The translations under genes and the position numbers were made by a program. Under the pieces are notes generated by a model. It made no database searches and was not told where the DNA came from. It saw nothing but the letters and a program-made list of their open reading frames with translations. From Rhodothermales bacterium (lineage in GTDB: Bacteria > Bacteroidota > Rhodothermia > Rhodothermales > UBA10348): a DNA stretch of 64,000 nt. Position 1 is the first letter of the stretch. Each line of letters opens with the position of its first letter. This document shows positions 1-64,000 of this stretch, piece by piece. The stretch covers positions 1,261,806-1,325,805 of the forward strand of contig JAEPNP010000001.1 of the NCBI GenBank assembly GCA_017643395.1, given 5' to 3'.

Positions 1-42
1 TTGGGGCTGGGGCGGAAGGTCCGTCGGGAGAATTGGCGCAGT

Positions 43-131
43 GGCAGAATACCCTCTGCCGCGTTGCCCCTCCTCCGAGTAGCTCCGCTACGCGTCGTCG
101 CGGCGCCTTGCGCCCGGCATTCCAACGACGC
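43..131. repeat. Cluster of nested inverted repeats upstream of atpD
   Basis: Three hairpin-forming elements sit close together. GGCAGA (43-48) pairs with TCTGCC (55-60). GTAGC (79-83) pairs with GCTAC (87-91) across a 3-nt loop. GCGTCGT (92-98) pairs with ACGACGC (125-131) and encloses a smaller GGCGC/GCGCC stem (102-106/110-114). There is no T tract and no credible ORF. The block may be the 3' end of an upstream transcript, a dispersed intergenic element or a structured leader of the atp operon. The remainder of 1-263 shows nothing else I can support. Confidence 0.45.
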
Positions 132-194
132 AGAATGAGGCACCGGCGTTTATTCAACGGGCCTTAACGATCTGGGACGAATGTTCACCGTTGA

Positions 195-1763
<1,569 letters not shown>

Positions 1764-1765
1764 TC

Positions 1766-2176
1766 ATGGCAGACGCTCTGCAGGTAGAAATCGTCTCGCC
1801 GGCAGGCAGCGTCTTTCGGGGCGCTGTTTCCGGCATCATCGCCCCGGGCGTTGAGGGCTCCTTTGAGGTTCTCAAGGACCATGCTCCGATGATCGCGGCC
1901 TTTGAGGTCGGCACGCTGAAGGTCAAGAACCAGAAGGGCGAGAGCTTTGAGTTCGTGACTTCTGGCGGTTTCGTCGAAGTGCTCAACAATCGTGTCACGG
2001 TTCTGGCCGAGTCGGCCGAGCCCGTCGGCGCGATCGATGTCGAGCGCGCCAAGGCGGCCGAGGAGCGGGCGCTGGAGCGCCTGGCCGAGTCCGGCTCCAC
2101 AGAAGAGAAAGAGAAGGCTGCTGCAGACCTGGAGCGGGCAAGAAACAGGCTGCGGGCAGCGATGGGCTCGGTTTAG
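1766..2176 (+). CDS. atpC: F1F0 ATP synthase subunit epsilon
   Basis: Epsilon subunit of the F1 central stalk, which couples rotation to catalysis and can inhibit ATP hydrolysis. The 136-aa product has the N-terminal beta-sandwich signature (LQVEIVSPAGSVFRG, APGVEGSFEVLKDHAPM) and a C-terminal helical hairpin rich in Ala, Glu and Arg. It starts 2 nt after the atpD stop and is followed 20 nt after its own stop by a strong intrinsic terminator, so atpDC ends here. Confidence 0.96.
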   Translation: MADALQVEIVSPAGSVFRGAVSGIIAPGVEGSFEVLKDHAPMIAAFEVGTLKVKNQKGESFEFVTSGGFVEVLNNRVTVLAESAEPVGAIDVERAKAAEERALERLAESGSTEEKEKAAADLERARNRLRAAMGSV

Positions 2177-2196
2177 TCCTGCCTGCTGAGAATATG

Positions 2197-2233
2197 AAGG
2201 CCGGGCGTCCGATGGGCGTCCGGCCTTTTCTTT
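2197..2233 (+). terminator. Rho-independent terminator of atpDC
   Basis: A 14-bp stem (2197-2210 with 2214-2227, two G-U pairs) has a 3-nt loop GAT and is followed by TTCTTT. It lies 20 nt after the atpC stop. Confidence 0.9.
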
Positions 2234-2310
2234 GAGCGGGACGCTCGGCGACCTGAGTGAGAACCTGCGTGTTTGCGGTAGCGGCACCCAGTAGCGTAAT
2301 TGACCGGGCA

Positions 2311-4995
2311 ATGCCCCCCGGTCTAGTAGGAGCTACCCTTTCCCGCTACCGCATTGAGGAAGAGCTCGGTCGCGGGGGCATGGGCGTGGTATACCGGGCC
2401 GTGGACACGCAGTTGGGTCGGTCCGTCGCGCTCAAGGTTCTCACGAAACCCGACGATCCGGAACGCCGCGAGCGTTTCCTCAGGGAGGCCAGATCGGGTG
2501 CAAGTCTGACCCACACAAACCTTGGTCGCATCTACGATGTCGGCCGCGCCTCGACGGAAGATGGCGCCGAGGAAATTGACTTCATCGCGATGGAGTTGAT
2601 CGAAGGTGAGACTCTGAAGGCGAGGCTTGAGCGGGGCACGCTCTCGACCGACGAGGCCGTTGGCGTGGCGATGGACGTGGCCCGCGGTTTGGCCGCGATT
2701 CATGCCTCGGGGATGATCCATCGGGACATCAAGCCGTCCAACCTGATGCTTCTTCCGGACGGCTCCGCGAAGGTCCTGGACTTCGGGTTGATGCGGATTG
2801 TTGACGGGGTCGATCACACCAGAACCGGGGTTATGGTGGGCACGGTGGCGTACTTCAGCCCTGAGCAGGCGCGCGGCGAGGCACCTGATCATCGAAGTGA
2901 CCTGTTCAGTCTTGGCGTCGTGATCTACGAAATGCTGACGGGGAAGCGGGCCTTCGCGTCGGCCTACGATCAGGCGGTGGTGTATCACATTCTGCATGAG
3001 GAGCCGCCGAGCCTTCATGACTTGCGCCCGGACCTGCCACATGCTGTGGTCGAGGTGGTGGAACGCCTGCTGCGCAAGTCTGCTGATGACCGCCACCAGT
3101 CGGCGGAGGCGGTGATTCGGGGGCTGGAAGCGGCGGTTGGAGGTCGAAGTGTCGCCGCCGCACCGGAGGCACCGGTTGCGAATCCAAGGGACACCCGTGC
3201 GGGAGTCACAAAGGTGGTGGCCCTGATTGTGGTCGTCGCGCTTACTGCCGTTGCATACGGACTGGCCACGAGAGAAGGGCAGACACCCGAGCCGGACTTG
3301 CCCTCGTATCGACCGATCGTGCTGGAAGCCATGGATCAGGCGCAGAATCTGAGGTTGTCCGGCGACCACCGATACCTGGCGTTTTCCGGGGCGGACACTT
3401 CCGGGCGAGCTGGATTGTTTGTGTACGATGCGGCGACGGGCGACAGGCACGGGGTGCACGACGGCGTGGTGTCGGATCCTGCAGACTTCTCGCCGAGCGG
3501 AACGCGCATCGCCTATGCCCCAGCCCAACAGGGCGTTTGGGTTGCCGATGCACTGGGTGGCAACCGCAGGCAGGTCGACCCGTCCGGCCGGCATCCTGTC
3601 TGGCTTGACGAGACGACACTACTGTACATGCGAGACCAGTGGGTGGGCCCTTCGACTCCAGGTCAGCACGGCCTCTGGAAGACCGAACTCGACACGGGAG
3701 AGAGTGCGCGACTGATCGCGGTCCCGGACTCCTCGATGTTTCGATATGTGCCCGGTGGAAAACTGGGAGACACAGGTCTCGCCTATGGACACGTCGAGCG
3801 GGTCAGATACCTCATCAGCGACTCGACGCACCTCTTCTTTCTGGATCCGATGTCGAAGGTGCTGACTCTTGGCGAGTCCGGGATCGCCCATCCCCGCATT
3901 GTCGGAAATCGCATCGTCTTTGAGACTGAAGTGGATGCCTCGGTGCGCACAGCCCTTCTGGATCTCCGTCGTGGGCGACTAATGGGTTCGTCCGAGGAGG
4001 TTGCCCGACCTGCACTGGGTTCGCTGGGTGGTGCGGCATGGAGCGTTAGCGCTCAGGGGGCCTTGTTGCTGGGTCCGACACGAATTCGAGAGCGTCGACC
4101 GACTCGCTTGTTCGAGGTGTTTCCCGGAGACAGCGTGAGGACCGTGCCGGTGCAGGCCGAATTCGGTCTCAGGGACGTCCCCTTTGATCTGCCTGCCGTC
4201 TCGCAAGACGGGCGCCGATTGGCATTCCAGGTGTCGAGCGCGATGGGTGAAGCCCCGAAGGTTCTGGTACTCGATCTCCGACTGGGGCTGATCACGATGG
4301 TTGGCGACAACCATGTTCATCCTCGTTGGACCCCCGAAGGAGGTGTGATGATGACGGCCCGTGCCAGCGGGACGTCGGTAGTCTGGGGCGACGGCGGTCT
4401 CATCGCAACAGCCCATCCTCCACTTGCCGCGCCATCCCCCGACGGGCGGTTTGTCGCCTACCAGGCCACCGCAGAGCCGGCAGAATCCGGAGACGCGTTC
4501 CCACGCATGAGCCGGGTTGTCTTGGCCATCAGAGACCTCGCTTCCGGCAGGGAGATGAACTTCCAACGGGTCGACAGCCGGCTTCAACGCTTCTGGCAGT
4601 TCTCGCCCGATTCGAGATTTGTTGCCTGGACGGTTTTTGAACGGGAGCAAACGCGAATCTGGGTGGCTTCCACCGACGGCAGCTTCCTGCAGCCGCTTCC
4701 GCTTGCTTCGGTCAACTTCCCGCATTGGGGGGCAGACGGGTATCTGTATTACTACCACGCCTCCGAGTCCGGGGAGCAGATCATGCGGCTCCCCGTAGCG
4801 ACGGAGCCCGGATTCAGGGTGCTGGGAGTCCCTGAAGACGTCGCATGGGGAGAAGGTGGGCTCAGATTGGCCACGGACCCGTCAGGAAGCCGACTGTTCG
4901 TGAGCGGGCGCAGGCTTGAGCTTGGCCCGCCTCCATCGAAGGACGGCGAGCAAGCGCTGCTCGTTGAGGACTGGATTCAGTCCAGAGGGTCCTGA
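2311..4995 (+). CDS. Transmembrane Ser/Thr protein kinase with C-terminal WD40/TolB-like propeller
   Basis: Hanks-type kinase followed by a predicted extracytoplasmic sensor propeller. From the ATG at 2311 it has 894 aa. The glycine loop is ELGRGGMGVVY, the VALK lysine is K42, the catalytic loop is HRDIKPSN (H137, D139), the DFG aspartate is D157 and the activation segment ends in SPEQ. A single membrane segment lies at about 299-320, followed by about 560 aa with repeated PD40-like strands such as LAFSG, IAYAP and FVAYQA. The frame stays open to a GTG at 2257, but family members begin 5-12 residues before the RYRIEEELG strand, which favours the ATG. It is a monocistronic unit between two terminators. 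Ligand and targets are unknown. Confidence 0.9.
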   Translation: MPPGLVGATLSRYRIEEELGRGGMGVVYRAVDTQLGRSVALKVLTKPDDPERRERFLREARSGASLTHTNLGRIYDVGRASTEDGAEEIDFIAMELIEGETLKARLERGTLSTDEAVGVAMDVARGLAAIHASGMIHRDIKPSNLMLLPDGSAKVLDFGLMRIVDGVDHTRTGVMVGTVAYFSPEQARGEAPDHRSDLFSLGVVIYEMLTGKRAFASAYDQAVVYHILHEEPPSLHDLRPDLPHAVVEVVERLLRKSADDRHQSAEAVIRGLEAAVGGRSVAAAPEAPVANPRDTRAGVTKVVALIVVVALTAVAYGLATREGQTPEPDLPSYRPIVLEAMDQAQNLRLSGDHRYLAFSGADTSGRAGLFVYDAATGDRHGVHDGVVSDPADFSPSGTRIAYAPAQQGVWVADALGGNRRQVDPSGRHPVWLDETTLLYMRDQWVGPSTPGQHGLWKTELDTGESARLIAVPDSSMFRYVPGGKLGDTGLAYGHVERVRYLISDSTHLFFLDPMSKVLTLGESGIAHPRIVGNRIVFETEVDASVRTALLDLRRGRLMGSSEEVARPALGSLGGAAWSVSAQGALLLGPTRIRERRPTRLFEVFPGDSVRTVPVQAEFGLRDVPFDLPAVSQDGRRLAFQVSSAMGEAPKVLVLDLRLGLITMVGDNHVHPRWTPEGGVMMTARASGTSVVWGDGGLIATAHPPLAAPSPDGRFVAYQATAEPAESGDAFPRMSRVVLAIRDLASGREMNFQRVDSRLQRFWQFSPDSRFVAWTVFEREQTRIWVASTDGSFLQPLPLASVNFPHWGADGYLYYYHASESGEQIMRLPVATEPGFRVLGVPEDVAWGEGGLRLATDPSGSRLFVSGRRLELGPPPSKDGEQALLVEDWIQSRGS

Positions 4996-5184
4996 GCGTT
5001 CTTAGGACGGAGTCCTGGACCAGCGGCGCAAGTGGATCCTGCCAAAAAAATCGCAGCGGCGTGACCTGATCGTCTTGGGAATGTCGTGATAGGGGTGAGG
5101 GGCCCGGACTCGTTTCCAGGTCCTCCCCGAGTTCCGACTAGGAAGACGCATCAGCCTGTAGCCCCATTCGGGCTGACCTTCCTG

Positions 5185-5219
5185 CAGGTCCGGCGCCATC
5201 GGCGTCGGACCTGTGTTTT
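5185..5219. terminator. Terminator between two convergent kinase genes
   Basis: A 13-bp stem (5185-5197 with 5201-5213, one G-U pair) has loop ATC and is followed by TGTTTTA. It ends the plus-strand kinase and also overlaps the 3' end of the minus-strand kinase. The rest of 4996-5217 shows no gene. Confidence 0.85.
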
Positions 5220-6219
5220 ATGATCCCTGCCCGAGCAGGCTCGGAAGCAATTCCAGCCCGGCTAGTCGCTTCTCTTTCTCCTTTACGAGCATGCGGCTGA
5301 CGGCCGATTGGAGCTCGCGGGGCACGCTCGCAGGCAACGAATCGGGATTCTCCTCAAGGATGGCCCTGGCCACTTCGTGCGCCGCGACCTCACCAAACGG
5401 CCTCGTTCCTGCCAACATCTCGAACGCAACGACACCGAGAGACCATATGTCGGTCCGCCAATCCACCGACTGAGCCCGGAGTTGCTCCGGACTCATGTAG
5501 GCCGCGGTGCCCAGGACTGTGCCCGTGGCGGTGAGCCTGCTCGCATCCATGAGTCTCGCCAACCCGAAATCCAGAATGATCGGCCCCGTCGGAGTGAGCA
5601 TGATATTCCCAGGCTTGACATCTCTGTGCACGATGCCAACCTGATGCGCAGCAAGCAGGCCCTCCGCGCAAACCATCAGAACTTCGATGGCCTCTGCGAG
5701 GGGAAGTGGGCCCCGACGCAACCGCTCCCGCAGGGTTTCTCCGCCGTAAAGCGGCATAACCACAAACAGAGACCCATCCTCTGTCAGGCCTGTTTCGAGC
5801 ACCTTGCAGAGTGCGGGGTGTTGGAGGCGAGAGGTGACGCCGGCCTCTCGCTCAAAGCGAGCCCGGGTGTTCGCGTCACCGGCCAGATGTGGCGGTTGCA
5901 CCTTGATCGCGACCGCATCGCCCGTTCCTGAACGCGCCCGGAGAACGACGCCCATCCCACCTTCTGCAATGATCGACTCGGTTTCGTATCCCTCGTAGCG
6001 TTTCTGCAGTAGAGAGTCGTTGATGAGGGAGACGCTGTCCAGAGCGCCGTGGACCTGATCCAGAAAGTCCGGACCCTGCTCGTGATAGCGCAGCAATGAC
6101 GCGAGTTCGTCGCGGAGTGCCTGATCTCCCCGGCAGGCCTCGTCAAGAAATGCGGCGCGACCTGATGCCGGCAGAGAGAGGGCGTCCCCGAAGAGCTGTT
6201 TGAGCAACGAGGGTCTCAC
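5218..6219 (-). CDS. Soluble Ser/Thr protein kinase coupled to an ECF sigma factor
   Basis: A 333-aa Hanks-type kinase. Residues 1-60 carry the helical leader with FLDEACRGDQALRDELASLL that often precedes such kinases in sigma/kinase pairs. The kinase domain then shows EGGMGVVLRA, the VAIK lysine K106, HRDVKPGN (D200, K202), DFG (D217) and SPEQ. It stops right after the kinase domain, with no membrane segment and no sensor or TPR tail. I chose the GTG at 6219 because it overlaps the sigma-factor stop as GTGA, which indicates translational coupling; an ATG at 6288 in the same frame would overlap the sigma gene by 73 nt. By analogy with known ECF/STPK pairs it may phosphorylate and activate the sigma factor (inference). 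Confidence 0.9.
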   Translation of the reverse strand: MRPSLLKQLFGDALSLPASGRAAFLDEACRGDQALRDELASLLRYHEQGPDFLDQVHGALDSVSLINDSLLQKRYEGYETESIIAEGGMGVVLRARSGTGDAVAIKVQPPHLAGDANTRARFEREAGVTSRLQHPALCKVLETGLTEDGSLFVVMPLYGGETLRERLRRGPLPLAEAIEVLMVCAEGLLAAHQVGIVHRDVKPGNIMLTPTGPIILDFGLARLMDASRLTATGTVLGTAAYMSPEQLRAQSVDWRTDIWSLGVVAFEMLAGTRPFGEVAAHEVARAILEENPDSLPASVPRELQSAVSRMLVKEKEKRLAGLELLPSLLGQGS

Positions 6220-6926
6220 CGCGGATGGTCGCGGTGCGGGTCGCCCTCTGAGAGCTCCCTTCGCAGCCAGGCCTGAGCCAGGGTCCAATCGCGCTTGACG
6301 GTGCTCTCGGAGAGTCCGGTTGCTGTGGCGATGTCGGGGATCGTCATCTCACCGAAGAACCGACACTCCACGATGAGTGCGGCACGCGGATCTTCCCGGG
6401 CAAGGCACTCCAGGGCTTCGTGCAGGTCCAGAAGCCCCTGGGCCTTTTCCTCCATCGGAACCGAGACGCCTCCGCGCGCAACCAATTCCTCCAGCGACAA
6501 GCGAGGCACGTCGCCACCGCGTTTTTCGGCTCTGCGCCTCCTGGCATGGTCCGTCAATATGTGTCGCATGGCTTTGGCGGCGACGGCCATAAAGTGGGCT
6601 CTGGACTCCCACGAGGCCTCTTGTCGACCGGCCAACTTCAGATACGCCTCGTGTACCAGCGCCGTTGTATTCAGGGTCAGGTCACCCTGCCATTTCTTCC
6701 GCTGGAAGCCTGCCTGGCGATGCAGTTCGTCATACACGAGCCGGTACAGCTCGTCAATGCGAGAGCGGTCTCCCTGACGGGTCGCCTCGAGCAGGTCGGC
6801 AATTAACTGATCGTTTTCGGTGCCCACGGGTGGGGGGGAGGGCTTCCCGAAAGGAACAGTACCGGCGAGGCAGGACGCAAGTCGGGCGGGATCCAGGGTC
6901 TCCGGCGAACACAGCCAACGAGCCAT
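6216..6926 (-). CDS. ECF-type RNA polymerase sigma factor (sigma-70 TIGR02999-like)
   Basis: Extracytoplasmic-function sigma factor of the subgroup with the ALVHEAYLKL and RAHFMAVAAKAMRHIL signatures. The region 2 motif is near residues 55-125, and region 4 (IPDIATATGLSESTVKRDW) is near 190-220. The listed start gives 236 aa; the first 33 residues are not typical, and a GTG at 6827 would give a more usual 203 aa. It overlaps the downstream kinase gene by 4 nt. No anti-sigma factor gene lies next to it, so the coupled kinase is the likely regulator. A 24-bp perfect palindrome lies just upstream. Confidence 0.92.
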   Translation of the reverse strand: MARWLCSPETLDPARLASCLAGTVPFGKPSPPPVGTENDQLIADLLEATRQGDRSRIDELYRLVYDELHRQAGFQRKKWQGDLTLNTTALVHEAYLKLAGRQEASWESRAHFMAVAAKAMRHILTDHARRRRAEKRGGDVPRLSLEELVARGGVSVPMEEKAQGLLDLHEALECLAREDPRAALIVECRFFGEMTIPDIATATGLSESTVKRDWTLAQAWLRRELSEGDPHRDHPR

Positions 6927-6927
6927 T

Positions 6928-6951
6928 CAGGCTGACGAATTCGTCAGCCTG
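6928..6951. promoter_or_regulatory. 24-bp perfect palindrome in the sigma-factor/7016 divergent region
   Basis: The half-site CAGGCTGACGAA is followed directly by its exact reverse complement, centred on GAATTC. It lies between the minus-strand ECF sigma gene and the plus-strand gene at 7016. Position and perfection suggest an operator for a dimeric regulator; a hairpin in the sigma-factor leader is the alternative. Confidence 0.6.
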
Positions 6952-7015
6952 GAACCCGAGTGAGTGGGTCTATAGCCTCCAATCCGTGTACAATTGAGGT
7001 ATCCAGCCAGCAGCC

Positions 7016-7702
7016 ATGCACGACGCAGTTCGGACGATGTCGATTCTCCTGGTCTCCCTCGCGGCGACATGCGATCCGGCGTTGATCACGAGTGACGAAC
7101 AGGTTGCTGAGCACCCTCCTCAGCGCAATGGATGCAGCCTGATTAATCTCGAATCGTGCATCCTCGACGAGCACATGTCTTGGTGGCCGATTCGTGCCGA
7201 CACGGTCTGGACGTTTGACGAGGTCTACCAGGACTCTGGTTTGCAGCGAGTGGTACGAGGCCAGGGGCTCGCCACTTGGCAGGTCGGGACGGAGAGCTGG
7301 AACGCTTTGCCAGTAGGGGACAGCCTCGTCGTGGCCAAGTCGTTCGACCTTGTCGAGCTCAGAAGGGGTACCTTTTCCGGGTCAATGACGTCCGGGCCGT
7401 TCGAAGGCACGTATGACGAGTCGAACGAAATTCGACTGGACTGGTACTTCGTTGAGCCGGATTCTGGGCGATACGCCCTGGGTTTTGTCGGCCGGGATTT
7501 CGGCGCCACGCTGTTTCACTTCAGAATTCCGCCATCCGTTGACTCAGCGGCGGTGGCAGAGGGCAAGCCCGATGGCAACGGCAACAACCTGGCTCCAAGC
7601 TTCGGGGGAGAGGTCGTTCTGCTACACGGACTCGGAGTCAGTTCACTCACGACGGTTCAAGGCGTCAAATATTCCACGCGCAGAACTTTGAATCGCAGGT
7701 AG
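7016..7702 (+). CDS. Exported protein of unknown function
   Basis: I do not recognise this 228-aa protein. It begins with a short hydrophobic segment (ILLVSLAATC) ending in a cysteine, a weak lipobox with Thr at -1, so it may be a lipoprotein. The rest is soluble, acidic and rich in Trp and Asp, with alternating polar and hydrophobic residues that suggest beta strands. A -7-like TACAATTG lies at 6989-6996, a one-base mismatch to TAnnTTTG. It is divergent from the ECF sigma gene and separated from it by the 24-bp palindrome. Confidence 0.65.
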   Translation: MHDAVRTMSILLVSLAATCDPALITSDEQVAEHPPQRNGCSLINLESCILDEHMSWWPIRADTVWTFDEVYQDSGLQRVVRGQGLATWQVGTESWNALPVGDSLVVAKSFDLVELRRGTFSGSMTSGPFEGTYDESNEIRLDWYFVEPDSGRYALGFVGRDFGATLFHFRIPPSVDSAAVAEGKPDGNGNNLAPSFGGEVVLLHGLGVSSLTTVQGVKYSTRRTLNRR

Positions 7703-7739
7703 ACCCGACAGCGCAGCCCAACGGACCCTGTAACCGCCC

Positions 7740-8348
7740 CTACTGCCGCGGGCTGCAGGTAATCCCCCGCATCGGGGACACCTCTCCCGAGTCCAACAGG
7801 AGCCCCGCCACCTGCTCATAACCCACGCCCAGACCCTGGGCCTCAAAGTCCTCCGCGCAGACCGCATCGGCCGGTGGGTCGATGGGCTGGTAGAAGATCA
7901 GAATCCGGCCGGAGACGGCAAGTTCTTCATGCTGGTACGGCCCGTCGTACAGCACCTCCCCGGACGGGAGGCGGTGCACGACCATTTCCCGTCCATCTGG
8001 AGCCGTGCCCCGGTCCACCACCAGCACATTGCCGTGCACGCCGACAAAGAACTCGTCCTCGGCCATCTGCCTGACCCACCTGGCGCCGGCTCTGTTAGGG
8101 GGACACTGGTCCGCCGTGCCGATCAGCAGGACACCATCGCCCTCGCGCACGGACCATGTCGGGCTGACCCAGCAGGCGCCGACCTGGGAGACCGGGTCCC
8201 CCGCAATCAACCCACCGTCCGGCATTAGCAGGCGCGGGCTGTAGGCAGGAATGGCCGGAGTAGCGCCCTCGTCAGGGGGCGAGTCAACAGAGGGTTCGGG
8301 TTGCGCGCAGGCAGCAACAAGCACCAAGAGCAGCAGGCAGCGTGTCAT
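7740..8348 (-). CDS. Lipoprotein of unknown function
   Basis: The 202-aa product has a clear type II signal peptide: MTRC, a leucine-rich core, then lipobox LVAAC with the cysteine near residue 14. A Pro/Ser/Glu-rich linker and a globular domain with several Gly-Asp turns and two late cysteines follow. No family is recognised. The next gene upstream on the same strand (8356-8712) is 7 nt away, so the two probably form an operon. Confidence 0.75.
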   Translation of the reverse strand: MTRCLLLLVLVAACAQPEPSVDSPPDEGATPAIPAYSPRLLMPDGGLIAGDPVSQVGACWVSPTWSVREGDGVLLIGTADQCPPNRAGARWVRQMAEDEFFVGVHGNVLVVDRGTAPDGREMVVHRLPSGEVLYDGPYQHEELAVSGRILIFYQPIDPPADAVCAEDFEAQGLGVGYEQVAGLLLDSGEVSPMRGITCSPRQ

Positions 8349-8355
8349 TCGCGAT

Positions 8356-8712
8356 CTATTTCTTCTTCTTGGTAGGCTTCGGCGGCAGACTGGTCACAAA
8401 CTCATAACTCGCCGCGAGCCACGGCGCCAGCTCTTCCGTGCGCTCCAATAGATCTTCCGGCACCACCACATAGTCCTTCATGGTCGAACCGTAGGACGTG
8501 AAAGGACCGCTTTCGTACTGCTCTCGGAAGCGGGTCTGGTCTTCCCTGGACAGTCTGATTCCAAACCGTGCCTCGGTGGAAAACATCGTAAACATGTGCC
8601 CATTGACCGAGGTGTAGAGCAGGTTCTTTCCCTTTCGCTCCGCGTCGGGGTGAGTGGCCAGAAGCGCGTCATAAAGCGCCTTCTTGGCATCAGAAACGGG
8701 GGTCTTCTTCAT
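8356..8712 (-). CDS. TfoX N-terminal-like domain protein
   Basis: The 118-aa cytoplasmic protein has the pattern HMFTMFSTEARFGIRLS, then ESGPFTSYG and MKDYVVVPEDLL, which resembles the TfoX/Sxy N-terminal domain family (about 100 aa). It ends in a Lys tail. Sxy regulates competence in gamma-proteobacteria, but stand-alone TfoX_N proteins elsewhere have no fixed role. It is the first gene of a two-gene unit with the lipoprotein at 7740-8348. Confidence 0.6.
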   Translation of the reverse strand: MKKTPVSDAKKALYDALLATHPDAERKGKNLLYTSVNGHMFTMFSTEARFGIRLSREDQTRFREQYESGPFTSYGSTMKDYVVVPEDLLERTEELAPWLAASYEFVTSLPPKPTKKKK

Positions 8713-8776
8713 GGCGATGGGTCTTCGGCAGACTTCAAACTACGTCAGCACGAAACCGGAATGACCCGATGGCGAC

Positions 8777-8817
8777 AAGGAATGCGTGGTAAAGGGTGAA
8801 TCACCCACGCATTCCTT
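8777..8817. promoter_or_regulatory. Perfect 13-bp inverted repeat in a divergent promoter region
   Basis: AAGGAATGCGTGG (8777-8789) is matched exactly by its reverse complement at 8805-8817. A second perfect 6-bp inverted repeat, GGGTGA/TCACCC, sits inside and overlaps the right arm. The element ends 24 nt before the start codon at 8842 and also faces the gene starting at 8712. Confidence 0.6.
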
Positions 8818-8841
8818 ACAACCCCACCTCAAGAGGCTACC

Positions 8842-9324
8842 ATGAAACGCACCCATTACAACCTCATCGCGACGTTGGTGATTGCGACAGCGATTGCGCC
8901 GGCCACCAGCGCCCAACCGCATCTGCCCGACGAAACCGCGACCTTCACGATCCCGCCCGCCAAGATCGCCCAAATGAGCTCGTCCCAGTGGGACGCATTC
9001 GGAAAGCGGATTTCTCGCGCCCTGACTGCTCAAAACGCCGGTGTTCGGGAAGCCGCCATGCGCGGTGTCATCCAGTACGCCACCCACATCAGCTTTGACC
9101 GTCGCGCCATCATTTCGCTGGCCCGGACCTATCGCAATGACGAGAACGACAACCGGCGTCGCATGGCGGTGGTCGCCCTCGCAGCTACGGAGGATGCCTG
9201 GGCACTCGACTATCTGGAGCGCTCCCTGCCATTCGAACGCTCCACACCCGTCCGTCACACGGTTGCTGCCGCCCTGGTCGAGGCCGGCATAATCGGCCTG
9301 GGACCGGCCCGGTCGTCCAACTGA
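8842..9324 (+). CDS. Exported HEAT-repeat-like protein
   Basis: The 160-aa product has a signal peptide (MKRTHYNLIATLVIATAIAP, cleavage near TSAQ). Residues 55-150 form amphipathic helical pairs such as VREAAMRGVIQYA and RRMAVVALAATEDAWAL, typical of HEAT or PBS-lyase repeats. Such small periplasmic HEAT proteins often lie beside regulators, where their role is unknown. A stem-loop follows at 9353-9379. Confidence 0.6.
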   Translation: MKRTHYNLIATLVIATAIAPATSAQPHLPDETATFTIPPAKIAQMSSSQWDAFGKRISRALTAQNAGVREAAMRGVIQYATHISFDRRAIISLARTYRNDENDNRRRMAVVALAATEDAWALDYLERSLPFERSTPVRHTVAAALVEAGIIGLGPARSSN

Positions 9325-9352
9325 GCCTCCCAAGATCCAGAGCTTCCTCCCA

Positions 9353-9379
9353 ACCCGGCATGCCCCAGGCGTGCCGGGT
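9353..9379 (+). terminator. Possible terminator hairpin
   Basis: ACCCGGCA (9353-9360) pairs with TGCCGGGT (9372-9379) across an 11-nt loop. The following CGTCTGGTTT is only moderately T-rich, so termination is uncertain. Confidence 0.45.
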
Positions 9380-9426
9380 CGTCTGGTTTCAGGGCCGTAG
9401 GGTCGCGCAAGAAGTATCTTCGCTGC

Positions 9427-10593
9427 ATGACGTGGATTGACGAGCTCCCCACCCCCTCCGTCCTGATCGAGAAGGCCCGACTTGAGGCCAACATCGCAGC
9501 CATGCAAACCATGGCCGATGCGCAGGAGGTGGCCCTCCGGCCGCACACCAAAACCCACAAATCGGTTCGCATAGCCCGCCTGCAACGGGAGGCCGGCGCA
9601 CGCGGACTGACTGTAGCAAAGGTGGGGGAAGCCGAGACGCTGGTCGAGCATGGGTTCACCGACATTCGTCTGGCCTACCCCATCATCGGCGAGGACAAAC
9701 TCGGCAGGGTCCAGCGCCTGATGAATCAGGCGCGCATCACCTTCTGTGTGGACACGCTTCGAGGCGCTCGCCTGGCTTCGAACTGGTTTGGCGCCCTGGA
9801 CCGACCGGCGGAGGTGCTGCTGGAAGTGGACGTGGGTTACGGGCGATGCGGCCTGCGATGGGACGACCCGGATTCGGTCGATGTGGCCAGGGAGATTGCG
9901 TCCATGCCTGGCGTCAAGGTGATCGGCATCCTGACCCACGCGGGCCATTCGTACAACGGGCCCGATGGTGATGAAACGGCCGAGCAAGCCCTACGGCGCG
10001 TTTCAAGGGAAGAACGCGATCACATGCTCGCCTTCGCTTCCGCACTCGGCCATGCGGGGCTGGCAGACCCCGCATCGTTCGAGATCTCTGTCGGATCGAC
10101 GCCGTCCATGCGGTACTTCGAGAATGCCGAGCGAGACGGCTTCAGGGTAACAGAGATCCGCCCGGGTAACTACGTGTTTCATGACGCGATTCAGGTGGCC
10201 CTGGGGGTCGCAGAGTGGGCCCAGTGCGCACTTACGGTGCATACCACCGTGATCTCCAAGCATCGCAACGACGACGGCTCCGAACGGGTTTTCCTCGATG
10301 CCGGCAAGAAGGTGATCACCTCGGACCGGGTTCCTTCCACAGGCCTGCACGGCACGTTACTCTACAACCCCCGGGTCATGGAGCCCCTTCCGCACGCACG
10401 GCTGCATGGCTTGTCTGAAGAGCATGGTTGGGTGTCGGTATCCGGCGGCGCGACGCTGGAGGTGGGGGATCAGGTGCGCGTCGTGCCGGCTCACTCCTGC
10501 GTGGTCGCAAACATGCTCGATGAGGTGGTTCTTGTCGACGGGGATCACGTGCTGGAGACCTGGGTCGTGGACTCGCGAGGTCGAGTCAGCTAG
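9427..10593 (+). CDS. D-serine dehydratase / D-threonine aldolase-like PLP enzyme
   Basis: Fold-type III PLP enzyme with an alanine-racemase-like N-terminal barrel. The 388-aa product begins with DELPTPSVLIEKARLEANI and carries the PLP lysine in RPHTKTHKS (K42). The C-terminal domain has PAHSCVVANM, giving H356 and C358. In this superfamily a His-x-Cys pair binds the catalytic zinc of eukaryotic-type D-serine dehydratases, while D-threonine aldolases usually have His-x-Asp. That leans toward D-serine deamination to pyruvate and ammonia, but the substrate cannot be settled from sequence alone. The gene stands alone; no transporter or racemase is adjacent. Confidence 0.85.
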   Translation: MTWIDELPTPSVLIEKARLEANIAAMQTMADAQEVALRPHTKTHKSVRIARLQREAGARGLTVAKVGEAETLVEHGFTDIRLAYPIIGEDKLGRVQRLMNQARITFCVDTLRGARLASNWFGALDRPAEVLLEVDVGYGRCGLRWDDPDSVDVAREIASMPGVKVIGILTHAGHSYNGPDGDETAEQALRRVSREERDHMLAFASALGHAGLADPASFEISVGSTPSMRYFENAERDGFRVTEIRPGNYVFHDAIQVALGVAEWAQCALTVHTTVISKHRNDDGSERVFLDAGKKVITSDRVPSTGLHGTLLYNPRVMEPLPHARLHGLSEEHGWVSVSGGATLEVGDQVRVVPAHSCVVANMLDEVVLVDGDHVLETWVVDSRGRVS

Positions 10594-10646
10594 AGGCATC
10601 GCACTCCGGGCAGGTGGCTAGCCCCGGGCACACTCCGTAAAAAGTG

Positions 10647-10654
10647 TAGCTTTG
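10647..10654 (+). promoter_or_regulatory. Bacteroidota-type -7 element (TAnnTTTG)
   Basis: TAGCTTTG matches the TAnnTTTG consensus of the primary sigma factor in Bacteroidota and lies 22 nt before the ATG of the histidine kinase. No clear -33 TTG box is visible at the usual distance. Confidence 0.5.
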
Positions 10655-10676
10655 GGCACCTCGACCGTCATCCGGG

Positions 10677-13589
10677 ATGCTTCGTCGGCTACTGATCTTT
10701 CTGTGTGCGTGCCTTCCGTTCCGGGAGGTGTGCGGTCAGGCTTCGTCGCAGATCCTGGAGGGCTACCACATCCGGCACTGGACCTCCAATGAAGGACTGC
10801 CGGTGAGCCATGTGGAGTGGATTCGCAGCTCCTCGGACGGATATCTCTGGTTGGCCACCGGCAGCGGGCTGGTCCGCTTCGACGGCGTCGAATTCAGGAC
10901 GTTCTCAGGCAATGAATTGCCCGGATGGAGCTCCAACTACGTGGAGTATCTGTGGGCCGATTGTGAGGACACGCTCTGGGCGTTTGAGCGCAGAACTGGA
11001 CACGCACTACAGTACGACCCTGATTCTCAGGGGTTTAGCCCGACGTCGGGAATCGCCGCCATTTCCTCATGCGGTGACTGGCCTCTGTCGCACTCCGAGG
11101 TGGTATTGCGCGGCCGGTCTGATGCCGACGCCCTGCGTGCTGCCGGAGCGGCCGGGGTCTATGTGCGGGGTGACTCGCTCATGGCGATATCTTCCGCCGG
11201 TCTCTTTCAACTAACGGACCAGCAGACCGTCCTGGTGAAGGCGCTTTCCCCGGACGAGGCCCCGGATGATGCCCTCGGAATAGTCACAGCCGAAGGTGAG
11301 GTTTGGTATCAGGCTGACGGTTGGCTTGGCCGATGGGATGGTCGAAGGTTCCATCGCATTCTGAGGAGTGAATCCGAGTTGAGCACGTGGTCCCTCGCAT
11401 CCGAGGGCATTCACGTGTCGGACGGCCGCTCTCTGCTTTACGCACACGAAACGGGCGCAGATACCGTGCTGTCGGCGTTCCCGCCCGGGTCACTCTACAG
11501 GATCCTCGCGACGGACCGCGAGAACCGGCCGTGGGTGCGATTCGATTTTCCGGATGGGGGTTCCGGGATCGGGTTTGTCGAGGACGGAAGACTACGGACC
11601 GTCGATCTCGGCGTACGGGTGGGCACAGTCAATTCAGTGGCCGAGGACAGGGAAGGCACGGTCTGGGTTGGCAGTGATGCGGGACTGTTTGCCCTTCGGC
11701 ATTCGCCGTTCGAGCTGCCGGCCCTGGTGGAGGATTCCCGGGAGCCCCTCGTCAAGGCGGTCGCTGAAGTGCGCCCGGGGGTGCTCCTTGTCGGGACGTG
11801 GGAGGATGGTATCTACCTCCTGAGCGGGAACCAGTCGCAACGTGTCGCCCTTGCGAATATCACGATGGTCTTCGGGCTGGTCGAAACCGGGCCAGAGGAG
11901 ATTCTGGTGCTGGGATCCACCGATACCGTAGAGTGGCCATCCAGAACCCCACTGCGACGACTGACTCCTCCGGTTCGACGTGCGCTGGTGGACGAGACGG
12001 GGACCGTTTGGCAGGGTGGTCGAGAGCTCTACCGGGGGGACACCCTGGTCCCTGGGGTTTCGCAGATCTGGGCGCTGGAGCAGTTGGGGGATTCCGTACT
12101 CGTCGGGACCGAATCCGGACTGTTTGGCGGAACGAGCGCGGGCATGATGCCGATCCGCAGCATCGATGAATGGGTGGTCAGCATTCAGCCCAGTTCCCTT
12201 GGTGGGGTATGGCTCGGTACCAACGGTTCTGGTCTGCTGCATCTGGGATCCGGCGGGAAACACAGTCTGACTGCCGAACAGGGACTGCCCAGTGAGGGCG
12301 TCTGGTGCGCCCTGGAGACTGAGGGCTGGGTGTGGCTAAGCACGGATGCCGGTCTCTCGAGATTTGCGCTGGGTCCGCCCGATGACCCCTTCGCGAGGGC
12401 TCGGGCGGAGGGCGTCACCACCTACACCGAAGCCGACGGCCTGCAAAGTCGGGAGTTCAACCGGGGCGGCAACTCCTGCGCGAAATCGACGGATGGAAGG
12501 TTGCACTTCGGTTCGCTCCGGGGGTTGGTGTCGGTGATTCCAGGCCGGATCTCCCGGAACGAGCAACCTCCCCGGATTCAAATCCGACAGGTCGACGTGG
12601 ACGGCATTCCCGCCCCGTACACCGGTGATGAGCTGAATCTGCCTCCCGGGGTGCACAATCTTACGGTGAGGTTCGCCTCCTCGAGTATGGCATCGCCCGA
12701 AAAGAACCGGTTCTGGTACCGGCTGAACCAGAACCAGTTGGCCCCGGCTCTTCAGGGGCAGCGAGAGCTCACGCTCATCGGCCTCCGCCACGGAGTCACG
12801 GAGATCGAGGTCCACGGGACGAACAACGACGGGGTGCGCTCGGCGAGTCCTGCCATGCTCCGTGTCGCCATTGAGCCGCGCATTCTGGAAAGTTGGTGGG
12901 GTCGGCTCGGAGTTGCGCTCATTCTGGTGACTCTTGGTTCGTTCTGGTTCCGTCAGCGCGATGTCCTTCGTCGGGCCCGAATTGTGGAGGCTCAGCGAGT
13001 GTCCATCGCCCATGATCTGCACGATGACCTCGGCTCCCGTCTGGGCGCGCTGATGTTGCGGCTGGAACTCCTGGCACAACGAGGTGCAGGCGAAGCGATT
13101 TCCGACGAGTTGTCGGCCCTGTCAGAAACAGCGCGATCGATTTCCGGCCAGTTCAGAGATACGCTCTGGTTGATAAGCCCGGAACGCGACCGGCTGGCGG
13201 ATCTGACTGATCGGATCCGACAACACGTGGACAAGGTCCTGCCGCCCGGTTCGTGGAACGTCGAAGCGAGCGCAGAACAGCCGGAGTACAAGCTCGGCGC
13301 ATCCTTCAGGCGCCATGTGTTTCTGGCCTTCAAGGAAGCCGTACACAACGCGGCGAAGCACGCCCAGGCCTCCAGATTCAGCATTTCGGTCCATCAGCAA
13401 GGCAGAACCCTGGAGGTACGTGTCGAGGACGATGGACGCGGATTCGACCCGGCTGCTCCACGACGAGACGGAAGCATGGGCCTCGACAGCATGCAGCGAC
13501 GCGCCGCCGCGGTGGGTGGGTCGGCGGTTGTCACCAGCGGGCCAGGACAGGGAACGGTAGTGACGTTCACCGCGCCCTTGTCCAAATGA
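10677..13589 (+). CDS. Sensor histidine kinase with periplasmic Reg_prop propeller and HisKA_3 core
   Basis: The 970-aa two-component sensor has a signal peptide, then about 700 aa of beta-propeller strands with repeated GYLWLATGSGLVRFDG- and GTVWVGSDAGLF-type motifs (ligand_bin Reg_prop), a Y_Y_Y-type beta-sandwich near 650-735, one membrane segment near 740-760, a HisKA_3 dimerisation region and a HATPase_c domain. The phospho-accepting histidine is most likely H782 in AHDLHDDLGS. The ATP lid includes EAVHNAAKHA, EDDGRGFDP and GSMGLDSM. Unlike hybrid two-component systems of Bacteroides it lacks receiver and AraC domains; the receiver is the next gene, which overlaps its stop. The propeller probably senses a glycan or other envelope ligand (inference). 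Confidence 0.95.
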   Translation: MLRRLLIFLCACLPFREVCGQASSQILEGYHIRHWTSNEGLPVSHVEWIRSSSDGYLWLATGSGLVRFDGVEFRTFSGNELPGWSSNYVEYLWADCEDTLWAFERRTGHALQYDPDSQGFSPTSGIAAISSCGDWPLSHSEVVLRGRSDADALRAAGAAGVYVRGDSLMAISSAGLFQLTDQQTVLVKALSPDEAPDDALGIVTAEGEVWYQADGWLGRWDGRRFHRILRSESELSTWSLASEGIHVSDGRSLLYAHETGADTVLSAFPPGSLYRILATDRENRPWVRFDFPDGGSGIGFVEDGRLRTVDLGVRVGTVNSVAEDREGTVWVGSDAGLFALRHSPFELPALVEDSREPLVKAVAEVRPGVLLVGTWEDGIYLLSGNQSQRVALANITMVFGLVETGPEEILVLGSTDTVEWPSRTPLRRLTPPVRRALVDETGTVWQGGRELYRGDTLVPGVSQIWALEQLGDSVLVGTESGLFGGTSAGMMPIRSIDEWVVSIQPSSLGGVWLGTNGSGLLHLGSGGKHSLTAEQGLPSEGVWCALETEGWVWLSTDAGLSRFALGPPDDPFARARAEGVTTYTEADGLQSREFNRGGNSCAKSTDGRLHFGSLRGLVSVIPGRISRNEQPPRIQIRQVDVDGIPAPYTGDELNLPPGVHNLTVRFASSSMASPEKNRFWYRLNQNQLAPALQGQRELTLIGLRHGVTEIEVHGTNNDGVRSASPAMLRVAIEPRILESWWGRLGVALILVTLGSFWFRQRDVLRRARIVEAQRVSIAHDLHDDLGSRLGALMLRLELLAQRGAGEAISDELSALSETARSISGQFRDTLWLISPERDRLADLTDRIRQHVDKVLPPGSWNVEASAEQPEYKLGASFRRHVFLAFKEAVHNAAKHAQASRFSISVHQQGRTLEVRVEDDGRGFDPAAPRRDGSMGLDSMQRRAAAVGGSAVVTSGPGQGTVVTFTAPLSK

Positions 13590-14287
13590 CAAGTTCTGAC
13601 CATGTGGAGGGCGATGGGAATGGACTAAACTCCCCCATGTCATCGGATGACAGGAATATCCGCGTCTGGTTGGTGGAGGACGATCGCGAGTACCGGGATA
13701 CGGCACTCTATATCCTGGGGAATACCACCGGTATCTCTTGTGAGGCGACCTTTCATTCGGTGGAGCAGATGGTCACGGGCTGGAGCGAGGGTCGAAAGAC
13801 CCCGGACGTCATTCTCATGGACGTCGGTCTGCCTGGTCAGACCGGCCTCGAGGGTGCGCGCTGGGTCAAGGCTCACGCTCCCCAGACCCCGGTGGTGATG
13901 TTGACCATCCAGGACTCGGCGGATGTGATCTACTCCGCCCTTCGGGCGGGGGCATCCGGATACATCCTGAAAGACACGCCGATAGACAAGTTGGTGGCGG
14001 CGATCCGTGCGGCCGCGGCCGGCGGCACCCTGATGTCCGCCCCCGTGGCGACCAAAGTGCTCGGCTTTTTTTCCAGTCAGGACTCGCGGAGCGATTTCGG
14101 TCTGACCGACCGCGAACTGGAAGTATTGACGCTGATGGCCGAGGGCCTGCCCCACGCGCAGATCGCCGAGCGGCTCTATCTGTCGGGGCACACCGTCGAG
14201 AACCATCTACGGTCGATTTATCGCAAGCTGCATGTCAGCAGCGGCCTGCAGGCCGTGGTCAAGGCGATGCGGTCGGGAATTGTTTGA
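13586..14287 (+). CDS. NarL/FixJ-family response regulator
   Basis: The DNA-binding partner of the upstream kinase has a receiver domain (VWLVEDD near the N-terminus, phospho-acceptor D79 in ILMDVGLPG, conserved Lys in GYILKDT) and a LuxR-type helix-turn-helix (LTDRELEVLTLMAEG, then HTVENHLRSIYRKL). I chose the ATG at 13586 (233 aa) because it overlaps the kinase stop as ATGA. An ATG at 13637, giving 216 aa, would be a more compact N-terminus and is a fair alternative. The operon ends with a stem-loop at 14297. Confidence 0.93.
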   Translation: MTSSDHVEGDGNGLNSPMSSDDRNIRVWLVEDDREYRDTALYILGNTTGISCEATFHSVEQMVTGWSEGRKTPDVILMDVGLPGQTGLEGARWVKAHAPQTPVVMLTIQDSADVIYSALRAGASGYILKDTPIDKLVAAIRAAAAGGTLMSAPVATKVLGFFSSQDSRSDFGLTDRELEVLTLMAEGLPHAQIAERLYLSGHTVENHLRSIYRKLHVSSGLQAVVKAMRSGIV

Positions 14288-14296
14288 GGGTTGGAG

Positions 14297-14318
14297 CACT
14301 GACGAGAATCCGTCAGTG
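14297..14318. promoter_or_regulatory. Stem-loop after the response regulator
   Basis: CACTGACG (14297-14304) and CGTCAGTG (14311-14318) form a perfect 8-bp stem with a 6-nt loop, 9 nt after the regulator stop. There is no T tract. The rest of the gap up to 14497 shows no gene; it should hold the promoter of the FG-GAP protein gene. Confidence 0.5.
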
Positions 14319-14497
14319 TCGATGAGACCCGTATCGGTCGAGAGGTCCTCGCAAGGAGAGGAATAGGCTGAATACGACCGTCCAGGCTGCGAACGGATGC
14401 CTGCGCGGAATGACATAAAGCCGTCGTTTCCCCGTCAGGGGTTCATACGCAAGCTTCTTGGGAAGAATGCTACCCCTCCATTCGCTCCCCTCTGCAG

Positions 14498-17400
14498 ATG
14501 AAGAAGCTCCTCGCCGCGGCTTGCTTGCTAGTGGCTCCAGGTTTGGCCTTGGGCCAAGTGTTTTCCGACACCCCACAGCGCCTCGTGACTCAAATCTCCG
14601 CCGTTCCCATACTCGGCGAGGTTGGAGTCGGAAACATCGACAGCAACGGCCTTCTCGATGTCTGGGCGGTCTCTGGCACCGGAATAACGGGCTGGTTTGC
14701 AGACGGGGCCCAGGACTTTGAGCAACTGAGCGACAACGCAGGCGCCTTGCATGACCTCGATGGCGACGGAGATCTGGACCTGTTCACGGGCTATCTGTAC
14801 CAGGAGAATCTTGGGGGAGTCTTTGATGTTGCGACTTCGCCACTGCAGATAGACTTCTGTTTCGGGCAGTTCGGCCTGGTCGAGATCTCGGGGGATGGGT
14901 TTCCCGACGTGGTCGTGCATGACCCGTGTACGGCGACCCTGAGGGCTTTCTTCTCAACTGGCCCGGCGATGTTCGACCCGGCCGTGATTCTCTTCGCGAC
15001 AACGTCGGACGTTCAGGCGATTCGGGGGGTCAACCTGGATGGCGACGCGGACATGGATGTTGCGTTCGCCTATCCTTCGGAGTCGAGGTTGGTACTCCTC
15101 ACGAATGTGGACGGCGTCGGCACCCTTGTAGAGTCGACGTTAGTCGCCGGTACCGGCTGGCTTGATCGATTTGCCATTGGAGACCTTAACGGTGATGGCA
15201 GTGACGATCTGGTCGCCCGCAACCTGTCCGGGAGCCAGATAGCTTGGGCCCCTGGAGATGGCACCGGAAATCTGGGGGCGCCTGTCTCTATCGGATCGGG
15301 CAACGACGAACAGTTGGCCGACATGGACGGAGACGGCGACCTCGATATCGTGGCCAAGTGGTCGGGGATCGGCTGGTTCGCAAACGACGGAAGCGGTGCG
15401 TTTGCGCCGTTCATGTCGGTGCTTTCCAACCCAACCAACGCGGACTTTGAGACCGGAAGCCTGTTTGGCGACCCCTTTGCGGACTTGGTGGTCTACTCCC
15501 GTGGGAACTCACGGGTCGAGGTGCATGCCAACCTGGGTGAGGGGACGGACTTTTTCCTCTTTCCCTTGACGGAGTCCCAAATTGGGCAGCCTGCCAATCT
15601 GGTCACAGCCGATTTCGACCAGGATGGGGCAGATGAGCTGGCCCTACGGGGTGCCGGCAGTGAACTGTGGTATCTGGATGTGTTGGACGGACGCACCCCG
15701 CGGCTATTGGACCGAGGAGTCAACGTCGCCGAGCTCGGTTCGGGCGACTTCAGCCGAGACAACGTTCCGGACCTCCTGGGCTTTCAATTCAATCAGACGG
15801 GGTCCGTGTTTCGCTACGAAAACTTCGACGGATCTGGCTACTTCTCCATTCGCGAAGGTCTCGCCGACTTCGCGTTCCCGGAAACGATGCAAAACGGTGT
15901 CGCGGCTGATGTGAACGGGGACGGTCTGACGGACCTGGTGGCTAATGTTTGGAATAGCACCACCGGGACCAGCCACGCCGCGACCATGCTCCAGGACCCG
16001 GACGGCAGTTTCGGTACTCCCACCCTGTCGCCGGGTGTGTCCGGGTACATCGACGCATTTCGGCCGGGCGATGTCGATGGCGACGGGCTTCTGGACCTTC
16101 TGGCTCAGGACGTACAGAACAGGGAGACGGTGTGGCTTCCGAACCTGACTGGACAGGATTTCGGGCCAGCTGTTTCCATTGTCAGCGGACTGTGTGTCCA
16201 GTTCCTCGAAGTCGGGAATCTAAACGGAGACGGCTTGGTCGACTTCGTGCTCAACGATTGCTCCAGCGGCGCCATCATTCCATGGGTGAATGACGGCGCG
16301 GCCTTTACGCCGGGCCCTGCCATTGTGCAGAACTGTCACGACGGTCTCCTGCTTGAAGATTTCAGGGGACTCAATCGAGACGATCTGATTTTGGGCAACG
16401 CATGCACTGGCGATGTGACTCATTTTGAGAACGACGGACAGGGTCAGTTTCCCACTTCTAGTCAGGTCGTCCAGGGGTTGAGCGGGCAAGGCTTTGACTT
16501 CTCGGCAGGCGATATGGATGGGGACGGCGCGCCTGACTTGGTGTTCGCGCTGCAGTTTGGTGACGAAGTGCAGTGGTTGCGCAATCTGTCGGCCGTTCAG
16601 GCGCCCGAGTTGGTTCTCGTGTCGGTGTGTGATCCGACTGGCTGCACCGATGTGAGATTGGGCCGGGCGATGGGAGCGACAGATGGATTTGACCCCCCCT
16701 TGGACACCTTCGCACCGCCACCACCGCCCCCTGGAGCCCGCGATGCTCGTTTTCAGCGGGACGGCGAGGACTACATCATTGACGTGATCTCGAATGCCGG
16801 GAACGCGGCTGCCTGGGACCTGGCTTTTGATGGCCAAGGCGATGTTGCGGTCGTCTGGGACCCCACCACACTTCCCCCGGGCGGCGATTGGCGCCTGACC
16901 GACCCAGGCGGCAGTGGCCTAGACATTGATATGCGGAGCGACCCTGTCTACCTGGACATCGATGATTTGGGCGCCGTGCGCATCCAGTTCTCAGCGGTCG
17001 CGCAGGTGGCTCTCAACCTTCAGTCGACCTGGAACATGGTCAGCCTGCCTCTCGAAAGAACGGAGACTGCGGAGCAGCTATTCCCCGGGGCCATACCCGG
17101 TTCGTGGTACGCCTTTGATGGCCTCTACGCGCGGCCCGCAACCGATCAATTTTCCTGTGGAGAAGGGTACTGGCTCAGGATGACCACGGGGGGTGTGACC
17201 AACCTTCAGGGACCGCCATGTCAGCAGTTCGACCTGCCACTGCTGGAGGGCTGGAACATGGTGGGTGGCCCCGCCTGCTCCGTCGGTATCGGTTTCGTCC
17301 AGGATCCCAGCTCGATACTGATTACCGGGACTCTGTTTGACTACAGTGCCGGGTATCAGCCTGCATCTCGCTTCGAGCCGGGCGTTGGGTATTGGATCCG

Positions 17401-18103
17401 TGCTGCTGCAGACGGCACCATTTCCTTTGACTGTGCCACATCGGCCAAGTCCGGCGCAGTAGACCCGGCAGCCGGTCCGCTTGAGGGGTTCTCCATCGTC
17501 AATCTTCGAGACGACCGCGGAGGCATCCAGCGCCTGTACTGGGGAGGCACCCTGCCGGCTGGGCTGGACCGGCGCGCCTATTCAACGCCGCCACCCGCCG
17601 CCGGACAGGCCTTCGCGGCAGAGTTCGAGGACGGCCGGTACGTCAGCGAGGCAGCCGGAACGATTCTCTTGCAGGATGCAGAAATGCCGCTGGAAATTCG
17701 CTCTGATCGAGCGGTTACGGCTGTAGGCCTGGATGCTTCGGGCCGGGAGCTCGTCCGACTCTCCCTGGAGCCGGGAGCCCCGGTCCGTATCACTGATCCG
17801 GGCCTCGCAATGATACGCCTGGGAGAGGAGGTGCCGACCGAGTACATCCTCGAGCCTGCCTACCCGAACCCGTTCAATCCGGAGGCGACCGTCGCATTCC
17901 AGTTGCCGACGGAAGAGCACGTTACCCTTCAGGTTTTTGACGTCCTGGGCCGCCTCGTCACCACGTTGGTCAACGGAGAGCCTCTAGCGGCAGGCCGCCA
18001 CGAGATCAGACTTGACGGCAGCAGCTGGTCGAGTGGGGTATACGTCGTGCGACTTCAGGTCTCCGATCGGGCGCTGGTCCGGCGAGTGATCCTCGCAAAA
18101 TAG
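14498..18103 (+). CDS. FG-GAP/VCBS-repeat surface protein with T9SS sorting domain
   Basis: The 1201-aa secreted protein has a signal peptide (MKKLLAAACLLVAPGLALG). Residues 40-700 are tandem FG-GAP/VCBS-like blades with calcium-loop motifs such as DGDGDLDLFTG, NGDGSDDLVARN and DMDGDGAPDLVF, predicted to form integrin-type propellers. Residues about 700-830 hold a domain with DGFDPPLDTFAPPPPPPGA. A tandem WNMVSLP/WNMVGGP module follows near 850-975. The C-terminal about 85 aa start with AYPNPFNPEATVAFQL and end in GVYVVRLQVSD...VILAK, the FlgD-like type A signal of T9SS cargo. It probably binds surfaces or glycans. The next gene follows after 28 nt. Confidence 0.9.
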   Translation: MKKLLAAACLLVAPGLALGQVFSDTPQRLVTQISAVPILGEVGVGNIDSNGLLDVWAVSGTGITGWFADGAQDFEQLSDNAGALHDLDGDGDLDLFTGYLYQENLGGVFDVATSPLQIDFCFGQFGLVEISGDGFPDVVVHDPCTATLRAFFSTGPAMFDPAVILFATTSDVQAIRGVNLDGDADMDVAFAYPSESRLVLLTNVDGVGTLVESTLVAGTGWLDRFAIGDLNGDGSDDLVARNLSGSQIAWAPGDGTGNLGAPVSIGSGNDEQLADMDGDGDLDIVAKWSGIGWFANDGSGAFAPFMSVLSNPTNADFETGSLFGDPFADLVVYSRGNSRVEVHANLGEGTDFFLFPLTESQIGQPANLVTADFDQDGADELALRGAGSELWYLDVLDGRTPRLLDRGVNVAELGSGDFSRDNVPDLLGFQFNQTGSVFRYENFDGSGYFSIREGLADFAFPETMQNGVAADVNGDGLTDLVANVWNSTTGTSHAATMLQDPDGSFGTPTLSPGVSGYIDAFRPGDVDGDGLLDLLAQDVQNRETVWLPNLTGQDFGPAVSIVSGLCVQFLEVGNLNGDGLVDFVLNDCSSGAIIPWVNDGAAFTPGPAIVQNCHDGLLLEDFRGLNRDDLILGNACTGDVTHFENDGQGQFPTSSQVVQGLSGQGFDFSAGDMDGDGAPDLVFALQFGDEVQWLRNLSAVQAPELVLVSVCDPTGCTDVRLGRAMGATDGFDPPLDTFAPPPPPPGARDARFQRDGEDYIIDVISNAGNAAAWDLAFDGQGDVAVVWDPTTLPPGGDWRLTDPGGSGLDIDMRSDPVYLDIDDLGAVRIQFSAVAQVALNLQSTWNMVSLPLERTETAEQLFPGAIPGSWYAFDGLYARPATDQFSCGEGYWLRMTTGGVTNLQGPPCQQFDLPLLEGWNMVGGPACSVGIGFVQDPSSILITGTLFDYSAGYQPASRFEPGVGYWIRAAADGTISFDCATSAKSGAVDPAAGPLEGFSIVNLRDDRGGIQRLYWGGTLPAGLDRRAYSTPPPAAGQAFAAEFEDGRYVSEAAGTILLQDAEMPLEIRSDRAVTAVGLDASGRELVRLSLEPGAPVRITDPGLAMIRLGEEVPTEYILEPAYPNPFNPEATVAFQLPTEEHVTLQVFDVLGRLVTTLVNGEPLAAGRHEIRLDGSSWSSGVYVVRLQVSDRALVRRVILAK

Positions 18104-18131
18104 TCCTTCCAGGAACCCAACCTGATCGATC

Positions 18132-21100
18132 ATGGCACGCAGCAATACTCGCGCGTTCGCAATTTTTTTGTCGATCCTGGGCCTGGCAGGTGTGGCCGAG
18201 GCCCGTCAATCGGAACAGTATCCCATCCTCTTCGGCGATGGCTCGCGGACGCAGGCGTTGGTAATTGGCTTTGACGACCTTGCCTCCGACGGCCTGGACA
18301 TTGGTCTTGACCAACTGGCCCCGCCACCGGCGCCGAGCGGCTTCGATGTGCGACTGGACTGGAACGGCGAGCAGTATTTTGTAGACATGCGATCCAGACC
18401 GGATGCAGGGGCCACGGCAACCTTCCGCGTCCTGTTCGACGCGGAGGACCTGACCTCGCTCTCGGTTTCTTGGGATGCCGACGCACTCCGCGCCGCGCGA
18501 CGGTCATTTATCCTTCAGGAGCCCGGAGGCGGGGGATTCTCCCTGGACATGACGGGCACCTCCAGCATTGCTCCGGCCACCGTGCCAGGGATTGCTGCTC
18601 CAAAGGCGTTCGAAATCGTCGTCGGACTCCCCTTGCCGCCATCCGCGTTGGACGACTCCGCTACGTTGGACGAGGACGGAGCCATCACGATAGATCTCCT
18701 CGCGAATGACACGGATCCCTCGGGAGATGGGCTCGAACTGTTTTCTTTAACGACGCCCGCCCATGGCACCCTGGCTGACAACGGGGATGGAACGGTGGAC
18801 TACGCGCCTGATGAGAATTACTTCGGGCCCGACAGCTTCGAGTACACGGTCTTCAACGGACAACTTGCCACCGCTTCGGTGGCCATCACAGTTGTCCCGG
18901 TCAATGATCCCCCCGAAGCCTTGGACGACAGCGGTACCGTGGACGAGGACGGGGTGCTGGAGTTGGACTTGCTCTCGAACGACGTGGACGTTGAGGCAGA
19001 CGCGCTCTCGCTGGTTTCATTTACAACACCTGCCAGCGGCTCCATCGAGGATCCCGGGCTCGCAGCTTCAAAGCGAGGTGCCGCAGATCTCGTGTATCGG
19101 CCTGACCCCGATTTTCACGGGAGTGATTCGTTCACCTACGTAGTGGATGACGGCAATGGCGGGCAGGACACGGGAGTCGTAGTCATCACCGTCAACGCGG
19201 TCAACGATCCTCCCTCTGCCACGGACGATGAGGTCCAGACCACCCTGGACAATTCCCTGTCGATCGATGTCCTGGCCAACGATTCTGATGTGGAGGGTGA
19301 TCAACTGAGCATTGATTCTTTCCAACAGCCGTCGCACGGCTCGACAACCCTCGACGACGGCGGTACACCCGAGGACGCGGCTGACGACCGCCTGATTTAC
19401 ACTCCGCAGGCCGGATACCACAATCAGGACGGCAGCCCCGACAGCTTTCGCTACACCGTCACCGATGGGAGCGCGACCAGTGAAGCCACCGTTTTCGTTA
19501 CGGTGCTGAACAACAACCCCCCAACTGTGCAAGCGGATACCGTGACCCTGGACGAAGACTCAAGTGCTCGGGTTGCCCCACTTGCGAACGACTCGGATTT
19601 GGACGGAGAGGCGCTGACGCTCGGATCTCTCGGCCAACCGGTCAACGGAACCGCGATCGACAACGGCGACGGAACAGTAACCTATAGGCCCCAGGCGGAT
19701 TTCTGGGGACAAGATGCCTTCTCGTATGAGGCGGTCGATGAGCGGGGTGCCCGCTCTACCAGCCAGGTGGCGGTGACGGTCCGTGCCGTCAACGATCCCC
19801 CCGTGGCCGTCCTGGATCAACTGCAGACCGATCAGGGAGCGCCTGCTTCTGTTGACCCGCTCGCCAACGACACCGACGTCGATAGTGCATCGTTGAGTCT
19901 GGCTGGGGTGGACCCTGCCGACCACGGAACGGTCTTCGTCAACGCAGACCAGACGGTAACGTACACGCCGCCCCGCGGCTTTGCCGGCTCTGACCGGTTC
20001 GAGTACCGGGTGACCGACGGAATCCTGGTGTCCCAAGGCGTGGTCCTGGTGGAGGTGAGAGACATCAATGTGGCACCTGTGGCGGCTGATGACACCGCGG
20101 AGATTGACGAAGATGGGCAGGTGTCCATCGACGTGCTAAGCAATGACACCGATGCGGACGGAGATCAGGTTTCCATTACTTCGGTCTCTCCTGGTGTACA
20201 TGGGCAGGCGAGCGCCGGTTCGGATGGGACCATTGTTTACCAGCCCGACCCAGACTTCAACGGGACCGACCTGTTTGCCTATACCATATCGGATCCTGAT
20301 GGCCTGGAAGCGACAGCGCAGGTTACCGTGACCGTGCAGGCGATCCCGGACGAGCCTCGGGCTCGTGACGACCAGCGATCTGCGTTTGAAGGACTTGTGG
20401 CCCGCTTTCTTCCGCTGGAAAACGACATGGACCCCGACGGTGATGCCATTCGCGTTTCGGCTGTGGGAGCTCCGGACCACGGGACGGCCGTGGTTCTGGA
20501 CGGTAGCACAGTAGGGTATACGGCGCCTTCCGGCTTTGCAGGCACGGCAAGTTTCTCGTATGAGGCCACCGATGCCACCGGACGAACGGCGTCCGCCAGC
20601 ATCTTCGTTGACGTGAAGCCGATTCCCGGCGATGACGACGGCGTGACGGTCGAGACAGAGGCAGACGCTCCCAACGGAGGTGACGGTAACGGAGACGGGG
20701 TGCCGGACGCGGAGCAGGCGCACGTCGCGAGCCTTCCAAGCGCGACGAGTGGCGACTACGTGACAGTGGCCGCCGAGCCCGGCTCTGAATTGCTCGCCGT
20801 TACTTCTACGGCGGACAACCCGGCAAGTGAGCCTCCGCCTGCAGATGCCCAGTTCCCGGCCGGCTTTCTGGCCTACGAGCTGCGAGGGGGAACTGGAAAC
20901 GAGACGCAGACAGTCACGCTCCACATGGAGTCCGGGGAATTTGATGCCTACTACAAATTTGGGCCTACCCCGGAGAACACGACCCCACATTGGTACAATT
21001 TCGCGTACGACGGCGAAACGGGCGCGGTGGTGTCCGGGAATACAATCACGCTCCACTTTCGGGATGGCCGCCGCGGAGACGACGACCTGACCGTAAACGG

Positions 21101-22919
21101 GGTTATTGTGGATCCCGGCGCGCCGGCCAAGACGGCGAATTCGCTTCCAATCGCTGCTGAGGATCTGGTCGCGACGATGGAAGATGTCCCGGTTCAGATC
21201 ACGCCACTGGCCAATGATTCCGACCCGGATATGGACGAGTTGACAATCCGGAGTTACACAGCCCCTGCCAACGGAAGTATAGACCGATCCGGACACACGC
21301 TGACCTATACGCCTGATGCCGACTTCTTCGGCCAAGACACGTTCTCCTACGTGGTAGCAGACGGCAAGGGTGGGTCAGTTTCGGCGCAGATCAGGATTAC
21401 GATCACTCCGGTCAATGATCCGCCCATCGCCCAAACGGATCACTTTCTGACCGACGAGGACATCCCCTTGTCAATCACGACGCTGCTGAGCAACGACACA
21501 GATGTGGACGATTCAAGCGCCAGCCTGACCCTGGAGCTAATCTCTGCAGCCCAGCATGGCCTGGTGGCCCGCACCTCGTCAGGTGGCGTCATCTTCACCC
21601 CTGCCGCCAATTTTTCTGGCGAGGATCGGTTTGGCTACACCGTCACCGACGGCAAGGCATCCAGTGCCGGCGTAGTTGTGGTCACCGTCGCTTCGGTAAA
21701 TGACCCGCCGACTGCAACCGAAGACCACGTGGTGATTGGCCCTGATGCGGCAGAGGTTCAGGTGTTTCCCCTTGCGAACGACACCGATATCGAGAGAGAC
21801 ATGCTGTCGCTGGTCGATGTCGGCTCTGCGGCGTTCGGCACGGCCACGCTCGTTCAGGAGTCGATCCTGTATGTACCCGGAGCAGGGTTTCCGGGTCGCG
21901 ACTCTCTGACCTACGTGGTAAGGGATGCGCCCGGCGCCGAGAGTGTGGGAACCGTGTACATCGTCAGGGGGGCGGCCGCTCCGGTGGCCACAGACGACTT
22001 GGCATCGACCCCTGAGGACACGCCTATTACCATTAGCCCGCTGGCAAACGACACCGACCCGAACGGAGACACGCTCCGCATTGTGGCTGTACAACAGCCC
22101 ACCCTCGGCACCGCTGAGTTGATGGAAGGAGGGCTCGTAGTCTACACGCCGGCTCCAGACGTATTCGGAGAGGACGTTTTCCAGTACAGCGTGGCCGATG
22201 ACAGTTTGCACACCGACGGCCACATACGGATCGAGATTACTCCTGTAAACGATGCTCCAAGATTCCCCGAGGGTAGTCCCGTATTTGTGGCACCAGGCGT
22301 CCGGGAAACGATTCAAGTTGGTGGGGTCGATCCACCGGGCCAGGATCCTGACAAGGAAGTGGTCTTTTCGTTTCGGGAAGCAGTCGATCCAGAAGGTGAT
22401 CCTATCGAATACACGTGGAGCGTGTACCCCGACTCCAGCAGGGTGGAACCTCAACTGACTGGACAGTCCTTGGGCGGGACATTCCATGTGACGTTGGGGG
22501 CGCTGGCTACAATGGCAGCGTCTACCCCAGGCGAGGTGGCCGAGGTTTGGGCCGGCGTGACAGCCGCGGACGCTGAGGCGAGATCTGACTCGGAATTGCT
22601 TCCGTTGCAACTGTCCCGAGGCCTGCTGACCAGTACCGGTTCTGACGACGTTCCCGAGGAGTTTGCGCTCCACACCAATTTCCCGAACCCGTTCAATCCG
22701 ACTACTACGATTCGCTACGATGTGCCTGAGGCCGGGCATCTCCTACTGGAGGTCTTCGACGTGCGCGGAAAACGAGTAGCTGTCCTCGCAGACGAGGTGC
22801 AGTCTCCGGGCAAACACGTCCAGACGTTTGATGCGGGCACGCTTCCGAGCGGAGTCTACCTCTATCGGCTGACATCGGGGTCGTTCACACAAGTGAAAAC
22901 CATGATTCTGATCAAGTAA
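18132..22919 (+). CDS. Giant cadherin-like tandem-repeat surface protein with T9SS sorting domain
   Basis: The 1595-aa secreted protein has a signal peptide (MARSNTRAFAIFLSILGLAGVAEA). Residues 35-160 resemble the DG.D..LD.LAPPP module of the upstream protein. About a dozen cadherin/Big_9-like units follow, each with a LDEDG/DLLANDTD start and an F.YTV.DG...VNDPP ending. Near residues 830-1000 they are interrupted by a domain with YYKFGPTPENTTPHWYNF and HFRDGRRGDDDLT, the signature of 'choice-of-anchor U' regions. The last about 85 aa start with NFPNPFNPTTTIRYDV and end in KTMILIK, a T9SS type A domain. The asparagine/aspartate loops suggest calcium-rigidified rods and an adhesin role. It is probably co-transcribed with the FG-GAP protein. 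Confidence 0.9.
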   Translation: MARSNTRAFAIFLSILGLAGVAEARQSEQYPILFGDGSRTQALVIGFDDLASDGLDIGLDQLAPPPAPSGFDVRLDWNGEQYFVDMRSRPDAGATATFRVLFDAEDLTSLSVSWDADALRAARRSFILQEPGGGGFSLDMTGTSSIAPATVPGIAAPKAFEIVVGLPLPPSALDDSATLDEDGAITIDLLANDTDPSGDGLELFSLTTPAHGTLADNGDGTVDYAPDENYFGPDSFEYTVFNGQLATASVAITVVPVNDPPEALDDSGTVDEDGVLELDLLSNDVDVEADALSLVSFTTPASGSIEDPGLAASKRGAADLVYRPDPDFHGSDSFTYVVDDGNGGQDTGVVVITVNAVNDPPSATDDEVQTTLDNSLSIDVLANDSDVEGDQLSIDSFQQPSHGSTTLDDGGTPEDAADDRLIYTPQAGYHNQDGSPDSFRYTVTDGSATSEATVFVTVLNNNPPTVQADTVTLDEDSSARVAPLANDSDLDGEALTLGSLGQPVNGTAIDNGDGTVTYRPQADFWGQDAFSYEAVDERGARSTSQVAVTVRAVNDPPVAVLDQLQTDQGAPASVDPLANDTDVDSASLSLAGVDPADHGTVFVNADQTVTYTPPRGFAGSDRFEYRVTDGILVSQGVVLVEVRDINVAPVAADDTAEIDEDGQVSIDVLSNDTDADGDQVSITSVSPGVHGQASAGSDGTIVYQPDPDFNGTDLFAYTISDPDGLEATAQVTVTVQAIPDEPRARDDQRSAFEGLVARFLPLENDMDPDGDAIRVSAVGAPDHGTAVVLDGSTVGYTAPSGFAGTASFSYEATDATGRTASASIFVDVKPIPGDDDGVTVETEADAPNGGDGNGDGVPDAEQAHVASLPSATSGDYVTVAAEPGSELLAVTSTADNPASEPPPADAQFPAGFLAYELRGGTGNETQTVTLHMESGEFDAYYKFGPTPENTTPHWYNFAYDGETGAVVSGNTITLHFRDGRRGDDDLTVNGVIVDPGAPAKTANSLPIAAEDLVATMEDVPVQITPLANDSDPDMDELTIRSYTAPANGSIDRSGHTLTYTPDADFFGQDTFSYVVADGKGGSVSAQIRITITPVNDPPIAQTDHFLTDEDIPLSITTLLSNDTDVDDSSASLTLELISAAQHGLVARTSSGGVIFTPAANFSGEDRFGYTVTDGKASSAGVVVVTVASVNDPPTATEDHVVIGPDAAEVQVFPLANDTDIERDMLSLVDVGSAAFGTATLVQESILYVPGAGFPGRDSLTYVVRDAPGAESVGTVYIVRGAAAPVATDDLASTPEDTPITISPLANDTDPNGDTLRIVAVQQPTLGTAELMEGGLVVYTPAPDVFGEDVFQYSVADDSLHTDGHIRIEITPVNDAPRFPEGSPVFVAPGVRETIQVGGVDPPGQDPDKEVVFSFREAVDPEGDPIEYTWSVYPDSSRVEPQLTGQSLGGTFHVTLGALATMAASTPGEVAEVWAGVTAADAEARSDSELLPLQLSRGLLTSTGSDDVPEEFALHTNFPNPFNPTTTIRYDVPEAGHLLLEVFDVRGKRVAVLADEVQSPGKHVQTFDAGTLPSGVYLYRLTSGSFTQVKTMILIK

Positions 22920-23032
22920 TTGGCGGAAACATGTCATGCCCCAACCGTCCGGATCAGCCTATGATCGGATGACAAATCAGATGTCCCCTCGCCGCAATAG
23001 ATTCTTTCGTAAAGGGCACAAATCGCGGTGTT

Positions 23033-23070
23033 CAGGTCGCCACTCCCGGCTAGGGGGTGGCGACCTGTTT
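23033..23070. terminator. Bidirectional terminator between convergent genes
   Basis: CAGGTCGCCAC (23033-23043) pairs perfectly with GTGGCGACCTG (23057-23067), followed by TTT. It lies between the 3' ends of the adhesin gene and the serine hydrolase gene. Confidence 0.75.
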
Positions 23071-23071
23071 G

Positions 23072-24460
23072 TCATCGTATGATGAGCACTTTCGTCTCCC
23101 ACTGGGTGCCTGATACCCCCCGAATGAGATAAACCCCCGAAGTGAGCCCGGAAACGGGCACCGGTCCGTCTCGGACAGTTCGGGTGAGGAGCTGTCGCCC
23201 CAGCAGATCATAGATCGCTACCTGCTCCGCCCCGTCTATGTGTAGCGCAGTCCCCTTGGAAACGGGGTTTGGATGCACACGCAGTGTGCCCGAAGCAGAC
23301 GGCACCTGCTTCGTTCCGGTGCTGGTCAGGTCGAGATCACGGAGGTACGCCACAACGATCGCGGCGGTGGCGACGTGGTTCGATCGATTGTCATTGTCTA
23401 CCAGAGCGATGCTGAACCCGAACTCGGGGGAGTACACCATGAGGGACGAAGACCCGGTGATCCAGCCGGAGTGTCCCCACATCTCCGTATCCGCGATCAG
23501 GTATTGCTGCACGCCCTGACCGTAGGCGGTCCAGACCTCGCCGACCCCCGACAGAGGATGCCAGTCAAGCAGGTCAGAACGGGTGGATGCCGAAAAAGAC
23601 GACTCTGCAAACAGGTACTGGGCCCATCGCGCTATATCCCCGGCTGTTGAGAACATGGAGCCTGGCGCGGCCCTGGCGCTGTTGTGCGATACCGCCAGGT
23701 AGAGCTCGCGAAAGTCGTCGAGGGTGCCGTCTCCGTTCTGATCCGACCACGTGTAAGGCACCTCGCCGTTTGGCGGTTCATCACCTCCGAAGGTGGTTGT
23801 TTCGAGCGCAAGCGGGCGAAGGAGCCTCGACCGGATCTCATCGCCCAGCGGTACGCCGGTCGCCGCTTCCAGGAGGACGTGGAGCAGCAGGAAGTTGGAG
23901 TTGGAATACGACGCCCCGGTCCCGGCGAAATAGAGCGGGGGAGCGAGGAATTCGCGCAGTACCTCATCAGGTGTCCAGACCCGGCTGAGGTCCTCCCTGA
24001 GGCGCGGCACCCGTGACGGATGATTTGTGTAGTTGTACACACCCGAGGTGTGTCCGAGCAGTTGTCGGATGGTGATTCCGGCATTCACATGGGTGTAAGG
24101 CCCGGCGAACCGGCCGAGGGCATCATCCAGCGAGAGTACGCCCTCGTCCACCAATTGCAGCACGACTGCCGCAACAAACGTTTTGGTGATACTGGCGAAC
24201 CCCATGCGGTGGTCGGGGCGCATGGGCGCCTCCGTCGCAGGGTTGCTCCAACCGTGGCCGGACGACCACACGGAGCCGTCGGGGAATGCGACGGCAACCA
24301 CGAGACCTGTCTGAGGCTGGACCTGGTACTGCGCCTCCACGAGCTCATAGAGCGACGCCGATATGACCGGATCGCTTGCCAGCTGGCCTCTTGCAAGGCA
24401 GGCCAGCGATCCCCACAAGAGGATCACGGCAGCAAGCATTGTGGTCGTTTTTCTCTTCAA
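23072..24460 (-). CDS. Secreted beta-lactamase-family serine hydrolase with T9SS sorting domain
   Basis: The 462-aa class C beta-lactamase/DD-peptidase-fold enzyme has a signal peptide, catalytic SxxK (S90-I-T-K93), the SYSNSN motif as the YxN element and WGHSGW as the HxG element. It is most like the esterase/peptidase 'beta-lactamase-related' group (PF00144); true lactamase activity is not implied. A calcium-loop-like DQNGDGTLDD segment is inserted in the middle. The C-terminal about 75 aa carry HPNPVSKGTALHI and a strand pattern ending KVLIIR, a T9SS-type domain. It is the last gene of a minus-strand run with the PD40 protein and M23 peptidase. Confidence 0.9.
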   Translation of the reverse strand: MKRKTTTMLAAVILLWGSLACLARGQLASDPVISASLYELVEAQYQVQPQTGLVVAVAFPDGSVWSSGHGWSNPATEAPMRPDHRMGFASITKTFVAAVVLQLVDEGVLSLDDALGRFAGPYTHVNAGITIRQLLGHTSGVYNYTNHPSRVPRLREDLSRVWTPDEVLREFLAPPLYFAGTGASYSNSNFLLLHVLLEAATGVPLGDEIRSRLLRPLALETTTFGGDEPPNGEVPYTWSDQNGDGTLDDFRELYLAVSHNSARAAPGSMFSTAGDIARWAQYLFAESSFSASTRSDLLDWHPLSGVGEVWTAYGQGVQQYLIADTEMWGHSGWITGSSSLMVYSPEFGFSIALVDNDNRSNHVATAAIVVAYLRDLDLTSTGTKQVPSASGTLRVHPNPVSKGTALHIDGAEQVAIYDLLGRQLLTRTVRDGPVPVSGLTSGVYLIRGVSGTQWETKVLIIR

Positions 24461-24566
24461 CGGATGGCGATTCGGTTACCCGTCCCCAATAAAGGACTCG
24501 CCGGGTCGGGATGCGGAGACTCAGGAGTGCCCCTGGAAGCCCTCAGTCCCGCCCCGGGCGGACGGT

Positions 24567-25424
24567 CTATCGTCCCGGCGCCTGGAACTCCACCACCAGC
24601 AAGTCCGAGTCGTCTCCGGCTCCGTTCAGCCTTCCGAACACCAGCGATTTCCCCAGCGCGGTGAATCCCGGACTCCACTCCCAGGCGTCCGTGTTGATGG
24701 TGTCGCCGAGGTTCACCGGGTCGCCCCAGCCGCTATCCGTTCGTGCGACGAAATACAGGTCACCACGCCCAGCTCCACCCGGTCGCTCTGAATAGAACAC
24801 CGCGCCGGTGCCATCCGGGAGGAGAGCTACCTCGCCGTCGGTGGCGTCGGAATTGAATGGAAGCACTTCGGGGTCTGACCAGGCTCCCACTTCGCCGGCC
24901 GCGAAATACGCGTCTACGGCGCCACCCCGCCTGGAATGGAAGTAGAGCCCATCGTCCGTTTCGACCGGATGACTGTCGATGTCGTCCGTGCTCAGGCTGC
25001 CGCCCAGATGCTCGGCCTCGGACCACCCGCCGTCCTGCCAGCTCACCATCCACATGTCGTTGCGGCCGTTGTCCTCCCGGCCGGGGGCTGGTCGCGCCGA
25101 GGAGAAGTACAGCCTCATCCCATCCGGCGATAGCGACGGGAGTTCATCGCCCGCGGGGTGCCCAAAGGAGACCGCTTCCGGTTCGGTCCAGGACTGGTCA
25201 GTCCTTCGCGAAACGAGGATCTGCGGCGCGTCGCTGAAGGACGCGCGACGCGTGAAGTAGAGCGTATTGCCGTCCGGCGAAAACGCCGGGCCGTACTCAA
25301 TCTGGTCGGTGCTGATGATGCCCTCCCCGAGAACAGTTGGCGTTTGGGCGCGCGCAGGCAGGGCAAGCAGGGCTACGGCGAGGACAGGGAGAAGTCGGGC
25401 CACGGCGGGAGCGAAAAAATGCAC
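24567..25424 (-). CDS. Periplasmic TolB-like PD40 beta-propeller protein
   Basis: The 285-aa product has a signal peptide (cleavage near PARAQ) and five or six PD40/WD40-like strands with motifs FSPDGNTLYFTRR, LSPDGMRLYFSSA and LPDGTGAVFYSE. This is a common periplasmic propeller with a presumed binding role. It has no C-terminal sorting domain, unlike both neighbours in the run. It lies 50 nt after the M23 peptidase gene and 106 nt before the serine hydrolase gene, in the same direction. Confidence 0.8.
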   Translation of the reverse strand: MHFFAPAVARLLPVLAVALLALPARAQTPTVLGEGIISTDQIEYGPAFSPDGNTLYFTRRASFSDAPQILVSRRTDQSWTEPEAVSFGHPAGDELPSLSPDGMRLYFSSARPAPGREDNGRNDMWMVSWQDGGWSEAEHLGGSLSTDDIDSHPVETDDGLYFHSRRGGAVDAYFAAGEVGAWSDPEVLPFNSDATDGEVALLPDGTGAVFYSERPGGAGRGDLYFVARTDSGWGDPVNLGDTINTDAWEWSPGFTALGKSLVFGRLNGAGDDSDLLVVEFQAPGR

Positions 25425-25462
25425 AGGACCCAGGCGCCTACGGGAGCCCGCCCGTTCGGGTT

Positions 25463-25482
25463 GCTTTTAATCAATTAAAAGC
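25463..25482. promoter_or_regulatory. AT-rich palindrome between M23 and PD40 genes
   Basis: GCTTTTAAT and ATTAAAAGC are perfect reverse complements separated by CA. The TAA stop of the M23 gene lies within the element. It stands out in a GC-rich background and may be an operator for the downstream genes or a processing or attenuation hairpin. Confidence 0.5.
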
Positions 25483-27112
25483 CTGGTCGAAGCACCACGC
25501 TCCTGCTCTCTGCCACGCCTCCAGCCTCGAGGCTGACCTGGTATACGCCCGCCGAAAGGCCGCGCAGATCCAGCCGCCCGGAGTGCGTCCCGGCCGAACG
25601 CTGGCCGAGGTCAATCTGAAGGCGCGATCGCCCCAGGAGGTCATACACGGTGATCATGACCGGGCCTGCAGACGGCAGGTCCGCGGCCAGTGAAAGCCAA
25701 CCAGCAGACGGATTCGGGAATGTCTCCAGCTGCAGGCGCGCCGGAGGCACCTCAGGGGCTTGGCGCGACACGGAGGTGCCGCCCAACGGCTTGCCCGGCG
25801 ACACCACGTGGTAGTACATGGTGTCCGTCCGACCCGCTTCGTCGGAGGCAATGACCTGGAATTCCGCGTTGCGCGTAGGGAAGGCGGCTGAAGGATCAAT
25901 CAGCACGTGGTTATCCACCAGGGATACGCCCGCCGGCGCGTCCACCAGTTCGTAGGCCACGGTCCCCACCGAGTGCCGAACCCGAAGTGTATCCCGCTTC
26001 ACGCCGCCGTCCAGCTTGATCGAACGGCCGGCAAGCGGGAAAAACCGGAGCGGAAAGACGGTGTTGTCACCGACCGTGAACGTCTTGCTGCGAACCGGCG
26101 CACCATCCTGCAAGAGCTCGACGGTCCAGACGCCTTCCGGAGACTCCATGGCCGACACGCGCTCCTCCCAGCCTGTATAAAGCGCATGCCACTGCACGCT
26201 GCGGGCGAAGATCACACCCTTGTTCAGCACGTCAAACTCCGCGCCGGTCGGATCCAGAATGCGCACCTGATAGGTGGCGCCGATCATGCCCTGTAGCTGC
26301 ACCCAAATGCCGAGTTCAGGCTCCGACCGGGCTACCTCCAGCGGTCGGAAGGGGCGATTCTTGAGCCGTTTGTCGCCGATGTAGTTGTTGTTCTCCGAAC
26401 CGCTCAGGTCCGTGTCCAGAAACACGTCCCAGTCCAGGATGCTGAGTTCGCGCGTCGCCGGATGCACGATGGGCTCCTTCCAAAGTGACAGCCGGGAGTT
26501 GCATGATCCCTGGTTTGGGTCCCGGGAGATCCCGTTCTCCCACAGCTCGAAGTGCAGATGCGGGTTCGGACTGGAGCCCGAAGAACCCACATAGCCGATT
26601 ACCTGCCCCGCCTCGACCCGATCGCCCGGTACGACGGACACCGAATGCGTGCGCAGATGGAAGTACTGCGAGTTGGATCCGTCGTTGTGCCGGATGTTGA
26701 TGCCGTTGGGCAGCCCGATGTACGGTGTCCAGTAGTTGCGATCGAAGTTGCCGGTCTGGGTCCACGTGACCAGCCCATCGGCCGCTGCGAGCACGGGCAC
26801 GCCCTGGTCCATGATGCGGAAGTTGTACGCCATCACGTCCGTGCCGCGATGCCCATCGTACGTGAACTGGGCGTGGCATTCCCAGTCCTGCCAGGTGCCG
26901 GCGGCCGGGTCTGTGTCCGGGCCGAGTTGCAGAAAAATGCCATCCCACTCGGCGCGGCCCAGCGGCCAGATCAGCTCAGGGATCCGGGCGATGGACTCGG
27001 TGCCCGACTCGGCGATCGCCACCTCGGAGTCCGAGACTCCGCCTCCCTGGTGATGAGGAGGGGCACAGCCGACGAGCGGCAGAGCGAGTAGAAGAACGGG
27101 GAGGAGACGCAT
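25475..27112 (-). CDS. M23-family metallopeptidase with T9SS-type C-terminal domain
   Basis: The 545-aa zinc endopeptidase of the lysostaphin/LytM type probably cuts peptidoglycan cross-links or matrix peptides. The active-site motifs are GHRGTD near residue 90 and HLHFE near 180. The N-terminus MRLLPVLLLALPLVGC is a lipoprotein signal with the cysteine at 16. A GTG at 27124 in frame would add four residues; the ATG at 27112 gives the cleaner signal. The C-terminus carries ETFPNPSAGWLSLA and GVYQVSLEAGG, a T9SS-like sorting domain, so the protein seems to have both a lipid anchor and a T9SS tail. Confidence 0.88.
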   Translation of the reverse strand: MRLLPVLLLALPLVGCAPPHHQGGGVSDSEVAIAESGTESIARIPELIWPLGRAEWDGIFLQLGPDTDPAAGTWQDWECHAQFTYDGHRGTDVMAYNFRIMDQGVPVLAAADGLVTWTQTGNFDRNYWTPYIGLPNGINIRHNDGSNSQYFHLRTHSVSVVPGDRVEAGQVIGYVGSSGSSPNPHLHFELWENGISRDPNQGSCNSRLSLWKEPIVHPATRELSILDWDVFLDTDLSGSENNNYIGDKRLKNRPFRPLEVARSEPELGIWVQLQGMIGATYQVRILDPTGAEFDVLNKGVIFARSVQWHALYTGWEERVSAMESPEGVWTVELLQDGAPVRSKTFTVGDNTVFPLRFFPLAGRSIKLDGGVKRDTLRVRHSVGTVAYELVDAPAGVSLVDNHVLIDPSAAFPTRNAEFQVIASDEAGRTDTMYYHVVSPGKPLGGTSVSRQAPEVPPARLQLETFPNPSAGWLSLAADLPSAGPVMITVYDLLGRSRLQIDLGQRSAGTHSGRLDLRGLSAGVYQVSLEAGGVAESRSVVLRPGF

Positions 27113-27211
27113 GGGGAGCCCCACAATACGGCCATTGTGCTGCGGCTACGAGGTGCAACCCGCCAGTCGTGCAGGCCGCAGCTCCAGCCGGCCCAACCGC
27201 GTGCCACACGG

Positions 27212-27562
27212 TCAGCGCCGAAATCCGCCCAAAGTGCCCAGATACGAAGGCTGAAAGCCCGCGAGGGCTTCCTTGACCTGATCGCTGGCCGGCCCGTAGA
27301 TCACGAATTCGGTGGGCTGAAACAGGCCCATGAACCGCTCGGCGAAGTTGGCGCCGAAGTTGCCCAGGTGCTCCATCACCGCCTCGGAGTCGGCGTAGCT
27401 CTCGAGGATGTGACAGGTGGCGCCGTCCTCGGAGATGTACCACTCGTAGGTGCGGGCGCCCGCTTCGTTCTTGGTGGAGGCGACCATCTCATGCATGAGT
27501 TCGCGCCAGGCATCGAGGTCGCTGACGTTTCCGCGCAGGCTCCACGAGACTGAGTGTGCCAT
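27212..27562 (-). CDS. Antibiotic biosynthesis monooxygenase (ABM) domain protein
   Basis: The 116-aa product has a dimeric alpha/beta-barrel pattern: SWSLRGNVSDLDAWRELMHEMV, then EAGARTYEWYISED and CHILESYADSEAVMEHL. ABM-fold proteins include quinol monooxygenases and many small enzymes of unknown substrate. The ATG at 27562 leaves a 25-nt gap to the ruvB stop; the 27616 start would overlap ruvB and adds a non-conserved leader. It is probably co-transcribed with ruvB. Confidence 0.75.
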   Translation of the reverse strand: MAHSVSWSLRGNVSDLDAWRELMHEMVASTKNEAGARTYEWYISEDGATCHILESYADSEAVMEHLGNFGANFAERFMGLFQPTEFVIYGPASDQVKEALAGFQPSYLGTLGGFRR

Positions 27563-27587
27563 GGGTATCCAGGGGTTTGGGTTGGAC

Positions 27588-28625
27588 TCAGTTGCGGGGG
27601 GACTCGAATAAACCACCCGGCGTGCCCCCCGGCGACTTGCCGAACCGGCGGTAGGCCCTGGACGTCGCCACGCGCCCTCTCGGCGTGCGCTCCATAAGCC
27701 CTTCCTGAATCAGAAACGGCTCGTATACCTCCTCGAGCGTGCCGGCGTCCTCACCCACGGACACGGCAAGGTTGCCCAGCCCCGTCGGGCCGCCGTCGAA
27801 CTTCTCGATCAGTGTGGTCAGGATGCGCACATCCATCTCGTCGAGCCCGCTGGGGTCCACGTTGAGCGCGGTCAGCGTCTGATCCGCGATCTCGGATGTG
27901 ATGACCCCATCGCCCTTGACCTCTGCGAAATCCCGGGCGCGGCGCAGAAGTCGGTTGGCGATGCGGGGCGTGCCCCGACTGCGCCGTGCGATCTCGGAAG
28001 CACCGTCCTCGGAGATCCCGACACCCAGCAGGCCGGCAGAGCGCTCGACAATGCGCTGCAGCAGGTCCGGTGTGTAGTAGTCGTACCGAAAGTCGATGCC
28101 GAACCGGGCTCGGAGGGGGGCGGTGAGCAGCCCCTTTCGAGTGGTCGCACCCACCAGCGTGAAAGGCGGCAGTGCGATCTGCACGCTCCGGGCGTTCGGC
28201 CCCTGGTCAATCAGGATGTCGATGTGGTAGTCCTCCATCGCCGCGTAGAGGTATTCCTCGACGACCGGCGCCAGGCGGTGGATCTCATCGATAAACAGGA
28301 CCTCGCCTTCCTGCAGGTTGGTCAGAAGGCCTGCGATCGAAGCGGGCTTGTCGAGCACCGGACCGGAGGTGGTCTTGATGCGCACCCCCATCTCCTCGGC
28401 GATGATGTAGGCCAGCGTAGTCTTGCCCAAGCCGGGCGGTCCGGACAGCAGCACATGGTCCAGTGCCTCGCCGCGCGCCAACGCTGCTCTCATGAAGACG
28501 CGCAGGTTCTCCTTGATCTGCGCCTGCCCCACGAACTCATCCAGACTCTTGGGCCGGAGGGCTTTTTCGAGGTCCTCATCGCCTCGAATGGGGCTACCTG
28601 CCATGGCGCCTGCACGCTCGTTCAT
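27588..28625 (-). CDS. ruvB: Holliday junction branch migration helicase RuvB
   Basis: Hexameric AAA+ motor that drives branch migration with RuvA during recombination and repair. The 345-aa product is normal in length. The motifs are SLDEFVGQ near the N-terminus, Walker [12 protein letters not shown], Walker [10 protein letters not shown], sensor 1 VGATTRKG, the arginine finger in [13 protein letters not shown], and the winged-helix end [17 protein letters not shown]. It is divergent from the DUF3109 gene. Confidence 0.98.
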
Positions 28626-28721
28626 ATCGCCGAAATTGAGGCTCTGGAGCCGGTTTTTGCACCGCCCGCCTCATCGCACCCGAGTTGACAAACCCGGCCC
28701 CTCGGCCTACGTTGAGGCATC

Positions 28722-29303
28722 ATGTTTGCTGTGGGCAACATACTGATTTCCGATGACGTGGTAGACGCGCCGTTTGCCTGCAATCTGGGTGCGTGCCACG
28801 GCGCGTGTTGCGTGCATGGCGACAGCGGCGCGCCCCTCGAAGAGGACGAACTGCCCCTGATTGAACACGCGCTCAAAGTCGTCGGACACACCCTGCGTCC
28901 CGAAGCCCGCGAGGTCATCGCCCGTAAAGGACCGTGGGAGGAAACCAGTCCCGGCTATTATGCCACCACGTGTGTGGGCGATGCGGAGTGCGTCTTTGTG
29001 ACGTATGACGGCCCGGTGGCCAAGTGCGCCATCCAGAAAGCCCAGCAGGAGGGCAGACTGGAATTCGCCAAGCCCATCTCCTGCCACCTGTATCCCATCC
29101 GCATCGAAGACCTCGGTGACTACGAGGCGCTCAACTACGAGCGCGTGGACATCTGCAAGCCGGCCGTGCCCCACGGGAAACGAACCGGGACTCGATTGCC
29201 GAACTTCCTCAGGGATCCGTTGGTACGCAGGTATGGCGAGGATTGGTACGATCTCTTCATCGACGCCTGCGAAGAACGAAGCCGCATTCTTAACGGTCAG
29301 TAG
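28722..29303 (+). CDS. DUF3109 family cysteine-rich protein
   Basis: The 193-aa cytoplasmic protein matches the DUF3109 pattern: C-x3-GAC-x2-ACC-x3-GDSGAPL near the N-terminus, then CVFV near residue 90, KCAIQKA near residue 100, ISCHLYPIRI and later CKP. The conserved cysteines suggest a metal or Fe-S site, as in YkgJ-type proteins. The function is unknown. It lies directly before rpoN (5-nt gap), so the two are probably co-transcribed. Confidence 0.85.
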   Translation: MFAVGNILISDDVVDAPFACNLGACHGACCVHGDSGAPLEEDELPLIEHALKVVGHTLRPEAREVIARKGPWEETSPGYYATTCVGDAECVFVTYDGPVAKCAIQKAQQEGRLEFAKPISCHLYPIRIEDLGDYEALNYERVDICKPAVPHGKRTGTRLPNFLRDPLVRRYGEDWYDLFIDACEERSRILNGQ

Positions 29304-29308
29304 CGCAT

Positions 29309-30787
29309 ATGCTGAATCTCCAACAGAAACAGTCCCTGCAGCAGAAGCTGTCGCCGCAGCAGATACAGTACATCAAGCTGCTGCAACTGCCGACGCTCGC
29401 GCTGGAACAGCGCATCAAGGCGGAGATCGAGACGAATCCGCTGCTGGAGGAGGGGCTGGACGAGGAGGAGGAAGACCAGCAGGAACGCGCTGAAGCCAAG
29501 GACGAGGCGGATCAGCAGGACGACTCCAAGAACGAAGACGAAGACTACAACTGGGAGGAGTTGCTCCCGGACGCAGACGACCTCTACGGTCACAAAGCGC
29601 GTGTGGACTCCCAGGACGAGGAGGAGCGCAAGGAGATTCCCATGGCGGCCGGGGTCTCGATGGCTGAGCACCTGAAGGACCAGCTGTCGTTCCTGAATCT
29701 GACGGACGACCAGGAGTTGGTAGCCGAGCAGATTATCGGCTCCATCGATGAGGACGGCTACCTGCGGCGGCCGCTGGAGAGCATTATTGACGATGTGGCC
29801 TTCAACTACGGTGTACTCGTGGAGGAGGACGCCGTGGAGAAGGTGCTCAAGCGGATCCAGAAGCTGGAGCCTCTGGGCATCGCATCGCGGGATCTGCGCG
29901 AGTGCCTCATGGTGCAGCTGGAGGCCATGCCCGAGGATACGCCTGGGCGGACTGCTGCCCATCGCATGCTTGATCGGACCTACAAGGAGTTCACGATGAA
30001 GCATTTTGACCACATCATGCGCAAGCTCGAAATCGAACCGGACGAGCTCAAGGACGCGTATGATCTGGTCCAGCGGCTGAATCCCAAGCCGGGCGAAGGC
30101 GAGTTCACCGCTGCGCAGAATTACATCACGCCGGACTTCACGGTGCGCTATGACGAGGAGGAATTCCTCATCAGCCTGAACAACGGCAACACGCCGGAGC
30201 TGCGGGTTTCGAAGCAGTACCGGCAGATGCTCGAGCAGATAACCACCGAAAAGAAGCGCGGCAACACCGCCGGCGCGTTCGACTCGGAAACGCGCAACTT
30301 CCTGAAGTCAAAGCTGGAGTCCGCCAAGTGGTTTATCAACTCCATCCACCAGCGTCGGCACACGATGCTGAAGGTGATGGAGGCGATCGTGCAGATCCAG
30401 GATGAGTTCTTCAAGTTCGGCCACGGCTACCTGAAGCCGATGATCCTGAAGGACATCGCCGACATCATCCACATGGACATCTCCACGGTGAGCCGCGTGG
30501 TGAACGGCAAGTACGTGCAGTGTGACTTTGGCGTGTACGAGCTGAAGTACTTCTTTTCCGAGGGCCTGTCCACCGAGAGCGGCGAGGAGATCTCCAACAA
30601 GGAGGTCAAGGCCATCATCGAGCAGATCATCGGAGACGAGAACAAGCAGAAGCCGCTCTCCGATCAGAAGATTGCGACGATGCTGGAGGACAAGGGCTTC
30701 CAGATCGCGCGGCGCACGGTGACCAAGTACCGGGAGCAGCTCGGTATTCCTGTGGCGCGGCTGCGCAAAGAAATCGTGTTGTCGTGA
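29309..30787 (+). CDS. rpoN: RNA polymerase sigma-54 factor
   Basis: Alternative sigma factor that recognises -24/-12 promoters and needs an AAA+ activator. The 492-aa product has the Gln-rich region I (MLNLQQKQSLQQKLSPQQIQ as its first 20 residues), an acidic region II rich in Glu and Asp (45-110), the core-binding region, the helix-turn-helix (KDIADIIHMDISTVSRVVNGK) and the RpoN box ARRTVTKYRE at the C-terminus. The stop overlaps the next start as GTGA. No enhancer-binding activator lies in the window. A near-consensus sigma-54 promoter lies 1.7 kb downstream. Confidence 0.98.
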   Translation: MLNLQQKQSLQQKLSPQQIQYIKLLQLPTLALEQRIKAEIETNPLLEEGLDEEEEDQQERAEAKDEADQQDDSKNEDEDYNWEELLPDADDLYGHKARVDSQDEEERKEIPMAAGVSMAEHLKDQLSFLNLTDDQELVAEQIIGSIDEDGYLRRPLESIIDDVAFNYGVLVEEDAVEKVLKRIQKLEPLGIASRDLRECLMVQLEAMPEDTPGRTAAHRMLDRTYKEFTMKHFDHIMRKLEIEPDELKDAYDLVQRLNPKPGEGEFTAAQNYITPDFTVRYDEEEFLISLNNGNTPELRVSKQYRQMLEQITTEKKRGNTAGAFDSETRNFLKSKLESAKWFINSIHQRRHTMLKVMEAIVQIQDEFFKFGHGYLKPMILKDIADIIHMDISTVSRVVNGKYVQCDFGVYELKYFFSEGLSTESGEEISNKEVKAIIEQIIGDENKQKPLSDQKIATMLEDKGFQIARRTVTKYREQLGIPVARLRKEIVLS

Positions 30788-32259
30788 GCACCGAGGCCTA
30801 CTTCGAGCGGTTTCGGCAGGGGATCGTTGGCCATGACCACGATTTTGAGACGCCCTATGGGCGCAAGCAGCTGATCTACGCAGACTGGATTGCCTCGGGC
30901 CGGCTGTATGGGCCGATCGAGGACAAACTGCACGGCACGTTTGGTCCCTGGGTTGGGAATACGCATTCCGAGTCCTCGGTGACCGGGACGTCGATGACGC
31001 GTGCGTATCACGAGGCCAGGCACATCATCAAGCGGCACGTCAACGCGGGCCCGAATGATGTCATCATTGCCACGGGCAGCGGCATGACGGGCGTCATCAA
31101 CAAGCTCCAGCGGATCCTGGGATTGCGCATTCCTGAGCCGCTCATGCCGCACGTCAACGTGCCTGAGTCCGAGCGGCCTGTGATTCTCCTCACCCACATG
31201 GAGCACCACTCCAACCAGACGTCATGGCTGGAGACTATCGCCGATGTGCATTGGCTGGAGCCGATGCCCAACGGCGAGTGCTGCATGAAGACGCTGCGGG
31301 AGGCCGTGAAGCAGTACGAGGGCCGGCGGTTGATCGGCTCGTTCACGGCCTGCTCCAACGTGACGGGCGTGCGCACGCCGTATCACGAAATGGCGCGCAT
31401 CATGCACGAGGCCGGCGGGTTGTGTTTTGTCGACTTTGCAGCGTCGGCGCCCTACGACCCCATCGACATGCACCCGGAGGATGAGGCCGCGCGCCTCGAT
31501 GCGGTGTTCTTCAGCCCGCACAAGTTTCTGGGCGGTCCGGGAAGCGCAGGAATCATGGTCTTTGACTCGGCCCTGGATCCCAACCATGTGCCGGACGAGC
31601 CGGGCGGCGGCACGGTCGATTGGACGAACCCCTGGGGTGAGCACCGCTTTGTCTCCAACATCGAGGATCGCGAAGACGGAGGTACGCCCGCCTTCCTGCA
31701 GACCATTCGGGCCGCCCTCTGCATCAAGCTGAAAGAAGAGATCACGTGCGATGCGATCCATGTCCGCGAGAAGGAGCTGCTGGACCGGGCCTTTGAGGGG
31801 CTGGGAGAAATTCCCGGACTCGTGATCCTGGCGGAGCATCTGCGGGATCGTCTGGGTGTGATCTCCTTCTACTTTGAGGGCATTCACTACAACCTGGTCG
31901 TAAAGCTGCTCAATGACCGGTTTGGCATCCAGGTGCGCGGCGGCTGTTCGTGCGCCGGGACGTACGGACACTATCTGCTGCACGTCGATCCGGAGCATTC
32001 ACACCGGATTACGGACCGGATCAATGAAGGCGATCTGTCTGAGAAGCCGGGGTGGGTGCGCCTGTCCTTGCACCCCACCATGACTGATGCGGAGTTGGAG
32101 ATCGTGATCGATGCGCTCGCCGCCGTGCGCGCCAACATCACCGAGTGGGAGAAGGACTACCGGTACGATCCCAACACCAACGAGTATGTGCACCGCGAGG
32201 AGCGGGCGCTGCCGGTGGAGGAGTGGTTCTCGCTGGAGCGGGAAGGGGCAGCGCTGTAG
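30784..32259 (+). CDS. Class V aminotransferase / cysteine-desulfurase-like PLP enzyme
   Basis: The 491-aa fold-type I PLP enzyme resembles SufS/selenocysteine-lyase relatives but is longer (typically about 400 aa). The PLP lysine is in FFSPHKFLGGPGS. A cysteine-rich turn, RGGCSCAGTYGHYLL, is in the position of the substrate-sulfur cysteine, and motifs HMEHHSNQTSW and CSNVTG support the family. Desulfurase activity is possible but not proven. The GTG start overlaps the rpoN stop as GTGA, so expression is tied to sigma-54. No suf or isc scaffold genes are nearby. Confidence 0.85.
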   Translation: MSTEAYFERFRQGIVGHDHDFETPYGRKQLIYADWIASGRLYGPIEDKLHGTFGPWVGNTHSESSVTGTSMTRAYHEARHIIKRHVNAGPNDVIIATGSGMTGVINKLQRILGLRIPEPLMPHVNVPESERPVILLTHMEHHSNQTSWLETIADVHWLEPMPNGECCMKTLREAVKQYEGRRLIGSFTACSNVTGVRTPYHEMARIMHEAGGLCFVDFAASAPYDPIDMHPEDEAARLDAVFFSPHKFLGGPGSAGIMVFDSALDPNHVPDEPGGGTVDWTNPWGEHRFVSNIEDREDGGTPAFLQTIRAALCIKLKEEITCDAIHVREKELLDRAFEGLGEIPGLVILAEHLRDRLGVISFYFEGIHYNLVVKLLNDRFGIQVRGGCSCAGTYGHYLLHVDPEHSHRITDRINEGDLSEKPGWVRLSLHPTMTDAELEIVIDALAAVRANITEWEKDYRYDPNTNEYVHREERALPVEEWFSLEREGAAL

Positions 32260-32502
32260 GACGGGCGCTCGACAGGCTGTCAGAGCCCGGGTTTGCGGAA
32301 GGCACCCAGAGCGCTCCGCCTGTCTCATTCTGACGTCCTGAAACGTCGACAATCGGTCGCTTACTTCCGGCGATCCGCGTTTGCGAGACAGCCGCGTTAC
32401 AAAACGCGGACGAAACGCCTCTGGTTAAAAAGGGTCATTGCGGCGCGTTTTGGGCGGTTAATACACCATCCGTGGCCCCGTTGCGGCCCCGTTGTGTTTT
32501 TT

Positions 32503-32517
32503 TGGCACGGTGTTCGC
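32503..32517 (+). promoter_or_regulatory. Predicted sigma-54 (-24/-12) promoter
   Basis: TGGCACGGTGTTCGC matches the TGGCACG-N4-TTGC consensus at all fixed positions but one (C for T before the -12 GC). The essential GG (32504-32505) and GC (32516-32517) are correctly spaced. Transcription would start near 32529, giving a leader of about 37 nt before the ATG at 32566. A T-run precedes the -24 box. Confidence 0.7.
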
Positions 32518-32565
32518 TTCATCTGGAGCGAAACACTTTCCACCACGCTTCCAAGGGTGTTAACC

Positions 32566-32820
32566 ATGGCTTCCGCAAATCTCACTCCTTCCGGTTCCTC
32601 GATGTCGAATCTGCTGACCCTATACATGCAGGGGCAGATCACCGAACGTCAGTGGAAACGCATGATGCGCATTATGGACTCTCGCAAGGCGAGCAAGACC
32701 GAGCGCATGGCAATGGCCCGCTACTTCAGAGACGTGGTCTCTGAAAAGGGCTCCTCAGCTCTCCGTATGCCCAAGCTCGGAGAAGTCAACGACATGCTGG
32801 GCTACGCACGCAATTCCTAA
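32566..32820 (+). CDS. Small basic protein of unknown function, probably sigma-54 dependent
   Basis: The 84-aa product is rich in Met, Ser, Arg and Lys. Predicted helices are NLLTLYMQGQITERQWKRMM and TERMAMARYFRDVV, with no signal peptide or membrane segment. I recognise no family. The frame is open upstream to 32293, but the ATG at 32566 is supported by the sigma-54 promoter ending at 32517. The 306 nt before it (32260-32565) hold no other gene. It forms its own transcription unit, closed by a strong terminator. Confidence 0.7.
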   Translation: MASANLTPSGSSMSNLLTLYMQGQITERQWKRMMRIMDSRKASKTERMAMARYFRDVVSEKGSSALRMPKLGEVNDMLGYARNS

Positions 32821-32914
32821 TCGTCGAAGCAGGTTTCTATACACACTACCTCCTCCTGTGTGTCTTGAACGTCCGCAACGGTGGGTGATGCGGACTGTTC
32901 ACCCTTCGACGTTG

Positions 32915-32958
32915 AGGCCGGGCGCTTTTGGAAGCGGCGCCTGGCCTCTCTCTTTTTT
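32915..32958 (+). terminator. Rho-independent terminator of the small gene
   Basis: AGGCCGGGCGC (from 32915) pairs with GCGCCTGGCCT (32937-32947, one G-U pair), with an inner CGCTT/AAGCG extension, followed by CTCTCTTTTTT. It lies 94 nt after the small gene's stop. Confidence 0.8.
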
Positions 32959-32996
32959 GGGGCAGGGAGTTGCACGACTCTCGCACGGCACCCTGC

Positions 32997-33872
32997 CTAC
33001 CCCTCAGCTCCGAACGCTGAGACGGTCGCAGTAGCCTGGGCGATGGCGCCCCACTCCGAGTCGAGCACCTCCTCATGCAGGGCGACTTCGGAGCCGATCC
33101 AGCCGATGGTCACGAACTGGCGGGCGAGCAGAAGGACCTGCTGAATGAGGAACGTAAGGAAGCCTAGCCCGAGTGCGGCTTCAAGCGGAGCCGGGCCCAC
33201 GGCCAGCAGCAAGGCCGGGCCGAACCAGACCACGTAAAGCAGGTGCGCGCTCAGTCGCCGCAGCGGGAACGACACCCCGAAGAACACTGCCTTGATAACG
33301 GACAAGTCCCGCGCAGCAAGCCCGATGCGCGCATAGTCGAGCATCATGTCCATCGCTGCGAGGCCGAAGATCCAGAGCGTCGGTACGAACACGAGCGAGG
33401 TCCAGAACACGACCACTTCGCCGCCGCCGCCAGCTGCAAGTACCAAACCAAGGACCGCCATGACCACGGTCCAGACCAGTGCGACCAGTGCAAAGATGGC
33501 CGTGACTCCCAGCCCCGGCCAGAACCAGGAAGACGCACCCGTCCAGAAGCTCCTCGCGCCTCCGTCCCGCAGCGCGTGTGCCAGGCCCACCCCACTCAGC
33601 GCCGACCAGACCAACCAAACCGGGAAGACGGCAACGAGCATGCCGAGGAGACTTGCGACGACGCCGCGATTCTGGAGGAAGAAGTCCACCAAGAGCACGG
33701 CATTCAGTGGCTCGTCGCCAAAGCCTGACTCGGAGAATGAGGCGTCGATTGCCGCACCCACAGGAGTAGCGATCAACCAGGCAAGAGTGAGTTGCACCGC
33801 CCAGAGCAACACGGCCAGTCCGGGCCGCGCTCGCATAGTCTGAATGCCGGTGGAGAGGGGACGGGCAATCAT
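32997..33872 (-). CDS. Integral membrane protein of unknown function
   Basis: The 291-aa product has about six predicted membrane segments, including LAVLLWAVQLTLAWLIATPV, VVASLLGMLVAVFPVWLVW and FALVALVWTVVMAVLGLVLA. No catalytic motif is recognised. The ATG at 33872 overlaps the stop of the M1 peptidase gene as TGATG, so the two are translationally coupled, which suggests that they act on the same envelope process. The longer frame starting at 34085 would overlap the peptidase gene by 214 nt and is rejected. Confidence 0.8.
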   Translation of the reverse strand: MIARPLSTGIQTMRARPGLAVLLWAVQLTLAWLIATPVGAAIDASFSESGFGDEPLNAVLLVDFFLQNRGVVASLLGMLVAVFPVWLVWSALSGVGLAHALRDGGARSFWTGASSWFWPGLGVTAIFALVALVWTVVMAVLGLVLAAGGGGEVVVFWTSLVFVPTLWIFGLAAMDMMLDYARIGLAARDLSVIKAVFFGVSFPLRRLSAHLLYVVWFGPALLLAVGPAPLEAALGLGFLTFLIQQVLLLARQFVTIGWIGSEVALHEEVLDSEWGAIAQATATVSAFGAEG

Positions 33873-35860
33873 CAGAACAGGCCGGAAAAGAGAAGCAGGA
33901 TCTGCTGGACGCGTGAGGCGAAGGCGCGTCTTTGCGCACTGCCTGGTGAGTCGCCTCGCAATGCCTGTCCGTTGTTGAGTCGGTTGATCTCCAGCGTGAG
34001 CGCATCGTCCGGATCGATCACCGCCTTCCGAAGCCTGGAATCTCCGGTGTGCGAGAACGTGCGCCAGGCATCCTGACCATCCCATCGGAAATCCCGTGTG
34101 CTTCCGTCCTCAAACTCCATGCGCACCGTCGTCGGCACATGGCCGTCCAGAACGCGCTGCACCACTACACGGCTGCGCCAGCTCTCCGTAGAGTCCCTGG
34201 ACTCAACCTGGTTGGACGTTGCCGAATCCATGCGGTAGTCGAGCACAGCGGATCCGTACACGTACTGATCAAAGAACCAGTCCATGTCCTGTCCGGACGT
34301 GCGCTCCAGTGTCGCCTGGAGGTCCCGCGTGGTCGGGTGGCGAAACGCCCACTCGTCGTAGTAGGCCCGGAGAAACTCCCGCATGGTGTCCCAGCCCAGG
34401 AGACCCTCCAACGTATTCATCACCGTGGCCGGCTTTGAGTAGGAGTTGCGCCCGTAGTCGGAGGAGTAGCGATACTGCCACGACCAGGTGTCGAGCGTGC
34501 CGCGCGACGGATCCTGGTGGGCGTAGACCAAACGGTGAAGGTCCTTGCCACCGAGCGTGAGGCCGGGCAGTTGAATGGCCCCCCCGAAGGCATCGTCCAT
34601 GATGCGGCTCTCGAGGTAGGAGTTCATGCCTTCGTCCAACCAGGCCTCCTCGAACTCGTTGCTGGCCAGCATGCCGTAGAAGTACTGGTGCCCGAACTCG
34701 TGCACGGTCACGAGCTCCAGGGACTTCACCCACTCGGGCAGCATGTAGTTGGTCCCGCAGGTGATCAGCGTCGGGTACTCCATGCCGTTCGAGCCGCCAA
34801 TCCCATCGACCAATGTCAGTGTCGTATAGGGGTACGGGCCCACCCAATCGTCGAATCGTTCGAGCGATGCGATAGCTGCATCGAAGTGACGCCGCCGCTG
34901 GGTCTCGGTGTCGTGCTCGGGGCGCAGCAGCAACCTCAGGTTGACGTGTCGCCAGGTTTCCGTGTACTCGCGATAGCCTTCGTAGGCCGTCCACGCGAAG
35001 TCGTGCACATCCTCGGCCAGATAACGCACGGTCTTTTCGCCCCAAACGAGATCCTCGGAGACCTCGACACCGCTCGCGCCCACCACATAGGAGCGGGGTA
35101 CGCGCAGGGTCACGTCGTATGTACCGAAGTCCGCATAGAACTCCGAGTTGGCGTGGAACTGATGGGCGTTCCACTGTCCTGTCTCCGCGTCCAGGGGTAC
35201 ATAGCGCTGTCCGGGCACTTCGTAGACGGCGATCTTCGGAAACCATTGCGCCACGAAAAAGAAGGGGCGACCATCGCTGTCTTCCAGCCAGCCCGTGCGC
35301 GCCGTGATGCGCGGAAGGCGACTCTCGAATTCCAGGTCCAGCGTGATGGTCTCGCCGGGCTGCACGGCCTGCGGCAGAGTGACGGCCATCACCGTCTCGT
35401 CCCGCGCGTTGCCGTCGTTGGGTTGGATGAATCGCATCTGGCCCGTCAGGTCCTGCGGAGCGCCCGAGTAGGGCAGCGCACCGGCCAGGTCGGCCGGCAA
35501 CTCGCCGGCGATTTCCATGCGGGTGATCTCAACGCCGCCCCATCGATCACTGCGCTCATCCGAGAATCCTCGGTGTTCACCGCCGCTCTCGTTCTGAAAG
35601 GTGGAGCCCGGCTTGAATGCGTTCAGATAGAGATGGAATCGTAGCTCGTCGACCGGCGTGTTGCCCGGGTTTCGCCAGGTCAGGCGCTGCGACCCGGTGA
35701 CGGTTCTTGCCTCCGGGTCGAGCGTGACGTCCATCTGGTAGGACACCCGCCGCTCGGACAGCGGTTCGTCTGAGGTGGTCTGCGCCACGGCCATAGTCGC
35801 CGGCAGCATCAGTGCCGCCAGCAGCGCCGGCAAGAACATTTGGGGGTGCCTGCGATTCAT
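33872..35860 (-). CDS. Secreted M1-family zinc metallopeptidase
   Basis: The 662-aa gluzincin aminopeptidase has a signal peptide (cleavage near AVAQTT), the zinc motif HEFGH (387-391) with the third ligand E410 in WLDEG, and a GMEYP segment in place of the M1 exopeptidase loop GGMEN. It probably degrades peptides in the periplasm or outside the cell. No sorting domain is seen at the C-terminus. It lies 32 nt from the divergent HMG-CoA-lyase-like gene and is coupled to the membrane protein downstream. Confidence 0.9.
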   Translation of the reverse strand: MNRRHPQMFLPALLAALMLPATMAVAQTTSDEPLSERRVSYQMDVTLDPEARTVTGSQRLTWRNPGNTPVDELRFHLYLNAFKPGSTFQNESGGEHRGFSDERSDRWGGVEITRMEIAGELPADLAGALPYSGAPQDLTGQMRFIQPNDGNARDETVMAVTLPQAVQPGETITLDLEFESRLPRITARTGWLEDSDGRPFFFVAQWFPKIAVYEVPGQRYVPLDAETGQWNAHQFHANSEFYADFGTYDVTLRVPRSYVVGASGVEVSEDLVWGEKTVRYLAEDVHDFAWTAYEGYREYTETWRHVNLRLLLRPEHDTETQRRRHFDAAIASLERFDDWVGPYPYTTLTLVDGIGGSNGMEYPTLITCGTNYMLPEWVKSLELVTVHEFGHQYFYGMLASNEFEEAWLDEGMNSYLESRIMDDAFGGAIQLPGLTLGGKDLHRLVYAHQDPSRGTLDTWSWQYRYSSDYGRNSYSKPATVMNTLEGLLGWDTMREFLRAYYDEWAFRHPTTRDLQATLERTSGQDMDWFFDQYVYGSAVLDYRMDSATSNQVESRDSTESWRSRVVVQRVLDGHVPTTVRMEFEDGSTRDFRWDGQDAWRTFSHTGDSRLRKAVIDPDDALTLEINRLNNGQALRGDSPGSAQRRAFASRVQQILLLFSGLF

Positions 35861-35892
35861 GGCCGCAGATTACGAATCCGTGGGCGGGAGGT

Positions 35893-36786
35893 ATGGCCGA
35901 TTTCGTTGAACTCTGTGAGGTAGGGCCGCGGGACGGCTTCCAGTTCGAGGCGACGCCCATCCCCACGGCGTTCAAGCTGAGGGTCATCCGAGGACTCATG
36001 GCCGCGGGTGTCAGGCGGATACAGGCCACCTCATTCGTGCACCCGAAGTGGGTGCCGCAGATGGCAGACGCGGAGGTGGTGCTGGAGGCCTTGCTCCCGG
36101 AGGCCTCGCAATACGGCACGACCCTCACCGCGCTTGCCCTGAATGTGAAGGGCGTGGAGCGGGCTGTCGCGGCAGGCGTCGGCACGGTGGATCTCTCGAT
36201 CGCACTCAACGAGCAGCACGCGAAGGACAACGCCAACATGAGCGTGCAGCAGGGCATCGACGCTGCTCACGCCATGCTTGACGCGGCGGCGCAGGCCGGG
36301 GTTGCCGCACAGCTAGGTCTGCAGACCGTGTGGGGCTATCAGGAGCCTGACGATACGCTACTGGCTCGTGTGCGCGAGGTGGTCGCAGCGTTTGCTGACC
36401 GCGACCTGGAGTCGCTATCGCTGGCGGATTCCACCGGAATGGCTAGTCCTGTGACCATCAAGCGCACGGTTGAGGCCGTGCGGGCGGCGGCGCCCGGCGT
36501 GGACCTGGTACTTCACCTGCACGATACGCGCGGCCTGGGTATGGCGAATGTCGCTGCCGCCATAGAAGCTGGGGTGCGGCGGTTCGACACCTCTCTTGGC
36601 GGCCTTGGCGGCTGCCCGTTCATACCCGGCGCTACCGGCAACATCGCCACCGAGGACACAGCGTATCTGGTCGGGCGATTGGGTCTGCGCCACGGCCTGG
36701 ACGTTCCGGGTGTCGCTGCGATCAGCCGGGCCGTCGAGGATCACGTTGGGCATGCGCTGTCGGGGCGCATGTATCGCCTGGTGTAG
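35893..36786 (+). CDS. Hydroxymethylglutaryl-CoA lyase-like enzyme
   Basis: The 297-aa TIM-barrel enzyme is of the HMGL/DRE-TIM family, which cleaves HMG-CoA or related acyl-CoAs using a divalent metal. The motifs are CEVGPRDGFQ (catalytic Arg and metal-binding Asp), TSFVHPKWVPQ, HLHDTRGLG (metal histidines) and the flexible cysteine loop GGLGGCPFIPGATGN. The length is typical. The ATG at 35893 follows a GGGAGG ribosome-binding site within 6 nt, deciding the start over 35812. It may serve leucine breakdown, though no partner genes are adjacent. Confidence 0.9.
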   Translation: MADFVELCEVGPRDGFQFEATPIPTAFKLRVIRGLMAAGVRRIQATSFVHPKWVPQMADAEVVLEALLPEASQYGTTLTALALNVKGVERAVAAGVGTVDLSIALNEQHAKDNANMSVQQGIDAAHAMLDAAAQAGVAAQLGLQTVWGYQEPDDTLLARVREVVAAFADRDLESLSLADSTGMASPVTIKRTVEAVRAAAPGVDLVLHLHDTRGLGMANVAAAIEAGVRRFDTSLGGLGGCPFIPGATGNIATEDTAYLVGRLGLRHGLDVPGVAAISRAVEDHVGHALSGRMYRLV

Positions 36787-36875
36787 GGTCGAAGCGGGAC
36801 TGGCCGTTCAGCGCGCCGATCTGGCCTTGTCGGCCGCTGATCCGGCCTTTGCGGCGCGCCGAAGCGGGACTGGCC

Positions 36876-37040
36876 GCGGGCCGATCCGGCGGCGACATGG
36901 AATCGAGGCCCTCGATCCCATCTCCCGCCGGGCCGTAGCGGACCCTGTTGTGTAATCCGGCCGTCGTTTTCGACTTAGCCGCGCTTGAAATCGGGCCAGA
37001 GGTGGGATTCAGCCCTGATTTTCCATGTTGGTGGCCGGCC
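36876..37040 (+). repeat. 165-bp direct repeat, copy 1
   Basis: It differs from copy 2 (offset 253 bp) at three positions by direct reading. It contains the palindrome ATCGAGG-C-CCTCGAT at 36902-36916. It encodes no convincing protein. Confidence 0.9.
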
Positions 37041-37128
37041 TCGCGGCCCCCGCAGCCCAAGCGCCCGGCCCGGCGTGCCGCTACGGCCCCGCGCCCCGGC
37101 CCGGCGTGCCGCGGCCGCCGCGCCCAAC

Positions 37129-37293
37129 GCGGGCCGATCCGGCGGCGACATGGAATCGAGGCCCTCGATCCCATCTCCCGCCGGGCCGTAGCAGACCCCG
37201 TTGTGTAATCCGGCCGTCGTTTTCAACTTAGCCGCGCTTGAAATCGGGCCAGAGGTGGGATTCAGCCCTGATTTTCCATGTTGGTGGCCGGCC
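37129..37293 (+). repeat. 165-bp direct repeat, copy 2
   Basis: The counterpart of 36876-37040, with the same palindrome at 37155-37169. The sequence after it (from about 37320) again resembles the spacer after copy 1, so the true unit is about 250 bp. Confidence 0.9.
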
Positions 37294-37422
37294 GGCGTGC
37301 CCGGCCCCGCGTGCCCGGCCGGCGTGCCGCTGCGGCCCCGCGCCCCGGCCCACGCGCCCGAACCGGCGCCGAGCCCCAAGCGCCCCGGCGGTGCGCGCCG
37401 CTCCGCACCCACAGCCAAGCCC

Positions 37423-40275
37423 TCAGTCCTGATAAGCCTCAATCGGCGGGCACGTGCACACAAGCTGCCGATCGCCCTGCGCGTCATTCACGCGGCGCAC
37501 CGTCGGCCAGAACTTGTGCTCACGCGTCCAGGGTGCGGGATACGCGGCCTTCTCCCGTGGGTAGGGCATTTCCCATTCATCAGCCAGCACTTTGGCGGCC
37601 GTGTGCGGGGCCTGACTGAGCACGTTGCGCTCGGCATCGGCAATGCCCAGTTCCACCTCCTGAATCTCGCTCCGAATGGAGATCATGGCCTCGCAGAACC
37701 GGTCCAGCTCGGCCTTGGCCTCGCTCTCCGTAGGCTCGACCATGACTGTGCCCACGACAGGCCACGACATGGTCGGCGCATGGAATCCGTAGTCCATGAG
37801 CCGTTTGGCCACGTCCACCTCAGTCAGCGAGGTGTGCTGCCGGAGGTGACGCAGGTCCAGGATGAACTCGTGGGCAACGCGGCCGCCGGGTCCGGTGTAG
37901 AGCACATCGTACGTGCCCTCCAGACGCTTGGCCATGTAGTTAGCGTTCAGAATCGCCACCTGCGAACTGCGCTTGAGGCCGTCCGCACCCAGCATGGCGA
38001 TGTACGCCCAGGAAATGACGAGCACACCGGCACTGCCGAACGGCGCAGACGCGACCGGACCGATGGCCTCGGCGCCGCCGGTCTTTACCAGCGGGTGGCC
38101 CGGCATGAACGGTCCCAGGTGCGGCTGCGCACAGATTGGGCCGATGCCCGGGCCGCCGCCGCCGTGCGGGATGGCAAATGTCTTGTGCAGGTTCAGGTGG
38201 CAGACATCCGCACCAAAATCCCCCGGACGACACAGCCCGACCTGCGCGTTCATGTTCGCGCCGTCCATGTACACCTGGCCGCCGTGGTCGTGCACGATCT
38301 GACAGATCTGTCGAATACCGCGCTCGAACACCCCGTGCGTGGACGGATAGGTGATCATCAGCGCCGACAGCTTCTCCGCGTGCTCGGTCGCCTTCGCTTC
38401 GAGATCTGCGATGTCCACGTTGCCGTTCTCGTCGCAGTTCACCACCACTACCTGCATGCCGGCCATGACCGCACTCGCGGGGTTGGTGCCGTGCGCCGAG
38501 CTCGGAATCAGGCAGACATCCCGATGCCCCTCTCCACGACTCTGGTGGTAGGCGCGAATGGTGAGCAATCCGGTGTATTCGCCGGCCGCACCGGAGTTGG
38601 GCTGCAGGCTGACCGCCGGCAGTCCGGTGATTTCGCCAAGCCAGTTCTCCAGGTCGGAGATGATGCGGTGGTAGCCCGGCACCTGCTCCGACGGTGCAAA
38701 CGGATGAATGCTGTTCAACCCAGCCCACGTGATGGGCATGAGCTCCGCCGTGGCATTCAGCTTCATGGTGCACGAGCCAAGCGGAATCATGCTCGTGGTC
38801 AGCGACAGGTCACGCGAGGACAGCTTCTGCATGTAGCGCAGCATGTCCGTCTCCGAATGCACGGTGTTGAACACCGGGTGCTCGAGATAGCCGGTCGTGC
38901 GCGGCATGGCGCCGTCGTAACCGCTGTCCGTGGCCTCCAGAATACGGGCGATGGACACTGAGCCGCCCGTGAGCACCTGTGCAAGCAGCTCAATCTCCGC
39001 CTGGGTCGATGCCTGATCCAGCGAGACCCCGATCGAGCCGTCGTCGAAGTAGCGCAGGTTCATGTGAGCCTGCTCGGCCCGTGTGCGCACGCCGTCGACG
39101 TCGGCGCCGTCAATGCGCAGGGTGTCGAAGAAGTCGGCGTGGCGCACGGACAGTCCGCCCTCGACCAGCATGCGGGCCAGGACCTTGGTCATGTCGTGCA
39201 CCCGCTTGGCGATGGCCTTCAAGCCCCTGGGCCCATGGAAGACCGCGTACATGCTCGCCGTCACGGCCAGCAGCACCTGGGCGGTGCAGATGTTGGAGGT
39301 GGCCTTGTCACGGCGAATGTGCTGCTCACGCGTTTGCAGGGCCATGCGCAGCGCGGTGCCGCCGTCAGCGTCCACGGTCACTCCGATAATGCGGCCGGGA
39401 ACGGAGCGCTTGAACTCGTCACGGGTGGCGAAGAACGCGGCGTGCGGGCCGCCGAAGCCCATCGGCACGCCAAAACGCTGACTGGATCCGACCACGACGT
39501 CCGCTCCGAACTCGCCTGGAGCCTCGAGCAGCGTCAGTGCCAGGAGATCACTGGCCACCACCACCTGTCCGCCGCCGTCGTGCACGGCCTGGCACAGGGC
39601 GCGGTGGTCTACCACGCGGCCGTCGGTCTCGGGATACTGTATGAGCACGCCGAAGAACGCATCGCTCATCTCGAAGGAGGCCACGTCCCCAACCGTGATC
39701 CCGATACCCATGGGCTCGGCGCGGGTGCGTACCACCTCGATGGTCTGCGGGTGGCAGTTCTCGTCCACGAAGAAGGCGACGCGCTTACGGGCCTTCCGGT
39801 AAATCATGCTCATGCCCTCGGCCGCAGCCGTGCCCTCGTCAAGCAGGCTCGCGTTGGCAATTTCCAGGCCGGTGAGGTCACTCACCATGGTCTGGAAGTT
39901 CAGCAGAGCCTCCAGCCGGCCCTGGGCAATCTCGGCCTGGTAGGGCGTGTACTGGGTGTACCAGTTGGGATTCTCGAGGATGCCCCGCTGGATGACCGGC
40001 GGGGTGAGGGTGCCGTAGTACCCCATCCCGATAAAGCTTCGATACTGTTTGTTGGACCCGGCGATCGCCTGGATTTCAGCAAGCAGTTCGTGCTCGGTCA
40101 GGGCTGGCGGCAGGTGCAGGTCCCTGCCCAGGCGGATACTCTCGGGCACCGTCTCATCGACAAGCGTGTCGAGCGAGGAGGCGCCGACAACAGTCAGCAT
40201 GTCCTCGACATCCGAGGCGGAGGGGCCGATGTGGCGATCGGCGAAGCGGTCGGTGGGGTTCAGGTCGACTGCCAT
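37423..40275 (-). CDS. gcvP: Glycine dehydrogenase (decarboxylating), P protein
   Basis: PLP-dependent P protein of the glycine cleavage system. It decarboxylates glycine and passes the aminomethyl group to the lipoyl arm of GcvH. The 950-aa product is the fused two-domain form. The N-terminus has [15 protein letters not shown], and the PLP lysine is in [16 protein letters not shown]. gcvH lies 8 kb away on the same strand, and gcvT is not in the window. A LacI-type palindrome lies 129 nt upstream. Confidence 0.98.
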
Positions 40276-40403
40276 CGGGAAAGGGCTTGGTCCGAAGTAC
40301 GGAAAGTACGCGTTGCAACCGGTACAGGGGACTTCCTGCCCGGCCGGCGATGCGCAAACGCGAGTTGCCCCGGGGGGAGCCGCGGGCGCTGTTCAGTTTC
40401 TGT

Positions 40404-40417
40404 GGAAAGCGCTTTCC
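40404..40417. promoter_or_regulatory. LacI-family-like operator palindrome
   Basis: GGAAAGCGCTTTCC is a perfect 14-bp palindrome with the central CG and flanking A/T steps typical of LacI/GalR-family operators. It lies 129 nt upstream of gcvP; no LacI gene is in the window. Confidence 0.55.
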
Positions 40418-40521
40418 GGGACGCGGGTGCGGCGCCGGCGCGGGCCCGGGCGCTGGGTCCGTGCGAAAGGTCCGCCGCCGTACTACCCGGCGTGCACGCC
40501 AGCCCACCCGGCGTCGGCCTA

Positions 40522-40589
40522 CTCCGCAGCCGCATCGGCCCACTCCGCCCCGGCCTCGGCCTCCTCCGCAGCCGCATCGGCCGACTCCG
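40522..40589. repeat. Two 26-bp repeats, 42-bp period, behind the rnc stop
   Basis: 40522-40547 and 40564-40589 differ at one base. The 42-bp offset equals 14 codons. Read in the rnc frame beyond its TAG stop they encode an Ala/Glu-rich segment that ends at a second TAG at 40519-40521. Confidence 0.8.
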
Positions 40590-40602
40590 CGCCGCCCCCA
40601 GC

Positions 40603-41376
40603 CTAGTCCGCCTCGGCGTCGGCCTCCCGAAGCACCTTCAGGGCCTCAGCTGCAGCACGCTGCTCCGCCTGTTTCTTGCTGGCGCCTTCGCCGGTTCCGG
40701 CGGTCTCTCCCTGCACTCGCACGCCGACCGTGAAATGCCGCTTGTGAGACGGCCCTGTCGCGTCCTGGAGCTGGTACACGGGCTGCGGCCAGCCACGAGC
40801 CTGTGCGAACTCGAGGAGCAGACTCTTGTGGTTGTCCTCCCGCAGCATCAGTGCGTCCAGGTCCAGGGGCTCCAGCATGGTGCGCATGATGAAGGCACGT
40901 GCGGCATCCGTGCCCTGATCCAGATAGATCGCACCGATGAGTGCCTCAAACGCGTCCGCCATGATGCTGGTGAACTTCTGGGTCTGCCCCTGCTGCCGCA
41001 GGTTGTCCGAAACCATAATCAGGTGATCGAGACCCAGCGTGCGGGCACGGGCCGCCAGGGCCTTTCCATTCACCAGTTTGGAGCGCAGTCGAGTCAGAAA
41101 GCCCTCCGCCTCCTCCGGGTACTCCGCGTACAGATACTCGGCGGTGACAAAGCCGAGGACTGCATCGCCCAGATACTCCAGCCGCTCGTTGGACTCGATC
41201 GCGGAGCCCGGTCGACCGCGCAGCAGAGAGCGGTGACGCATGGCCTGTACGTAGAGGGACAGGTCGCCGACCGGCAGGCCGGTCACGGCCGTCACCGACT
41301 CCGGCGTGATGCCGTGCGCCGGCTCCACATCGCCGTTGCGGCGGATCCAGGACCATATGCGACCCAGCCAGCTCAC
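40603..41376 (-). CDS. rnc: Ribonuclease III
   Basis: Double-stranded-RNA endonuclease for rRNA processing. The 257-aa product has the signature NERLEYLGDAVLG with metal-binding Glu and Asp, the second acidic cluster in DAFEALIGAIYLD, and a C-terminal dsRNA-binding domain (LLLEFAQARGW through ASKKQAEQRAAAEALKVL). The GTG start overlaps the beta-lactamase-like gene's stop as GTGA. The C-terminus is short and acidic (EADAEAD) and is followed by in-frame repeat sequence after the stop. Confidence 0.97.
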   Translation of the reverse strand: MSWLGRIWSWIRRNGDVEPAHGITPESVTAVTGLPVGDLSLYVQAMRHRSLLRGRPGSAIESNERLEYLGDAVLGFVTAEYLYAEYPEEAEGFLTRLRSKLVNGKALAARARTLGLDHLIMVSDNLRQQGQTQKFTSIMADAFEALIGAIYLDQGTDAARAFIMRTMLEPLDLDALMLREDNHKSLLLEFAQARGWPQPVYQLQDATGPSHKRHFTVGVRVQGETAGTGEGASKKQAEQRAAAEALKVLREADAEAD

Positions 41377-42260
41377 GCGTCTCCACGCAGGTGCGCATAG
41401 ACCGCACGGGTGAGGGCCGCCCCCAATTCGGCGCTCTGGGTGTCATCCGCAAGGCCTTCGATCAGAATGACCAGCACGAACGGTTCGCCCTCTTCCGGAT
41501 AGACGATGGCGGCATCGTGATGAATGGCCGTGATCTGCCCGGTCTTGTGGGCCGCCTGCGCGTCTGGCGGCAGACCGGCAGGAATCATCTCGTTGAACTC
41601 CTGGGCCTTGAGTATGTCCACCATTTCGGCGTCGGCCCTGCGACTTACGGCGTGCCCCTCCATGAGGGTCAGCATGAGGGTGGCCAGGTCCTCTGAGGTG
41701 GCCTGATTGGACAGCCCCTGCTCAAACGCTTTCAAGTCTTCCACACCACGCAGCGTGCGCATGTGTGTGGTTCCGAGTGCTTCGCTCGTGGCCTGCACCG
41801 TCTCCGCGCCGAGCTCATCGATGAGAAGGTTTGTCGCCAGATTCGAGGAGACCACGATCATGTTGGTCACCAGCTCGCGAACGGCCATTGGTCGGCCCAG
41901 CAGACCGTAGATGGTATCGTCCGAGTCGTCACCGATCGCATACGTAGAGCCGTCTACAATCGAACTGAAACTGTTTCGGACAACCAGCGAATCATCGAGG
42001 CTCCAGGCACCTTCCTCGACCCGCCGAAACACCTCAATCATGACCGGCACCTTCATGGTGCTTGCGGCATGGAAAAGGCGATCCCCGTTGCGATCGAAGT
42101 CGAGTCCCCTGTGCGGATCCCGGATGGAGACGGCCACAGTGGCCTCCGGTCGGGATTGTGCGATGCGGTCGAGGTCGGCGGAAAGCGCGTCGGTGTCCAC
42201 GGGCTGGGTGCAGGCTAGCAGCGGCAGCAGCAAGGCTGCGGAAAGCAAACTTCTTCTCAT
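41373..42260 (-). CDS. Class A beta-lactamase-like serine hydrolase lipoprotein
   Basis: The 295-aa product has a lipoprotein signal (lipobox LLAC, cysteine 17). Active-site motifs are S67-T-M-K70, S138-S-N140 (in place of SDN) and K239-T-G241. The omega-loop consensus with its general-base glutamate is not evident, so it may be a penicillin-binding hydrolase or esterase of the beta-lactamase2 family rather than a resistance enzyme. It overlaps both neighbours by 4 nt (ATGA with the GH3 gene, GTGA with rnc), so it belongs to a tightly coupled operon. Confidence 0.85.
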   Translation of the reverse strand: MRRSLLSAALLLPLLACTQPVDTDALSADLDRIAQSRPEATVAVSIRDPHRGLDFDRNGDRLFHAASTMKVPVMIEVFRRVEEGAWSLDDSLVVRNSFSSIVDGSTYAIGDDSDDTIYGLLGRPMAVRELVTNMIVVSSNLATNLLIDELGAETVQATSEALGTTHMRTLRGVEDLKAFEQGLSNQATSEDLATLMLTLMEGHAVSRRADAEMVDILKAQEFNEMIPAGLPPDAQAAHKTGQITAIHHDAAIVYPEEGEPFVLVILIEGLADDTQSAELGAALTRAVYAHLRGDA

Positions 42261-43789
42261 TCGTCAGCCGCGGCGCGACTCGGTTGGTTGGGAGCGGGTC
42301 CTGGGCCGGCCCCGTGGAGAAGATCGGCAACTGCCTGCACACTGACAGGCACATCGCTCAGGGCGACGAGCCGTGCAGCCGGTCTCGGCAGCTCGCGGTC
42401 TGCGTCCGGGCTTCCGAGGCAGGCGCGCACGCAGGGCACTGTCAGCTCGCGGATAAAGGCGGCCTGGTGGGGTAGCAGCCCGAAGGCATGCCACGCAGCC
42501 GGCTTCACGATCATGGCAACCACGGCCCGTCCCGCCTGCGCGGCTGCGTCCGAAAATGCCCGGTACTCGTCCGCAGTCGCATCAGGGCCAAAGCGCGAGA
42601 CTTCGAAACCGTGACCGGCCAGCAGGGCCTCGGCATCCGCTCGTGTTGGATCCGGATAGTCGGTATGCGGGCGAATCACCGCCAGCGGGATCGGTCCGTG
42701 ACCTGCGAGTACGCCGGCGACATCTCCCTCTACGGATATGGCGGCACGGGCAATCCTGCGCGCGAGTTGGCCGGGATCCGCCGGCACGGGAGCCGGCCGA
42801 TCGATGAGGGTTTGCTTCAGGGTCCAAACCCGCTCGAACGCTTCCTGAACCAGTCGTTCGTCCAGGGAGCCGTCCGCCACGGCCCGTACGAGCGCGCTCA
42901 GCGCAATGTCAGGGTCGGAGATGTCCAACAGCACATCCACCCCCGCCCGGACGATCTCTGCGGCGCGCGCCGACACGGCCGCGCCGGCGCCACCCATGAG
43001 CAGACTGTCCGATACAATCACGCCCTGAAATCCAAGCTCTTCGCGCAGAACACCGCGCAGGATGGGCTCGGAAAACGTAGCTGCCGTTCCGCTCGGGTCC
43101 AGCGCCGGGTAGGACACATGGGCGGTCATGATGGCGTCCACTCCGGCGTCGATCGCGGCACGGAAGGGAGCAAGTTCGACCGCTTCGAGCTCCTCCCGGG
43201 TCTTGCTGACCACCGGGAGCACATCGTGCGAGTCGGTATCGGTGTCACCGTGCCCGGGAAAGTGTTTTGCGGTGCTGAGTCCGCCCCCGGCCCGGGTGCC
43301 ACGCACGAAGGCCCGGACACACGCGCTGCATTCGGAAACGTCAGAGCCGAACGCCCGGGTAGAGATGATGGGATTGACCGGATTGGAGTGCACATCCGCG
43401 ACGGGCGCGAACAGCCAGCCGATGCCGGCCGAACGAGCTTCGCAAGCCGTGGCGGCAGCGACGCGCTCCACCGCGTCGGCCCCGGACCGGCCCTGCGCCA
43501 TGGCGTGCGGGAACACGGTCAGTCCGGCCACCTGCTGCCCGGCCCCGCGTTCCAGGTCCGAACAGAAGAGCAGAGGCGTCCGTGAAGCCCGCTGAAGGGC
43601 CTGCAGTGCGGGGGGAGTCGATGCGTGATGGCCCCGAAAGACCACCATGCCGCCGACAGGTACCTCGTCCAGCAGACGAAGAGCACGCTCCAGATCCTCC
43701 GCCACCGAAACAGCGGGCGGCATATTGGAGCCCAGGCGCGGGAAAATCAGCTGCGCCGCGCGCCCACGCAGCGTATCCGGTTTCTGCAT
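42257..43789 (-). CDS. Glycoside hydrolase family 3, beta-N-acetylhexosaminidase-like
   Basis: The 510-aa product has the GH3 barrel with KHFPGHGDTDTDSHDVLP, which carries the His/Asp dyad of NagZ-type enzymes, and the nucleophile aspartate in GVIVSDSLLMGG. These enzymes remove N-acetylglucosamine from muropeptides or other glycans. A further about 150 aa follows the barrel, longer than minimal NagZ (about 340 aa), so a GH3 C-terminal domain is present. No signal peptide is seen. It sits 1 nt after nadD and overlaps the beta-lactamase-like gene, a context consistent with cell-wall recycling. Confidence 0.88.
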   Translation of the reverse strand: MQKPDTLRGRAAQLIFPRLGSNMPPAVSVAEDLERALRLLDEVPVGGMVVFRGHHASTPPALQALQRASRTPLLFCSDLERGAGQQVAGLTVFPHAMAQGRSGADAVERVAAATACEARSAGIGWLFAPVADVHSNPVNPIISTRAFGSDVSECSACVRAFVRGTRAGGGLSTAKHFPGHGDTDTDSHDVLPVVSKTREELEAVELAPFRAAIDAGVDAIMTAHVSYPALDPSGTAATFSEPILRGVLREELGFQGVIVSDSLLMGGAGAAVSARAAEIVRAGVDVLLDISDPDIALSALVRAVADGSLDERLVQEAFERVWTLKQTLIDRPAPVPADPGQLARRIARAAISVEGDVAGVLAGHGPIPLAVIRPHTDYPDPTRADAEALLAGHGFEVSRFGPDATADEYRAFSDAAAQAGRAVVAMIVKPAAWHAFGLLPHQAAFIRELTVPCVRACLGSPDADRELPRPAARLVALSDVPVSVQAVADLLHGAGPGPAPNQPSRAAADE

Positions 43790-43790
43790 C

Positions 43791-44357
43791 TCAGGTGCCG
43801 TAGAGACGGTGCTTCCGGATATAGGCCAGCACGCCCCTGTCGATCAAGCCGGCAACGGTTTTACCCTGGGCCAGACGCTGCCGAATCTCTGTGGACGAAA
43901 CATCGATCCGGGGGGAGTCCAGCACATGGTCGGCGCCTTCCAGGTCCGTGTCGGAACCCGGCCGCGGATACACGGCAATCCGTGCCATCGCGCGAATGCC
44001 CTCGGGTTCACGCCAGCGATCGAAATCGTGCCAGCTGTCGCCCCCGATCAGCAGAATCAGCTCGCTCTCGGAAAACCGGTTGGCCAGAGCGCGCACCGTA
44101 TCAACCGTGTAGGACGGTGGCTCCCGACGGATCTCCTCATCTGAGACAGTGAAGCCGTCGTGATCGGAGGCTGCGAGCAACGACATGGTGAGCCGGTGTG
44201 CGGCTGAAACGTCGGCGGCCCCGTCCTTGAACGGAGATCGCGCAGCCGGCATCCAGATCAGGCGGTCCAGCGACAGCGCGTCGAAAGCCTGCTCGGCAAT
44301 GATGCGATGGCCCGTATGAGGCGGGTTGAACGTGCCGCCGAACAGACCGATGCGCAT
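43791..44357 (-). CDS. nadD: Nicotinate-nucleotide adenylyltransferase
   Basis: Converts nicotinate mononucleotide and ATP into deamido-NAD in NAD synthesis. The 188-aa product has the nucleotidyltransferase signature GLFGGTFNPPHTGH at the N-terminus and SSTEIRQRL near the C-terminus. It starts right after bamD (2-nt gap). Confidence 0.95.
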   Translation of the reverse strand: MRIGLFGGTFNPPHTGHRIIAEQAFDALSLDRLIWMPAARSPFKDGAADVSAAHRLTMSLLAASDHDGFTVSDEEIRREPPSYTVDTVRALANRFSESELILLIGGDSWHDFDRWREPEGIRAMARIAVYPRPGSDTDLEGADHVLDSPRIDVSSTEIRQRLAQGKTVAGLIDRGVLAYIRKHRLYGT

Positions 44358-44359
44358 GA

Positions 44360-45160
44360 CTATTGGGCCGTGCCGTCCAGTTGGCGCAAGCGGTCGGTGG
44401 CGCTCCGGAAGACCTCTTCGCCTTCCTTGATCAGCGGGCTGTCCGGAAAGATCTGGATGAGGCGCTCGTAGGCGTCGATCGCAAGCTGCAGTCGCTCAGG
44501 GCGACGTGCGGGGATGCTCTGATCGGCAAAGGCGATGTAGGACCTGGCCGCCGCTACCAGCGCATCGTCCGCCCATTCGGTGTCGTAGTAGTCGTCGAAC
44601 ACGGACTCGAAGGTGAGTGCGGCGGCTTCGTTGTAGCCCCGGGTCGCGTACTGATTGCCCGACTCGTACCGCTTCCGGGCCAGTTTGCCGCGCAACTCCT
44701 CAATGCGAGCCTGCCCCTCGAAGAACAGCGGATGATTCGGGTACCGCGTCATGAACAGCTCAAATTGCGTGATGGCACGCCCGGTGTCCGTCTGATCCAG
44801 CGACCACCGCGGGCTCCGGTCGTAGTAGGTCATGGCCAGTTCGTACGCCGCATCGGGCACGCGCGGGTCCGCCCGGTAGATCTGCGTAAACCGGGTGAAC
44901 TCGTTCGCCGCCAGCAGATACTCCCCATTCGCGCGATAGGCGCGAGCGAGCGCAATCTGCGCATCGGCCGCCCACTCGTGCGTGCGTCCGAAGTCAAACA
45001 CGCCCTGGAAAAATTCGGCGGCGCGCTCGTAGTCCTCGGCCTCCATGCGCTCTACGCCTTTGTTGTAGGCGTCTTCAGGGCCGTCATACGAGAGGCGGCG
45101 GGATCCGGCACATCCGGCCAGGATCACGATGAGGAGCAGGGTAGTGAGTCTTTGAATCAT
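44360..45160 (-). CDS. bamD: Outer-membrane assembly lipoprotein BamD
   Basis: Component of the BAM complex that inserts beta-barrel proteins into the outer membrane. The 266-aa lipoprotein (lipobox LAGC, cysteine 17) has five TPR-like helical pairs, beginning with DAYNKGVERMEAEDYERAAEFF and including AYELAMTYYDRSPRWSLDQ, the family hallmark. The length agrees with BamD/YfiO. It is followed by nadD. Confidence 0.93.
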   Translation of the reverse strand: MIQRLTTLLLIVILAGCAGSRRLSYDGPEDAYNKGVERMEAEDYERAAEFFQGVFDFGRTHEWAADAQIALARAYRANGEYLLAANEFTRFTQIYRADPRVPDAAYELAMTYYDRSPRWSLDQTDTGRAITQFELFMTRYPNHPLFFEGQARIEELRGKLARKRYESGNQYATRGYNEAAALTFESVFDDYYDTEWADDALVAAARSYIAFADQSIPARRPERLQLAIDAYERLIQIFPDSPLIKEGEEVFRSATDRLRQLDGTAQ

Positions 45161-45319
45161 GCGGGCGATGGCGTTGCGCCTTTGCAGAACGCGGAAGGCA
45201 GGCCGCTTGGTATGTCCGGAAATAAGTCGCGGCAGCGGACATGAACCCGTGGTCAGGACGGGCTGTTCCGGGCGGCTGTGTCGGTGCGGTGCGTAGCCGC
45301 GCAGGCGGTCTCGCCGCCT

Positions 45320-46741
45320 TTACCGCATCAACTCCAGCACACCGTTGCGATACCGGTGGTAGAACATGGTGCGATTCACCTGATCACCGGCAAAGTGCAC
45401 CCGGATGCCCAGTCCCTGATAGTCGCCGCCACTCAGCAACGCGGCGCGTACCTGCTCGGCGTCTCCGGCCATCATGCGATCCACCAGCAGCCGCGAGAGG
45501 TCATAGCCGACCACGGCCAGCCGGTCGGGAGCCTGACCCGTGAGTGTGCGATGGCGCCTCGTAAACGCCTGGGCCTGGTCGCCCTCCGGTTCGAAGTGGA
45601 AGTCGTTCGAGTAGGTGACCACGTAGCGGGATGCCTGCTCCAGGAAGGGTAGGTCGTGCCAGGCCGCGTTGCCGAGCACACGCAGGCCGGATATGTCTCC
45701 CGGCGTTCCCGTGCCCAGCATGTCGTCCAGTTCCGCCAGGAATCCTCCCGCCAGGCGGTCCGCACCTGCGCCGGAGAGCGGCGCGTAGACTGCGCGCACA
45801 TTGCGCAGGCTGTCAGCCTCCACATGATTGCCGAGGCGGAACCAGGCCTGACTGTTGGGCAGTACCTCAATGAACCGCACGCTGGCCCCCATCGCCTCCG
45901 CTTCCTCCGCAAAGGCGCGCCCCATTTCTTCCGAAATGCCCAACTCGTCGTCTTCGGCGATGACTCCGAGTTCTCGGAGCCGCAGGCCGTTCACGGCAAA
46001 ACGGGCCATCAGGCGACCCCGGGCAGTGATGGTGGGGTTGGCCTGGAAGGCCCACGCCAGGCCCTGGCTCACTTCGGGATCTGTCGCCAGCGGGGCTACA
46101 AAGGGGACCATGTATCGTTCGGCGGCGGCACCCACGGCCTGCGCCTGATCGCTGAACAGGGCTCCCACGATCAGGGCCGCCCCTGCGTTCACCAGATCAG
46201 CGACGGCGGCGTCCGCATTCATGGTGTGCAGATCCCGGAAGACCATCTCGACCTGACGATTGTCCGGGCGACCGTTGTGCGCGTCTATCGCCAGCCGAAT
46301 GCCGTTGAAGAGGGACTGGGAGGCAGACGATTCCTGCGGATCAAGGGACAGCACGATACCGAGCGTTACAGGTCTCCTGGCCATGGCGAGTTGAGCGCTC
46401 ATGGCCAGCCCCCGCATGCGCTCCGCCTCGGTCACGTACCGGCTTGTCGGATACTCCCGAATGAAACTCTCAAACGCGCCGCCGGCACGTTCCCACGCGC
46501 CCACCCGGTAGAGTGCGCGCGCATGCATGAACGCAGCAGCCGTCGTATTGGCGTGGAGCGGAAACGCCGCGGCCACGCGAGAAAACTCCGCGGCGGCGTC
46601 GGCATACTCCTCAGCCTCGAAGGCCTGCAGGGCACGTGCAAACAGGGAGTCGGCCTCAGGATTCGCGGGCACGCGGCCCAGCTGCGCAGACGCGGAGCCT
46701 GCAAGTGCCAGCAGCAGCGTCAGTATGACGGCCCGCCTCAT
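45320..46741 (-). CDS. Exported TPR plus periplasmic-binding-protein-like (LpoA/LivK type)
   Basis: The 473-aa product has a signal peptide ([20 protein letters not shown], cleavage after ASA). Residues 25-125 form TPR-like helices ([20 protein letters not shown]), and residues 135-470 resemble type I periplasmic-binding proteins ([36 protein letters not shown]). This TPR/Peripla_BP_6 order is that of LpoA, an activator of penicillin-binding proteins, but amino-acid binding is equally possible. The ATG at 46741 overlaps the guaA stop as ATGA, deciding the start over 46789. A 159-nt gap follows before bamD. Confidence 0.82.
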
Positions 46742-48303
46742 TCCCACTCGATGGTTGCCGGGGGCTTGGAGCTGATGTCGTACACGCACCGGTTGATGCC
46801 CCGGATCTCGTTGACGATGCGGTTGGAGACGTGCGCCAGAAAGTCGTACGGCAGCTTGGCCCAGTCGGCCGTCATGCCGTCCACGCTGGTCACCGCGCGC
46901 AGTCCGCAGACGTTTTCGTACGTGCGCTCATCGCCCATGACACCCACGGTCTGGATGGGCAGAAGCACGGCGAACGCCTGCCAGACCTGATCATAGAGTC
47001 CCTGTTTCCGCAGCTCGGAAATGAAGATGTGGTCCGCACGCTGGAGCAGTTCGACTTCTCCCCGCGTGACGGCCCCCAGAATCCGGATGCCCAGGCCGGG
47101 GCCCGGGAACGGGTGGCGGCCGATGATGCTCTGCGGCACTTCCAGCAGCCTGCCTATCGCCCGTACTTCATCCTTGAAGAGCTCCCGGAACGGTTCGAGT
47201 ACCTCGAACTCCATCTCTTCCGGAAGTCCGCCGACGTTGTGGTGCGTCTTGATGGTGGCGGACGGTCCCTTGAACGAAATACTCTCGATTACGTCTGGAT
47301 AGAGCGTGCCCTGGGCCAGAAAGCGGGGCTTGCGACCGATGCGCTGCACGACGCTGTCGGTGGCCTGGTCAAAGACCTCGACAAACGTGTTGCCGATGAT
47401 CTTGCGCTTCTCCTCAGGATCCGTGACATCCCGCAGGCGCGACAGGAACAGGTCTGACCCGTCTACCGCCTCGAGACGAATGTGATAGTGATCCCGGAAG
47501 GTTTCCTGAACCTGCTCCCATTCGCCGAGCCGCAGGAGGCCGTTGTTGACGAAGATGCAGGTAAGCTGATGTCCAATTGCGCGGTGCAGCAGCACAGCGG
47601 CCACCGAGGAGTCCACGCCTCCGGAGAGGCCGAGAATCACGTGCTCGTCTCCAACGGTCTGCCGGATCTCTTCGGTCTTCTCGTCGATGAATGACGCAGC
47701 AGACCAGTCACCGATGCAGCCGCAGACTCCGTGCGTAAAGTTGCGCAGAATGGTCGTGCCGTGGTCGGTGTGAACAACCTCCGGGTGGAACTGCACGCCG
47801 AAATGCGGGGTCCCTTCCACCTTGACCGCGGCAATCGGCGCGTTCTCGGTGTGGGCAATGATGCGAAACCCCTCGGGCAGTTCGATCAAGTGGTCACCAT
47901 GGCTCATCCAGACCGTGGTGTCCTCAGGGAGTCCTGCCAGCAGCGTGGCCTCATCGTCGACCTGGAGCTGTGCCCGTCCGAATTCGCGGCGTGCAGCGCG
48001 CTCAACGCGTCCGCCGGATACATGGGCCATCGCCTGCAGGCCATAGCAAATCCCCAACACGGGGATGCGGCCGTTCGGGCCGTTCAATTCCAGCACGCGC
48101 GGATCGAGTTGCGGCGCGCCCGGATCGTAGACAGAACTGGGTCCGCCGGACAGGATGATGCCTGCCGGCTCCATGGCGGCCACCTCCTCAAGAGGCGTCG
48201 TGCATGCGTAAATCTCGGAGTACACACCGGACTCTCTCACCCGCCGTGCAATCAGCTGGGTGTATTGGGATCCGAAGTCGAGAATTACGATGCGCTGGTG
48301 CAT
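46738..48303 (-). CDS. guaA: GMP synthase (glutamine-hydrolysing)
   Basis: Last step of GMP synthesis: XMP plus glutamine and ATP to GMP. The 521-aa product has the class I glutamine amidotransferase domain (nucleophile in GICYGLQ, His/Glu in HPEVVHT), the P-loop [10 protein letters not shown] of the ATP pyrophosphatase domain and the C-terminal dimerisation domain ending in PPATIEWE. It is full length. It lies 1 nt after gcvH. Confidence 0.98.
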
Positions 48304-48304
48304 G

Positions 48305-48712
48305 TCACCCGGCCATTTCGGCGTAGTCGTCCGCCGACATCAGCCCGTCGAGTTCGGAAGAGTCGGAGATGGTGATCTTGATCATCCAGCCTTTTCCGTA
48401 GGGGTCCTCGTTCACCAGCTCAGGGCTGGCCTCGAGGTCCTCGTTGACCTCGTCCACGGAGCCCGTGACCGGCATGAACAGCTCAGAGACGGTCTTGACC
48501 GCCTCGACGGTGCCGAACACCTCATCCTTGGCGACCTCGTCGCCCACGGTGTCGACGTCCACATAGACGATGTCGCCCAGTTCGTTCTGGGCAAAGTCCG
48601 TGATTCCGATCGTGGCAGTGGTGCCGTCGTCGGAGATGCGAATCCACTCGTGATCCTTGGTGTAGCGGAGCTCGGCGGGGAAGTTCATTTCCTGGGAATG
48701 CTGGTGTGCCAC
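48305..48712 (-). CDS. gcvH: Glycine cleavage system H protein
   Basis: The lipoyl carrier that shuttles the aminomethyl intermediate between P, T and L proteins. The 135-aa product has the lipoylation lysine in [13 protein letters not shown] and the fold markers [17 protein letters not shown] and YGKGWMIKI. The start at 48712 gives eight extra residues relative to MNFPAELRY; an ATG at 48688 is possible. Confidence 0.96.
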
Positions 48713-48782
48713 GGATAATACGCGTGGGCCGCTCGGGAGGTCGAACGGTTCAGCCCAAACTCACGAAACGCCGCAACGCGGT

Positions 48783-50138
<1,356 letters not shown>

Positions 50139-50148
50139 GCGGGAGCCC

Positions 50149-50655
50149 CTAGCTGGGGTCGACGATGAACAGCGGCTGGTCGAATTCTACCGGTTGGGCA
50201 TTCTCAACCAGGATCTCCTTCACGGTGCCGGCCACCTCGCTCTCGATCTCATTCATGAGCTTCATGGCCTCGATGATGCAGAGCACATCGCCCTTCTTAA
50301 CCGTGTCACCTACGGAGACGTACGGGTCGGCATCCGGGGAGGAGGCCCGGTAGAAGGTGCCGACGATCGGCGCGCGGACCTGTTCTCCGGAGGGCGCGGC
50401 AGGCGCAGCCGGGGCCTCGGCCGCTGGTGCCGGCGCTGCAGCCACCTGGGCGGGTGCGGCGGGCATGGGAGCCGGAGCCATCGGCGCATGCATCGGCGCC
50501 ATGGGATAGGGATAGGGAGCCGGAGCGGATTGCACCGTTACGGTCGGCGCGGACTTGCGCACGACCAACTTGAAGTCGTCGTCGTGGATTTCCACTTCGG
50601 CGACGCCTGAGTCGGCGACGACCTGAAGCAGTTCCCGAATGCGATCGATGTCCAT
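50149..50655 (-). CDS. accB: Acetyl-CoA carboxylase biotin carboxyl carrier protein
   Basis: Carries the carboxybiotin between AccC and the carboxyltransferase. From the ATG at 50655 it has 168 aa: an N-terminal helical region starting MDIDRIREL, a long Pro/Ala/Met-rich flexible linker (residues about 45-90) and a C-terminal biotinyl domain with the biotin lysine in [14 protein letters not shown] frame extension to 50709 would overlap efp and is not family-like. It is co-directional with efp (22-nt gap) and accC. Confidence 0.96.
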
Positions 50656-50677
50656 CAGAGGTGGGTTTGGAGACGGA

Positions 50678-51247
50678 TCAGGCCGTCGACACGCGGGTGA
50701 TATAGTCACCCTTGTCGGTGTTGACCTTGATCGTATCGCCTTCGTTGATGAAGAGCGGGACGTTTACCACCGCGCCGCTTTCGAGCGTAGCGGGTTTGGT
50801 GGCGCCGGTGGCCGTGTCACCCTTGAGGCCGGGGTCGGTCTGGGTAACCACCAGCTCCACACTGTTCGGAATCTCCGTGGTCAGGGGCTGATTGGTCTCG
50901 GCGTGGAAGAGGATGTCGATGGTGCCGCCTTCCTTGATGAACTCCCGACCCGGCACACTTTCGGCCGGCAGCGACAGCTGCTCATAGGACTCCTGGTTCA
51001 TGAAGTGCAGCCCGAGGTCATCCTCATACAGGTACTGGTGGGTGCGCCGCTCCACGCGTGCGGTCTCCACCTTTTCACCGGCTCTGAACGTGTTATCCAC
51101 GACCCTGCCGGTCTTCACATTGCGCAGTTTGCTGCGGACAAAGGCGCCGCCTTTCCCGGGCTTGACATGCATGAACTCGACGATCTGCCATAGATCGCCG
51201 TTCCACATCAGAGTCAGTCCGTTTCTGAAGTCGCTCGTGTCCGCCAT
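50678..51247 (-). CDS. efp: Translation elongation factor P
   Basis: Relieves ribosome stalling at polyproline stretches. The 189-aa product has the three-barrel tRNA-mimic fold, with the tip-loop lysine in [11 protein letters not shown] and the C-terminal [13 protein letters not shown]. Several window proteins have Pro-rich runs that would need it, such as the adhesins and the AccB linker. It leads the efp-accB-accC cluster. Confidence 0.97.
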
Positions 51248-51321
51248 GTGCTGCTATTCAGTTCGCGCAAAGACCACCAACTTACCCGGTTAAGGCCGTG
51301 TTAGTCAATTCGCAGTGCCCC

Positions 51322-52914
51322 TCAGCGTCTGAATTCGCGGATAAGAGCGTCTATATCCGCCTCGCTGAGTCCGTCAGGGTTTTTGGGCGATGGGCTCTGT
51401 TCAGCCGGGGCCCGACCGGCCGTTACGACCGGGTTGCCGGCACGGGCGCGGAGCCGGTCTTCAATCTGGCCAATCCAGTTGCCGTCGCCGGCCGGCCGCG
51501 GGGCCGGAGTCGGGCGTGCGGGCGCGGAGCGCGTGGCCGGTTTGGCCGCCGGTGATGATGCCCGGGAGTTCACAGGATTCGTTTCAAACGCCACGCGCTT
51601 GATGTTCAGCAGGTGCATGGGGGAGATGTTGTCGCTCGTGATCGAGCCACCTACGGTGCCGGGCCCCAGGGTCATCGAAGGAAAAAGGCGATTGGTATAG
51701 CCCACCGAGCCCAGCGCAGACACGGAGTTCACCACGATGCGCATCGCCGGCTTCTGAAGGGCGAATGCCTCGATGACACGTTCATTGCCGGCATGGAGGG
51801 CAAGGGTGTGCCCCATGCCACCGTAGGCGAGCACTTCCATGCACCGCTCGCAACCGGCCTCCCAGCCGTCTGCGGTGTAGAACGTCAGGATCGGCGACAG
51901 CGTCTCTCTGGACAGGGGGTCTTCGTGCCCGACCTGGCTGGATTCCGCCACCAGCGCCCTGGTGCCCCTTGGGACCCGGAATCCGGCCATTTCCGCGATG
52001 GCTTCGGGGGCCTTGCCCACCTGCTCGATGTTCAACTTGCCATCGACCACAACGGTCTTCTCCAGGAGCGTGCGTTCCTTGCCGGCCACCAGGTAGGCCC
52101 CGGCGGCCTGCAGGCCCTCGAGCAGGGCCTTCTTGACGGGCAGGTCACAGATGATGCTGCGTTCGGTGGAGCACAGCGTTCCCCAGTCGAAACTGGCGCC
52201 GTAGACCAGGTCCTTGGCCGCCTTGCCGACATCCGCGCTGCGGTCCACATAAACCGGCACGTTGCCGGAGCCGACGCCGTAGGCCGGCTTGCCCTTGGAG
52301 TACGCCGCCCGGACCATCGCCGAGCCTCCGGTAGCCAGGATCAGATCCACCTCGCGGTCCTCCAGCAGGGCCTGGGTGCCGGCAAGGCTGACCTCAGTCA
52401 TGCAGGCGAACAGTCCTTTGGGTGCCCCGGCCTTGTACGCAGCCTCTGCCACGGCGCCCAGCGCATCGGCCGTGCACTTCCGGGCTCGGGGATGCGGGCT
52501 CATCACGACCGCGCATCGCGACTTGGCCGCGATGATCGCCTTGTACATGGCCGTGGATGTTGGATTGGTGGACGGGATCAGCGCGGCCACCACACCCATC
52601 GGCGTGGCCACCTCCCAGATGGAGTCCTCCTCCAGCTTCCTGATGATGCCGACGGTCTTCATGCCCTGCATGCGCTCGTGCAGCATGCGGGTGGCAAACA
52701 GGTTCTTTTCCTTTTTGCTCTCGGGCCGTCCGAATCCGGTCTCTTCGTGGGCAGCGCGGCCCAATCGGTCGGCCTGGGCGGCGCCGGCACGTGCCATGGC
52801 GTCGACGATCCGGTCCACCTGGGCCTGATCGAGCTTCTTGGCCTCATGTTGGGCGTTCCGCGCGGCGCGAAGCAGTTCGCGGGCTTGCTGGATGGAGCGG
52901 AGATCGGAGTCCAT
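51322..52914 (-). CDS. CoA-acylating aldehyde dehydrogenase (EutE/PduP-like) with C-terminal encapsulation-peptide-like tail
   Basis: Converts an aldehyde plus CoA and NAD into acyl-CoA, or the reverse. The 530-aa product has the catalytic C248 in DWGTLCSTER, the PSTNPTST loop and the MHLLNIKRVA strand typical of EutE/PduP. The catalytic region ends near residue 446. Two short amphipathic helices follow, separated by Pro/Ala-rich linkers: helix 1 at about 479-492 (NWIGQIEDRLRARA) and helix 2 at 516-530 (LSEADIDALIREFRR). This linker-plus-helix tail is how cargo is tethered inside bacterial microcompartments. No shell-protein gene is in the window, so the tail may act elsewhere or be a remnant. 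Confidence 0.88.
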   Translation of the reverse strand: MDSDLRSIQQARELLRAARNAQHEAKKLDQAQVDRIVDAMARAGAAQADRLGRAAHEETGFGRPESKKEKNLFATRMLHERMQGMKTVGIIRKLEEDSIWEVATPMGVVAALIPSTNPTSTAMYKAIIAAKSRCAVVMSPHPRARKCTADALGAVAEAAYKAGAPKGLFACMTEVSLAGTQALLEDREVDLILATGGSAMVRAAYSKGKPAYGVGSGNVPVYVDRSADVGKAAKDLVYGASFDWGTLCSTERSIICDLPVKKALLEGLQAAGAYLVAGKERTLLEKTVVVDGKLNIEQVGKAPEAIAEMAGFRVPRGTRALVAESSQVGHEDPLSRETLSPILTFYTADGWEAGCERCMEVLAYGGMGHTLALHAGNERVIEAFALQKPAMRIVVNSVSALGSVGYTNRLFPSMTLGPGTVGGSITSDNISPMHLLNIKRVAFETNPVNSRASSPAAKPATRSAPARPTPAPRPAGDGNWIGQIEDRLRARAGNPVVTAGRAPAEQSPSPKNPDGLSEADIDALIREFRR

Positions 52915-53024
52915 GGGCCGAATATAGCGCGACTCCGAGCGTTTTGATCGTACCCGTACCTAGGGCCCGATACGCTTCCCATGGATCGCGCCTTCGTTCC
53001 GATGTACACCCACCGCTTTCACCC

Positions 53025-53657
53025 ATGCGACTCACCAGTCGCGGCATCGACGAGTATACCCTTGCCGCATATCTGGCTGGACGGTTGGCGCCGTCACGCC
53101 GAAGGGAGGTAGCCGACTTTCTGGCCCGCAACGAGGACGCGCGCGACGTGCTCTACGCAGCCAGTCAGCTTCTCGAAACAGAAGGAGACGGGCAGGACAC
53201 GCGCCCCCCGACGCTCACCGCCGTTTCCCTGCCTCCCAAACGTAAACCGCTCCTGACCGGCAGCCGCAAGCTGAGCGTGCTGCTGTGGACAACCGTCGGG
53301 CTGGTCTGCCTGACTGCATTCGTTACCACCATTCTGGTGGCCTTCCGGGTTGGTGTGGATGCAGGAGCCGCGAATCTTGCCGGTCCGCGCACCGATCCAT
53401 CGAGCCTGGTTACGGTGACCGGAGGTTTCGAAGGCCTGTCGTGGCAGGCGGCGGCCGATGCCGAGGCCTATCAGGTGGTTGTGTGGGACGATGCGCAGGA
53501 CGCCGTTGTCGGCCAGGTGGAGTCCGAGGTCGCTTTCGTCTCCTACGAAAGTCTGCAGGGCTTCCTGGGCGAGAATCCGCGCCGCGTCTGGATAGACGCC
53601 TACGACGATTCCGGGCGACTCCTGCAACGAACGCGAACCGTGACCCTGCAACGATAG
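53025..53657 (+). CDS. Anti-sigma-factor-like single-pass membrane protein
   Basis: The 210-aa product has an N-terminal helical domain (IDEYTLAAYLAGRLAP, then EVADFLARNEDARDVLYAASQLL) resembling anti-sigma or zf-HC2-type domains but without the zinc-binding Cys/His set, one membrane segment (about 85-107) and a periplasmic beta-rich domain of about 95 aa. No sigma factor gene is adjacent. The ATG at 53025 precedes the conserved helix; the longer frame to 52791 overlaps the divergent aldehyde dehydrogenase gene. Confidence 0.65.
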   Translation: MRLTSRGIDEYTLAAYLAGRLAPSRRREVADFLARNEDARDVLYAASQLLETEGDGQDTRPPTLTAVSLPPKRKPLLTGSRKLSVLLWTTVGLVCLTAFVTTILVAFRVGVDAGAANLAGPRTDPSSLVTVTGGFEGLSWQAAADAEAYQVVVWDDAQDAVVGQVESEVAFVSYESLQGFLGENPRRVWIDAYDDSGRLLQRTRTVTLQR

Positions 53658-53702
53658 GCGCCGGGCGGCAGCAGAGACCCTGCCGCTCATCCCTCAACGA
53701 AA

Positions 53703-53740
53703 AACGCCGCTCCCCGGCCAGGGAGCGGCGTTTCGTTTTG
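53703..53740. terminator. Bidirectional terminator
   Basis: AACGCCGCTCCC (53703-53714) pairs perfectly with GGGAGCGGCGTT (53721-53732), with A-rich left and T-rich right flanks. It lies between convergent genes. Confidence 0.92.
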
Positions 53741-53766
53741 AGGGGGTGAGGGTACGAGGGTGAGGG

Positions 53767-55656
53767 TTACCCGTCGTTGGCATCGATGCCCAGGCGTCCG
53801 GTGTGGCGGGCGTTGCGTCCGTACATGGGCCACTTCCCGCGGGCGAGCCCGGCCGAGCCGGTCTCAAACCCGAAGAGGTGTCCATTGCGGCCTGCCACAA
53901 TCAGGTGGCCTTCACGGTTGATGGTAACCGGGCCGTCTGATTCCGTGTTGAGCTGATATTCCCAGTACGGGGTGCCGTTCGTATTGATGGCCATCACGTT
54001 GCGACCCGATACAAAGTGGATGACACCGTTGGTGTCGATGGCCGGCATGCCGACATCGTCCGCCACAAACTTGTAGCGCAGGCGGGGCGTGAGGGCATCG
54101 GCCGTCTCATTGAGAGCGAAGAGGCCCGTCTCCGTCCCGACGTAGATGGTGCCGCCCTCATCGACCACCGGGCCCGAGACCAGGGTGCCGCCGACGGGGT
54201 AGTGCCAGAGACGTGAGCCGTCAAAGCCGCTGAATGCGTACATGCAGCCGTCGTCGGCGACGACGTACACCAGGGCTTCCAGAGAACTGCGGGTCTCACC
54301 CGTGGGCAGTTCCACCGTGAGCTGGATCTCGGCAAGCGCCATCGGAGCGCGGGCCGTGCCACCCGGGCAGGATCCCGAGCCACGAATCTGGCTCTGCCAG
54401 AGCTGCGATCCATGGCGGTCAAAACCGGTCAGACGGCCCTGGGAGTCTGCCACGATCACGGTGTGGTCACGCGTGATGACGGGGGCCTCCACGATGGTGC
54501 CGTCCACCACCTTCTTGGGGCTGGACCAGGCCGAGAGCCCGTTGAAGCTGTTGACCGCATGCAGATTGCCGAACGTGTCACCGAAGTAGAGCACGCCGTC
54601 CACGCCCATCGCGGGCGAAGAGCGCAGCGGTGCCGCGCTGTTGTAGGGGGTTGCCCAGAGGTCACGGCCGTCCGCGGTAAAGCCCCAGAGGCGGCCATCC
54701 TCGGACGTCACGAATACGTCCTCGTTGTTACCAACGACCGGCGTGGAGCGGATCGGGCCCTTTGTGTCGCGCTCCCACTTGAGTGTGCCCTCGTTGTCAA
54801 ACGCGTAGAGCTTGCCGTTGGATGAACCCAGGTAGATATCGTCGTTGAAGCCCACGGCCGCAGAACCCTTGACCTCGCCGGCCAGGCCCGTGCCACGGAA
54901 GGTGAGGCTGCCTGCCGAGCCGGTGTTCTCCGGGTCGACTTCTTCGCCGCCCGAAATATTGACCACTACCGGTCCGTTGAGGCGGAAGACCCCATCGCCC
55001 GAGTAGGCCTTGATCTCGACCACGTGCTCACCGGGAGTGAACTCTGACGTATCCCAGTCGAAGGCGTAGGCCTCGCCGCCGATGGACGTCGATGTGGTCA
55101 GGAACGGCACACCGTCCACCACCAGGTCAACGCGGGTGACCGGGGGCGAGCCCGCCGCGGCCTGCGCCAGCACGCGAACTGTGCCGGATACCTCGCGCTC
55201 GTTCTCGGGCTCGAGGATGGTCATCACGGGGCCGTCACCAGCGGAGACGTTCTCGACCAGTACGGTGATGGGAAGCGAGACTCCGCGCGCCTGGAAGCGG
55301 TCGAAGGCCACCGCCTCGAGACGGTGCAGTCCGTCCGGAATCTCAAACGAGTTCAGCCTCAGTGCGTAGCGTCCCCCGTCCCACTCGGCCTCACCCACAC
55401 GGGCGCCGTCCAGGTTGACGTTGACGAAGCTGATGAAGTTGTCATCGCCTAGCGCCTCCGCGTTGACCGCGACGATCACGTTCGCACCGGTCAGCGTGGC
55501 GCCGTCGAACGGCCGATCCAGCTGTACACGCGGTGCGCGTTCGTCGAAGGCTTCCCCGAAAATGTCGCAGCCGGAGAAGAGCACGGAGAGGACGAGAATG
55601 CCCACCACGCCCACGGAGCGGCTGGCGGAATTCAGAAGTCGAAGAGTATTGCGCAT
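53767..55656 (-). CDS. Lipoprotein with Ig-like domains and a PQQ-type beta-propeller
   Basis: The 629-aa product has a lipobox FSGC (cysteine about 30). Residues 40-230 contain two or three Ig-like/Big units (VQLDRPFDGATLTGANVIV, VTRVDLVVDGVPFL). Residues 260-620 form a PQQ/YVTN-like propeller with repeats such as LYAFDNEGTLKWERDT and GVLYFGDTFGNLHAV. It is similar in build to BamB but longer, and may be an outer-membrane binding or scaffold protein. The ATG at 55656 gives a clean lipoprotein signal; the open frame to 56118 is spurious. A 7-bp inverted repeat lies 11 nt upstream of the start. Confidence 0.82.
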   Translation of the reverse strand: MRNTLRLLNSASRSVGVVGILVLSVLFSGCDIFGEAFDERAPRVQLDRPFDGATLTGANVIVAVNAEALGDDNFISFVNVNLDGARVGEAEWDGGRYALRLNSFEIPDGLHRLEAVAFDRFQARGVSLPITVLVENVSAGDGPVMTILEPENEREVSGTVRVLAQAAAGSPPVTRVDLVVDGVPFLTTSTSIGGEAYAFDWDTSEFTPGEHVVEIKAYSGDGVFRLNGPVVVNISGGEEVDPENTGSAGSLTFRGTGLAGEVKGSAAVGFNDDIYLGSSNGKLYAFDNEGTLKWERDTKGPIRSTPVVGNNEDVFVTSEDGRLWGFTADGRDLWATPYNSAAPLRSSPAMGVDGVLYFGDTFGNLHAVNSFNGLSAWSSPKKVVDGTIVEAPVITRDHTVIVADSQGRLTGFDRHGSQLWQSQIRGSGSCPGGTARAPMALAEIQLTVELPTGETRSSLEALVYVVADDGCMYAFSGFDGSRLWHYPVGGTLVSGPVVDEGGTIYVGTETGLFALNETADALTPRLRYKFVADDVGMPAIDTNGVIHFVSGRNVMAINTNGTPYWEYQLNTESDGPVTINREGHLIVAGRNGHLFGFETGSAGLARGKWPMYGRNARHTGRLGIDANDG

Positions 55657-55667
55657 GATGGCAAGTG

Positions 55668-55686
55668 ATCCGGGTTGATCCCGGAT
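55668..55686. promoter_or_regulatory. Inverted repeat next to the lipoprotein start
   Basis: ATCCGGG (55668-55674) and CCCGGAT (55680-55686) are perfect arms with a 5-nt spacer, 11 nt upstream of the ATG at 55656. The position would allow operator or RBS-masking function. Confidence 0.5.
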
Positions 55687-55734
55687 GAGTTGTTGTCCGG
55701 TGAGGCCGCAGAGCGGTTCGTGGATATCGGTCAT

Positions 55735-55768
55735 CAAGGATCGGTCCAATCTCGATGTGTGATCCTTG
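55735..55768. promoter_or_regulatory. Inverted repeat in the divergent promoter region
   Basis: CAAGGATC (55735-55742) and GATCCTTG (55761-55768) are perfect arms with an 18-nt spacer. Confidence 0.45.
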
Positions 55769-56257
55769 AATCGGCTCATGGGGCTCAAAAACGCTGTTTT
55801 TTGTTCGGGCGATGGACTCATAGCTGGACTCGCGCCAATCAGAATGAGACAACCGACGGGAGCGCGCCCGGCGGCTGACACACGCCCTGCAAGCGGAGTG
55901 CCGGTCTCGATGTGAGCTGCAGGCGAGTGCGAGTGCGTATCCGGGGCGCGGCCGATGTGCAGCCAGCTCCGATCGCCCGGGGACGGCCGCATATATGAGG
56001 TATCCCGCCGAATCGACTTCAGATCTCGGCGAGAGGGCCGATCAAAACCTTTGCATGCCACCACCCTGGCCGGGTGTGGTGTGTCGATACCGATCTCAAA
56101 CAGGGATCGACCCCTCACGAGTCAAGGCGATGCAACTGGCAAATCAAGCCAATATCGACGGTTTTCCGAGCCTCCCGGGCTGCGGGACGAATGCGGCATG
56201 CCCTTTGAGGAAGGGCTCCGCGGCTCCACGCTCCACCGAATACTTCGCCTGCTCATC

Positions 56258-57511
56258 ATGAAAGACACGCCCGCAAGCATGTCCTCTTTCGCAGCAATGC
56301 TCCCTTCCGGCATCGATCCGATCGATGAGGAATGGGGCGGCCTCTACCGAGGCGGTGCATATCTCGCCTTCGGTCGCGCCGCGACTGGCCGAGGCCTCAT
56401 GACACTTCGATTTGCTCAGACCGGGGCCACCGGCGGCGAGAAGTGTCTTTTCATCGCATCGGACCGCCCGCGGGATCTGGTAATCCAGGCCGCGTCGATC
56501 GGGTTCGATCTGAAGCAGGCCCAGCAGGACGGGCTGATCCGCCTGATGCGGATTCCGCCCATGATGAATCCCCAGGCCATGGGAGACGACGCCGTGGCGA
56601 AGGCCCTCTGGGACCTGGTGACCATCATTCGCAAACAACGTCCGGACCGGCTGGTCATCAATGACTTCATGCCGTTCGTGATGTTCAGGTCTTTCGATCG
56701 CTTCCGGATGGAGTTCATCCGGATGCTGGAGCAGATCGACAGCCTCGATACCACGGTCATGGTTGCGCTGCCGGAGCCGGCCAACCCCCAGTCCCGCCGT
56801 GTGATCGACTTCATGGCCGGCCAGATGACCGGCGCGGTGCACATTGAAGCAGCCGACGAGGAGCCCACGAGCACGGAGCGCCGGCTGACCCTGATTCCGC
56901 ACATCGGACAGATCAAACGCCAGGTAGTGCGCCATTGGGATCTTGCGGACGTGGTGACCACTCCGGGCCAGGCACCGGTGATCACGGAGGAGGTCTCCAT
57001 GCCGGATGTGACCCCCGCTCCGGAAGCTCCGCGTTTCCCGCATGTGGCACCCGATGCCCTGGGTGAGGAGCCCGAAGCGCCGAGCGCACCGAAGGAAGAC
57101 GCCATGGAGCGCTACTCGGACCGCGTTTCATTCCGGGATCGCCTGCAGAACTTCTTTATCAACCGCGAGGATGTGGCGAGTCCCTTCCTGCTGCTGGCCA
57201 TGCGCATGGACCAGACCAGCGACCGCGGTCCGGTGGACTTCGAGTTCATCATTGACCTGGTGGCCGACAGCCTGCGCCCCCAGGACGACATGCTCATCAG
57301 CCCCATCAATGAGCGGCTGGTAGTACTGCTTGCCGACAGCAAGCCCGAAGAGGCACAGGGCTTCTTTGCCCGCCTCAAAAACCGGCTCCGCGCCGACGCG
57401 CCCCAGCAGGCCGATCACCTGCTGCACGCCGTGTCCGCCATCGTGGTGCCCGACGGCCGTCCGTTCCAGAGCGCAGACGAATTCCTCACCTACGCACTGG
57501 ACGAGGCCTAA
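56258..57511 (+). CDS. KaiC/RecA-like ATPase-fold protein fused to a degenerate GGDEF-like domain
   Basis: The 417-aa cytoplasmic protein has two parts. Residues 15-235 resemble KaiC/GvpD-type RecA folds: a loop at 39-46 (GRAATGRG) in the Walker A position but with Arg for the catalytic Lys, a hydrophobic strand with D136 in RLVINDF as Walker B, and GEKCLFIASD. A Pro/Ala/Glu linker (236-283) follows. Residues 290-417 have the size and strand pattern of a GGDEF domain (FLLLAMRMDQ, FEFIIDLVADSLR, RLVVLLADS), with the GGDEF motif replaced by PINER (349-353) and an RxxD (R340-P-Q-D343) in the place of the I-site. It is probably a c-di-GMP receptor rather than a cyclase (inference). The open frame to 55955 is dropped because the ATG at 56258 precedes the conserved fold. 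It is first in the locus; the next gene starts after 17 nt. Confidence 0.75.
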   Translation: MKDTPASMSSFAAMLPSGIDPIDEEWGGLYRGGAYLAFGRAATGRGLMTLRFAQTGATGGEKCLFIASDRPRDLVIQAASIGFDLKQAQQDGLIRLMRIPPMMNPQAMGDDAVAKALWDLVTIIRKQRPDRLVINDFMPFVMFRSFDRFRMEFIRMLEQIDSLDTTVMVALPEPANPQSRRVIDFMAGQMTGAVHIEAADEEPTSTERRLTLIPHIGQIKRQVVRHWDLADVVTTPGQAPVITEEVSMPDVTPAPEAPRFPHVAPDALGEEPEAPSAPKEDAMERYSDRVSFRDRLQNFFINREDVASPFLLLAMRMDQTSDRGPVDFEFIIDLVADSLRPQDDMLISPINERLVVLLADSKPEEAQGFFARLKNRLRADAPQQADHLLHAVSAIVVPDGRPFQSADEFLTYALDEA

Positions 57512-57528
57512 ATCCCGACCCCGACGCC

Positions 57529-60500
57529 ATGACCAATCCCCGGCATATCCTTCTCATCCTGGTCGCCTCGCTGTGCGTGGCGGCCACTCCTGTTTCCGTG
57601 CAGGCCCAGGACGTTGCTGCGCAATCACGCGCGGAAACGGCCATCGAACAGGGCCGCTACGATGACGCCATCAGCATTCTGAACGGCGTCATCCAGCCCG
57701 GAACCATTGACACACGCGCGCTGCTGCTGCGTGCCCGGGCCTATCGGCTCATGGGCAACGAGTCGGCCTCGGAGAGTGATTTCCGCGCGGTGCTAGAGAT
57801 CGACCCGGCGAACCGGGAAGCCCTGGACGGGCTCCAGGAGCTGCGCGGACAGCGCTCTCCAGCCACCGGCAACCTGGGCAGCCTGCGCAGGCTGGTGGAG
57901 GCCAACCCGGACAACCTGGCCTTTCTGATTCGCTACGCGGACGCACTTTTTGATGCGCGCTACTGGCAGGAGGCCGCCGACCAGTACGGACTCTATCTGA
58001 ACCGCACGCAGGGCACGCCCGACATCGTACAGCGCTATCTGATTGCCATCGCAAACTACCCGGGAGACAACGCGCTGGGTGAGGCGGTGGCTGACGAGTA
58101 TGTAGCCATCTACACCACCGACGACGACCTCTGGATGCGTCTCGGTTACTTCCGCCTCTGGCAGGGCAACTATGCCGGTGCCCTCGAGGCCTGTGAGCAG
58201 AGCCTGCTGTTGAATCCGGCCAACGCCGAGTCCCGCGACTGTCAGCTGCAGGCGCGCAATCCGGACGTGATTGCCCGTTCGTCCACCTATCCCATAGACG
58301 TCGCATTTCGGGATGTGCGCGCCAATCCGGACGATCGTGCCCGTCGCTACCAGCTCATCGACCTCCTGATCGAGGCCGAGCGTTACTTCGAAGCCCGCCA
58401 GCAGCTGGACATCCTGGCGGACGCCAATCGGGGCCAGGCAGAGTGGCAGCGCCGCGACCGTGTGGTCGAGCAAGGCCTGCGCGTCAGCCCGGGTGCCCTT
58501 TCCACCTTTCCCATCGACGTAAAGACCCGCGCGCTGCTGCAGAATCCGCGGCAGGATGACGTGCGCTTTGAGCTCATCGACCTGCTGGTCGCGGACGATC
58601 GCTACTTCGAGGCGCAGCAGAACCTGCAGTACCTGCGCAACGAGCACGGCAACAGCGAGCGCTGGCGCACACGCTGGGAAGATGTCAGCGCAGAACTGGC
58701 CAAGCTGGATGACGGCGGCCGCTCGCGCCTGTCCACCTATCCGATCGATGTGCTCACGCGAGACCTGATGGTCAACCCCAATCAGGACCAGAAGCGTTTT
58801 GAGCTCGTGGAGCTACTGATTGAGAATCGCCGCTACTTCGAGGCGGACCAGAACCTGGCCGTGCTGGCACCGCGCCATCGCCGGACCAACAACTGGCGTC
58901 GTCTGAATCAGCGGGCGGAAGCCGGCTTGCGTGCAGCGGAGCGCCGGCGTCCCACGCCCCAGCAGGAGTTCATTGTGGACCGCCTGTACCGGGAGCTGAA
59001 GGCGACACCGGGCAACGACACCAAGCGGTTCCAGCTGGTGGATCAGCTGATCAAGTACGACCGCTACGCTGAGGCCTACGACCAGTTGGTGCTGCTGCGG
59101 GATCGCCACGGTGAAGGCCGTCAGTGGCTGAGTGCTTTCATCAAAGTGGACGATGGGCTGGTGCGCGCCGGTACGCCGATCTACGCGATTGACCGGTGGA
59201 CGTACCGGTTGATGTTTGATCCTTCGGACTCCGCCGTGCGCTTCCAGCTGGTCGATGCCCTGGCAGAGGAGGGCCGCGTGGCCGAGGCGCTCGAGATCCT
59301 GACCGACAGCCGGTACACCGATGTCGGCAATCCGGGCTACCAGTCGCGCCTGCGCCGCATCGCCGATCTGCGCTTTGCCATTGCCGAGCAGCGTGTGGCC
59401 GAACTGGAAGACCGCCTGGTCGCCAATCCCAACGATTCAGCGGCTCTCCGCGAGATCGCCGACCACTACCTGGTGCTGGGTCGTGACGAGGAGGCCTTTG
59501 AGACCTACGCCGCACTGCTTTCCATCGAGCCAGGCAACGACGCCATGCGCGCCGACTTCGCCGAGGCCCTGCAGTCCCGCGGCTACTACGACCAGGCGCT
59601 CATGCAGGCCGACTACCTGCTGGATCGCCAGCCCGATAACACCGAATTCCAGCGCCTCTTTGTGCTGGCGTCCATTGCTCAGGGAGACCTGGATCAGCTG
59701 GGCGAGGCCTACGTGACCAACCTCATGGACGGCCCCGGGAGCAATGATCCGGAGCTGCTCCTGGTGCTGGCCGAGTACCGTCTCCTGCGCGGAGACGTGG
59801 AGGCCGCCGACAACTACGTGCGTATGGCGGACGCGCTGGGCGACACCCGGTTTTCGACTCGCATTAGTACGGTACACCAGCTCGTCAGCCGGGAGCGCAT
59901 TCGGCTGGCCGAGGCTGGCCGTCTGGACATGCTGAACGAGGCCCGTCGCCTGGCCGCTGCACGCCAGTTCAACCGGGCCATTGACGCCTATGAGGACTAC
60001 TTCGAGCAGCAGGGCCGCCGCTCCCGCTCAGAGCTCAAGGAGCTGGCTCAGGTCCACACGGCGGCAGCCGACTACGTGACGGCCCTCTCGATTCTCAATG
60101 CCCTGCAGGAGCAGGCCTGGGAATACGACGTGGCCAAGGAAATCGGCCGCAACCAAATCTACCGCGAGGACTACTCGGGCGCGCTGCGCACGCTGGAGGA
60201 CCTGGCGAATCGCAACCCGCGCGACTTCGAGGTCCGCTTCCTGATGGCCGACGCCTACCGCGAACTGGGTCTGTTCACCCAGGCCGAAGCTGTGTATGCA
60301 GATGCCCAGCGTCTGGCAGATGCCTCTGAGGTGATCGAAGAGCGCAGCGCCGCACTCGACGTCTCCATGCGCCAGAGTCTGGCGCAGAGCGGTGAGTGGC
60401 AGGGCATGGACTTCGCCGGCATCATTGTGCCCGTTGCCGAGGCCGTGGTGGCCCGCGGCGGCGGCACCCGGTATGACCGATGGGCGCAGGGTATGCAGAC

Positions 60501-61392
60501 CCACGTGACCATTCCGTGGGGCTACGGCACGGTGCTCATGGCCGGTGTGAACTCCCACTTCATAGACGGCACGCGCCAGCTGATTCCGAACTCGCCGACC
60601 ACGCGGGGACGCATCAACCAGATCTTTGCCGCGGGCTACCGCGACCTGACGCCTCCGGAAGTGGAGTACAACCACGCTTCGTATACCAACCGGGTTTCGG
60701 GCGAAGTGGGCATCTTCGATTACGAAGGTGGCCGTACGGTAGGCTTCGGCGGCATCCGCTACTGGAGGCAGGACCCGGGCGTTTATCGCGGCTCGGTGGG
60801 TCTGCGCACCAGCGAAGGCGCCATCGAACTCTGGTCACCGGCAGGCGGCGAGTACAACCTGCGCTTGACGCAGCTGAACATTCGAGGCCACGTGCCGAGC
60901 GTCATGCCGGACTCCACGCTGCGCTTGAGCGGCAATGTGTCATTCAATGTGGTGCGTGACAACTTTGGCAACACCGGCAACAGCAGCGATACCAACTTCG
61001 GCACCAACATCCTGCTGGAAGGCTCCTACAAGATTCTCGGGCAGACCTGGCTCGGGCTGACCTACTACCAGATCGACTACCGGAGCCGCACGGACCTCTA
61101 CTTCAGTCCGCGCAACTACGCCAGCTACGACCTCTTCCTGGAGTACGAGAAGAACGTCCCGTTCCAGTCGTACCTCCGTCTCCGCGGCGCGATGGGCATC
61201 GTCTCCCGCTCGTCGGGTTTTGTCTCCCGTCGCATCGAGATGGACTGGATCCGGCGCCTCGCGACCAACTGGTCCTTCAACATGTCGGGCTCTCTCGGCC
61301 AGTCCACCCGCTCGCTCGGGTCGGGCGCCACCAGCTTCATCGACCGCTACAACACGTTCACCGTGTCGGCGGCCCTGTCCTGGACCCTCTAG
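57529..61392 (+). CDS. TPR plus outer-membrane beta-barrel exopolysaccharide exporter (BcsC/PgaA/PelB-like)
   Basis: The 1287-aa product has a signal peptide (cleavage after VQAQ). Residues 30-940 are TPR-like helical repeats; within them five units of about 75 aa (about 249-620) share a YPIDV.TR start and an RYFEA..NL core, a pattern I do not know from BcsC. From about residue 945 it turns to alternating beta strands rich in Tyr, Trp, Gly and Asn, ending SAALSWTL with the aromatic/hydrophobic end typical of BAM substrates. This matches the periplasmic scaffold plus outer-membrane pore of synthase-dependent polysaccharide export. It lies between the putative regulator and the synthase gene. 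Confidence 0.85.
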   Translation: MTNPRHILLILVASLCVAATPVSVQAQDVAAQSRAETAIEQGRYDDAISILNGVIQPGTIDTRALLLRARAYRLMGNESASESDFRAVLEIDPANREALDGLQELRGQRSPATGNLGSLRRLVEANPDNLAFLIRYADALFDARYWQEAADQYGLYLNRTQGTPDIVQRYLIAIANYPGDNALGEAVADEYVAIYTTDDDLWMRLGYFRLWQGNYAGALEACEQSLLLNPANAESRDCQLQARNPDVIARSSTYPIDVAFRDVRANPDDRARRYQLIDLLIEAERYFEARQQLDILADANRGQAEWQRRDRVVEQGLRVSPGALSTFPIDVKTRALLQNPRQDDVRFELIDLLVADDRYFEAQQNLQYLRNEHGNSERWRTRWEDVSAELAKLDDGGRSRLSTYPIDVLTRDLMVNPNQDQKRFELVELLIENRRYFEADQNLAVLAPRHRRTNNWRRLNQRAEAGLRAAERRRPTPQQEFIVDRLYRELKATPGNDTKRFQLVDQLIKYDRYAEAYDQLVLLRDRHGEGRQWLSAFIKVDDGLVRAGTPIYAIDRWTYRLMFDPSDSAVRFQLVDALAEEGRVAEALEILTDSRYTDVGNPGYQSRLRRIADLRFAIAEQRVAELEDRLVANPNDSAALREIADHYLVLGRDEEAFETYAALLSIEPGNDAMRADFAEALQSRGYYDQALMQADYLLDRQPDNTEFQRLFVLASIAQGDLDQLGEAYVTNLMDGPGSNDPELLLVLAEYRLLRGDVEAADNYVRMADALGDTRFSTRISTVHQLVSRERIRLAEAGRLDMLNEARRLAAARQFNRAIDAYEDYFEQQGRRSRSELKELAQVHTAAADYVTALSILNALQEQAWEYDVAKEIGRNQIYREDYSGALRTLEDLANRNPRDFEVRFLMADAYRELGLFTQAEAVYADAQRLADASEVIEERSAALDVSMRQSLAQSGEWQGMDFAGIIVPVAEAVVARGGGTRYDRWAQGMQTHVTIPWGYGTVLMAGVNSHFIDGTRQLIPNSPTTRGRINQIFAAGYRDLTPPEVEYNHASYTNRVSGEVGIFDYEGGRTVGFGGIRYWRQDPGVYRGSVGLRTSEGAIELWSPAGGEYNLRLTQLNIRGHVPSVMPDSTLRLSGNVSFNVVRDNFGNTGNSSDTNFGTNILLEGSYKILGQTWLGLTYYQIDYRSRTDLYFSPRNYASYDLFLEYEKNVPFQSYLRLRGAMGIVSRSSGFVSRRIEMDWIRRLATNWSFNMSGSLGQSTRSLGSGATSFIDRYNTFTVSAALSWTL

Positions 61393-61424
61393 GACCGGAC
61401 AGGCAGCCAAACAGGTAACTACCC

Positions 61425-62921
61425 ATGGCCAACGAAACCCAGAATCAGAACCAGGAGACGACTCCGGCTGCGCCGGCTCAGTCGCGCGCGGATCTGGAAC
61501 GCACGCAGTTCGCGCCGGTGCGCCGCTCTGACAGCGAGATGGTCGGCCCGCGCGAGGACGAGTCCGTCCTGGTGCGTCGCATCTTCGTCTACGGATTCCT
61601 CTCGCTGATCCTCTTCGGCATCATCTGGTTCTTCATGGAGGACCCGAATGGATGGCTGAGCGGCTGGACCGGCGAACCCGTGTCCCTGTCCTGGGCCGGA
61701 CTCATTGTGTACTCGTCCATCGTGGCGTTGGTGCTCTTCCTGGTCATCCTGCTCTTCAGGTACCTCAGCCTGATGAACATGGCCTACCTGAATACCACCA
61801 AACACACGATTGAGGAGGGGCACGACCCCAACTTCCTGCCGCCGGTGTCGATCATCGTGCCGGCGTACAACGAGGGCAAACTGCTCAAGTCCACGGTGGC
61901 CAGCCTCCTGGAGATGGACTACCCGCAGTACGAGATCCTGCTGGTGGATGACGGCTCCACGGACGATACGCGGGACGTCGCCCGCGAGGTGGTGGGCATC
62001 TACCGCCAGGGCACCGTGGAGGTGCGCCTGGTAGAGAAACCGAATGGCGGCAAGGCCACGGCCCTGAACGCCGGAATCCAGGTCTCCCGGTACGACTACG
62101 TACTGAACGTGGACGGCGACTCGCAGCTGTCCCCTGACACGCTTCGCAAGACCATCCGGCATTTTGTGGATCCCCGCCTGGGGGCCATCGCCGGTAATGT
62201 GAAGGTGCTCAACCGCGACAACGTCTGGACCACGCTGCAGGCGCTGGAATATGTGGAGGGCCTCAATATGGCGCGCTCCGCCCAGTCCATCGTCAAGCTG
62301 GTCAACATCATTCCGGGCCCGCTGGGGCTGTTCCGCAAGCAGGCCATTCTGGATGCGGGCTGGTACAGCAGCGACACGTTCGCCGAGGATGCGGACATCA
62401 CGCTGAAGATCATCCGCGCCGGCTGGCGTGTGGAGTACGAGCCGGATGCCAAGTCGTACACCGAGGCTCCGGACACCATCGTGGACCTCCTGAAGCAGCG
62501 GTACCGCTGGACGCGGGGCATCATTCAGGCTGTGCGCAAGCACAACGACCTGTTCTTCAATCCCACGATCAACTTTGGCGGCACCATTGTGATGTGGTCG
62601 ATGGCCTTTGAGGCCCTCATCTGGCCCATCATGAACATCTTCGCCAACGCCTACTTCATCTTCATCGCGCTCGTGTTCGACATGAGCTACTACCTGGTCT
62701 ATTGGTGGCTCAGTCTCACCATTCTTGACCTGATTGCCGCGTTGTACTGCGTGGCGGTGGAGAAGGAAGAGGCGCGTCTGGTCTTCTACTCGCTGTTCTA
62801 TCGCCTCTTCTTCATCCTGATTGTGGACGTGTGTAAAACGTTCGCGACGGTGGAGGAATTCCTCGGTATCGGCATGAGCTGGGGCAAGCTGGAACGCATC
62901 GGAAGTGGCTCAAAAGCCTGA
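61425..62921 (+). CDS. Processive GT2 family polysaccharide synthase
   Basis: The 498-aa inner-membrane glycosyltransferase is of the PgaC/BcsA/hyaluronan-synthase type. Two membrane segments (about 52-70 and 88-112) precede the GT-A domain, with LVDDGSTDD (D175, D176), NVDGDS (D230 and D232), FAEDAD (catalytic E321-D322) and QRYRW (358-362), the complete D,D,D,QxxRW set. Several C-terminal membrane segments follow. No PilZ domain is present, so c-di-GMP control, if any, must come from another protein. The polymer is unknown; PgaC-like features suggest an N-acetylhexosamine or hexose beta-glycan. It lies 32 nt after the exporter gene. Confidence 0.93.
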   Translation: MANETQNQNQETTPAAPAQSRADLERTQFAPVRRSDSEMVGPREDESVLVRRIFVYGFLSLILFGIIWFFMEDPNGWLSGWTGEPVSLSWAGLIVYSSIVALVLFLVILLFRYLSLMNMAYLNTTKHTIEEGHDPNFLPPVSIIVPAYNEGKLLKSTVASLLEMDYPQYEILLVDDGSTDDTRDVAREVVGIYRQGTVEVRLVEKPNGGKATALNAGIQVSRYDYVLNVDGDSQLSPDTLRKTIRHFVDPRLGAIAGNVKVLNRDNVWTTLQALEYVEGLNMARSAQSIVKLVNIIPGPLGLFRKQAILDAGWYSSDTFAEDADITLKIIRAGWRVEYEPDAKSYTEAPDTIVDLLKQRYRWTRGIIQAVRKHNDLFFNPTINFGGTIVMWSMAFEALIWPIMNIFANAYFIFIALVFDMSYYLVYWWLSLTILDLIAALYCVAVEKEEARLVFYSLFYRLFFILIVDVCKTFATVEEFLGIGMSWGKLERIGSGSKA

Positions 62922-63083
62922 TCGGGCCAATCTCATTTTGATTACCAGTAGCAAGAATGAGACTGAATCCCACCCAAAAAACCCTCAAAACGGCCAAAAC
63001 ACGGGGGTGTGCGATTTGGGCACAGTGCTTGATGAACGTCCTGGTGAATTGAAACCCTAAGTGCGCCTCCCGGCGCGACTACC

Positions 63084-63524
63084 ATGGAACTAGTCCCGAT
63101 TCTCTCGACGATCATCCTCGTAGGCACGATCGCAACGTTCATTCTCGCCGTTGCTGCCTACGTCCTCTACAAGATTCGCGAAGGCCGCGCCCGCGAAAGC
63201 CAGCAGCAGCAGACCTACATGCAGCAGGAGCCGCATGTCCTGGTTGCTCCGGAAGGCTCCCGCCCGGCCATCGCCATCAACCAGTACCAGGGTCAGCCGC
63301 AGCAGGCCGCCATGTATCAGCCGGCTCCGGGCCAGCAGGTGCAGCGCCAGCAGCTTCAGGCTCCTCCGCAGGGCCAGAACCCGAACTCGTTGTTCTGGGA
63401 GTACACTGACAAGGGCTTCGTCCCGGTCGATCCCCAGGAAGAGCAGGTTCAGGCTCAGCAGCAGCAGCAGGCCCAGCAGTCGCAGCAGCAGTCCCAGCAG
63501 GACGAAGGCTACGCCTGGCTGTAA
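63084..63524 (+). CDS. Single-pass membrane protein with Gln-rich tail
   Basis: The 146-aa product has one N-terminal membrane helix (LSTIILVGTIATFILAVAAYVLY, residues about 8-30, given in part) followed by a low-complexity region very rich in Gln, with some Pro and Ala. No family is recognised. Its position between the synthase and the extracytoplasmic protein genes is that of small synthase partners such as PgaD, but sequence similarity is not evident. A 162-nt gap precedes it, with an inverted repeat TCTCATT/AATGAGA near 62932-62963. Confidence 0.65.
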   Translation: MELVPILSTIILVGTIATFILAVAAYVLYKIREGRARESQQQQTYMQQEPHVLVAPEGSRPAIAINQYQGQPQQAAMYQPAPGQQVQRQQLQAPPQGQNPNSLFWEYTDKGFVPVDPQEEQVQAQQQQQAQQSQQQSQQDEGYAWL

Positions 63525-63568
63525 GCCGACCCAACCGAGTATCCCTGTAACCCCGACCACCTGAACCG

Positions 63569-64000
63569 ATGGCACTGCCACGCCTGGAAAGAGTCAACAC
63601 GCTGTGGTTCCTGACGCTTGGCGTCACGGCCCTGGCCGCGGCCATCCTGGTGTACATCCTGCTCCTGGAGTCTGCGCTCGGCGCCTTCTCCATCCGGGAT
63701 GCCTCACCGGCCGCCATCGGCCAGACGTCGCGCCCGAGTGTGGCTCTCCTGCAGAGTGACTACACCAAGACGGTGCACCAGCGCCTGAACCTGAGTGACA
63801 CCACCACCACCTGGCTGGACGAGACCCTGCTCTCGTGGCGCCGGTTCCTGGTGGAGAAGGAGCGTCAGATCTCCTTCCAGGACATCAGCGATCAGGACCT
63901 GGAGAATGGATTCCTGGACGACTACGACGTCCTGATCCTGCCTTCGGTACGCGCGATGAGCGATGTGCAGATCCAGCGCATCCAGGAGTTCATGCAGCAA
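63569..64000 (+). CDS. Membrane-anchored extracytoplasmic protein of the exopolysaccharide locus (partial, 3' end cut)
   Basis: An open frame from the ATG at 63569 runs without a stop to the window edge, so only the first 144 aa are visible. One membrane helix (about 11-34) is followed by an extracytoplasmic segment with VALLQSDY, then YDVLILPSVRAMSD and an IQEFMQQ helix, a pattern like the GATase-like domain that precedes some polysaccharide deacetylases. A deacetylase or hydrolase role (PgaB/PelA analogue) would fit the locus but cannot be confirmed here. Confidence 0.7.
   Translation, partial: MALPRLERVNTLWFLTLGVTALAAAILVYILLLESALGAFSIRDASPAAIGQTSRPSVALLQSDYTKTVHQRLNLSDTTTTWLDETLLSWRRFLVEKERQISFQDISDQDLENGFLDDYDVLILPSVRAMSDVQIQRIQEFMQQ

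Follow-up and report, generated by a model that had tools for sequence, protein, structure and literature searches.

Introduction

PelD of the Pel system has membrane and GAF domains, and in the Pga system c-di-GMP acts through PgaC-PgaD. The closest described counterpart of the protein considered here is BcsE of Escherichia coli. As set out in PMC7439463, the N-terminal domain of BcsE was modelled on KaiC and has a diverged Walker A motif; it is accompanied by a degenerate REC domain and by a degenerate GGDEF domain with an RxxD I-site (R415-D418). The same source describes bcsE as the lead gene of bcsEFG, and BcsE and PelD as proteins that bind c-di-GMP through the I-site of a degenerate GGDEF domain (PMC7439463). 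A 2024 cryo-EM study presents BcsE as a trio of degenerate NTPase, REC and GGDEF domains, the NTPase being catalytically incompetent, and reports that the one-helix protein BcsF recruits BcsE, its tail extending the NTPase sheet by one strand (PMC11470070). Going by listings of the open-licence literature, no relevant system besides BcsE was found for KaiC, GGDEF and exopolysaccharide, no report tied BcsE to Bacteroidota, and none dealt with Rhodothermales exopolysaccharide and c-di-GMP or with a KaiC-like polysaccharide operon in Ignavibacteria.

The window, that is, the whole stretch of DNA that was analysed, comprises 64,000 nucleotides from a Rhodothermales bacterium. A preliminary description of one of its genes had proposed a new architecture of c-di-GMP receptor for polysaccharide secretion. 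In this study, the encoded protein, here called KGD, is compared with its orthologues, with the genes around it, and with BcsE.

Materials and methods

Families were searched with Pfam and NCBIfam models, and profiles were compared using hhalign. RxxD was read in 48 of the 50 KGD-positive relatives. G080 and G085 were left out; the match in the former and the piece read in the latter carry the canonical GKT. Also dropped from the RxxD counts were L091 and L093 (duplicates of L055 and L122), L154 and L155 (lacking the C-domain), L157 (a canonical KaiC), and L012 and L019, which end before the site; L150 and L151, C-terminal pieces of the same genomes as the last two, were counted. Outside the class, 22 KGD sequences were read from 37 genomes. 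The 27-sequence KGD alignment holds 27 of 30 sequences (L012, L019 and the near-duplicate L029 left out), and the 66-sequence alignment retains a few duplicates.

Results

The KGD protein

The features of the protein are as follows.

56258..57511, + strand: KGD, a KaiC/RecA-like (degenerate NTPase) domain, a linker and a degenerate GGDEF-like domain in an intact 417-aa frame
56291..56965, + strand: KaiC/RecA-like domain, residues about 12-236 (PF06745, alignment with KaiC, column counts)
56372..56398, + strand: degenerate Walker A GRAATGRGL, residues 39-47 (sequence, column counts)
56966..57109, + strand: Pro-rich linker of 48 residues, 237-284 (sequence)
57110..57508, + strand: putative degenerate GGDEF-like domain, residues 285-417 (hhalign, 95.3% to 20 PF00990 domains)
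57275..57286, + strand: RPQD, residues 340-343, at the predicted I-site position (profile alignments)
57305..57319, + strand: INERL, residues 350-354, aligned with GGDEF (profile alignments)

The coordinates and frame first assigned to KGD are correct. The frame stays open 5' of 56258 (518 aa from 55955), and L006, an orthologue of 89% identity, has a stop codon nine codons ahead of the same Met. Complete orthologues measure 414-664 aa in full length. KGD was matched in 50 of 100 relatives, the copy read in G080 being a canonical KaiC. Across the phylum, 83 of 394 genomes gave a match, and some of these matches are likewise canonical KaiC. Viral contigs gave 81 pattern matches and no KGD relative.

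Residues 16-172 match the Pfam family KaiC (PF06745) with an E-value of 5.6e-17. The N-domain also matches solved KaiC chains, and in a profile comparison it reaches 99.8% with KaiC-like domains of the phylum. Its Walker A reads GRAATGRG, in which Lys is replaced by Arg (Arg45) and Thr/Ser by Gly, as the preliminary description had observed. Among the sequences having this column, Arg occupies the Lys position in 42/45 from the window's order and in 18/22 from outside the class (60/67 pooled); five sequences have Lys. Three outside-class sequences, L107, L114 and L115, keep an intact GKT, unlike most of the family. Of the P-loop glycines, G39 and G44 are both present in 45/45 sequences of the order and in 22/22 and 21/22, respectively, outside the class. 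An acid stands at position 136 in 44/47 sequences of the order (D in 43, E in 1) and in all 22 outside the class (E). In the alignment with KaiC, D69 and R70 fall at the positions of the KaiC Glu pair, and the column count found no KGD sequence with Glu at position 70.

The linker is too short, at 48 residues, for a REC domain, and it contains no Pfam match at E <= 1. Neither a Pfam match to GAF (E <= 1) nor, by eye, a long hydrophobic stretch of a membrane region was found in KGD.

In the C-domain, the match of residues 305-379 to GGDEF_2 is weak (E 0.0025, under the cut-off); E. coli CdaR is, we assume, a protein of this type. When the 27 C-domains were scanned alone, 24 matched GGDEF_2, 13 GGDEF and 9 PelD_GGDEF at E <= 1, and the corresponding numbers for whole proteins were 22, 5 and 3. 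PelD_GGDEF (PF16963) matches the window C-domain with E 0.064 (13.6 bits, cut-off 27), and the best of the 27 members reaches 5.9e-4. The C-domain profile was compared with 20 PF00990 domains of relatives and reached 95.3% with either alignment (27 sequences, E 2.3e-8; 66 sequences, E 2.4e-8), a score that none of 100 column-shuffled controls of the larger alignment attained. The C-domains of the 22 outside-class sequences alone matched poorly, at 3.5%, again with no shuffle of 100 at the same score (20.5 versus 19.7 for the best shuffle). The proposed pairing of a KaiC-like with a degenerate GGDEF-like domain is supported at the level of sequence.

No GG[DE]EF active site was found in KGD. 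The preliminary description was right that the signature is missing; it had read PINER in its place, and the segment aligned is INERL, with a one-residue indel ahead of it. Its placement of RPQD at the I-site appears sound: R340 lies on the I-site Arg in both profile alignments, and the I-site Asp falls on D344 (27 sequences) or D343 (66 sequences), that is, within one residue. Two structures were predicted, each from the window protein together with two close relatives (88-92% identity); pLDDT was 36.8 for the full length and 57.0 for the C-domain. Both show an all-helical C-domain, which would, if anything, speak against a GGDEF fold at a confidence too low for use.

The operon and its conservation

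KGD is followed by the genes listed below, in the order KGD-TPR-GT2-smTM-deacA-deacB.

57529..61392, + strand: TPR protein, 1287 aa, PgaA-like among export porins (PgaA model TIGR03939, E 1.9e-12, under cut-off)
61425..62921, + strand: GT2 glycosyltransferase, 498 aa (best NCBIfam match PgaC TIGR03937, 200 bits, cut-off 422)
63084..63524, + strand: smTM, 146 aa, with one N-terminal hydrophobic segment (by eye), a P/Q-rich linker, the tail motif FWEYTDKGFVPV and a C-terminal GYAWL
63569..64000, + strand: start of deacA, 770 aa, which extends past the window to L001:14687 (Pfam)

The TPR gene begins 17 bp after KGD, and its product would presumably form an outer-membrane barrel. As the preliminary description had noted for the synthase, Pfam finds no PilZ domain in the GT2 protein; a search of the window's own genome also found none at E <= 0.001. 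No Pfam family matches deacA above its cut-off. The product of deacB (619 aa), which lies after deacA outside the window, matches Polysacc_deac_1 with 24.8 bits (cut-off 23.1). We infer the activity of the operon and the nature of its polymer. A promoter and terminator scan of 56000-64000 was uninformative, with no promoter-like site (1.5 expected) and three terminator-like sites (4.1 expected).

The position of KGD at the head of a polysaccharide-type operon, proposed from the window, is conserved. A TPR match directly follows KGD in 16/20 loci of the order, including one interrupted by a contig end (G010) and one short match (G006); in the other four (G008, G032, G036 and G041), neither TPR nor GT2 was matched next to KGD. 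Outside the class, 37 genomes have KGD, and it is followed by TPR, GT2, smTM and deacA in 13 of the 14 read, with one additional gene between TPR and GT2 in 4 of the 13. The remaining locus, L123 (G413), has other downstream genes. The gene upstream of KGD outside the class encodes a GH9 glycosidase in the two loci tested.

Among the 100 relatives, deacA occurs in 24, of which 23 are KGD-positive (the exception is G017), and deacA is absent from 27 of the 50 relatives with KGD; some of these absences may reflect fragmented assemblies. G008, G041 and G060 have KGD without the adjoining operon. Together with the 27 relatives that have no deacA, these genomes indicate that KGD may have an additional role.

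Two observations concern the surroundings of KGD. At L041, L053 and L126, which have KGD and no polysaccharide operon, downstream genes on the opposite strand resemble, by eye, PIG-L deacetylase and leucyl-tRNA synthetase. Upstream of KGD in the window, the opposite strand carries EF-P and an aldehyde-dehydrogenase-like gene (50678-52914, - strand), and both adjoin KGD in 13/20 loci of the order, a conserved address. Both genes stand beside the operon-free KGD of G060, and that of G008 has the aldehyde-dehydrogenase-like gene beside it.

The small membrane protein smTM

The N-terminal hydrophobic segment of smTM is strongly conserved in and outside the class, and the linker is variable. The tail motif reads FWEYTDEGFVPV or KFMRYTxEGYV, and most sequences have a Trp near the C-terminus. 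smTM was found in 24/100 relatives, of which 23 are KGD-positive. G032, whose genome is complete and has no deacA, encodes, directly after KGD, a small protein that has a hydrophobic segment and the tail FLEYDGETFVPV...GGFAWR. The smTM hydrophobic-segment profile matches this protein with E 0.076, below inclusion. The tail-motif pattern, scanned over 18 sequences, matches it along with the smTM proteins of the window and L109, plus one chance match on the opposite strand in L051. The G032 protein was added to the smTM alignment, so its later smTM match holds by construction. At L055:10325-10738, in a complete genome that lacks the operon marker, an smTM-like protein stands directly after KGD. 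A profile comparison found no sequence kinship between smTM and BcsF (2.4%).

Comparison with BcsE

KGD is not a BcsE. It has no match to PF10995 (BcsE) at E <= 1, no REC domain, and a different operon. The window's own genome has no PF10995 match at E <= 10 in a search that found the E. coli positive control, and E. coli BcsE itself matches PF10995 with E 1.5e-227. When the 66 KGD sequences were compared with 8 BcsE sequences by hhalign, the full-length profiles reached 71.4% (E 3.6e-5, KGD 14-198 on BcsE 8-176), the N-domains 89.5% (E 2e-6, BcsE residues 1-217), and the KGD C-domain and BcsE 349-523 9.3% (E 0.0035), with RPQD on RTGD (R415-D418). In each of the three comparisons, all 100 column shuffles fell short of the observed score. 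The 27-sequence alignment reached 2.2% with BcsE, and its C-domain 0.6%; a single BcsE sequence did not match KGD. A useful match thus came to light only with the 66 sequences.

Canonical KaiC-like domains also match the BcsE N-domain, at 51.8% over 118 columns versus 86.6% over 165 for KGD with the same settings, so that the kinship between KGD and BcsE may merely be that of the whole KaiC superfamily. By this modest difference, KGD appears to lie slightly closer to BcsE than canonical KaiC does. True GGDEF domains reach 0.3% against the same BcsE alignment; thus, the weak match of the KGD C-domain says little either way.

RxxD and c-di-GMP genes

A PF00990 match is present in 25/100 relatives. 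Among the KGD-positive relatives, 36/50 have none (35/48 without G080 and G085), and these include G036, G032 and G029, each at least 99% complete. Within the family of the window's genome, GGDEF and EAL are both missing from 16 of the 19 genomes that carry KGD. The window's own genome encodes one GGDEF-EAL protein with intact signatures; hence, c-di-GMP binding is possible in the window's genus and by the KGD of the window itself.

Of 49 orthologues of the order, drawn from 48 genomes, 30 have RxxD; none of the 22 read outside the class does. The motif is thus largely not conserved in orthologues, an outcome that the preliminary description had named as speaking against its reading; the linkage to exporter and GT2 genes, which it had proposed to survey, is kept. 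RxxD and PF00990 occur together in 8 cases, RxxD only in 22, PF00990 only in 5 and neither in 14, which gives an odds ratio of 1.02 (p = 1) in counts that ignore kinship. The sole PF00990 match of G047 is degenerate, and p is still 1 when this genome is counted as being without one. G037, G041, G051, G066 and G074 have PF00990 genes and no RxxD in the KGD read. With respect to deacA, RxxD is found in 18/23 sequences with the marker versus 12/26 without it (odds ratio 4.2, p 0.039, kinship ignored).

Outside the class, every one of the 37 genomes with KGD yields a single PF00990 match, in a frame of about 620-650 aa, and all 10 of these proteins read (L129-L138) lack GG[DE]EF. The protein of L129 has, by Pfam, two GAF domains and a degenerate GGDEF domain behind a hydrophobic N-terminus, a PelD-like layout. 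In other genomes of the order, the PF00990 matches of L139 (G028), L073, L074 and L077 show WEAD, WEGD or WESD where GGDE would stand, and that of L139 reads, by eye, as receiver, degenerate GGDEF and receiver. DAC, the c-di-AMP cyclase domain (PF02457), occurs in 59/60 relatives.

Discussion

The preliminary description holds for the domains, the RxxD at the I-site, the operon and the PilZ-less synthase. It does not hold for the novelty of the architecture: as described in PMC7439463 and PMC11470070, BcsE already combines a KaiC-type N-domain with a degenerate GGDEF domain carrying RxxD and heads bcsEFG, so the pairing of two dead domains, one KaiC-like and one GGDEF, already has a precedent in polysaccharide secretion. 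Nor does the c-di-GMP receptor stand across the family, with 36/50 KGD-positive relatives lacking PF00990 and no association between RxxD and PF00990.

The explanation that we favour, giving it an even chance of being right, is that KGD is a BcsE-like cytosolic adaptor, probably anchored by smTM and uncoupled from c-di-GMP in most carriers. KGD would serve a synthase-dependent polysaccharide secretion system and work as BcsE does. Its KaiC-type domain would have lost ATP hydrolysis and become an assembly platform, and the catalytically dead GGDEF-like domain would be a module docking near the GT2 synthase. With its hydrophobic helix, flexible linker and conserved tail motif, smTM is a candidate inner-membrane anchor for KGD and would most likely hold it in a BcsF-like manner. 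In most carriers the system would run without c-di-GMP, and RxxD would be a variable remnant or serve another purpose. It is conceivable, although doubtful, that KGD and smTM form an ancient adaptor of two parts at the membrane for polysaccharide synthases, a dead KaiC-type motor with a dead GGDEF domain plus a one-helix anchor, which does without c-di-GMP across most of its distribution. KGD and smTM would then be the simpler form, with degenerate NTPase and GGDEF domains only, of a design that enterobacteria, having added a degenerate REC domain, employ as the c-di-GMP sensor BcsE.

We consider it unlikely that KGD is a c-di-GMP receptor whose RPQD I-site binds the nucleotide and turns the PilZ-less GT2 on. 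In its favour, the I-site of the diguanylate cyclase domain in the window's own genome, which has one intact GGDEF-EAL protein and no PilZ match, places its Arg on R340 and its Asp on D343 or D344; BcsE and PelD are described as binding c-di-GMP in this way (PMC7439463), 9/27 C-domains match PelD_GGDEF (best 5.9e-4), and RxxD is commoner with deacA. Against a receptor count the 36/50 KGD carriers without PF00990, the 16/19 genomes of the window's family without GGDEF and EAL, the even spread of RxxD over genomes with and without PF00990 (8/22/5/14), and the five genomes with PF00990 genes and no RxxD; outside the class, RxxD is missing from all 22 sequences and GG[DE]EF from all 10 PF00990 proteins read. 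The 22 of 30 RxxD-bearing orthologues from genomes without a PF00990 match would suit a GGDEF-like domain that binds another nucleotide made by these bacteria, such as c-di-AMP, with RxxD kept for that, and so would the DAC domain in 59/60 relatives. Being found in nearly every relative, DAC indicates nothing specific, however, and RxxD is absent from 19/49 sequences of the order; we judge this reading very unlikely.

A nucleotide switch, in which the Arg-bearing P-loop of the KaiC-like domain binds ATP and the oligomeric state controls the synthase, would account for the retention of G39, G44 and the acid at 136, and for the Walker A Lys of five sequences, three of them as GKT. Arg in 60/67 sequences, the absence of Glu at position 70 and the catalytically incompetent NTPase reported for BcsE (PMC11470070) argue against it, and we judge it decidedly unlikely. 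That KGD has a function unrelated to polysaccharide secretion and merely adjoins the operon seems highly improbable: linkage and gene order are kept in the order (16/20) and outside the class (13/14), and the lower frequency of RxxD without the marker (12/26 versus 18/23) fits relaxed constraint. The 27/50 KGD-positive relatives without deacA, and the operon-free KGD of G060, G041 and G008, the last beside the aldehyde-dehydrogenase-like gene, would favour such a function, but absent markers may partly reflect fragmented assemblies.

If the adaptor reading is right, the BcsE-type adaptor extends beyond cellulose operons and into another phylum. RxxD in a degenerate GGDEF domain is insufficient to call a c-di-GMP receptor, since it is equally frequent in genomes with and without a PF00990 match. 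If KGD works without c-di-GMP, it would reveal roles of such adaptors other than sensing, roles that in BcsE and PelD are not easily told apart from sensing.

Among known systems, the KGD N-domain belongs to the same superfamily as KaiC and the KaiC-like ATPases. The KaiC clock protein has two KaiC domains, a Walker A Lys and a Glu pair, whereas KGD has one domain, Arg45 and D69/R70 and is distinguished by its fusion to a GGDEF-like domain. Diguanylate cyclases have a GG[DE]EF active site where KGD has INERL. PelD appears to share the degenerate GGDEF domain and RxxD at the I-site, and one third of the KGD C-domains scanned (9/27) match PelD_GGDEF at E <= 1, but membrane and GAF domains precede its degenerate GGDEF, and KGD has a KaiC-like domain instead. 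The Pga system is similar in view of the PgaC match of GT2, the PgaA match of the TPR protein and the Polysacc_deac_1 match of deacB; the first two lie under the equivalog cut-offs, and Pga is not known to have a counterpart of KGD. BcsF of E. coli resembles smTM in layout, not in sequence. BcsE differs from KGD in having a degenerate REC domain between the NTPase and GGDEF domains, where KGD has the Pro-rich 48-residue linker, and in its linkage to bcsA, bcsQ and bcsG rather than to TPR-GT2-smTM-deacA-deacB with a PgaC-like GT2; the GT2 of the KGD operon has no PilZ, and most KGD carriers have no PF00990 match. BcsE and KGD share a degenerate N-terminal NTPase domain of KaiC/RecA type and, by alignment, a C-terminal degenerate GGDEF domain with RxxD (in the window protein; variable in the family), and each is the leader of a polysaccharide operon that includes a small one-helix membrane protein, BcsF in the one and smTM in the other.
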